Assembly (NCBI GenBank): GCA_027859235.1
Contig: JAQIBE010000285.1
Coordinates: forward strand, 1 to 43,173
Reading direction: 5' to 3'
Origin: Desulfobulbaceae bacterium
GTDB lineage: Bacteria; Desulfobacterota; Desulfobulbia; Desulfobulbales; SURF-16
Length of the DNA stretch: 43,173 bases
In this document: in pieces, positions 1 through 43,173 of the stretch
Numbering within the stretch: position 1 is the first letter of the stretch
How the letters are laid out: each line of letters opens with the position of its first letter
The notes under the pieces: model-generated
Databases searched by the model: none
Seen by the model: the letters and a program-made list of their open reading frames with translations, nothing else
Told to the model about the DNA's origin: nothing
Position numbers and translations under genes: made by a program

Positions 1-81
1 ACTATTAACATCCTCCACTACCTCCATGAATTTAAGTCCACGGAGAGGTTAATCGGAGGGGTCAATTTTGGGCGCTGTTTT

Positions 82-528
82 CTATCTTAAGGGGGTCATT
101 ATTGCACGCTGATTAACATACGAATGCAGGTAATTGAATTCTTCGCCTCTTGAACGTTTTATAATTGCTTCAATATCTGTGTCGTTTTGAATATTAAATG
201 GCTTTTTTGTATCAATAAAATAAAAAGTTTCGATCTTTTCCCAAGTTAGGTTTGTGTTCCCTATGAATTGCATGCCTAAAATAAAAGATTCGAATTTTTC
301 GTTTAAACGAATTAACTCATCTTTAATAAACTCTGGCTTAATATTTTCTACCCAAATTTGTAAATAACCTACTTTGCTGCCATTCTTGTCGGGTATTAAA
401 AAAGAAGTATTTTGGGCATTCCATAGAGATTGTCCTGACTTGTATAGGATAGACAAATTCTTAATTTCATAATTAATCTGCAACGTTTGCTTATGTGTAT
501 TCATGCTTTCATATTTAATCTTTATCAT
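82..528 (-). CDS. hypothetical protein; start probably at internal Met (528 or 504) rather than 615
   Basis: Open frame MIKIKYESMNTHKQTLQINYEIKNL...; the upstream part of the 177-aa ORF overlaps the neighbouring membrane-protein ORF, so an internal start is likelier. Confidence 0.5.
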   Translation of the reverse strand: MIKIKYESMNTHKQTLQINYEIKNLSILYKSGQSLWNAQNTSFLIPDKNGSKVGYLQIWVENIKPEFIKDELIRLNEKFESFILGMQFIGNTNLTWEKIETFYFIDTKKPFNIQNDTDIEAIIKRSRGEEFNYLHSYVNQRAIMTPLR

Positions 529-889
529 CTTGATCGGCAACTTTTCGCAAAGGTGCCACCAGAGTATTGAAAAAGTCACTCCAGGCAATTTTGAATCCGA
601 GTATTCCACCGCCAATCAAGCCTACCCAAACACCAAAACTGTCCTTACCAGTAATTTGTGCGCCAATATATGCGCCCAAAATTGGAAACCCTAAAATAAA
701 AACCAACATTAGAAGATATGTCAGTAGTATACCGACAGCTGTAAAAGGTGAGACAATTAAGCCAATACCAAGCAAAAACCCCCATAATGGACTATCAAAT
801 CTTTGATAGTAATCGCCAATATGCATTAATTGGAAAAGTATTATGATTATTCCCAATATCGGTAGAGCAACTCTTAGTAGACTCTTCAT
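515..889 (-). CDS. small hydrophobic membrane protein (putative cassette gene)
   Basis: ORF 515..898 with ATG at 889 (MKSLLRVALPILGIIIILFQ...); several hydrophobic segments; lies immediately downstream of an attC-like site on the minus strand. Confidence 0.55.
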   Translation of the reverse strand: MKSLLRVALPILGIIIILFQLMHIGDYYQRFDSPLWGFLLGIGLIVSPFTAVGILLTYLLMLVFILGFPILGAYIGAQITGKDSFGVWVGLIGGGILGFKIAWSDFFNTLVAPLRKVADQDDKD

Positions 890-896
890 TATTTTC

Positions 897-1031
897 ACCT
901 AACGTTGAATTAACCTGAAAAAAGGGAGCGTAACGAGGTGTGCAGGAATGTCGCAAACTTAGTAGAGGGACGGAAAGTAAAGCCAACCACCTAACCCCTT
1001 TTTTTGTACCAGGTTTAATGACTTGTTAGGG
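897..1031 (-). other. attC-like recombination site (integron cassette attC)
   Basis: Minus strand: CCCTAACAAGTCATTAAACCTG ... CAGGTTAATTCAACGTTAGGT; terminal RYYYAAC/GTTRRRY-like boxes, imperfectly complementary arms (one extra base in the first arm), about 135 bp. The stop codon of the upstream HNH-like gene lies in the R'' box. Confidence 0.72.
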
Positions 1032-1973
1032 GCCTTCCCCTGAATACACCTCATACGAGAAAAGAATATCATTACTTTCATCCAACGGGGTTTCCTCTTT
1101 AATTCTACGCGTTACCCCATCACTCCCCTTCCCAAAAGATTTCCAGCTCTCTGCCGGAAGCCCCTCAAATATCATCGGACATTCTTCATGGCTATATATT
1201 CCACCAACCACTCTTAGGTGCTTATTCCATTCTAATGCCCAGAACCAACAGCCTGGTTTGTCTATGATGCGGCATAGCATGGCCTTAAAGTTCCCATCAG
1301 CAGTATTTATGTTTGCGTAGCATCTCAGTTCCTCTGCACGTTTGGATAACTCCGTAAGCTCAGCATTACCCCAATCACCGTGATTGTATGCCCTATGAAA
1401 CCAAAAATTAGATTCTGGCAGTAGGCATGTTCCTGACTCTTTATCCGGTGCCTTGGATGTTATTAAAGAAAACAGCCCTTGAACATGGTAAAATGATAGT
1501 TCCCTAATGTATTGTTGACTGACCTGTGGTGGTGAGGTCGCTTCGAACTTCATACTCAATGCACCAATATTGAACTTGAATACATGAGTGTCAGTCGCAT
1601 CTTTAACCAGTACACCAGGTTTTAATGGATGGAAATCACGAGACGCTTTTGATATTGCCCTTTCAACGTATTCACGCTTTTCCTGTTTATGAATTGAGTT
1701 TAGTAGCGTCACACTTGACACATGCCTTTCAAGCTCTGATTTGTTACTATTACATACCTCACACGCCCTGAATATAAAGTTAAACTGGCTTCCTTCTTGG
1801 AAAGATCCAGTTGGAACAAATTGCCTCCCAATTAGATGCTCTTTGTTGGAAGGTGCTTCAGATCCAATTCCAACAGGTACACCACAATACAAACAATATT
1901 GATTTGATTTCTCTTTCTTTCTGTCAAACCAAACTACTGGTTGGTTTTTTCTGAACTTATGGACTGGTTTCAT
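1026..1973 (-). CDS. HNH-type zinc-finger/endonuclease-like protein (putative cassette gene)
   Basis: YCLYCGVPVG...NKEHLIGRQFVPTG...FRACEVCNSNKSELE: paired CxxC motifs around an H, resembling HNH-type proteins. Confidence 0.55.
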   Translation of the reverse strand: MKPVHKFRKNQPVVWFDRKKEKSNQYCLYCGVPVGIGSEAPSNKEHLIGRQFVPTGSFQEGSQFNFIFRACEVCNSNKSELERHVSSVTLLNSIHKQEKREYVERAISKASRDFHPLKPGVLVKDATDTHVFKFNIGALSMKFEATSPPQVSQQYIRELSFYHVQGLFSLITSKAPDKESGTCLLPESNFWFHRAYNHGDWGNAELTELSKRAEELRCYANINTADGNFKAMLCRIIDKPGCWFWALEWNKHLRVVGGIYSHEECPMIFEGLPAESWKSFGKGSDGVTRRIKEETPLDESNDILFSYEVYSGEGP

Positions 1974-2010
1974 TTTTTACGACCGCTGATTCTTGTTTTG
2001 CACCTAATAA

Positions 2011-2136
2011 GTTATTATCCGGTTTCCTGATATCATTCCGGGTGAAGACAATTTGATAACGATTTTTCGTTCATGATACCATTTTCTAACTGGTTATCAT
2101 TCAATAACGAGTGATAACCGGAAACTGGATATCAAC
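2011..2136. repeat. cluster of TGATAACC-like motifs bounded by an imperfect ~25-bp inverted repeat
   Basis: 2011-2035 GTTATTATCCGGTTTCCTGATATCA versus 2112-2136 TGATAACCGGAAACTGGATATCAAC (inverted, about 19/25 matches); internal TGATAACG (2054), TGATACC (2074), GGTTATCA (2092). Confidence 0.6.
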
Positions 2137-2190
2137 ACATGATCCAAATTCCTCTATCTTTTCACCCATTCAGCCCTGAGCGAGCAGGGA

Positions 2191-2285
2191 GCCTGAAAAG
2201 GGAAAGAGAATTGCAGCATGTCTGAGCACCCCGCCAGGGGGTATAAACTCTGCGAGTTTCTGCAATTCCCCTTTTCCGGCGGAAG
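2191..2285. repeat. imperfect palindromic noncoding element
   Basis: GAATTGCAG (2208-2216) / CTGCAATTC (2260-2268) perfect inverted repeat inside a larger imperfect palindrome. Confidence 0.45.
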
Positions 2286-2605
2286 GTGAGCGGTGCCGCA
2301 GGCCAGGGCAGTGGGGCCAACTTGAACCTAGCGATGGTGGCGGGAATTTGGCGTCAAAAGTCAAAAGCGGACTTGCCCCCCCTTGTCCTTGTTGCGCTTG
2401 ATCTTACAGGCCGGCGCCATCATCAAAGAGGTGGCACCCTGGTGGACAAGCTACCCGAGGCCTTGACGACTGGCCCTGGTTTTGTCGAGAAGATGACGGG
2501 TTTATGTCGTTGATTTTTTGTATGGATTTTATTATCAATAATTGATAATTTGAGAAATGGTGGTGCAGTACTAAAATCTTCATTAATAGAGGGGTATTAA
2601 TTCTT

Positions 2606-3055
2606 ATGAAAAGAGCAAGTTGTATAAGTTGTATTCTGTTGATTTTGGCATTCTCGCTGTCTGGTTGTTTGGGGATGATGGCAAATACACCTTATGAAGC
2701 AATAGCCCCCAATAACGGTGATGCACTGGTCTATGTCTATAGGCCTGAGAGTGTCTGGTGGAGAGGCACCCCTTTTATTGTGTATGCAGGGGATAAAAAG
2801 TATGACCCTCTTATTAATAATGCTTACTACCCAGTACATGTTAAGCCTGGAACCGTATTTTTTAGGTTGACGACCAAGTCTACAGTCTTTGGTGAGCAGC
2901 GAGTTGATGCTGTTGAGATGAGTGTGGAGAGTGGTAAAGTGTATTACCTTAAGGTGAAGCCGAGACCAGCTGGTGCCTTCAAGTTTGTCATCATGACGAG
3001 TGATGAGGGATCAAAAGAGGTAGCTAGTACAAAGTTCTACTACACGGAAAAGTAA
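2606..3055 (+). CDS. lipoprotein, DUF2846-like
   Basis: Lipobox LSGC near N-terminus; GDALVYVYRPESVWWRGTPFIVYAGDKKYDPL...YYPVHVKPGTVFFRLTTKS pattern as in DUF2846 lipoproteins; followed by an attC-like site. Confidence 0.7.
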   Translation: MKRASCISCILLILAFSLSGCLGMMANTPYEAIAPNNGDALVYVYRPESVWWRGTPFIVYAGDKKYDPLINNAYYPVHVKPGTVFFRLTTKSTVFGEQRVDAVEMSVESGKVYYLKVKPRPAGAFKFVIMTSDEGSKEVASTKFYYTEK

Positions 3056-3095
3056 GATCAGGTAGGAGTAGTTGCCATACGTAAAAAAGGGGGGC

Positions 3096-3147
3096 GGAGG
3101 GATTAAATTTGAACAGGAAGGATGATTGGTTAAATAATAATCCCTCC
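3096..3147. repeat. inverted repeat downstream of the lipoprotein gene (possible terminator or decayed site)
   Basis: GGAGGGATTA (3096-3105) / TAATCCCTCC (3138-3147), perfect 10-bp arms. Confidence 0.4.
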
Positions 3148-3234
3148 ATCTCCTTTTCCCCTAAGAGTTGCCTGGTGCTGCTCATCATTTCTGTAACTCA
3201 ATAAATATTTAACTGTGATAGGGAAATACAAAAA

Positions 3235-3307
3235 GCCCTAACTACGCGCTCAAAATGGACGCAAATTCCGCGGCTCTCTATTTGCGCCTTTTAGCTCGGC
3301 GTTAACC
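3235..3307 (+). other. attC-like recombination site
   Basis: GCCCTAACTACGCGCTCAAAATGGACGCAAAT...ATTTGCGCCTTTTAGCTCGGCGTTAACC: terminal TAAC/GTTA boxes, complementary arms GCTcAAAAtGGaCGCAAAT / ATTTGCGCCTTTTAGC with extra (extrahelical-like) bases in the first arm. Confidence 0.6.
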
Positions 3308-3435
3308 TTGCCACATCCAACCTCATGAATTTCTCAATTCACCCAAGGTTAACCTTCCTACTGTGAATGTCATATCTGATAATGTCTTATCGTTAAAGTT
3401 GTCAGGCCATGTCTGAACAACTACAGCTTAACCCG

Positions 3436-5316
3436 TTATTCTTGCAAATCCATTGCCGCCTGGATAATCGCTGGCGGGTCAATTTTAGCGAGTTGCCACA
3501 GCGTAGATTGCGGGCCATGTTCCATAAAGATGTCGGGAATGCCCAGCACTGTACAGTCAACCTGGAGTTTCCGGCGGGCAAATAATTCCAGGATGCCGCT
3601 GCCGAAGCCGCCTTTCTTGACATTATCTTCAATGGTAACAACCTTGCCAATCTTTTCAGCCCACTGGCAGATCAGGTCCCCATCCAGGGGAGTGATAAAA
3701 CGTGGATTGATGACAGCAGCGCTGATACCAAGTTTCTGCAAACCTTCAGCAGCCTCCATGGCAGGGGCAACCCGATTGCCGATGGGGAGCAGGAGGACAT
3801 CAGTCCCTTCCTGCAATAACTCCCCCTTGCCGATGGCGAGTTTCTCATATCCTTCAGAGAGGGGAACCCCTAAACCATTTCCACGGCTATACCGGACGGC
3901 ACTGGGGCCGGGTAGGAATGTTGCCGTATAGAGCATGTTGCGTAATTCCTCTTCATCCTTGGGCGCCATAAACACCATGTTGGGGATGAAGCGAAAGAAT
4001 GAGAGATCAAAAACACCATGGTGGGTTGCACCGTCAGCCCCAACAACACCACCACGATCAATGGCAAAGGTGACGGGTAAATTGGGCAGGCAGACGTCAT
4101 GAATGATTTGATCCATGGCCCTTTGGAAGAAGGTGGAGTAGACCGCCACAACGGGTAGTATCCCCTCTGTGGCAAGACCTGCCGCAAAGGTTACGCCGTG
4201 CTGTTCGGCAATGCCCACATCGAAAAAACGATCGGGGAATTTCTCACTAAACTCCACCAGACCGGTACCTGCCGGCATGGCTGCGGTGATGGCCACAACA
4301 CGAGGATCTTTCTCCGCAAGGTCAACCATGGTCTCCCCAAAAATCTGGGTGTATGACGGAGGTGTTTTGGTTTTAGGAGGGAGTGGTATGCCTGTTGCCT
4401 TGTTAAATGGACCAACACCATGGAATGCCCCGGGGTTCTGTTCCGCAGGAACATAGCCTTTGCCTTTCGTGGTGAGGACATGGATAAGCACAGGGCCATC
4501 ATGGTGATCACGGACATTCTCAAATGTCTCCAGCAGGGCTGGAAGGTCATGACCGGCAATGGGGCCGATGTATTCAAATTTAAGGGCTTCAAACAACATG
4601 CCTGGGGTGAAAAAGCCCTTAAAGCTCTCCTCACTCTTCTTTAAAACCTGAAGAATGTTTTCGCCAACACTATGAAATCCTTTAAGGAATGACTCCATCT
4701 CTTTTTTGATGTGTACTATGGTTTTGCCGGAGAGTTTACGGCTCAAAAAGGTGGAAAGGGCGCCGACATTCGGGGCAATGGACATCTCATTATCATTGAG
4801 GATGACAATGAGGTTCTTGTCGAGATGGCCCGCCTGGTTGAGGGCTTCAAAGGCCATCCCCCCTGTCATGGAACCATCACCGATAACGGCAATGGCTCGG
4901 GCCGTGTCCCCTTTGAGGTATTTGGCAAGACTTATACCAAGGGCTGCCGAGATCGAGGTGGATGAGTGACCGGTGTTAAAGGTGTCATAGGGCGACTCCT
5001 CTCTCTTGGGGAAACCGCTTATTCCCTTGTACTGCCGCAGGGTGTGAAATTGATCCCGGCGACCGGTGATGAGTTTATGGGTATAGACCTGATGACCGAC
5101 ATCCCAAACCAGTTTGTCTGTGGGGGTATCGAAAATATAATGCAATGCCAGGGTGAGTTCAACCACCCCAAGGCACGGGGCGAGATGGCCACCGGTTACG
5201 CTCACCGTATCGATAATGGTTTCACGGATCTCTTCCGCAAGATTAAGGAGCTGCTTGGGGTCAAGAAGGCGCAGGTCTTCAGGGGAATCAATGTGCGATA
5301 ATATTTGAGAGGTCAT
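3436..5316 (-). CDS. dxs: 1-deoxy-D-xylulose-5-phosphate synthase
   Basis: Full-length transketolase-type protein with [53 protein letters not shown]. Confidence 0.96.
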
Positions 5317-5361
5317 GGCGTTATTCTAGTAAAATATTGAGACATTACAAGGCGTTATGCC

Positions 5362-6261
5362 TTATTTGTTCCGGGAGTAAATATAATGAGCAAGTTCGCG
5401 CAGGGGCTCACAGCGATGGTCAAAGGGTTCCAGACATGTGATGGCGTCATCCACGGCTTGTCTGGCCTTGGTCCTGGTGCCTTCAATACCAAAAAAGGCT
5501 GGGTAGGTTGCCTTGTCCAGTTCGGCATCTGACCCTGCTTTTTTGCCCAGTTGCTCGGTGGTGGCGGTTACATTGAGGAGATCATCAACGATCTGAAAGG
5601 CCAGGCCGATATGTCTGCCATAATTTGTAAAGGCCTTATATTCGGCAGGGGTAGCATTGCCCAGGATGGCGCCCATCTGGACAGAGGCGGTTATAAGGGC
5701 CCCTGTTTTACAGGAGTGCAGGGTGCGTAAGGTATCAAAATCGATTTCTTTGCCTTCAGAATCAATATCAATGGCCTGTCCACCCACCATACCCAGGGAG
5801 CCTGCTGACTGGGCTAAAACTTGAATGAGTTTAACCTGTGTCTCAGCAGATATCTGTGACGTCAGGGTGGGTGCACTGAGGAGGTCAAAACTAAAGGTGA
5901 GCAGGCCGTCACCGGCAAGTATGGCTGCCGCCTCTCCAAATTTTACATGGCTGGTGGGCTTGCCGCGTCTGAGGTCATCATTGTCCATGGCAGGAAGATC
6001 ATCATGGATAAGGGAATAGGTGTGGATGCACTCAAGGCTCATGGCAACAGGCAGTATGGCGTTATTATGAGAACCTAAAGTCTCTGCTGCTGCAATACAT
6101 AGAATGGGGCGGATGCGCTTCCCTCCAGCAAAAAGAGAGTAGCGCATGGTCTCAATATGTCCGGCAAGAAGGGAATCCCCTTTGAGCATGTACTGCTCCA
6201 TGCTCGCTTCAATAATGGTTTTTTTATCATGCAGATACTGTTTAAGATTCATTATGTTCAA
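5362..6261 (-). CDS. ispA: polyprenyl (farnesyl) diphosphate synthase
   Basis: LIHDDLPAMDNDDLRRGKPTSHVKFGEAAAILAGDGLL and FQIVDDLLN Asp-rich motifs. Confidence 0.93.
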   Translation of the reverse strand: MNIMNLKQYLHDKKTIIEASMEQYMLKGDSLLAGHIETMRYSLFAGGKRIRPILCIAAAETLGSHNNAILPVAMSLECIHTYSLIHDDLPAMDNDDLRRGKPTSHVKFGEAAAILAGDGLLTFSFDLLSAPTLTSQISAETQVKLIQVLAQSAGSLGMVGGQAIDIDSEGKEIDFDTLRTLHSCKTGALITASVQMGAILGNATPAEYKAFTNYGRHIGLAFQIVDDLLNVTATTEQLGKKAGSDAELDKATYPAFFGIEGTRTKARQAVDDAITCLEPFDHRCEPLRELAHYIYSRNK

Positions 6262-6469
6262 AAGGGGTCTCTATGAAGCTGTTGTTCTTTTCGAGGAGAA
6301 GGGAGACTTTCTTCTTTGACTCATCAAGCTTCTTATTGCAAAAATCAGCAAGATTAATTCCCTCTTCAAATTTCTTTAAACTAACATCCAGCGGCAACTC
6401 ACCACTCTCCAGCTCAGCCGTGATCTGTTCCAGCTGCTCCATTGCCTGTTCAAATGTTTTTCGAGCCAT
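6242..6469 (-). CDS. xseB: exodeoxyribonuclease VII small subunit
   Basis: FEQAMEQLEQITAELESGELPLDVSLKKFEEGINL; overlaps ispA start. Confidence 0.93.
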   Translation of the reverse strand: MARKTFEQAMEQLEQITAELESGELPLDVSLKKFEEGINLADFCNKKLDESKKKVSLLLEKNNSFIETPFEHNES

Positions 6470-6743
6470 TACTGTTAACCTATTTGCTGCCTTGGGTCCG
6501 AGCAGTCGTTATACAAAACAAGAAACTGGATAATTCCTATGGGAATAAATAGGTTATCTCTGACATAAAACCGTTTCTGCTGAGTTTGATGCCCCTTTCC
6601 GGTTTGCCGGATTAGAGGTGTTGAATAAGGGGACAATAGTAAAATAGAAACCTGCAGGTGGCAACGGTTTAAAAAAAAACATGGCTGTGGTAATTAGTTC
6701 TAAGTCAGACACTTTCAGTGTGAAAATATAAGGTTACAGGATC

Positions 6744-7661
6744 ATTGCCATTAAAAATAAAATTACTCTCCAGCATGTAGCCCTGTTTCTTGATTGGCTC
6801 AGGGTGGAGAAGGGCTATTCTGAGCATACTGTAGCTAGTTATAGGCTCGATATTAGCGATTATAACTCTTGCGATAAGGGTGAGGCTGAAACCATTACCC
6901 TCACGAAGGATTCTATCCGGCGTTGGGTGTATGGGCTCAATAGCAATAAAAAGCCTGCCTCTGTTGCCCGGATGATCTCAGGCTTGCGGCAGTTCTGTCG
7001 TTTCCTCGTGCGGGAAAACTATCTTGTAACGGATCCAACCGCGTCCATCTCCATGCCAAAGATCGGCAAACACATCCCTGTCTTCCTCAGTGTTGACGAG
7101 GTCTTTTCCCTCATTGAAGAACCCCGGGGTGGCGATCGCTTTCATTTACGGGATACGGCAATTTTAGAATTGCTCTACTCAACCGGTATGCGTGTCTCTG
7201 AAATTTCAAAATGTGAACTTGCGGCGCTTGATTTTCAGCAGGGAATGGTTACCGTACTCGGCAAAGGAAAGAAAGAAAGACTGGTTCCTGTGGGGAATCA
7301 GGCCCTGGATGCGGTGCGTCATTATTTTCCCCAAAGGCAGTCTCTCATTGAGGCAAAGCTTAAAAGAGGCAGGCTCCATGCGGATGATCCCTTGTTTGTT
7401 AATAGCAGGGGGGGGCGTTTAACCAGTCGCTCAATTGAAAGAATGGTGGCAGGATATGGCCAGCGGGCAGGAATCGTTGTGCCGGTGACACCCCATGCCC
7501 TCAGACATTCCTTTGCCACCCATTTGCTTGAAATGGGTGCCGACCTGCGGGTGGTGCAGGAGCTGCTTGGCCATGCCAGTCTTTCCACCACGCAAAAATA
7601 TACTCATTTAACCATAGATCATCTCATGGATGTGTACGATAAGGCCCATCCGTTAAAGTGA
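6744..7661 (+). CDS. xerC: tyrosine recombinase XerC; start probably upstream of GTG 6804, at a non-ATG codon
   Basis: R...HALRHSFATHLLEMGADLRVVQELLGHASLSTTQKYTHL; xerC-hslV-hslU order. In-frame extension IAIKNKITLQHVALFLDWLRVEKGYSEHT supplies the usual N-terminus. Confidence 0.85.
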   Translation: MAIKNKITLQHVALFLDWLRVEKGYSEHTVASYRLDISDYNSCDKGEAETITLTKDSIRRWVYGLNSNKKPASVARMISGLRQFCRFLVRENYLVTDPTASISMPKIGKHIPVFLSVDEVFSLIEEPRGGDRFHLRDTAILELLYSTGMRVSEISKCELAALDFQQGMVTVLGKGKKERLVPVGNQALDAVRHYFPQRQSLIEAKLKRGRLHADDPLFVNSRGGRLTSRSIERMVAGYGQRAGIVVPVTPHALRHSFATHLLEMGADLRVVQELLGHASLSTTQKYTHLTIDHLMDVYDKAHPLK

Positions 7662-7667
7662 ACAATA

Positions 7668-8213
7668 TTGGATACAAAACATATGAAAATAAGATCAACG
7701 ACAATTATTTGCATTCGCCATAAGGGTGATGTGGTTATGGCCGGTGATGGCCAGGTTTCCCTCGGTAATACCATCATGAAGCAAGGGGCACGGAAGGTGC
7801 GGCGTCTCTATAATGATAAGGTGATTACAGGTTTTGCCGGTGCCACGGCTGATGCCTTTACGCTGTTTGACCGGCTTGAAACGAAGCTTGAGCAATTTAA
7901 CGGCAATCTCATGCGGGCCTCGGTTGAGCTGGCTAAAGATTGGCGGACGGATAAAATGCTGCGGCGTCTGGAGGCCATGCTGATTGCGGCAGATGCAGAT
8001 TGCAGCCTCCTCCTTACCGGGACAGGTGATGTTATTGAATCGGATGACGGGATCCTTGCCATTGGGTCAGGCGGTGTTTATGCCCAGTCTGCGGCCAAGG
8101 CCTTGATTCAGCATAGTGATTTGAATGCAGAAGAAATCGCCAGGGCCTCCATGGAGATTGCCGGATCCATCTGTGTCTTTACAAATTCAACTATTGTGGT
8201 GGAAAAGATATGA
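7668..8213 (+). CDS. hslV: ATP-dependent protease subunit HslV
   Basis: [37 protein letters not shown]; start may be ATG 7683. Confidence 0.95.
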
Positions 8214-9562
8214 AGCAACTACAACCCCTTTCCCCAAAAGAGATTGTGGCAGCATTGGATAAGTACATCATTGGTCAGGACTCGGCCAAGCGTTTTGTGG
8301 CGGTTGCCCTGCGTAATCGCTGGCGCAGGCAGCAGGTTCCCCAGCCGTTGCGGGATGAGATTTCGCCAAAAAACATCATCATGATCGGCCCCACCGGTGT
8401 GGGTAAAACGGAAATTGCCAGGCGTCTGGCCCAGCTGGTTCGTTCCCCTTTTTTAAAGGTCGAGGCCACTAAATTCACGGAAGTGGGTTATGTCGGCCGG
8501 GATGTGGAGTCCATGATCCGTGATCTCACTGAGCTTGCCGTGACCCTTGTCAAGGAGGAACAGACTGAGATTGTTCAGCAGAAGGCCAAAGACAGGGCGA
8601 AAGAGGCCCTGCTCGATTTGCTTGTTCCGCCTTCTCCGGTTGCCCCGGGTGTGGACCCTGCTGATCCTGCTGTCTCTCCAACCCGCGAGAAGTTTCGGAA
8701 GATGCTTGCGGATGGTGTGCTGGATGAGCGGGAGGTGGAGATGCAGATTGAGCAACCCGGTCCAACAATGCCCATGGTTGAAATGCTTTCCACCGGACCT
8801 GCGGATGATATGGGTTCTTCCATGAAGGATATGTTCTCTAATCTCTTCCCTAAGAAATCCCAGAAACAAAAGCTGCGTGTGAAGGACGCCATTCCAGTGC
8901 TTGAAAAACAGGAGGCGGATAAACTCATTGATATGGAACAGGTGAATCGTCTTGCTGTGGAACGGGTTGAGCAGACCGGAATTATCTTCCTGGATGAAAT
9001 TGACAAGATTGCCTCCCGTGGTACAGGCGGCAGTGCTGGCGAAGTTTCACGGGAAGGGGTTCAGCGTGATCTCCTGCCCATTGTTGAGGGGGCAAGCGTC
9101 AATACAAAATATGGCATGGTGCGCACGGATCACATCCTTTTTATTGCCAGCGGTGCCTTTCATTCCAGTAAACCCTCTGACCTGGTTCCGGAATTACAGG
9201 GGCGTTTTCCTGTACGGGTGGAGCTTCATGCCCTGGGAGAGGATGAGTTCTACAGGATTCTTGTTGAGCCGCAGAATGCCTTGCTCAAGCAGTATAAGGC
9301 CCTGCTGGCAACAGAGGGTATTGATCTTGAGTTTGCTGATGATGCGATTCACAGTATGGCCAGGATAGCGGCTGAGGTGAATGAATCCACTGAGAATATC
9401 GGGGCACGCAGGCTCCATACCATTCTGGAGAAATTGCTTGAGAATATCTCCTTTGATGCCCCGGATATGGAAGCTTCGGTCTTTCCGGTTACAGCGGAGT
9501 ATGTTGACTCCCAGTTGTCCGACATTGCCGAGGATAAGGATCTGAGCCGCTATATCCTCTAA
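8210..9562 (+). CDS. hslU: ATP-dependent protease ATPase subunit HslU
   Basis: [32 protein letters not shown], Walker [18 protein letters not shown]. Confidence 0.97.
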
Positions 9563-9581
9563 AAAACAGGAGTAGAGTCCC

Positions 9582-10094
9582 ATGTATGATGCAGAGTTGA
9601 AGTATTGTCCCAAGTGTAATGATGAGTATATGCTGACAGCGGATCGTTGTGCAGCCTGTGATATCCCCCTGCTCACGGGGGATGAGATGGTGAGTTTTCT
9701 GGCAAATGGTCCACGCTCAGCGCGGCAGGGTGCACTCACCGCAACTGATGATGTGGTGACGATTCATCAGGGGCCAATGGCTGATCTGAAACATCTTAAG
9801 CAGCTCTGTGAACAGGAGAATATTGGTGTGGCAATTACCAGTGAGGGCGGCGGTTGCGGTAAGAGTTGAGGCGGCTGCACCTATGATCTCCGAGTTCGGA
9901 GAGAAGATGCCCGGGATGCCGTTGCTCTGATCCAGCAGGTTTTTGTTAAAGAAACAGGTCTGGATGACCATGATACGTCACGCAGTGACGCGGTCTTCAG
10001 CCAGGACACAAGTCATGCTACCTGTCCGGCCTGCGGTTTTGAGTTTGAGACGACCAGTACAACCTGTCCTGACTGCGGGTTATGCTTTGCTTAA
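9582..10094 (+). CDS. putative selenoprotein: zinc-ribbon / DUF2007-like protein, Sec encoded by in-frame TGA 9867-9869 (170 aa)
   Basis: Reading through TGA gives ...ITSEGGGCGKS-U-GGCTYDLRVRREDARDAVALIQQVFVKETG...TCPACGFEFETTSTTCPDCGLCFA*. The extension closes with a second zinc ribbon. SECIS-like hairpin TCTCCG-AGTT-CGGAGA at 9887-9902, loop 23 nt after the TGA. Confidence 0.8.
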
Positions 10095-10855
10095 TCTTTT
10101 CGGGCCTGTAGATAAGCGATTACCTGCTCTGCTGCCTGTGCAGCCTGGGGGTCCATGGCAAGCTCAAGTTTATGGCTTCTGCGTTCCGCTTGTCTGATTG
10201 GTGTTGAAACGGGGAAAAAAGCAACAGGGCGGCTTGGCAGATTGTCATTCATGAACTGACGGTCATCGTCATCCTCCACCAGGTTGCCGATGAAGGAGAT
10301 ATCCTTGATCCCTGTGTCCACGGCCATCTTATGGATTTTTGTGGCGGTGCGCATGGAAGATTTGGAGGGAATGGCCACAATGAACAGCTCGTCAACAGAG
10401 GCAATGGTGCCGCGGCCAAGATGCTCAACGCCGGCCTCCATATCGAGAAGAATGGCCTGATCATCCCCGAGGAGAAGTTTGGTGAGGAGCCGTTTGAGTA
10501 CCGTGGCTTCGGGGCAGGCGCAACCACCTTCTGCCGTTTGAATGGCCCCCAGGACCATGAGCTTGATGCCGTCGGATTCAAGCATGAAATCGGCGAGTAA
10601 ATCATTAATTTCAGGGTTGATGTTGTAATAGGGTGAGCCTGCAGACTTGCCTGCCCGTTCAGCCAGAAGCTGACCCATGTCAGCGATGGGGGTGATGGAC
10701 TCAATATTGGCAAATCCCAGGGTCTGGGCCATATGGGGGCAGGGATCAGCATCGATCACGAGAACATCCTGGCCTGAGGCTTGAAGTTGTCGGGCAATGA
10801 GGGCCATGATGGTGGTTTTACCCACACCACCTTTGCCGGCGATGGCTATTTTCAT
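10091..10855 (-). CDS. CooC/ParA-like P-loop maturation ATPase
   Basis: MKIAIAGKGGVGKTTIMALIARQL, DADPCPHMAQTLGF, LLDMEAGVEHLGRGT. Confidence 0.85.
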   Translation of the reverse strand: MKIAIAGKGGVGKTTIMALIARQLQASGQDVLVIDADPCPHMAQTLGFANIESITPIADMGQLLAERAGKSAGSPYYNINPEINDLLADFMLESDGIKLMVLGAIQTAEGGCACPEATVLKRLLTKLLLGDDQAILLDMEAGVEHLGRGTIASVDELFIVAIPSKSSMRTATKIHKMAVDTGIKDISFIGNLVEDDDDRQFMNDNLPSRPVAFFPVSTPIRQAERRSHKLELAMDPQAAQAAEQVIAYLQARKD

Positions 10856-10950
10856 TTTTTATCCTTATTGTATGGTAGATTACTGATTAATTATAATAGT
10901 TAATCGTAAATCAATTCATTTCCAACTTAATTTTATAACATTTCCCGCCT

Positions 10951-12120
10951 ATGGTTTCCCTTGGTATTGAAGAATTATTAAAGAACAGGCAGCCCCTTCT
11001 CGCTGGTAAGAGGATTGGTCTGTTATGTAATCAGGCCTCCACCGACCGCGCTTTCAATCATACCCGTGATCTCATCCATGCCGCCTATCCCGGGCAGCTC
11101 TCCTGCATCCTGTCACCCCAACATGGTTTCTTTGCGGAAAAACAGGATAATATGGTTGAGTCCGGGCATGGTGTTGATACGGCTACAGGTGTCCCGGTCC
11201 ATAGTTTATATGGTGAAACCCGCAAGCCCACCAGGGCAATGATGGATCAGCTGGATGTTGTTGTGGTTGATATTGTTGATGTGGGCACCAGGGTTTATAC
11301 CTTTATGTACACCCTGGCCTATGTGCTTGAGGCTGCGGCAGAATATGGCAAAACGGTTCTGGTCCTTGATAGGCCCAACCCCATCGGCGGTGTTGAGGTT
11401 GAGGGCAATATCCTTGAGTCTGACGTGAAATCCTTTGTGGGGCTGTATCCTTTGCCCATGCGCCATGGTCTGACCTTTGGAGAACTTGGCGCCCTGTTCA
11501 ATGAGGAGTTCGGTATTGGCGCTGATTATCATGTGATTGCAATGGCAGGATGGACCCGTTCCATGCATTTCCCTGAGACAGGGCTGCCGTGGGTTTTTCC
11601 TTCCCCCAATATGCCGGATTATACAGCGAGTCTCGCCTATCCAGGACAGGTTATCTGGGAGGGATGTAATATTTCTGAGGGCAGGGGAACGTGTTTCCCC
11701 TTCACCCTGTTTGGTGCGCCCTGGGTCCGACCTGATGATGTCTTGGGTTTTGTGAAGCAGACGCCTCTGCCCGGTTGCACCATGCGGCCCCTGCAGTTTG
11801 AACCGACCTTTAACAAGCATAAGGGGAGGGTGTGCCACGGTTTTCAACTGCATATCACGGATGCGAAGCAGTTTAAGCCGTACCGGACCGGGCTGGCCTT
11901 TCTGCAGGCCTTTATGAATCTCTATCCGGAGTTTGCCTATACAGAGCCGCCCTATGAATATGAGTTTGTAAAATTGCCCATGGACCTGATCCTGGGTTCA
12001 CAGAAATTGAGGAAACGTTTGCAGACCACGGAAAATCTTCTGGCGATTGAGCAGAGCTGGCAGGATGAACTGGCTGACTTTGATGCCATGCGCAGCCGCT
12101 ATTTCCTCTACTCGGACTAG
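10951..12120 (+). CDS. DUF1343 / NamZ-like exo-beta-N-acetylmuramidase family protein
   Basis: GIEELL...LAGKRIGLLCNQAST...LSPQHGFFAEKQDNM...VVDIVDVGTRVYTFMYTL...LDRPNPIGG. Confidence 0.88.
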   Translation: MVSLGIEELLKNRQPLLAGKRIGLLCNQASTDRAFNHTRDLIHAAYPGQLSCILSPQHGFFAEKQDNMVESGHGVDTATGVPVHSLYGETRKPTRAMMDQLDVVVVDIVDVGTRVYTFMYTLAYVLEAAAEYGKTVLVLDRPNPIGGVEVEGNILESDVKSFVGLYPLPMRHGLTFGELGALFNEEFGIGADYHVIAMAGWTRSMHFPETGLPWVFPSPNMPDYTASLAYPGQVIWEGCNISEGRGTCFPFTLFGAPWVRPDDVLGFVKQTPLPGCTMRPLQFEPTFNKHKGRVCHGFQLHITDAKQFKPYRTGLAFLQAFMNLYPEFAYTEPPYEYEFVKLPMDLILGSQKLRKRLQTTENLLAIEQSWQDELADFDAMRSRYFLYSD

Positions 12121-12154
12121 TGAAATGAACAAACTTTTTAGAACAGTGTAAACC

Positions 12155-12895
12155 ATGGCAAGTCAAATCACTCTTCTCAACCATGTCTTGATCGGGCGCT
12201 ATCTCAAGCATTTTTATGATATTCCAACCCATTGTCCCTATGGCAAGCGTGATGTTGCCAGGTATCGCCAGGCCCAGTTCGGTTCTGTTGATGATGCGCT
12301 GATGAAGGCCTTTCTCGCCTCTGGTTTTCGGCGCAATGGGAATACCATGTATACCATGGGTTGTCCGGGCTGTGATGCCTGTAGGTCATTACGGATCGAC
12401 CCGCTGCAGTTCAGGCCGAACCGCTCTCAAAAACGGGTTTTAGAGAAGTGTAAACATGTGAAGGCCAGAGTTCGGGAGCTGGAATTTTCCAAGGAGAAGA
12501 TGGATCTTCTGGATCAGTTTTTCAGGAACCGTTTCCCGAATCAGGAGAATAGCGGTGCCAATTATTACGGTACATTCTTCGCAAACGGTATTACGGATAC
12601 CTATGAGGTTGAATACAGGCTTGACGATGAACTCCTGGGGGTCGCTGTCATCGATGTCGGCAGCCAGTGGCTCAATGCCGTTTATTTCTATTTCGACGAC
12701 CGTTTCAGTCATTTAAGTCCGGGCGTCTTTAATATCCTCCACCTGCTTAATCTCTGCCGCATGCAGGATATACGTCATCTTTACCTGGGCTATGCCATCG
12801 CCGGTCATGGACCCATGGTCTATAAGACACGCTTTAAACCCCACGAACTGTTTTATGATGACAGCTGGCATTCCAGTGAGTCCGAGGCCTCGTAA
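12155..12895 (+). CDS. bpt: aspartate/glutamate leucyltransferase (bacterial protein transferase)
   Basis: HCPYGKRDVARY, MGCPGCDACRSLRID, YYGTFFANG, HLYLGYAIAGHGPMVYKTRFKPHEL. Confidence 0.88.
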   Translation: MASQITLLNHVLIGRYLKHFYDIPTHCPYGKRDVARYRQAQFGSVDDALMKAFLASGFRRNGNTMYTMGCPGCDACRSLRIDPLQFRPNRSQKRVLEKCKHVKARVRELEFSKEKMDLLDQFFRNRFPNQENSGANYYGTFFANGITDTYEVEYRLDDELLGVAVIDVGSQWLNAVYFYFDDRFSHLSPGVFNILHLLNLCRMQDIRHLYLGYAIAGHGPMVYKTRFKPHELFYDDSWHSSESEAS

Positions 12896-13031
12896 GTCCC
12901 GCTCCCTCTTTCTTGCAAAAACCTGTTTTTCGGATTATCTTCCACCGTTTTAATAGAAGGGTTCAGGTGCGAAAGTGTTGCTGATAAACTTCTTTGTTTT
13001 CATTAATTCATAACCATGATCACCATTATCA

Positions 13032-14768
13032 ATGAAAGTAATTCTCGCCAAGAAAGCCGGTTTTTGCATGGGGGTACGGCGCGCCGTTGAGACCACCCTT
13101 GCTACCGTCCACCAGGCTGATCAGCAGGTCGCAACATTCGGCCCTCTTATTCATAACCCCCATGTCCTTGATTTGCTCCATGAGCGCGGTGTTGATGTCT
13201 TAACGGATCTCCCCGACAAGCGAGATGGCGTGATTATTATTCGCGCCCATGGTGTCCCGCCTGAACATAAGGCCCGTCTTGTTGGTTCTGGTGCCACGAT
13301 CCTTGATGCCACCTGCCCGCGGGTGATGAAGGTGCAGGCCATCATCAAAAAACATAAGAAGACAGATCATTTTACGGTCATTATTGGTGATAAGGATCAT
13401 GCGGAAGTGGTCGGACTCATGGGGTATGCCAACCCTGAGGTGGCAGTCGTTTCCCGTGTGGAGGATGTTGCCGACCTCGCCATTGCAGGCGACTATATTA
13501 TTGTCTGTCAAACCACCCAGGATAAGGAATCTTTTGATCTTCTCTGTGCAGCCATTCTCGCAAAATATCCAGGCGGTAAAGTTTTCAATACCATTTGTGA
13601 TTCAACGGATAAGCGCCAGACAGCGGTGCGTAATTTATGTGAGCAGGTTGATGCGGTGGTTGTCGTTGGCGGCAAGGCCAGTGGTAACACGAAACGTCTG
13701 GCTGAAATTGCCGAAGCAAAGGGGAAACCCGTCTTTCTGGTGGAAAGTGAAGAGGATCTTGATCGCATCTCGTTGGCTGAATTTGCAGTCGTTGGTGTTA
13801 CGGCTGGTGCATCAACGCCAACATGGATGATTAACCGGGTGATTCGTACCCTTGAAGTTATTCCGAGTAAATCCCAGTGGTTGATTACAACAGTTATGCA
13901 AAAGATTATGGGGCTTCTCCTGGCCTCAAATATCTATGTTGCTGGTGCCGGTGGTCTTTTGGGTGCTGTTTTTGCTGAAGGGCTTGGCGGAAACACAGGT
14001 TTACATGGGTTCATCATCAGCTTCGGCTATTTATTTGCCATGCATAATATCAACCGCTACTCCGGTCAATATGCAAAGAAGTTTAATAATCCTATGGTTG
14101 AGCGTTTCTGCTCGAGGTATTATACCACCCTGATGGGGTTTTCCGTGTTGTTGCTGATCTTGGCCGGATGTCTTGTTTACCCCCTTGGTTATAGACCTTT
14201 CCTGCTTTTTGTGGGGATGGCCCTGTTCGGCATTACCTATGGGACTCAAATTCTTCCTCAATCCCTGGTAGCTGTTTTTAAGATAAAAAAATTAAAAGAG
14301 ATTCCAGGCTCCAAGACGTTTCTCGTGGCCTCGGCCTGGAGTTTGATTATCATCCTTATTCCTAATTGGCCCGTGGTCACGTGGTATCCTTTTGCATATC
14401 TCATGCTCATGCTCGCCATTACGATTTATTGCCGGACATCATTGTTTGATGTATTTGATGTCCAGTCTGACCGTATTGTTGGGAAAGAGACCTTGCCCGT
14501 ATGCATTGGTGAGAGGAAAACCTTACAGTTTCTAACCTGGTCCTTATATGCACAGGGTTGTTTGGCTCTCTTGCCCTCCATTGTCGGCCAGGGGCAGATG
14601 ATGATCCTTTCCTTTCTGCCCTTTACAGGGTATTTACTCGTGCTTATTACATTGTATAAATCTGGGAAATTGGTGGCCTCTCCACGCCTTGAATTCGGGC
14701 TTGAAACGGCGCTCTATGTCTTGGCGCTTGGTCAGTTTATAGCTTTTTATAGTTTTACTTCATTTTAA
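13032..14768 (+). CDS. ispH: fusion protein: IspH (LytB, HMBPP reductase) plus C-terminal UbiA-like prenyltransferase domain
   Basis: N-terminus AKKAGFCMGVRRAVE, RAHGVPPE, DATCPRV, TICDSTDKRQ, GGKASGNTKRL, GVTAGASTPTWMI. C-terminal ~290 aa polytopic with DVFDVQSDRIVGKETLPV. Confidence 0.9.
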   Translation: MKVILAKKAGFCMGVRRAVETTLATVHQADQQVATFGPLIHNPHVLDLLHERGVDVLTDLPDKRDGVIIIRAHGVPPEHKARLVGSGATILDATCPRVMKVQAIIKKHKKTDHFTVIIGDKDHAEVVGLMGYANPEVAVVSRVEDVADLAIAGDYIIVCQTTQDKESFDLLCAAILAKYPGGKVFNTICDSTDKRQTAVRNLCEQVDAVVVVGGKASGNTKRLAEIAEAKGKPVFLVESEEDLDRISLAEFAVVGVTAGASTPTWMINRVIRTLEVIPSKSQWLITTVMQKIMGLLLASNIYVAGAGGLLGAVFAEGLGGNTGLHGFIISFGYLFAMHNINRYSGQYAKKFNNPMVERFCSRYYTTLMGFSVLLLILAGCLVYPLGYRPFLLFVGMALFGITYGTQILPQSLVAVFKIKKLKEIPGSKTFLVASAWSLIIILIPNWPVVTWYPFAYLMLMLAITIYCRTSLFDVFDVQSDRIVGKETLPVCIGERKTLQFLTWSLYAQGCLALLPSIVGQGQMMILSFLPFTGYLLVLITLYKSGKLVASPRLEFGLETALYVLALGQFIAFYSFTSF

Positions 14769-14813
14769 TGCCTTATTAATGAAATTCATGTCAGAAGAGG
14801 CAAGAGGGTGGTT

Positions 14814-15899
14814 ATGTTAGGTTGGTTCAAAAAAAAAATCTCACCAGAGTTACAGGCTGAAGAGGAAGATGTCCGGGATGGGGATGATGTCTCTGTGGTG
14901 GAGGTTGCTGAGGATAGTGCTGAACCTCAGGATGAGGAGGCAGAACCCACTTCAATTCTCCATGAAGATGTTGGCGTGCTGTTTAAGCGACTCACCAGGA
15001 AGATGGCCAAGACCCGCGGGTCGATGGTGGCAAAGGTGGATGAACTTTTTCTCGGCAAGAAGGTCATTGACCCTGAACTCCTTGATGATTTAGAAGAAAT
15101 ACTTATAACGGCTGACCTTGGTGCTGTAACCACCATGGAACTTGTGGATGATGCCAGGGCTAAACTTGCCCGCAATGAACTGTCAGACCCCTTGGTGTTA
15201 CGAAAAACATTGCAGGAGAAGATCACCGAGTATCTCGTCGGTTCAGATAAGCCGGCTGAACTCGTTATGCCGGCTGAAGGTCCCTTTGTCATTATGGTGG
15301 TTGGGGTGAACGGGGTAGGAAAGACAACATCCATTGGCAAAATTGCCAATAAGTTTGTCAATGACGGCCAAAAGGTGCTGCTCATCGCCGCCGACACCTT
15401 TCGTGCCGCTGCAGTTGAGCAACTTAAGATCTGGGGCGAGCGGATTAATGTGCCGGTGATTTCCCAGGATACCGGAGCTGATCCTTCTGCGGTCGTCTTT
15501 GACGGCCTTGAATATGCTGAAAAACGTAATTTTGATGTGATTATTATTGATACGGCAGGACGGCTGCATACCAAGGTCAATCTGATGGAGGAGTTGAAGA
15601 AAATCAATCGGGTGATCGGCAAGAAGATTGCGGGCGGTCCCCATGAGGTGATGCTCGTCATCGATGCGACAACGGGTCAAAATGGCATTGCCCAGACCCG
15701 GGCCTTTTCCGAGACGGTGAAGGTTACCGGGCTGACGCTGACAAAGCTTGATGGTACGGCTAAAGGTGGCATTGTGGTGAATATCTGCCGCGAGTTTGAT
15801 ATCCCCATTCGCTTCATCGGCATTGGCGAGCAGGTGGATGATCTGCGTGATTTTGATCCGGTTGAATTTGCTGAAGCGCTTTTCTTTGTGGAAAAGTGA
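14814..15899 (+). CDS. ftsY: signal recognition particle receptor FtsY
   Basis: GVNGVGKTTSIGKIANKF, DTFRAAAVEQL, DTAGRLHTKVNLM, TKLDGTAKGG. Confidence 0.96.
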   Translation: MLGWFKKKISPELQAEEEDVRDGDDVSVVEVAEDSAEPQDEEAEPTSILHEDVGVLFKRLTRKMAKTRGSMVAKVDELFLGKKVIDPELLDDLEEILITADLGAVTTMELVDDARAKLARNELSDPLVLRKTLQEKITEYLVGSDKPAELVMPAEGPFVIMVVGVNGVGKTTSIGKIANKFVNDGQKVLLIAADTFRAAAVEQLKIWGERINVPVISQDTGADPSAVVFDGLEYAEKRNFDVIIIDTAGRLHTKVNLMEELKKINRVIGKKIAGGPHEVMLVIDATTGQNGIAQTRAFSETVKVTGLTLTKLDGTAKGGIVVNICREFDIPIRFIGIGEQVDDLRDFDPVEFAEALFFVEK

Positions 15900-16011
15900 T
15901 TTTTTTTTAAAAAACCCCTCGCTTAACCTCATAAATACGGATTACAGGGTTTATGAGCAGTTATTTTTTTTGAGAACTAAATGTCACCCCTTATATCTTT
16001 GAGTAGAATAC

Positions 16012-16845
16012 ATGCCCCATTATAGACAACATCAATCTCCCGGCTGTGGCGGTTTCTGCCTCGTTATAACCTTGATTCTCCTCCTCCTGGGAGGGGCACC
16101 ACTGCTATTTAATGTGGTGGGCTTTGTGGTTATGGCGATCGGTTTATTGATCATGGCGATTTTTGTCGGTCTCATTGGCTTTTCATTTTATGTCCGGCAT
16201 AGGGTGAGTCAGTATGAGGCCGGTCAGTCGGAAGACCGCACCCATTTTGTCACCATCCTCATTCATATTCTGGTGAAAATTGCCCAGCTTGACGGCAAGG
16301 TTGGTCGGGCTGAGAAGAGTGCTATTGAAAATTTCTTTCGCACCCACCTCCATTATACCCAGGAGCAGATATACTGGGTTCGTGAACTGATTAAGGATGC
16401 CGCTACCAATACCGACAGCCTTGATTCCTTTTTAGCCGATTTTAAGCAGCAATTTGGCCATCAGCCACGCCTCATCTTGGTTGAACTTATTTTCCAGGTG
16501 CTCTATTGCAATGACACGGTCACGGATGATCAGCTCAACCTTGCCCGCCGTATCAGTGACTTCCTGGCGATCAGCCGCTATGAATATCAGTCGATTTGGA
16601 ATCGCTACCGGGGTGAACAGGCGAGAGGACAGGAACGTTATGTGAGTCAGGAGGATCAGGCGTACCAGACCCTCGGACTAGTAAGAGGGGCAAGTGGTAA
16701 AGAGATCAAGGCTGCATATCGTAAGCTGAGTAAGGAATTTCATCCTGATATGGTGAGTCATTTAGGTGAAGAATTCAGACAGGTTGCTGAAGAAAAGATG
16801 AAAGATATTAATATGGCCTATCAAATATTGAAAGGTAAGGAGTAG
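16012..16845 (+). CDS. DjlA-like co-chaperone (TerB-like domain plus C-terminal DnaJ domain)
   Basis: LDGKVGRAEKSAIENFF (TerB-like) and AYQTLGLVRGASGKEIKAAYRKLSKEFHPDMV (J domain with HPD). Confidence 0.85.
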   Translation: MPHYRQHQSPGCGGFCLVITLILLLLGGAPLLFNVVGFVVMAIGLLIMAIFVGLIGFSFYVRHRVSQYEAGQSEDRTHFVTILIHILVKIAQLDGKVGRAEKSAIENFFRTHLHYTQEQIYWVRELIKDAATNTDSLDSFLADFKQQFGHQPRLILVELIFQVLYCNDTVTDDQLNLARRISDFLAISRYEYQSIWNRYRGEQARGQERYVSQEDQAYQTLGLVRGASGKEIKAAYRKLSKEFHPDMVSHLGEEFRQVAEEKMKDINMAYQILKGKE

Positions 16846-16847
16846 AT

Positions 16848-18029
16848 ATGGGTATTTCCACAAAGATGAATGAGTTTGCTAAACGCTCCTCTTGGATCAG
16901 AAAGATGTTTGAGGAGGGAGCAAAGTTAAAGGCAGAGTTTGGGGCTGAAAATGTTTTTGATTTTAGTCTCGGCAACCCGGATCTGCCGCCTCCGCCGGAG
17001 TTTGATGCCAGTCTTGAGGAGGTGATCCGTGAGCGCGGTCAAGGGGTCCATGCCTATATGCCCAATGGCGGTTACCCCCATGTGAAACAGGCCGTTGCCG
17101 ACCAGATTTCCATTGAACAGGAAACAACCTTGAGTGGCGATGATATCCTTATGACCTGTGGTGCTGCAGGTGGTTTGAACGTCACCCTGAAGGCGATATT
17201 AAATCCTGGAGAGGAAGTTATTATCCTGGCCCCATTCTTTGTTGAATATAACTTTTATATCGATAATCAGGGTGGTGTGGGCAAGGTGGTGAACACGAAG
17301 GATGATTTCAGCCTTGATCTTGATGCGATCCGGCAGGCCATTACGGCTAATACCAAGGCCCTTATCATTAACTCCCCCAATAACCCGACCGGGCAGGTGT
17401 ACTCAGCAGAGGAATTAACCGCTCTGGGGCAGTTGCTTGAGGAATGTCAGAGGAAATTTGCTTCAACAATTTTCCTTCTCTCTGATGAACCCTATCGTAA
17501 AATCACCTATGATGATGTTGAGGTGCCAGCGCTTTTTCCCCTGTATAAAAACAGTATGGTTATCTCCTCCTATTCGAAGGACCTGTCCCTGCCGGGTGAA
17601 CGGATTGGCTATATTGCTTTGAACTCGGCCATTGATCATAGGGCAGAACTCCTCGCTGCCATGACCCTTGCTAATCGTATCCTTGGCTTTGTCAATGCCC
17701 CGGCTCTCATGCAGAAGGTTGTAGCGAGTCTGCAGGGTAAGACCGTTGATTGCTCTATTTACACCAAACGCCGCACCACCTTTTGTAAGATCTTAGAGGA
17801 TGTTGGGTTGGAGTTTACTAAACCCAAAGGCGCTTTTTACATTTTCCCCAAATCACCCATTGAAGACGATGCCGCCTTTGTTGCCCATTTACAAGAGTTT
17901 AAGATTCTTGCCGTCCCCGGGCGTGGGTTTGGTATGCCGGGTTATTTCAGGCTGGCATTTTGTGTGGATGATGACGTTATCGCCGGATCTGCTCAGGCCT
18001 TTAAACAGGCCATGGAGAGTTATAAATAG
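16848..18029 (+). CDS. pyridoxal-phosphate class I/II aminotransferase
   Basis: FSLGNPDLPPPPEF, NSPNNPTGQVYS, SSYSKDLSLPGERIGY. Confidence 0.93.
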   Translation: MGISTKMNEFAKRSSWIRKMFEEGAKLKAEFGAENVFDFSLGNPDLPPPPEFDASLEEVIRERGQGVHAYMPNGGYPHVKQAVADQISIEQETTLSGDDILMTCGAAGGLNVTLKAILNPGEEVIILAPFFVEYNFYIDNQGGVGKVVNTKDDFSLDLDAIRQAITANTKALIINSPNNPTGQVYSAEELTALGQLLEECQRKFASTIFLLSDEPYRKITYDDVEVPALFPLYKNSMVISSYSKDLSLPGERIGYIALNSAIDHRAELLAAMTLANRILGFVNAPALMQKVVASLQGKTVDCSIYTKRRTTFCKILEDVGLEFTKPKGAFYIFPKSPIEDDAAFVAHLQEFKILAVPGRGFGMPGYFRLAFCVDDDVIAGSAQAFKQAMESYK

Positions 18030-18044
18030 AGCTATTGTTTTTGT

Positions 18045-18115
18045 GAACCACGGATGAACAGCGATTAAGACGGATAAAAGAAAGATCCGTGTCCATTCGT
18101 GTTCATCCGTGGTTC
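18045..18115. repeat. palindromic repeat between convergent genes
   Basis: GAACCACGGATGAACA (18045-18060) / TGTTCATCCGTGGTTC (18100-18115) perfect 16-bp arms; inner ACGGAT (18070) / ATCCGT (18085). Confidence 0.85.
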
Positions 18116-18119
18116 AGCT

Positions 18120-18920
18120 TCATATGTCGTTTTCGGTAGGGCTGTTTTTTCCTGACTTTTTTGCTTCACGCCAGCAGGCAACTTTTTCTTCATCAGAAAG
18201 GTCTGCCAGTTTGTCTTGTTTCTCATCGATCAAGGTTGTCATGGTTGAGAACCTCTCGATGAAACCGTCCACGGAATCATGCATCAGATCTTCGCTGTAG
18301 AACCCTTTGCGGCGACAGAGATTGATCAGCATTATGAGGACATCACCAATCTCCTCCTTCATATCTGCATCGTTGTTTTCCTTAACCGCGACCTGTAACT
18401 CTGCCATCTCCTCCTGCAGTTTCTGCATCAGCTGCCCGTCACTGGACCACTCAAAGCCTTGATTGGCAATACGGCTTGAAACCCGTTGTGCCCGTGTCAA
18501 CGCAGGGAGGCTTTTGGGGACATCTATAATGTCGCTCGGTTCTTTCTTTTTTTCGTCGGCCTTAATCTTCTGCCAGTTCCTGCTAATGGCCTCGTCTGAT
18601 GCAAATTTTTCGTCCGTAAACACATGGGGGTGACGGCGGATCATCTTTTCAATGATGCCCTGAATGCAGTCATCAATGGTAAAATGACCCGCCTCAGCAT
18701 AAAGATTCCCCAGGAAGCTGGCTTGAAAGAACAGATCGCCGAGTTCTTCTTTTATATGGCCAATATCACCGGAGTCAATGGCCTCTGCGAGTTCATGGGT
18801 CTCTTCAAGGAGATATGGCTTGAACGATTCAGGGGTCTGTTTCTGATCCCATGGGCAGCCGTTTGGACCACGGAGTTTCGTGATTAAGGTAATGAGGTCG
18901 TTGATTTTTTGTGATGACAT
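18120..18920 (-). CDS. mazG: nucleoside triphosphate pyrophosphohydrolase MazG
   Basis: LRGPNGCPWDQKQTPESFKPYLLEETHELAEAIDSGD...EELGDLFFQ; second MazG half DMKEEIGDVLIMLINLCR. Confidence 0.95.
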   Translation of the reverse strand: MSSQKINDLITLITKLRGPNGCPWDQKQTPESFKPYLLEETHELAEAIDSGDIGHIKEELGDLFFQASFLGNLYAEAGHFTIDDCIQGIIEKMIRRHPHVFTDEKFASDEAISRNWQKIKADEKKKEPSDIIDVPKSLPALTRAQRVSSRIANQGFEWSSDGQLMQKLQEEMAELQVAVKENNDADMKEEIGDVLIMLINLCRRKGFYSEDLMHDSVDGFIERFSTMTTLIDEKQDKLADLSDEEKVACWREAKKSGKNSPTENDI

Positions 18921-19297
18921 GTTGCACCTCTGGTGGAGCGGTGTGGGTGTAAATACGTAGTCTGGTTTTTTGCTACGGTGAAGGGGTTATCAATAAAAAG
19001 GAGTTATTTTCCCTCAGGGTATTGTCAAACGCATGGCTCTATGTTAGGTTCTTATTAAGTAGTTTGTCTTAAAGAGTAACTTTTCTCAATTTCTTCGTTG
19101 TAACTATCTTAAAAATTTTAATATTGAGATTATTTTTGGCCATTATGTGTGTTTTTAAACGCTTAGAGGTGAGTGTTTAATCGGATTGGCAAAAAAAGAA
19201 AAGTATTTGGAACCTTTTTGGCCAAGACCTCCTCTTTATGATGAATCTAACTGCTAATAAGCGCCACTGTGATGGTGGTGTATTTTAAAAAAAAGTT

Positions 19298-19319
19298 TAA
19301 TCCTATTTTAATCCTATTT
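19298..19319 (+). repeat. perfect 11-bp tandem duplication TAATCCTATTT x2
   Basis: Read directly; 15 bp upstream of the AP2-like gene start. Confidence 0.8.
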
Positions 19320-19334
19320 TGTTGAGGTGTAATC

Positions 19335-19778
19335 ATGGCTGAAAGAAAAAAATCTAAAAAAGTTCTTGTTGAGAAGCATAAGGACATTGCGCGTATTGAC
19401 CAGGAAGAAAAAAGAACCCACGGCTGGTATGTTCGGGTCCGTTATTTTGGGAAAACCCATTCTAAATTTTTCTCTGATGGTAAATGCGGCGGTCGTTATT
19501 CAAGCTTACTTGCTGCCGTTGCCTGGAGAGATCAAACCGAGAAGAAGCTTGGCAAGGTGCGTACAGACAAGCATGTTGTTACTGTATCGAACACCACAAC
19601 CGGTGTTGTAGGCGTGCGTCATAATGATACATTGGACCGTTACGAAGTAAGTTGGGTTAATCCTGACGGTAAGCAGGGTAAGACCTCTGTTTCCATCCGT
19701 AAGCATGGTAAAGAATCTGCATTTAAGCGTGCCTGTGATATCCGTAATCAAAAGGAGCAGATGAGACTTTCAAGTTAA
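19335..19778 (+). CDS. AP2/ERF-domain-like DNA-binding protein (two AP2-like repeats)
   Basis: HGWYVRVRYFGKTHSKFFSDGKCGGRYSSLLAAVAWRDQ and TGVVGVRHNDTLDRYEVSWVNPDGKQGKTSVSIRKHGKESAFKRACDIRNQ. Confidence 0.65.
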   Translation: MAERKKSKKVLVEKHKDIARIDQEEKRTHGWYVRVRYFGKTHSKFFSDGKCGGRYSSLLAAVAWRDQTEKKLGKVRTDKHVVTVSNTTTGVVGVRHNDTLDRYEVSWVNPDGKQGKTSVSIRKHGKESAFKRACDIRNQKEQMRLSS

Positions 19779-19803
19779 TTCTTGCTTTGCAGTTTTATGT
19801 TTT

Positions 19804-19836
19804 AAAAAGGCTGATCCTCCTGGATCAGCCTTTTTT
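19804..19836 (+). terminator. Rho-independent terminator
   Basis: AAAAAGGCTGATCC-TCCT-GGATCAGCCTTTTTT, 14-bp perfect stem plus T tract. Confidence 0.92.
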
Positions 19837-19950
19837 ATTGGCACTCCAAAATAAAATAGAATAGTTTGATTCCAATCTAAAAATATCAGTCTGCAAAGAA
19901 AGTCTAGAACAAGACTCATGAGTAGACTGTGGATCCATAAGGATATCATT

Positions 19951-20766
19951 ATGAAATTGTCACAAAAAATCGGCTTTCTAGGCGGCGGCCAAATGGCTGA
20001 AGCCCTTATCAAGGGAATGATTCAGGGAGATCTGGTCGAGCCATCACAACTTTTTGTGATTGATCCCGTTGCAGCCCGTTGTGATCTGCTTAATGGCTTG
20101 TATCACATTAATGCCTCAACCGATAACAAGCCTATTTGGCAATGTGATATCATAATCATTGCCGTGAAGCCGCAAGTCATGGGGGGGCTTCTTGATAGCT
20201 CTAAAGATTTTATTACAAGTCACCATCTATGTATTTCAATCGCCGCAGGTGTGCCGCTTTCTTTTATGGAGGGAATATTAGAGGAGGGGTGCCGGGTTGT
20301 CCGGGTTATGCCGAATACCCCGGCGCTGGTGCTTGAAGGGGCATCGGCCCTGAGCCCCGGAGCGAATGTTTCTAAAGAAGATATGGTTATGGCGAAAACT
20401 ATTTTTGATGCGGTTGGCTCAAGTGTTGTGTTGCCGGAACAGTATCTCGATGGTGTTACAGGTCTCAGTGGTTCAGGTCCGGCCTATGTCTTCACATTCA
20501 TTGAAGCAATGATTGAGGCAGGGCTTAAGGTGGGTCTGCCCCGTGCTGAAGCTGTCGCCTTAACAAATCAAACTATTTTAGGATCAGTGAAGCTTGCCAT
20601 GGAAACAGGAAAACATCCCGCTGAATTAAAGGCTATGGTAACATCACCTGGTGGGACAACCATTGCCGGGCTGCATGAACTTGAGAAGGCCGGGTTTAAA
20701 GCGGGTGTGATGAACTGTGTTGAGGCTGCCGCCAACCGCTCCATTGAACTGGGGAAACTCTTTTAG
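19951..20766 (+). CDS. proC: pyrroline-5-carboxylate reductase
   Basis: KIGFLGGGQMAEALIKGM, VMPNTPALVLEGASAL, GVTGLSGSGPAYVFTFIEAM, MVTSPGGTTIAGL. Confidence 0.95.
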   Translation: MKLSQKIGFLGGGQMAEALIKGMIQGDLVEPSQLFVIDPVAARCDLLNGLYHINASTDNKPIWQCDIIIIAVKPQVMGGLLDSSKDFITSHHLCISIAAGVPLSFMEGILEEGCRVVRVMPNTPALVLEGASALSPGANVSKEDMVMAKTIFDAVGSSVVLPEQYLDGVTGLSGSGPAYVFTFIEAMIEAGLKVGLPRAEAVALTNQTILGSVKLAMETGKHPAELKAMVTSPGGTTIAGLHELEKAGFKAGVMNCVEAAANRSIELGKLF

Positions 20767-20769
20767 CCC

Positions 20770-21606
20770 ATGTCTATTGTGAAAAAGATAGGACTCATTC
20801 GGAAAAAGGGTTCTGATTCTGCTGTGAAGATTGGTCATGAATTGCAGGCTTGGCTGGTGGCAAAACAGTACACCGTTGTCATGGACCATATTGACGATTC
20901 TCTGGATATGCTTGTTGTCCTGGGTGGAGACGGCACACTCCTGCGTATTGCGGATCGGGCCAGCCGCTATGATATCCCTGTTGTTGGAATTAACCTGGGT
21001 ACTCTGGGGTTTCTCACGGAAGTTGCGGTGAAAGACCGAATTGCCGCCCTTGAAATCATACTGGCTGGCAATATAACCATTGAGCATCGTATGATGTTTC
21101 AAGCTCGACTGGTTGGTCCTGCAGACCGAAGTGAATGGGTCAACAGCCTTAATGATATTGTTATTTCCAAGGGTACCATTGATAGACTCGTGCGTTTATG
21201 TACCTGGGCAGACCAGCAGTTTGTTGCCTCGTATAAGGCCGACGGTTTGATTATTTCCACCCCTACAGGGTCAACGGCATATAATTTATCAGCAGGCGGG
21301 CCAATTGTTCATCCGAGTATTGCCTCGATCCTGATGACGCCAATTTGTCCTTTTATGCTGGAATCAAGGCCTGTGCTCCTGCCTGATGATGTAGTGGTCA
21401 CGGCCCGTTTAACGGGGCAGGCAAGGGATGTGAAGGTCATTGTTGACGGGCAGCCTGTGTGGGATATGAAGGAAGAGGATTCTCTTGAGGTGGTTGTCAG
21501 TGATAAAAAATTGCAACTAATCTGTTCCCCCTGGGAAGGCTATTTCGATATTCTGAGGAATAAGTTGAACTGGGGTGGTAAGCCTGATGTTTTCCTTAAG
21601 GATTGA
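20770..21606 (+). CDS. nadK: NAD kinase
   Basis: VVLGGDGTLLRIAD, GINLGTLGFLTEV, DGLIISTPTGSTAYNLSAGGPIVHP. Confidence 0.95.
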   Translation: MSIVKKIGLIRKKGSDSAVKIGHELQAWLVAKQYTVVMDHIDDSLDMLVVLGGDGTLLRIADRASRYDIPVVGINLGTLGFLTEVAVKDRIAALEIILAGNITIEHRMMFQARLVGPADRSEWVNSLNDIVISKGTIDRLVRLCTWADQQFVASYKADGLIISTPTGSTAYNLSAGGPIVHPSIASILMTPICPFMLESRPVLLPDDVVVTARLTGQARDVKVIVDGQPVWDMKEEDSLEVVVSDKKLQLICSPWEGYFDILRNKLNWGGKPDVFLKD

Positions 21607-22258
21607 TGGAGTCCCACAACGCCATTGGGGTATCAATAATAATCTGTGCATCATGATCCTGCAGCTCCTGCCTTGATCTAAATCCCCATGTGACTCCCAC
21701 ACTGATCATCCCACCATTCTGGGCTGTCTGCATATCCACTTTGGAATCACCTATAAACATAATGTCTGCTGGTTGGAGTTGTAAACTATGGGCAATGGCA
21801 AGGGCCCGGCCCGGGTGGGGCTTTTTCCGCGCATGATTCACTGTGCCCAAGATATGGCTGAAATGCAGGTCGCCAAAATAATAGGCAGCCATGGTTTGCA
21901 CAGTGGCTTCATTTTTGTTTGAAAGAATATTAATGGGGATGTCCTTACCCGTCAGACTTTGCAAGAGATCCATAACGCCAGGGTAAATTGCTGTTTTTGA
22001 TTTCCAGTTCCCGTCATAATGATTGCTGATGAGAGAGACACATGTATTGATGTTGTCCTCAGTGCGCTGGGATATGGGTAATATCGCGCGGGCGAGAGCA
22101 GCGATGCCGTTGCCAACGAAATAGCAATAATCGGAGGTGGGGTGGGTTGGGTGACCCAGTAAGGTTAAGGCGTGATTACAGCTGTCAGCAATATCTTCAA
22201 TGGTATTGAGCAATGTCCCGTCAAGATCAAAAATGACGGCTTTTGGCGAAGAGTACAT
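21596..22258 (-). CDS. gph: HAD hydrolase, phosphoglycolate phosphatase-like
   Basis: KAVIFDLDGTLLNTIEDIADSCN, LSNKNEA, FIGDSKVDMQTAQNGGM. Confidence 0.88.
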   Translation of the reverse strand: MYSSPKAVIFDLDGTLLNTIEDIADSCNHALTLLGHPTHPTSDYCYFVGNGIAALARAILPISQRTEDNINTCVSLISNHYDGNWKSKTAIYPGVMDLLQSLTGKDIPINILSNKNEATVQTMAAYYFGDLHFSHILGTVNHARKKPHPGRALAIAHSLQLQPADIMFIGDSKVDMQTAQNGGMISVGVTWGFRSRQELQDHDAQIIIDTPMALWDSINP

Positions 22259-22499
22259 GGATAATGACTTCTTTTTCTTGAGGATTAGAAGGAGGTGTGG
22301 CTGGTGTGAATGGCTCTTTTTTCTGCTTGACCAAATATCATATAACCACTATGTTTGAGACCTTTTTTGATGATCCGTGTCTTCACTGTTTTCAACATGT
22401 TAAGGTTGAAATGAAGGTCATGAACACCACAAAATTTATTTTAGCCAAAGTGGCAAATGTTGTATATCTTTATTTCAATTTTTTTGGAGGAATACGTTA

Positions 22500-23429
22500 A
22501 TGACTATTCAAGTATGTGGACACAGTAACCCTGATACCGATTCCGTAGCTGCAGCCCTGGCTTACGCCGTACTTTCAACTGCTATGGGTGATGATGCTGT
22601 TGCCGTTATGCAATCCACTCCGGACAAACTCAATCCAGAATCTACAGTTGTGCTCGGAAAATTCGGTCTGACTGCGCCTGCAGAGATTACTGATGCGGCT
22701 GGCAAGAAAATTGCTCTGGTTGATCACTCCGATATCGGTCAGGCTCCTGCCAATATCAAGGATGCTGAGGTTGTGGCGATTGTTGATCATCATAAACTTG
22801 GTGATATTACAACGAATAATCCTATTCTGATCAACTGCCAGCCTGTTGGTTGTACCTGTACTGTTTTGAATGAAATGTTCAAAATGAATAATGTTGCTAT
22901 CCCTAAGGATATTGCCGGCGCCATGCTTGCTGCTATTCTTTCTGATACGGTAAACTTCAAATCCCCCACCTGTACTGCTAAAGACAAGGCCGCTGTTGCC
23001 GATTTGAAAGTTGTCTCTGGTGTTGATGATACGGATGGCTTGTTCATGGATATGCTGAAGGCAAAGTCGGCTGTTGCCGGTGTTCCTGCTCAAGATCTTC
23101 TTTTCCGCGATTACAAAGATTTTGACATGAATGGTAAAAAAGTTGGTGTTGGCCAGCTTGAGCTTGCCACCCTTGATCAGGTAGCTGATATCCGTGATGA
23201 TCTTTTGAAGGCCATGCAGGATACAAAAGCTGATGGCCGCCACACCGTTCTTCTCATGCTCACCGATGTTGTAAAGGAAGGTACTGATCTTCTTGTTGTT
23301 TCTGATGAGCCTGCAGAGATTGAAGCCGCTTTTGGTGGTAAACTCGAAGGTGTTTCTTTTTGGGTTGACGGTATGATGAGCCGTAAGAAGCAAACTGTGC
23401 CAAATCTGCAAAAGCAATTTGGCTGCTAA
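22500..23429 (+). CDS. ppaC: manganese-dependent inorganic pyrophosphatase (DHH family)
   Basis: CGHSNPDTDSVAAALAYA, VDHSDIGQ, IVDHHKLGD, SDTVNFKSPT, C-terminal SRKKQTVPNL. Confidence 0.95.
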   Translation: MTIQVCGHSNPDTDSVAAALAYAVLSTAMGDDAVAVMQSTPDKLNPESTVVLGKFGLTAPAEITDAAGKKIALVDHSDIGQAPANIKDAEVVAIVDHHKLGDITTNNPILINCQPVGCTCTVLNEMFKMNNVAIPKDIAGAMLAAILSDTVNFKSPTCTAKDKAAVADLKVVSGVDDTDGLFMDMLKAKSAVAGVPAQDLLFRDYKDFDMNGKKVGVGQLELATLDQVADIRDDLLKAMQDTKADGRHTVLLMLTDVVKEGTDLLVVSDEPAEIEAAFGGKLEGVSFWVDGMMSRKKQTVPNLQKQFGC

Positions 23430-23434
23430 TTCTG

Positions 23435-23510
23435 TTTAGGGGCCGTTAAGAATGTTGATCCGGTAAGCGTAGACTCCGTTGTATCAATTTCTTTACGGCC
23501 CCTTATGCAG
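23435..23510 (-). repeat. dispersed palindromic repeat, copy 1
   Basis: Reverse complement CTGCATAAGGGGCCGTAAAGAAATTGATACAACGGAGTCTACGCTTACCGGATCAACATTCTTAACGGCCCCTAAA; near-identical to the copy at 40031-40106. Confidence 0.88.
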
Positions 23511-23553
23511 CTGCTTAGCATTTAACTAGTTCATCTGTTTTGAGCTGTTAAGC

Positions 23554-23596
23554 AAAAGGGGAAGATTGGCCTACCGGTCAATCTTCCCCTTTTTTA
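23554..23596 (+). terminator. Rho-independent terminator (bidirectional)
   Basis: AAAAGGGGAAGATTG / CAATCTTCCCCTTTT 15-bp stem with T tract. Confidence 0.9.
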
Positions 23597-23641
23597 TGTT
23601 TTTTCTAAGGTGTTTGATTCAGGAACAAACGTTCCTGATCC

Positions 23642-25174
23642 CTAATGGACCAAGCCGACATCCCTTGTGTAGTTGAAATCATCTGAGTGATCTTCCGTAT
23701 GACAGGTGAGGCAGATCGTTTCTGGGACCGCTTGCGTGAGTCTATGGGCTGCAGGGTTCTGGATATGCTGTTTTCCCGGCCCATGACAGGCCTCACAGCC
23801 GACCTGTTGTAATCGTTGTGGGATTAATGCCTGAATATGAGCCAGCCGTTCAGGAAGTCCTGTGACGTGGCAGAATATACAGTTTGGATTATTGTCGTCT
23901 GCTTTGTTCACCAGGGTGGAAAATGCAGTGGAATGACTGGTCTTTTGATAGGATTCATAAATAAATTCATGGCATGACTTACAGGAATCTGATCCCGCAT
24001 AAACATCAAATCGTTGTGACACGTCTTTTTTACGTCTCAATGTATTGGCTGTTTTGCGGCTATTCTTTAAAATCTGAGTGGTTTGCGGTTCGTCAAGAAT
24101 GGCGGGTCTTAAAGGGTGGAGACTTTGTTGATAGCTGGAGTAAGTGATAATGTCAGCATCTTCTTTGGGTTCCGTACGGTTTGCAAGCTCTGTTTGCAAC
24201 CTCTGCAAATGTTGCATTTTTTCATTATAGTCTTGTAATGCTGTAGGGTTCTGTCTGTATGCCTCTTGCGCTCCGCCTCTTTTGTCAATTCTGTTTTTAA
24301 ACCAGTTGAGTCTGTCAATCTCATTTCTGAGTTCCATGTGAGAAAGATGTTCTGTTTGCCACGTTTTTGCTTTCTGCCAATCAATTTTTAATTCACCGAC
24401 ATATTTGCCCTCTTTAGGGGTATGGGTCAGAATTGTATTGTCTACAAGCTGGAGCTGTTGGCCATTTAGGGATTGACCTGCCTCTAAAATGATGTGGATG
24501 TCTTGGTATTTTCTGGCAATACTTATATTCTCGTCATGGCTGAGGTTAGAGAGGAGCACAAGCATATCCATGTCTTCAGGAAGCTGTTGCAGTGTTTTGT
24601 CCAGTGCCTGCTGCCAGTCCTGGATGACGTAGCTGTTTTCCGTATTTTCTGGCAGTTGTCCTGTAATGCCGACAATGCCAATGTGTAAATTGCCCTTATT
24701 GATCAGGGTATATGGGGTGAATTCTAACGCGCCACTCTTTTTATCGACAATGTTGGCGCTGAGAAAGGGAAAGGAGGCCTCTTTTTCAAGCTCTTTAAGA
24801 AATGGTATGCCCATTTGCAGGTCATGGGTGGCTATGCCAATGGTGTCATAGCCCATGAAATTAAAACATTTAATGATTGCCAAGCTGTTTGCCAGGGCCA
24901 CTTCCCGCGATTTCTCTTGATGATTGGGCTTAAAGAAGAGTGAGCCGCTATCGATAAAGAGATTGGAGGGGACATGGAGTTTTACATCGGCACAAAAAGT
25001 AGCGCGTTTAGGCAGACCGCCTAATTGATTCGTCTTTCAACCGCAGGGTTCGACCTTGCCATGCATGTCATTGGAGTAATAAATGCTAAGCTCTTCGGCC
25101 CCAATGATATTGGCACTGAGAACCAGTGAAAATATAAGGGAAACAGCTGTGAGGTATGTTTTTAAAGGATTCAT
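23642..25174 (-). CDS. putative selenoprotein: UshA-like metallophosphoesterase fused to a tetraheme cytochrome c domain (510 aa, Sec46 at TGA 25039-25037)
   Basis: Read-through frame MNPLKTYLTAVSLIFSLVLSANIIGAEELSIYYSNDMHGKVEPCG-U-KTNQLGGLPKRATFCADVKLHVPSNLFIDSGSLFFKPNHQEKSREVALANSLAIIKCFNFMGYDTIGI...; four CxxCH motifs (CKSCH, CIFCH, CEACH, CLTCH). SECIS-like TTAGGC-GGTCT-GCCTAA at 25024-25008, loop 18 nt after the TGA. Confidence 0.88.
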
Positions 25175-25176
25175 AG

Positions 25177-26493
25177 TTATTTCTGTCTGTTTGCCAGAAT
25201 CTGCCGCCATTTAAGCAGGCGATCCTTGACAAGGGCTTCATGCCCGCGGTTTGACGGTTCATAATAGGTTGCCCCTGTTAGTCTTTCGGGGAGATGATCC
25301 TGGTCAACTAAGGCTAAAGGGTCATCGTGGGCATATTTATACCCTTTGCCGTATCCTAATTCCTTGGTTAGTTTTGAGGTGCTGTTGCGTAAATGGTGAG
25401 GCACAGGAAGGGAACCGGTTTGTTTAATATCCTGGCGAACCTTTGTGAAGGCCTGGTACACGGCATTACTCTTTGGGGCTGTTGCAAGGTAGAGCACGGC
25501 CTGGCTCAGGGCCAGTTCCCCTTCAGGGCTGCCGAGCATCTGGTAACTGTCCCGTGCGGCTATGGCAAGGTGTAATGCCTGGGGGTCGCTGTTGCCTATG
25601 TCTTCAGAGGCAAAGCGGATCATTCGGCGGGCGGCATAGAGCGGATCTTCTCCTGCCATGAGCATGCGGTTGAGCCAGTATAAGGCCCCGTCCGGATCAC
25701 TGTCACGCAGACTCTTATGCAGGGCTGAAATTTGATTATAATGCTCTTCGCCGTCCTTGTCATAGTGTAATGAGTTGCGGGAAAAGGCCTCTTGAAGCAG
25801 GTCCAGGGTAACGGCTTTACTGCCGTCATCCTGTTCTGTGGCGAGGGAACCGGCAATTTCAAGTGAGTTGAGGAGTCTTCTGGCATCGCCATCGGCAAGG
25901 TTGATGAGTAAATTCAGACACTCCTCACAAAAGCTGATGCCTGCCTGGTTAAAGCCGAATTTGGGATGGCTGATGGCCCTGGCGCTAATCTGTTTACAGT
26001 CGTCATGGCTGAGCGATTTCAAGGTTAAGACACGACAGCGGGATAAGAGGGGGGCCACAACCTGAAACGAGGGGTTTTCTGTGGTGGCACCAATGAGGGT
26101 AATGAGGCCGCTTTCCACATGGGGCAGAAATCCATCCTGCTGGCTCTTGTTAAAGCGGTGAATTTCATCAACAAAGAGCAGGGTGGGTGTACCTTGGAGC
26201 TGCAGTTTCTCCGCCTTGGCTATGATGGCACGAATATCCTTTACCCCGGCAAGTACTGCTGATAAAAACATAAACTCATACTTGGATTGCTTGGCGAGGA
26301 GCCGGGCCAGGGTTGTTTTTCCTGTGCCCGGGGGGCCCCAAAGAATAAGAGATGGGATGGCGCTTATGGCCATTAAGGTAGACAGGAATTTCCCCTCACC
26401 GATTAAGTGGCTTTGGCCAACAACCTCATCAATATGCTGGGGGCGAAGTTTTTCGGCAAGGGGCCGTGGGTCATGGAAAAGTGAAGGGGTCAT
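25177..26493 (-). CDS. rarA: replication-associated recombination protein A (RarA/MgsA AAA ATPase)
   Basis: [62 protein letters not shown]. Confidence 0.96.
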
Positions 26494-27293
26494 GCTGAAT
26501 TGTCCTGTGCTTTTTCTATGATGATTTCGGCCATTCTCTCAGAGGTGAATACCAACGATTCAAGGTCCAGGTAATCCAGGACATTTGCCGGATATAAAAT
26601 CTTCACCTTGGCAGCAAAACCATCCTCACGGTCTTCATCCCAGAACAGGATCTGCTGAGGGATTTGGGGCAGAACATGTACCAGGGCAACCATGTCAGCA
26701 CTCCTGCTTTCTTGAATGATGCCGCCAACAGCAGTGCAGTAAGCTTCACGTTGAGCCCGTGTTTTCCCTGTGAAAAGTGCGGCAAGTTTCTTTTCGCAAT
26801 AGGTTTCAAGGGTTCTAATCTTAGAAATGGAGTTGGGTAAACTTTCAAAACCAATCCAGTCTGAATGGGGGGGGGTACCGCCACCAGAATGGATGTAATT
26901 ATAGATGAGAATCTGATCCCGTGGGTCGATGGGTTCAACGTCATTAATGAGCAGTGACGATTTACTCATAACGATCTGTTGACCCAGATACGAAAAGTGT
27001 AAACTATTGTCTTTACAGGTTGCCTGTAGAGGAGATGCTAATGACGCAAAATCAAGTGGTTGGATTTTACCTTTTAAATGGGCAATCAGATCCAGATCAT
27101 GTTCACGCCCAAGGTCGCTGAGGCCCGTATTCCTTCCTTGGCTTAATTCTAGACCCTGGAGATCAATATAGGGACATTTATGCGGATCTTCACCACTCTT
27201 AGAGACATTGGCCGCAAAGGCGAGACATGCAGGATAACCGCATTCCCCACAATTGGTCCTTGGTACACGTTTTAATATATCATGAGGATTCAT
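26490..27293 (-). CDS. Fe-S-cluster N-terminal motif plus DUF3786-like protein
   Basis: RVPRTNCGECGYPACLAFAANVSKSGEDPHKCPY (4-Cys cluster motif) followed by a DUF3786-like region. Confidence 0.75.
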   Translation of the reverse strand: MNPHDILKRVPRTNCGECGYPACLAFAANVSKSGEDPHKCPYIDLQGLELSQGRNTGLSDLGREHDLDLIAHLKGKIQPLDFASLASPLQATCKDNSLHFSYLGQQIVMSKSSLLINDVEPIDPRDQILIYNYIHSGGGTPPHSDWIGFESLPNSISKIRTLETYCEKKLAALFTGKTRAQREAYCTAVGGIIQESRSADMVALVHVLPQIPQQILFWDEDREDGFAAKVKILYPANVLDYLDLESLVFTSERMAEIIIEKAQDNSA

Positions 27294-27295
27294 GG

Positions 27296-27553
27296 TTAAA
27301 TGACAAACTTGATGTCAATATGTTCGCGAAATTGCATAAAGATTGAATCCCGGTGGTCTTGGCATGTAACGGCAATTTCCAGGTTCATGGAAACATATTT
27401 GCCCGAGCTTGACTTTTTTGATTCGCTGATGGAATACTTGGCTTCAGCAAGTATCTCAACAGAGGCTTGGGTAATGGCACTGATATCATTACCAATTAAC
27501 GTATATTGCCATGCACAGGGATAGATTATTTCAGGTTTTTTTTGCGTAGTCAT
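27296..27553 (-). CDS. DUF493 / YbeD-like protein
   Basis: YPCAWQYTLIGNDISAITQASVEILAEAKYSISESKKSSSGKYVSMNLEIAV. Confidence 0.78.
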   Translation of the reverse strand: MTTQKKPEIIYPCAWQYTLIGNDISAITQASVEILAEAKYSISESKKSSSGKYVSMNLEIAVTCQDHRDSIFMQFREHIDIKFVI

Positions 27554-27776
27554 AGTGATGATAGTAATTAAGGATTAATAACAGACTAATATAACGACCC
27601 GCAAACGATGTTACCACCTCTTTTTATAAGTCCTGTTGTGGTATGCCTTACTGGTGAATATGAGCATCGGCAAACCATGCTTCATCCTTGTCAAATTGCG
27701 GAGCCTTGACTATCATCCGGCTGGGTCGCTGACCCGGGTTTAAGATTTTTAACCGTACTGTTGTAAAAGGAAAATA

Positions 27777-29507
27777 ATGAGATCAGAGTTTTTAGCCACC
27801 AGTCCCGCTGACCTGAAGAAGAGGGGATATGATCCAGTTGATATTATTCTTGTAACGGGTGATGGTTATGTGGATCATCCGTCTTTTGGCATCGCCATGG
27901 TTGGTCGTTTGTTGGAGGAACATGGCTATAGTGTTGTTATTTTGAGTCAGCCCAGTCACCTTGATGCTGAAAGTTTTAAGCAGTTTGGTAAGCCACGTTT
28001 GTTTTTTGGCATCAGTTCCGGTAATCTCGACTCCATCGTTTCAAATTATACCGGCAACGGCAAGGTCCGTAATACGGATCAGTTTTCCCCTGATGGTAAT
28101 CCCTTTATTGATAAGACGAGAACGATTAAACGTCGGCCTGATCACGCGGTTATGCGTTATTCGCAACTGGCAAAACAGGCCTATCCTGATGTGCCGTTAG
28201 TCTTGGGCGGCGTTGAGGCGTCCCTGCGGCGATTTTGTCATTATGACTATAAGCAGAACAAGATTCGCGGCTCGGTTCTCACTGATAGTAAGGCTGATAT
28301 TCTTGTGTATGGCATGGGTGAAAGGGCCATTGTTGAAATTGCTGACAGGTTGCAGAATAAGGAAAATATTTCCGGTATTGCCGGTACATGTGTTCGGCTG
28401 ACCCCGAAAGAGTATGGCACATTTAAAGATGTGCATCCCATTGATATTACTCTTCCTTCCCATGGGGATATTCAAAGCAATAAAGATTGTTTTTTAGATG
28501 CGGAGTTGTTGATCGATAAATATGCCCGCTCGCAGAAGAAGGTGGTGCTCTGTCAACAGCAACAGTCCCATTATGTGGTGCAATTTCCAGCGCAAAAGGT
28601 GCTGCAGCAGGAGGAACTGGATCATCTCTACCAGTTGCCTTTTACCCGCCGTTGTCATCCTGATTTCGCCAATATCCCAGCCCTTACCATGATCAAGGAT
28701 TCGGTGACCATTGTCCGTGGTTGCTGTGGGAACTGTTCTTTCTGCGCGATTACGCGGCATCAGGGTGCGGAAATAAGCAGCCGCAGTCAAGAATCCATTG
28801 TCAGGGAAGTGAAAGACATCGCCAGGGATCCTGATTTCAAAGGAACGATCTCTGATCTTGGCGGTCCAACTGCAAACTTGTTTGCTACATCCTGCGCAAA
28901 GGGGGGGTGTAGTAAGCGGGATTGTCTCTTTCCTGAGGTGTGTCCATCTTTGCAGGTTGACGAAGATTCTTTTTTAACATTACTGCGTGAGTGCATGCAG
29001 ATAAAGGAGGTGCGCCATCTCTTTATTTCCTCTGGCTTGCGCATGGAATTGTTACTTAAGACCCCAAAACTTCTGGCTGAAATTGTAAATAACCATACCC
29101 CCGGATTAATGAAAATTGCGCCAGAGCACACAGTGAGTAGTGTTCTTGGTTATATGCATAAACCGGGATTTCATGTTCTGGAAAAGTTTCTGTCACTTGC
29201 CCGGCGTCTGTATGCAAAGAAAGGGCAAAAGCTGGGGGTTTCAGCCTATCTCATTGCTTCTCACCCTGGTTGCAAAATTCCTGACATGCATCAGCTAGTC
29301 AATGATTTACACAGGTGTAAACTTGAAATCAGTCAGTTTCAGGACTTCACCCCCACACCTGGCACCATTGCTACGGCAATGTATGTCAGTGGCAAGGATC
29401 GTAACAAGAAAAAGATTCATATTCCTTCGGTGAATGAGCGGCTCCAGCAAAGAAAGATTCTGGAAAAGGCTATGAACCTGGATTCCCATAAAAGATATAC
29501 AAAATAA
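27777..29507 (+). CDS. YgiQ-family radical SAM protein
   Basis: DLKKRGYDPVDIILVTGDGYVDHPSFG; IVRGCCGNCSFCAITRHQG (CxxxCxxC-type); SDLGGPTANL. Confidence 0.93.
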   Translation: MRSEFLATSPADLKKRGYDPVDIILVTGDGYVDHPSFGIAMVGRLLEEHGYSVVILSQPSHLDAESFKQFGKPRLFFGISSGNLDSIVSNYTGNGKVRNTDQFSPDGNPFIDKTRTIKRRPDHAVMRYSQLAKQAYPDVPLVLGGVEASLRRFCHYDYKQNKIRGSVLTDSKADILVYGMGERAIVEIADRLQNKENISGIAGTCVRLTPKEYGTFKDVHPIDITLPSHGDIQSNKDCFLDAELLIDKYARSQKKVVLCQQQQSHYVVQFPAQKVLQQEELDHLYQLPFTRRCHPDFANIPALTMIKDSVTIVRGCCGNCSFCAITRHQGAEISSRSQESIVREVKDIARDPDFKGTISDLGGPTANLFATSCAKGGCSKRDCLFPEVCPSLQVDEDSFLTLLRECMQIKEVRHLFISSGLRMELLLKTPKLLAEIVNNHTPGLMKIAPEHTVSSVLGYMHKPGFHVLEKFLSLARRLYAKKGQKLGVSAYLIASHPGCKIPDMHQLVNDLHRCKLEISQFQDFTPTPGTIATAMYVSGKDRNKKKIHIPSVNERLQQRKILEKAMNLDSHKRYTK

Positions 29508-29558
29508 GACGCTGGCTCCCGGGCCGTCTTCTCTCTAGAGATCCGGACCAGACAGGTG

Positions 29559-30122
29559 CTAAAAATTGACCACCGTATAGGTGTCGATCTGCACATCTTG
29601 TTTCTGCCAGTCATCCGGCTGCAATCCAGCCTTCAGGGCTAAATGCTGCAGGAAGAGTTGTGGCTCTGGAAGTTGTTCCCAGACCTGGGGAAGGAAGGTT
29701 GCGCTGCAGTGGTCATAGGTCAAGGTGACACCATCCAGGCCTGGGCGAAGTTTCTGGAGAAGGTCCCGGGGCGAGGTGAAGGTCAGGGGGGCAGGGTCTG
29801 AGAGGATGGAAATCTCTATGTAAATTTCAGCCAGTTCCTCAGGGGTTACAGGGGGAAAACGGGAATCGTGAAGGGCCGCAAGGACGGCATAATCCTGAAC
29901 GCCAGAACGAATTGCAGCATGGGGTGTCAGGGTGCCTATACAACCTCTGAGCTGTTTATTCTTATGTAAGGTGACGAATACACCCATTTTCTGTGCAAAG
30001 AGCGGATCTGCAATCCCCTCTTTTACGAATTCTGAATCGCCATGTAAGCCCAGTTCTTTTTCAATACTGAAACGAGCGAGTTCCCGCAAAATTTGTTTTT
30101 GGTTCTCCGTGAATGTTGGCAT
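29559..30122 (-). CDS. AMMECR1-domain protein (AmmeMemoRadiSam system protein A-like)
   Basis: FVTLHKNKQLRGCIGTLTPHAAI...DSRFPPVTPEELAEIYIEISILSDP. Confidence 0.9.
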   Translation of the reverse strand: MPTFTENQKQILRELARFSIEKELGLHGDSEFVKEGIADPLFAQKMGVFVTLHKNKQLRGCIGTLTPHAAIRSGVQDYAVLAALHDSRFPPVTPEELAEIYIEISILSDPAPLTFTSPRDLLQKLRPGLDGVTLTYDHCSATFLPQVWEQLPEPQLFLQHLALKAGLQPDDWQKQDVQIDTYTVVNF

Positions 30123-30124
30123 GG

Positions 30125-30925
30125 TTACTCCTGTTCGTAAAAGCCAATTGCTGCATATCCCACCACCCTGGAGTAATCCCCTGACGTATCTCCACTTGTT
30201 GAATAATGCAAGAGTCTTGGCTGCCAGGAAAATTTTTGGGCCAGGTTGAGCAGGGTGCAGATGGGGGTGAGACCGCAGGCATTGTTAGTATTCATGGCAA
30301 GTTCTGCGAGATTCATATCTAGAATAGCTGCAAGGGTATTCTCATCCTTTGCTCTGGCCTCGTCATCGCTAAGGAAATGAGAGAGATCAGAGGAAACGAC
30401 AAGTAAGGTTTCTGCCGTTATATAAGGGGTAAGGGCTTGTGCCAGTTGTTCAGGATCGACCTGACCGATGACAATGGGCAGCAGGTCGAACTTCTCCAGC
30501 CATGCCTGTAAAAAGGGCACAATGACTTCCAGGGAATGTTCTTTCGCGTCAGAGAGTGAATTATGCTGAAAGAGTTGCGGGTGCTGGTCTAAAAGCCGGG
30601 CTGAATTTTTTGAAACAGGCACGGACCCAAGGGGCGATTGCCAATATTCTTTATGGGTAATATGGCTCGTACTCATACCCACGTGGTGGTCCGGGCCGAG
30701 TAAAATGATGTGCTTGGGTCTGGTTTGCTGAACATCCTTTCGCGCCTGTGCTGCTGTATATCCTGAATATATATACCCTGCATGGGGCATTATCATACCC
30801 CGTAACCTCCCTTGTGAGACAGTAGTTTCGCAAGCAAATGCTTCAATCTGGTTGGCGAGACTCTCCTTGTCTGCAGGGTAAAAACTTCCGGCCCAGGCGG
30901 GTGTGCGATATTGATCCTGTTGCAT
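30125..30925 (-). CDS. MEMO1-family protein (AmmeMemoRadiSam system protein B-like)
   Basis: AGSFYPADKESL, MIMPHAGYIYSGYTAAQA, LLGPDHHVGMS, DAKEHSLEVIVPFLQ, SSDLSHFLS. Confidence 0.9.
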   Translation of the reverse strand: MQQDQYRTPAWAGSFYPADKESLANQIEAFACETTVSQGRLRGMIMPHAGYIYSGYTAAQARKDVQQTRPKHIILLGPDHHVGMSTSHITHKEYWQSPLGSVPVSKNSARLLDQHPQLFQHNSLSDAKEHSLEVIVPFLQAWLEKFDLLPIVIGQVDPEQLAQALTPYITAETLLVVSSDLSHFLSDDEARAKDENTLAAILDMNLAELAMNTNNACGLTPICTLLNLAQKFSWQPRLLHYSTSGDTSGDYSRVVGYAAIGFYEQE

Positions 30926-30926
30926 A

Positions 30927-32453
30927 TTATGGGTTCCTTATGTCAATGCGTCTATATTGCAACGCTTCCGCGATGTGGTTGGTGCAAATGGATTCTGATG
31001 CGGCTAGATCGGCAATGGTTCGGCCAATTTTCAGGATACGATTATAGGCCCGGGCCGAGAGGCCAAGCTGTTCCATTCCCCGTTCAAGGATGGACATGGT
31101 TGGGGGGTCGAGATGACAGTGGGTTTTCAGGTCCGTACTGGTCATTTGACTATTGGCATGGATGGCAGGCGTCTTCTGGTATCGCCTGGTTTGAATGGCC
31201 CTTGCCTGGACGACCCTGTTTTTGATCTGTGATGATGTTTCACCCGCTGGTCCACGGGTCATGTCCTTGAAGTTAACAGCTGGTACTTCAAGGTGGATAT
31301 CAATGCGGTCAAGAAGCGGTCCTGATATTCTATCACGATACCGCTTAATTTGAATTTCGTTACAGGTGCAGTGGTGTAAGGTGTCGCCGAAATGGCCGCA
31401 GGGACAAGGATTCATCGCCGCAACCAAGACAAAACGTGAGGGGAATTTCAACGAGTTTGCTGCCCTGGAAATCGTCACATAACCATCCTCCAGGGGTTGG
31501 CGTAACACCTCTAAAACATGTTTTTTGAACTCTGGAAGCTCGTCCAGGAAGAGAACGCCATTATGGGCAAGAGACACCTCGCCGGGACGGGGAATAGAGC
31601 CGCCGCCAATAAGACCCGCATCGGATGTGGTATGGTGGGGGGCACGGAATGGGCGTTTATGAATAACGGAACTGGATTGGGGAAGAAGTCCAAGAATAGA
31701 GTAGACCCGGGTGGTCTCCAGTGATTCCTCAAAGCTGAGATCCGGCAATATTGTTGATAATCTCCGGGCCAGCATTGTCTTGCCGCTGCCTGGTGGGCCA
31801 TTAAGGAGGATGTTGTGGCCGCCAGCCGCCGCCACCTCCATGGCACGTTTGACATGGTCCTGCCCCTTCACATCAGAAAAATCGCTGGACCCTGCAAAAT
31901 GGTCACAGGCTGAAGTCTTGGCAATATAGGGTTCGATTTTGAGCTTGCCATCGAGAAATTCCACGGCCTGATCAAGGGATTTCACCGGAATAATATCGAT
32001 GCCCTGTACGACCCCTGCTTCCTGCCGGTTATCCATGGGGACAAGGACACCCTTAATGGCCTGATCACGGGCCGCAATCACCATGGGGAGTATGCCCTGC
32101 ACAGGACGCAGGCAGCCGTCTAAAGAGAGTTCGCCGATCAAGGCATAATCTTGCAGAGATGGATTGGTGAAGATGTCGGTGCAGCCGAGTATGCCAATGG
32201 CAATGGGCAGATCGTATCCTGTCCCGACCTTCTTGACATCGGCAGGGGCGAGATTTACTGTTATTTTTCGATTTGGAAATTTGTAATGACTGTTTTTAAT
32301 GGCGGCCTTGACCCGATCCTTGGCCTCCCTTACGGCACCTTCAGCCAGACCGACGGTGGAAAAGGCTGGAAGCCCATTGGCGACATCAACCTCCACCTCA
32401 ATGGGTATACCGTCGACCCCGTTGAGGGCGATAGTTTTGACCTTGGTTAGCAT
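30927..32453 (-). CDS. comM: YifB/ComM-family Mg-chelatase-like AAA ATPase
   Basis: GLPAFSTVGLAEGAVREAKDRVKAAI, NGPPGSGKTMLARRL, PFRAPHHTTSDAGLIGGG, MNPCPCGHFGD. Confidence 0.92.
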   Translation of the reverse strand: MLTKVKTIALNGVDGIPIEVEVDVANGLPAFSTVGLAEGAVREAKDRVKAAIKNSHYKFPNRKITVNLAPADVKKVGTGYDLPIAIGILGCTDIFTNPSLQDYALIGELSLDGCLRPVQGILPMVIAARDQAIKGVLVPMDNRQEAGVVQGIDIIPVKSLDQAVEFLDGKLKIEPYIAKTSACDHFAGSSDFSDVKGQDHVKRAMEVAAAGGHNILLNGPPGSGKTMLARRLSTILPDLSFEESLETTRVYSILGLLPQSSSVIHKRPFRAPHHTTSDAGLIGGGSIPRPGEVSLAHNGVLFLDELPEFKKHVLEVLRQPLEDGYVTISRAANSLKFPSRFVLVAAMNPCPCGHFGDTLHHCTCNEIQIKRYRDRISGPLLDRIDIHLEVPAVNFKDMTRGPAGETSSQIKNRVVQARAIQTRRYQKTPAIHANSQMTSTDLKTHCHLDPPTMSILERGMEQLGLSARAYNRILKIGRTIADLAASESICTNHIAEALQYRRIDIRNP

Positions 32454-32456
32454 GGA

Positions 32457-32798
32457 TTAGGTAAACAGAATCTGAGAATACATATCTTCGTTAAATCCTA
32501 TGAAAAAGCTGTTGCCTTTGCGGATGGTTGGCGCTCTGAGATTGCCGGTACGCCCGAGTATCTTTTTCATAATCTCATCACGGTTTGCAGCGGTTGGCCT
32601 GAATTGAAGAATCTTTTTACCACTGGCAATGAATATGTGGTCGGCATTCTGAACCAGATTCCAGCCGTCATCGCCTTTAATGGGTTGGGTTTTGGCGTTA
32701 ATTTCAACTTCGAGTTCACTCTCATGCTCAGAAAAAGCAAGACCTGCTTTTTTACAGGATACTCAACCCTTACGCATGTAGCCCCATTCAAATTTCAT
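32457..32798 (-). CDS. putative selenoprotein: ArsC/Spx-like thioredoxin-fold protein with U-x-x-C motif (113 aa, Sec12 at TGA 32765-32763)
   Basis: Read-through MKFEWGYMRKG-U-VSCKKAGLAFSEHESELEVEINAKTQPIKGDDGWNLVQNADHIFIASGKKILQFRPTAANRDEIMKKILGRTGNLRAPTIRKGNSFFIGFNEDMYSQILFT*; AAAGGAG upstream of ATG. SECIS-like AAAAAGCA-GGTCT-TGCTTTTT at 32752-32732, loop 18 nt after the TGA. Confidence 0.9.
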
Positions 32799-32940
32799 CA
32801 AAATCTCCTTTGTTGTCAATATGATAGAAAGTCTAAATTATAGTAGTGATGCTGCTTGAGACTTGTCAATGGAATTGTTATTTAGGTGCAGCCGTTAAAA
32901 ATGGAATATTTAATCATTGCTATGCCCTTACAGTATAGTA

Positions 32941-33038
32941 CTTACCAGTTACCAGTTTACCGTTTACAGTTCGTGGATGTTGACATTATCTGATTCAGTT
33001 TACCTTGAACCGTAAACTGGCAACCGTAAACCGTTAAC
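32941..33038. repeat. noncoding repeat/inverted-repeat block of CAGTTTACCGTTTAC / CCGTAAACTGG units
   Basis: CCAGTTACCAGTTTACCGTTTACAGTTC followed by the partly complementary GAACCGTAAACTGGCAACCGTAAACCGTTAAC. Confidence 0.65.
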
Positions 33039-33063
33039 TTCAGAACTACATCCTAGGTGAACT

Positions 33064-33549
33064 ATGCAGAAAATAATAGGACATACCCTTATACTGTTTC
33101 TCGTGTCTTTTATGTTGTCAGGTTGTTATTACGATGCCCCGGTGCAGCGTACAGACCTGCAACCAGATTTTTACCCCCAGGAGGGCGATGTTAATACGTC
33201 CACCTATCCAGACGCTGTGTCAGGCCAGGACAAGGTTGTTTATGATTTGAACGGCTATTGGAAGGTGTGGCTTGGCTATGCGGATGCGGTTGCCATCGTT
33301 CAGGTGGATGATCGATTTGCAGGACGAACCGTTGCTGGTGGAGGGTGCTGTTCCCATGCCTATGCTGCGGATCGTTTGCTCATTCGTGGTCGGGTTGATG
33401 GGAATCTCATTCATTGTGAAAAGCGTACTGCCGGGAATGAATGGGAAAGCAGTGTGACTGCTTTTTCTGAGGATGCGAGTGAATTTTATTGTCTCGGGTT
33501 TCCTGTTCGGCGGTTTGAACGGCTCGGGCCAACCGAACCGTATCATTAA
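33064..33549 (+). CDS. hypothetical lipoprotein
   Basis: Signal peptide with lipobox MLSGC; no recognised domain. Confidence 0.7.
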   Translation: MQKIIGHTLILFLVSFMLSGCYYDAPVQRTDLQPDFYPQEGDVNTSTYPDAVSGQDKVVYDLNGYWKVWLGYADAVAIVQVDDRFAGRTVAGGGCCSHAYAADRLLIRGRVDGNLIHCEKRTAGNEWESSVTAFSEDASEFYCLGFPVRRFERLGPTEPYH

Positions 33550-33580
33550 TTGCTGCCAGCAAGAGGAGAACCGAACCTCT

Positions 33581-35260
33581 TTAAATAATCTCCATAATCT
33601 TACGGGTAAGATCTGCGATATTAAAGGGCTTCTGGATATAGCCTGCACACCCCTTATTGACGATGTCAGCTGCCTGTCCTTCCAGGGAATAGCCGGTGGA
33701 GAGCAGGACCTTAACCTGAGGGTTAATCTCCATAAGTTTGTCGAAAGCTTCGCTCCCGCCCATATTAGGCATGATCATGTCCAGTACCACAATATCTATT
33801 GTCTCATCGTGTTTCTGATACATGGCTAACGCCTTTTCTCCATCATAGGCAGTTAAGACCTCAAACCCGCGAGACTCAAGGAGTTCCCGGGTGGTTTCCC
33901 GGATGTCATCATCATCATCCACCAGGAGAATTGTCCCGGCAACGGGTCTGCTGGTGAGGAGACACGACTTTCCACTCAGCTCTGATGAATTTTTAGATCG
34001 AGGGAGATAGATATGGAAAACAGTGCCAAGATCGGTCTTTGAGTCAACCTCAATGCAGCCATCATAGGAAGCAATGATCCCATAGGTCGATGCGAGTCCC
34101 AGCCCTGTTCCCCTGGATACATCCTTCGTGGTGAAAAAGGGTTCAAAAATCTTATCCATGATCTCAGGAGTAATGCCAATTCCTGTATCCTGAACCGTTA
34201 AATGAATATAGTCACCAGGCCGGTCTTTATGCAATTTCTGTTCGATAAGGGGAAATGCAACGACTTCAGTGCAGAGGGTTAATATCCCGCCACCTGCCAT
34301 GGCATCGGCGCCATTAATGCAGAGATTAAAAAGGATTTGTTCAATTTGTCCCTGATCAGCATCCAATATGCAGGGTTGGTCGCATAACTCGGTTTCAAAA
34401 CGGATGTTCTTTTTCGTGCGGGAAAGAGTGGTTAAGACCTCTCCGATAAGGGTGTGGAGATCCACAGGCTTCACATTAAATTGCCCCTGCCTGACGAAGC
34501 CAAGAAGCTGCCTGGTGAGTCTGCCGCCACTTGCTACAAGCTTTTCAATATTGAAAAGATGATCAATCCCGAGATCGTTTGCGTCACAGTTGGCGATGAG
34601 TAAGGAGCTGTAGCCTTGAATACCCATGAGGAGATTATTAAAATCATGGGCAATACCACCGGCTAACGATCCTAAGGCCTCCATTTTTTGAGAATGGCGC
34701 AGAAGGGCGTCTTTTTCCTTTAAATCCTGGATAACAAGGGCATGCAGCTCAATTTCTTCGGCAAGAAGGCCATTGGCGCGAGTGAGTTCTGTGGTTCGTT
34801 GTGCAACCCGATGTTCAAGATCATCATTGACCCTCTGCAGCTTATCGCGCTGCATTTCCACCTTTCTTTTGAGGGATATTTTTTCAACGCAGTTATCAAG
34901 GGTAATGGCAAGTTCTGCAATTCCTACAGGTTTCGGCAGAAAATTATAGGCCCCAAGACGCATGGCGCTGAGGGCGGTGTCGAGATCACCATGACCGGTA
35001 ATAACTATGGCCTCTAGCTCTGGCCGCATTCCCTTGGCTGTTTCAAGCAGTTCAATACCATCCATTCCAGGCATACGTACATCTGTTACCAGGATATCAA
35101 TCTGCTCTGACTCCAGAATGTTGAGGGCCTCTTTGCCAGACGATGCGGTATAGGTTTTGAATTGCCTGTTCGTTAATTGTCGGCCCAGAAGATCAAGAAT
35201 TTCAGGCTCATCGTCGACAAGGAGGATAGATGGTTTCAGGGTATGTGAGGTAATGGGCAT
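33581..35260 (-). CDS. hybrid two-component protein: REC - histidine kinase - REC
   Basis: ILLVDDEPEILDLLG...VTDVRMPGMDG; SLAGGIAHDFNNLLMGI; GTGLGLASTYGI; ILLVDDDDDIRE...VLDMIMPNMGG. Confidence 0.93.
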   Translation of the reverse strand: MPITSHTLKPSILLVDDEPEILDLLGRQLTNRQFKTYTASSGKEALNILESEQIDILVTDVRMPGMDGIELLETAKGMRPELEAIVITGHGDLDTALSAMRLGAYNFLPKPVGIAELAITLDNCVEKISLKRKVEMQRDKLQRVNDDLEHRVAQRTTELTRANGLLAEEIELHALVIQDLKEKDALLRHSQKMEALGSLAGGIAHDFNNLLMGIQGYSSLLIANCDANDLGIDHLFNIEKLVASGGRLTRQLLGFVRQGQFNVKPVDLHTLIGEVLTTLSRTKKNIRFETELCDQPCILDADQGQIEQILFNLCINGADAMAGGGILTLCTEVVAFPLIEQKLHKDRPGDYIHLTVQDTGIGITPEIMDKIFEPFFTTKDVSRGTGLGLASTYGIIASYDGCIEVDSKTDLGTVFHIYLPRSKNSSELSGKSCLLTSRPVAGTILLVDDDDDIRETTRELLESRGFEVLTAYDGEKALAMYQKHDETIDIVVLDMIMPNMGGSEAFDKLMEINPQVKVLLSTGYSLEGQAADIVNKGCAGYIQKPFNIADLTRKIMEII

Positions 35261-35491
35261 AGGTTGTCGTCCTTGAAGTTCGTGAAGTTACTCAGGAAGA
35301 ATACGTGAAAAGTGGAATTATGCAAAGAAATTTGTAAATATTCAGTGCAGGCAGGAAACAAGCATTAACTCCAGACAGTAACTGTTCAGATGTGCTTCAT
35401 ATTCGTTTATTTGGGCATTCGAAGCATACTGGTGTTATTCGAGAAGGTCATAATGGGCGAAGATGGAGTGCAGCTGAATAGTTACAGAAAT

Positions 35492-37225
35492 TTAACTGCT
35501 CTCTGCAGCCGTCTTCACAGAATCCATAAGAATCCTGAAAATGGTACCAGTTCCCTTGGTGCTGCTGATGAAGAGTTTCATATCCATCTCCTGGGCAAGG
35601 CCATGGACAATGGAAAGGCCAAGGCCCGTGCCTTGCCCAACCTCCTTGGTGGTAAAAAAAGGTTCAAAACAACGATCAACTTCATTTTTTGACATGCCAA
35701 TCCCATTGTCTTCAACCTCAAATATAATTTGCTGATTGATCGAATCCTGGTAGAGGCGCATGGTGATTGCTGGTTGGAATTCAGATATAGAATCACGTTT
35801 CTCAATCACGGCATGCCTTGCGTTTGCCAGAAAATTAATGATTATCTGTTCAAATTTCTGGGCATCAGCAATGACCTGGGGCAGATTCAAAGCAAATTCT
35901 TCATGGAACATGATGCCGTTATGACGAAATTGCTCCCTGAAAAAGGAAAGGGCCTGTTCCGTTGGGATATGGATATTTGTTGGTGCGAGATATCCCGTGT
36001 CAATGCGGGCAAAAGAGCGCATATTGGTAATGATGGTGTCTGCTCTGTGCACCTGTCTGATGATGGTTTTTACATCATTGGCTTCAATCGCCTCACTGTC
36101 GTTCAGGCTGAAGTAGTCGGCAATGGAATCAGCGGCAAGACGGATGATGTAAAGGGGCTGGTTGATTTCATGGGCCATGCCCGTAGCCATTTCACCAAGT
36201 GCTGAAAGCCGGCCGGCATGGGCCATTTGCGCCTGTTTTTCCCTGATCTCTTTTTCGGCAGCCTTGAGGGGCGTCATATCTTTACCAATGCAGATGATGC
36301 CGGCAAAGTTTCCCTCTGGGTCATTGACCATGTTCCCTGAAAACATGAGTGGAATGAGATGACCCTTTTTATGGTAAAAGTTGAGTTCTGTGTTGGTGAG
36401 AATTGTTCGTGATATGAATTCAACCAGATGTGGGCCGCTAAAGAGCATATCTTGTTCCATGAATTCAGAAATATGCTTACCGATCATGTCTTCTTCCAGG
36501 TAACCGAAAAGATGCAGGGTGTACGGGTTTATCTCAGTGATGGTGCCTGTGGTATCAAGAAGTATCCGGCTGTCCATTAATGAATCCTGCATCTTTTGGG
36601 ACATCTCCCTCTCACGGGCAAGTTCATAGGTAAAGGTCTGCAATTTAAGGTTGAGCCGCGATACAGCAAACCAGACACCCGTTAAAATCACCATAATAAG
36701 GCCAGACCCCATGGCAAGTTTGGTTCTGATCTGGTCTTTAAGATCCTGGAAGATTTCCAGGTTATTACTGAAATGGGCAATGCCGATCAGTTCATTACTC
36801 ATGGCATTGAATAAAGGGATTTCAATAGCCATGGTATTGTCTGGTTGCTCTTCACCCCTGACAATGTCAAGATCGCGCTTGCTGGTCTTGAGAGATTCGT
36901 AATCCAGTTCCAGTCTGATTTTTTTTGTAAATGGTTTGTCTGACTGCGGCAGCCTGAAGAGAAGGATATTGTCAATGGCTATTCCAAGTAACTCCTTGCG
37001 GAAGGGGTCTTCTTTTTCGGAAATGATATGGGCAAGGGACTGGGCCTGGGCCTCTGAAAGGGCGTGGGAGTAAGCCCGGTTTTCTGATTGCAACCGCGGG
37101 GCAAGGACAAAGATCCAGTATCCGCCAAGGAAACCTTCGAGGATGGCAGCAAGTACGACAAAAATAAGCGTAATGGTGCCGTGGTATGATTGGCCCTTGT
37201 CGAAGATTCCACTGAGCTTTGCCAC
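35492..37225 (-). CDS. PAS-domain sensor histidine kinase
   Basis: N-terminal TM segment, PAS region, LGEMATGMAHEINQPL, EDNGIGMSKNEVDRCFEPFFTTKEVGQGTGLGLSIVHG. Confidence 0.93.
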   Translation of the reverse strand: MAKLSGIFDKGQSYHGTITLIFVVLAAILEGFLGGYWIFVLAPRLQSENRAYSHALSEAQAQSLAHIISEKEDPFRKELLGIAIDNILLFRLPQSDKPFTKKIRLELDYESLKTSKRDLDIVRGEEQPDNTMAIEIPLFNAMSNELIGIAHFSNNLEIFQDLKDQIRTKLAMGSGLIMVILTGVWFAVSRLNLKLQTFTYELAREREMSQKMQDSLMDSRILLDTTGTITEINPYTLHLFGYLEEDMIGKHISEFMEQDMLFSGPHLVEFISRTILTNTELNFYHKKGHLIPLMFSGNMVNDPEGNFAGIICIGKDMTPLKAAEKEIREKQAQMAHAGRLSALGEMATGMAHEINQPLYIIRLAADSIADYFSLNDSEAIEANDVKTIIRQVHRADTIITNMRSFARIDTGYLAPTNIHIPTEQALSFFREQFRHNGIMFHEEFALNLPQVIADAQKFEQIIINFLANARHAVIEKRDSISEFQPAITMRLYQDSINQQIIFEVEDNGIGMSKNEVDRCFEPFFTTKEVGQGTGLGLSIVHGLAQEMDMKLFISSTKGTGTIFRILMDSVKTAAESS

Positions 37226-37229
37226 GTGA

Positions 37230-37835
37230 CTACTGGGTATATTGAGTTGAGATTCTGAGGAAAAACGGTTTGAGCGTCAGGTGGGATGTCTGCAAGCTGT
37301 TCATGTTCACCTCCGGCCTGATGCGAGCTGTGATGGCAATGGAACCCGTGACCCCCTGTTTAAGATCATTTGCGAAGGGTGAAAATATGATGATGGAATG
37401 TTTTTCCCCATATTTGACAATGGTATTGAGATTGCCGATGTTTTCCTGACTGATGAAGATTCCCGCAGGTTTGAGGTTTGCCTGATTGAAGGTGTGGGAT
37501 TGGATCACAACAGTGTGTATCGGCATGGATTTGATTGTGCCGATCTGTTTGAGGCGCGCGGCCATCTTGTCTGCAGTACGTTTGTCATTATTATACAGGA
37601 TGACAAGCTGCAATCCCCCTTGGGGATCCTGCTTTGTGTGAATCTCCAGGTCTGCTGCAAGGAAACTTGGGAAAAGCTCAAGTCCTGCCATAAGTTTTCG
37701 TGCCTCTGGCCCATCCATAGCTGCTGCCTGTCCAGGTAGCAGCAGACAAAAAGCTACAAGGCACAGGCTGCATAATGCAACGGTTGTGCAATTGTGTTTG
37801 TTTTGTCTGATATTTCGGAAGAATCTAAGCATCAT
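37230..37835 (-). CDS. YfiR-like (DUF4154) periplasmic protein
   Basis: Signal peptide; IFISQENIGNLNTIVKYGEKHSIIIFSPFANDLKQGVTGSIAITARIRPEVNMNSLQTSHLTLKPFFL pattern of DUF4154. Confidence 0.7.
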   Translation of the reverse strand: MMLRFFRNIRQNKHNCTTVALCSLCLVAFCLLLPGQAAAMDGPEARKLMAGLELFPSFLAADLEIHTKQDPQGGLQLVILYNNDKRTADKMAARLKQIGTIKSMPIHTVVIQSHTFNQANLKPAGIFISQENIGNLNTIVKYGEKHSIIIFSPFANDLKQGVTGSIAITARIRPEVNMNSLQTSHLTLKPFFLRISTQYTQ

Positions 37836-37873
37836 GTCTTTTTTTATTATGAGTGGCTACTGGCTGTGGTTGT

Positions 37874-39928
37874 TTAGAAATTATAGGTGGCCTGGATCCA
37901 CCAGAATCGGTCAAGCACCTGGAAGTCCTCAGCCTGATCCGTGGCAGAGAATGGGTTTTCACCCGAAGCGACATAGGCCTGGGCAGCAAAAACGTTTTTC
38001 AGACCTGTACGCATGGTGAGTCCTGGGAGCATCTGGGGGAAGAACGACAGGGTTACATCCACCACATCATAATCCTGCAGGTCGTCACGGACGTCCGTTA
38101 CTGCGCGCTGGCGCTGGTCTACATAGCGATATTGGGTATTGATGGAACTCCAGTCACAGGGGGAAAAGGTCAGACCGAGATTGACAAGCCAGTTCCGGCT
38201 GTTGACAACCTCTGTATGGGTGTCATCATCATTAGTTGTAGCATAGGAAATATTGGTATCCAACACAAGATTATTTAGGATATCCTGTTTAAATTCCAGT
38301 TCAACCCCCGTCTGGGTGGCACTGGCATCATTGGAAAAGTTTAATGAAGAATCAATTGTGATTAAGTCGTCGAGGTCTGAGTAGAACAGGGTCACCTTGG
38401 CAATCGTGCTGTCCTTTCTATAGATATAACCCAGTTCATAGGTGTCGATGGTTTCAGCATTGATCTCATCATTTCCTTTAACGAAATTAGCAGAGCCAGT
38501 CAGTTCCATGAAGGTGGGGGGGCGGAACGCCTTGGCATATTGAAGTTTGAAAATATGATGTTCTGACGGCTGCCATACCCCTGAGATCCGCGGGGTGATT
38601 TGATCATCCGCAACATCAGAATAATGGTCATACCGTAACCCTGCCATGACGGTAATGTTGTCGTTGAAATGGTATTCATCCTGCAGGGCCAGGGCCACAT
38701 GGTTGCGGGTGGCATCTTCATCCATGAAATTGTCATCACCGGTGTATTTTTGCAAAGGAGGTGTCGGGATGTAGCCGTCAACGGTGGTGGAGAAATCCGC
38801 CATCATATAGGTGTCGTTGAGTTGGGTATGATTGTAATTAAGGGCTGCAGTGACGGTGTTGCTGGGTGTTGCCTTCCAGGTGGTCTCAAGGGAGGTAAAG
38901 ATTTTCTCCTCTTCATTATACATTCCGAGATTAATGCCGTCAGGAAAGGTCGTAGCCGGAAAAGGTGGGGGAAGGGTGAACCCCGGTGGGGCTATTCTCG
39001 TATGGTCGATATCTGTTTTGGTATATAACCAGCCCAGCTTGAAAACCATGGTCATGGAGTCCATGGGCTGCATGATTTGTTTGGCTTCAAGGGAGGCGAC
39101 CTGTTGTGTCGAGGTGATTTCGTCTGTGTTGTTTGGATAGGGGTCAAAAAACTCTCCCTGGCCCGCATCAATATAGGAACCTGCTATGGAAAAGTTATGG
39201 TATTGGAAATTTCCAAAGAAGGAGTCCAGTTCACGGTCCTCATTGCTGTTGCCATAATTGCCAAAATTGTCAGGACCATAGGCTTGATCCGCACCATCGG
39301 TTCCTGTTGTCGCCATATTGAGTGAGAATTTGGCCTGGTTGTCATCGTAGGAAACTATGCCGCCGCCGCTATAGGTTTGAAATCTGCCGTATGAGGTGTG
39401 AACCGTGTTACCCTCCTGGCGTGTTATGATATTAATTACAGAATTATAGGCAAATTCGCCGTTCACTGAAGTGCCGGGGCCGCGTATGACTTCAATCCTT
39501 TCGATTTGTTCGATTGGAATACCAAAGGTGATTGAACCGGTACCCGATGTGGTGGAGTTCATGGAAACGCCGTCCAGCATGATGAGGGATGTGGCCGGTA
39601 AATATGGACTGCCTATACCGCGGCTGGTCATGGATGGGGTGCCGCTTTGGTTGAGAGAGATGTCGAGTCCGGGAACAAGGGTTAAGGCTTCCATGACATT
39701 GCGTTTGCCACGTGCCTCAAGGTCACGTCCCTGGAGTACGGTCACCATCCCCGGGGTATAGTCAGCATTCATTTTGGTGAATGTGGCAATGTCTGTATGT
39801 TTGTCCAGTACCCCCATGAGGCGGTCAAACTCAAGTTGATCTTCAGGGGAAAGTGCATCACCGCCATGGGCCGTGAAAGGCGCCAGGAGACAGAGTATGA
39901 GCAGGAGTGGTGGAGAAAATAAGCGCAT
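37874..39928 (-). CDS. TonB-dependent outer-membrane receptor
   Basis: Plug domain (DLEARGKRNVMEALTLVPGLDIS...IERIEVIRGPGTSVNGEFAYNSVINIITR), beta-barrel, C-terminal Phe (IQATYNF). Confidence 0.93.
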   Translation of the reverse strand: MRLFSPPLLLILCLLAPFTAHGGDALSPEDQLEFDRLMGVLDKHTDIATFTKMNADYTPGMVTVLQGRDLEARGKRNVMEALTLVPGLDISLNQSGTPSMTSRGIGSPYLPATSLIMLDGVSMNSTTSGTGSITFGIPIEQIERIEVIRGPGTSVNGEFAYNSVINIITRQEGNTVHTSYGRFQTYSGGGIVSYDDNQAKFSLNMATTGTDGADQAYGPDNFGNYGNSNEDRELDSFFGNFQYHNFSIAGSYIDAGQGEFFDPYPNNTDEITSTQQVASLEAKQIMQPMDSMTMVFKLGWLYTKTDIDHTRIAPPGFTLPPPFPATTFPDGINLGMYNEEEKIFTSLETTWKATPSNTVTAALNYNHTQLNDTYMMADFSTTVDGYIPTPPLQKYTGDDNFMDEDATRNHVALALQDEYHFNDNITVMAGLRYDHYSDVADDQITPRISGVWQPSEHHIFKLQYAKAFRPPTFMELTGSANFVKGNDEINAETIDTYELGYIYRKDSTIAKVTLFYSDLDDLITIDSSLNFSNDASATQTGVELEFKQDILNNLVLDTNISYATTNDDDTHTEVVNSRNWLVNLGLTFSPCDWSSINTQYRYVDQRQRAVTDVRDDLQDYDVVDVTLSFFPQMLPGLTMRTGLKNVFAAQAYVASGENPFSATDQAEDFQVLDRFWWIQATYNF

Positions 39929-40030
39929 GGGAAGGACTCAGGATTATGATTGAACGACATCAATTTGCTAAGGGAAAAGCACCAATTAAGCAGTTGTAAC
40001 AGAATAACATGGCTAACGAGATGTCCATAG

Positions 40031-40106
40031 CTGCATAAGGGGGTGTAAAGAAATTGAGACAACGGAGTCTGTGCTTACCGGGTCAACATTCTTAACGTCC
40101 CCTAAA
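40031..40106 (+). repeat. dispersed palindromic repeat, copy 2
   Basis: CTGCATAAGGGGGTGTAAAGAAATTGAGACAACGGAGTCTGTGCTTACCGGGTCAACATTCTTAACGTCCCCTAAA. Confidence 0.88.
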
Positions 40107-40390
40107 CATTGCAAAGTATAGTAGCCTTCATTAAAAAAAAGTCAATGTAGATTTAAGGTAACATGCTGAAAGTAGATAATTTTTCGATACAGTTGTTAAT
40201 CTTTTTCTTAAGTAGTTGCGGGGAGGGGATGGCAAGGAGCTCCTGCAGGGTTTCAGCATTTCTGTAAACATGCACGATTCTCATCGTTGGGGGTGCGGAT
40301 TCTTGTTTTTACTTAACAGATTTTAAAAATATATTGTGGTAAAGCTACCTGTTGATCTTGCCTGGTGAGATTATGTCCTGTGTCAGATCA

Positions 40391-40435
40391 TTGACAAGTG
40401 TATAAGAGGGATGATGATTACATCCTCTTATACAC
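40391..40435 (+). promoter_or_regulatory. candidate promoter with overlapping long palindrome upstream of sucC
   Basis: TTGACA (40391-40396); GTGTATAAGAGGGATG (40398-40413) / CATCCTCTTATACAC (40421-40435), 15-bp stem with one bulged G. Confidence 0.5.
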
Positions 40436-40553
40436 CGGGGCCATGGAAGAGGTGGTGGCAGCCGCAGTTTTCGACAGAATGGGTTTTGCAATTAAGCCTG
40501 CCCCCTGAGTACAATGGTGAGATCAGGGGTAAACCGATATCCGTTGCATAACG

Positions 40554-41741
40554 TTGGACAGGGAGTTGTTGATGAAGATTCATGAATATCAGGCAAAGGA
40601 GCTGTTCCGGGCCGCTGATGTGGCCACCCCCCATGGTCATGTTGCCTTTAGCGTCGCTGAGGCCGTTATCCATGCCGAGTCCCTTGGCGGTTATCCGGTG
40701 GTAGTGAAGGCGCAAATCCATGCCGGTGGACGGGGTAAGGGAGGCGGGGTGAAGCTGGCCCATTCCCCTGATGAGGTGAAATCCGTTGCCGCTGCTATCT
40801 TAGGTATGACCCTGGTGACAAAACAGACTGGTTCTGCTGGCAAAAGGGTAGAAAAGATCCTGGTGGAACAGGGTCTTGATATACATAGCGAGTTATATCT
40901 GGCCATTTTGCCCGACCGCGAAACAGCATCCATCATGATCATGGCCAGTACAGAGGGCGGCATGGACATTGAGGCGGTTGCAGCGCAAACCCCTGAAAGA
41001 CTCATGAAGGTTCGCGTCAATCCCTTGGCCGGTCTGCAACCCTACCATCTGCGCGAGATTGGCTTTGGTCTTGGTCTGGCGGGCAAGAGCTTCAAGTCTT
41101 TTGGCGCCCTGTTGCAGGGGTTATATGACCTCTTTATCCAGTACGACTGTTCCCTGGTGGAAATTAATCCCCTGGTGGTCACCGGTGCAGGTGATGTTGT
41201 GGCCCTGGATGCCAAAATGGATGTGGATGCCAATAGTCTTTACCGCCATCCTGATATTGTCGCCATGCGGGATGAAACAGAGGAAGACCCCCTTGAGGTT
41301 GAGGCGTCAAAGGCGAATCTCAACTATATCAAGCTTGATGGGAATATCGGCAATATGGTGAATGGGGCAGGCCTTGCCATGGCCACCATGGATATCATTA
41401 AACAGGCTGGTGGTTCTCCGGCAAATTTTCTCGATGTCGGCGGCGGTGCCTCTGCTGCCATGGTGGAGGAGGGGTTTCGCCTCATCTTCCGTGATGAGCG
41501 GGTTAAGGGTGTTCTCATTAATATATTTGGTGGAATTCTCCGCTGTGATGTTCTGGCTGAAGGGGTGGTGCAGGCCGCCCGCAAGGTGGACATGGAAATT
41601 CCTGTGGTGGTGCGGATGGAAGGCACCAATGTTGAGCGTGGGCGTGAAATTCTGCAGGAATCCGGCCTGAATCTCATCACTGCTGTAGATCTGGCTGATG
41701 CAGCTGCCAAAGTTGCAGCCATCGTCGCCCAAGGGGAATAA
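40554..41741 (+). CDS. sucC: succinyl-CoA synthetase (ADP-forming) beta subunit; start probably ATG 40572
   Basis: [82 protein letters not shown]. Confidence 0.96.
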
Positions 41742-41745
41742 CAAT

Positions 41746-42627
41746 ATGGCTATTTTTGTTGATGAAAACACGAGGGTTGTGGTGCAGGGCATTACGGGTA
41801 AAGAGGGCCAGTTTCATACCCGGGCCTGTATTGCTTACGGCACTCGGGTGGTTGCGGGTGTGACCCCAGGTAAGGGCGGGCAGCTGATGGATGGGGTACC
41901 TGTGTTTAATACGGTTGTTGAGGCCGTCCGGGCAACAGGGGCGAATAGTTCCATGATCTTTGTGCCCCCGCCCTTTGCCGCTGATGCCATTATGGAGGCG
42001 GCTGATGCCGGGGTGGATCTCATTGTCTGCATTACAGAGGGTATTCCTGTGCTGGATATGCTCAAGGTCATAACCTTTCTACGTGGTAAGGATGTTCGCC
42101 TCCTTGGCCCTAATTGCCCGGGGGTGATCAGCCCTGGAGTGTGCAAACTAGGTATTATGCCGGGCATTATTCATAAACCCGGCGGACCCATTGGCGTGGT
42201 GTCACGCTCAGGCACCTTGACCTATGAGGTGGTGGATCAGCTCACCAGGAAGGGATTTGGTCAGTCCACCTGTGTCGGTATTGGTGGTGATCCGGTGCAT
42301 GGGATAAGTTTTATAGATTGTTTAAGGGGTTTTGAACATGATCCTGAAACCCAGGGCATTGTGATGGTGGGTGAAATTGGCGGTTCTGCTGAGGAGGAGG
42401 CCGCATCCTTTATCAGGGAAAACCTGACAAAGCCTGTGGTTGGTTTCATTGCCGGCGTTACCGCACCTCCAGGACGGCGCATGGGTCATGCCGGGGCCAT
42501 TACAAGCGGCACATCCGGTACGGCATCGGCAAAGATTGCTGCCATGGAAGATTGCGGCCTGCATGTGTGTAAAAATCTAGCCGGTCTCGGTGATCTCTGT
42601 GAGACGGTGTTTGCAGCCTTGAGATGA
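41746..42627 (+). CDS. sucD: succinyl-CoA synthetase alpha subunit
   Basis: [67 protein letters not shown]. Confidence 0.96.
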
Positions 42628-42655
42628 TGGGTTAGTTGCTGCGGGATGGCAGAGG

Positions 42656-42722
42656 GTTCAGGAAATAAATTGCTATAACGGAGTCTGCGCTTACCTGGTT
42701 AATATTTTTAACGTCCCCTAAC
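42656..42722 (+). repeat. dispersed palindromic repeat, copy 3 (more diverged)
   Basis: AACGGAGTCTGCGCTTACCTGGTTAATATTTTTAACGTCCCCTAA, same core as copies 1 and 2; the left arm is diverged. Confidence 0.8.
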
Positions 42723-42876
42723 TTATTGGAATAATAGAATATTATTTGCAACTCTCTAAGTCGGGCTGAAGTTCGGTGGTAATCATATTTTTAATAGTGG
42801 CGTGCAACCATTCGTATAATTCATCAGCAGTGAAGCGGATTGCGCCATTTTCCAAAATCGTCTATAAGGGTTTTCC

Positions 42877-43021
42877 ATGTTACAGAAAATTGATCATATT
42901 GGTATTGCTATCCAGTCCATCGCCGTTGCCCGGAAGTTTTATGAAGAGATCCTGGGTCTTGTTTGTCTGTAGGAAGAGGTTGTCGCCAGTCAAGAAGGTC
43001 AAGACCGCTTTTTAATAGTTC
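42877..43021 (+). pseudogene. mce: truncated methylmalonyl-CoA epimerase remnant
   Basis: MLQKIDHIGIAIQSIAVARKFYEEILGLVCL-TAG(42970)-EEVVASQ then a +1 frameshift to KVKTAF, then stop; the remainder of the ~130-aa protein is absent. Confidence 0.82.
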
Positions 43022-43035
43022 TATAAGGAAAAAAC

Positions 43036-43173
43036 ATGTCTGAGGCTCAGAAACAACTCGATGATCTCCTGGCTAAACGTGCACAGGCGCGTTTGGGCGG
43101 CGGGCAGGAGCGTATTGATAAGCTCCACGCAACTGGGCGTTTTACGGCGCGGGAACGAATCGCCATGCTCCTT
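43036..43173 (+). CDS. acyl-CoA carboxylase / methylmalonyl-CoA decarboxylase carboxyltransferase subunit, 5' part (continues past window)
   Basis: MSEAQKQLDDLLAKRAQARLGGGQERIDKLHATGRFTARERIAMLL. Confidence 0.88.
   Translation, partial: MSEAQKQLDDLLAKRAQARLGGGQERIDKLHATGRFTARERIAMLL

Follow-up and report, generated by a model that had tools for sequence, protein, structure and literature searches.

The minus-strand segment that we call attC_A is very probably an attC site at the 3' end of a gene cassette with a 315-amino-acid (aa) cargo and, as read from sequence, belongs to a small integrase-less cluster between ompH and dxs. It lies in a stretch of 43,173 nucleotides (the window), which is the whole of contig C166 in a 2.85 Mb genome of 333 contigs and 97% completeness. 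The finding is genuine and belongs to a known class, integrase-less cassettes; what is unusual is only the scattering of attC sites and their junctions with a dispersed repeat. The evidence comprises the anatomy of the site, the packing of genes around it, covariance-model matches for two sites, clean controls and an insertion into the conserved order dxs-ompH-pal-glgP, together with cassette ORFs of low G+C content that relatives lack, the presence of attC sites on further contigs and integrases that are common in relatives. Counting against it are the opposite-facing attC sites, the lack of attI and of an intact intI, and the use of a covariance model of our own with rough E-values.

Table 1. 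Features of the window (R2 is the covariance model described in the text; its E-values are rough)
Feature	Position	Strand	Remarks
attC_A	897..1031	-	covariance model R2 (31.5 bits, E 7.3e-5) and rule-based scan
attC_B	3236..3307	+	R2: 25.4 bits, E 0.0019
ORF of 140 aa, 31% G+C	82..504	-	
Next cassette ORF, 124-125 aa, predicted small membrane protein	515..889	-	8 nt past R'
Cassette ORF, 315 aa, HNH-like (CxxC...CxxCN)	1026..1973	-	stop within R'' of attC_A
Palindrome-rich repeat	2149..2380	+	common to C267 (near the truncated intI end), C332 and C113
DUF2846 lipoprotein-like ORF	2606..3055	+	Pfam PF11008, E 2.2e-9
Start of dispersed repeat	3302..3372	+	at least 13 other places in the genome
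dxs	3436..5316	-	right-hand flank of the insertion

Anatomy and statistical support of attC_A

Read along the minus strand, attC_A is made up of R'' (1031-1025), L'' (1019-1010), L' (917-909) and R' (903-897), with a total length of 135 nt. The R' box, GTTAGGT, matches the GTTRRRY consensus, and R'', CCCTAAC, matches RYYYAAC apart from its first base, C in place of R; the earlier note on this DNA, which had seen both consensus boxes, was thus right about R' and, except at that position, about R''. The two boxes are complementary at six of seven pairs. Spacers of 5 nt each (AAGTC between R'' and L'', TCAAC between L' and R') separate them from the inner arms, in which L'' (ATTAAACCTG) forms nine pairs with L' (CAGGTTAAT) and keeps one extra unpaired A, and the arms enclose an A+T-rich middle of 92 nt. 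The TAA stop (1028-1026) of the ORF at 1026-1973 is contained in R'', and the next ATG (889-887) starts 8 nt past the end of R'. Complementary arms with an unpaired extra base in the first arm, a length of about 135 bp, a stop codon inside R'' and a following ORF 8 bp after R' had been described before, and our measurements reproduce them.

A rule-based scan for attC anatomy, run over the 43 kb window in two forms, returned attC_A as the sole match in the first form and as the top-scoring match (12.5) in the second; in shuffled windows (n = 60) there were 0.017 sites per window at a score of 12.5. The folding free energy of the site was unremarkable (z about -0.7). We also built covariance models in which all training attC sites came from other genomes, that is, from integron cassettes in four annotated plasmid regions and from integron loci of relatives. 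Model R1, with shortened loops, placed attC_A as its best match genome-wide but with a low score. Model R2, trained on 20 full attC sites, matched attC_A with 31.5 bits at exactly 897-1031, with E-values of 7.3e-5 over 175 kb and 0.0012 over the whole genome that are rough because the calibration was short. Accepted sites from class 1 integron plasmids and from relatives score in the same range; of itself, an attC model score is no proof of recombination activity. The covariance-model check had been proposed with attc_4.cm, and R2, used instead, recovered the very coordinates that had been put forward. Across 211 kb of dxs regions from related genomes R2 gave no match at E <= 10, Rfam gave no attC match in window positions 1-9000, and attC_A used as a DNA query had no near copy in the genome.

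A second GTTAGGT occurs within attC_A at 989-995 of the minus strand, its far end 43 nt from the start of R''. This inner copy could pair with the same R'' box, a pairing favoured by R1, which had been trained on shortened loops and was replaced by R2 with its full sites.

Cassette cargo and the insertion between ompH and dxs

In a sister species and three other relatives, dxs lies convergent with ompH at a distance of 100-270 bp, and pal and glgP come next. In this genome, glgP-pal-ompH closes contig C305, with 26 bp left after ompH, and cassettes amounting to at least 3.3 kb, plus a contig break, stand between ompH and dxs. Since the contig with dxs begins with cassettes, the insert there measures 3.3 kb or more, and its left end lies beyond the assembled sequence. 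A comparison with related genomes, also suggested beforehand, found dxs adjoining ompH without the insert and the two tested cassette ORFs absent; the relatives and the covariance model therefore agree in supporting the original reading of the site as attC and of its surroundings as gene cassettes.

The 315-aa ORF has the traits of a gene cassette in its stop within R'', the next ATG 8 nt past R' and its absence at the same place in relatives. Its description as HNH-like holds to the extent of visible CxxC...CxxCN motifs and weak profile matches to NsnC/PtuB (6e-5 and 8e-4) and to an HNH family (0.09). No homologue was found in 116 relatives, plasmids, phages or viral contigs, and a single-sequence structure prediction was poor (mean pLDDT 36) and was not used. 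The next cassette would begin directly after attC_A, and its 125-aa ORF had no homologue in 116 relatives, plasmids or viral contigs. The 140-aa ORF beyond it is probably a second gene of the same cassette, the contig ending before any attC that would belong to that ORF. The G+C content of the cassette ORFs is 31-43%, against 52% in dxs.

The second site, attC_B, comes after the plus-strand DUF2846 ORF, which is the cargo of the cassette ending in it, and its orientation is opposite to that of attC_A. A reading by eye had put attC_B on the minus strand and was discarded, as R2 places it on the plus strand in agreement with the DUF2846 ORF. Because attC_B stands behind that plus-strand ORF, the two cassettes point away from each other, and because it faces the opposite way the arrangement is no simple head-to-tail array. 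The two sites are 2.2 kb apart with no integrase gene nearby, and the attC_A cassette together with the oppositely oriented DUF2846 cassette would form the small cluster inserted between ompH and dxs.

Integrase remnants, other attC-like sites and known systems

Integron integrases were detected in 35 of 58 genomes of the lineage, this genome counted (E <= 1e-40). Neither an intact intI nor an attI is present in the window or was found in the genome, where intI is represented by two broken copies, a truncated N-terminal half at C267:11262-11756 and a short C-terminal piece with a stop at C161:453-572. Further attC-like sites were found with R2 on C275, C243, C332 (two), C66 (two in tandem), C89 and C204, and also on C252, C60 and C267, for a genome total of about 12 on 10 contigs; the site on C243 is doubtful by eye, and for the weakest ones (C60, C267 and C252) the score alone is insufficient. 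Several of the sites on C267, C252 and C66 form one family about 120 bp long. At C252:14224-16277 two sequences of the attC family lie about 2 kb apart and face outward, as attC_A and attC_B do in the window.

With about 12 attC-like sites, two broken integrase genes and no intact one found, the place is best described as a small integrase-less cassette cluster. We infer that the cassettes arrived here through an integron integrase and now lie stranded. By analogy with known integrons, the bottom strand (here the plus strand) would be folded into a hairpin by such an integrase supplied in trans, and recombination between the G and TT of R' would insert or excise cassettes. As only broken integrase genes seem to be left, the cassettes are probably fixed unless an integrase arrives from elsewhere.

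Compared with the attC (59-base element) of integron cassettes, attC_A has the same R and L boxes, spacers and single extrahelical base in L'', as well as the stop in R'' and the next ORF directly past R'. It differs in being long (135 nt) and A+T-rich and in having C as the first base of R'', and the cargo here belongs to no known family. A complete integron has an intact intI and attI beside its array, whereas the window has no intI. IntegronFinder 2 reports a CALIN where at least two attC sites occur without an integrase (PMC9024848), and a single attC site without integrase is a SALIN (PMC12690207). Few attC sites and no integrase gene nearby are common to both and to the window, which, owing to the opposite orientation of its two sites, counts as two back-to-back single cassettes as much as one cluster. 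The CALIN signature first proposed suits the place in the sense of attC sites without a nearby integrase, and not in that of a demonstrated run of cassettes in a single orientation. Stray cassettes here adjoin core genes in a lineage in which integrons occur widely; their orphan cargo includes an HNH-like protein that weakly resembles PtuB of the Septu defence system.

Dispersed repeats and rival explanations

A dispersed repeat (TTAAYATTGCCACATCCAACCTCANGAATTTCTCAAYTCACCC...), with a core of about 73 bp, has its start precisely on the attC_B crossover point, G|TT. In about six copies (C22, C31, C113, C252:7742, C310 and C119) the sequence runs on, on the upstream side, through a left part of up to 125 bp that these copies have in common; the others (window, C204, C92, C304, C252:14224, C89, C91 and C77) differ on their upstream side and share sequence from TTAA onwards. 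Besides the attC_B joint, an attC-like half-site stands in front of at least four more copies. Measured against GTTAA sites in general, the 14 bases before the crossover place five of these eight differing copies among the best 0.2-2.2% for an attC 3' half; limiting the background to GTTAA sites with the G unscored weakens the junction test, yet five of the eight remain at or below 0.022. The window copy has the right half of the repeat, and the contig ends on the other side; beyond the cassettes, neither the window nor the searched flanks of C252, C89, C92 and C304 yielded the left half, which leaves simple insertion of a cassette into an intact repeat copy unsupported. The repeat pattern had no match in viral contigs. 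Given the missing left half, we report the repeat at attC crossovers as unexplained, with three readings: it may serve as a secondary integrase target, it may be the terminal part of a mobile cassette that has no ORF, or it may be an element with attC crossovers as its target. We think it rather unlikely that the repeat is a multi-copy landing site, its 5' edge the integrase crossover and different cassettes joined to separate copies at G|TTAA, which would scatter cassettes round the chromosome, or else is itself mobile and targets the attC crossover.

How the cassettes came to lie between ompH and dxs bears on the same junctions. An integrase may have inserted them at a non-classical attG-like site supplied by the dispersed repeat, a possibility that we take seriously without favouring it. 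Cassette insertion at attG sites has been described (Loot et al., 2024, as cited in PMC12901181), attC_B meets the repeat exactly at the crossover and attC-like half-sites do so at other copies; however, the upstream half of the intact repeat was found neither in the window nor in the C252, C89, C92 and C304 flanks. Our case resembles the attG insertions of Loot et al. in the genomic position of the cassettes, away from any integron, and in a joint at G|TT; it differs in that several joints fall on copies of one dispersed repeat and that the searched flanks did not contain the second half of the site. Should the repeat junctions prove to be genuine integrase products, they would constitute a natural record of cassette landing places outside integrons.

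The core-gene identity of both flanks, dxs and ompH, the opposite orientation of the two attC sites and the recovery of only broken intI genes at 97% completeness make it unlikely that the window holds a fragment of a larger ordinary chromosomal integron split by assembly, with an intact integrase and attI in unassembled sequence, even though the first bases of the contig already lie within a cassette, contig ends are also close to other attC sites (C66, C275, C332 and C204) and draft assemblies often split integrons (PMC9024848). Nor do we give much weight to a chance look-alike, such as a long intergenic imperfect palindrome or a terminator: it would fit the ordinary folding energy, the deviating first base of R'' and the A+T-rich middle, but the R2 score, the controls, the gene packing, the second attC close by and the others in the genome render it highly improbable. 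An integrase-less cassette cluster thus remains our preferred reading.

The palindrome-rich repeat of the window also recurs near cassette components. On C267 the intI homology is lost near a copy of it, and three of its four places are close to attC sites or intI.
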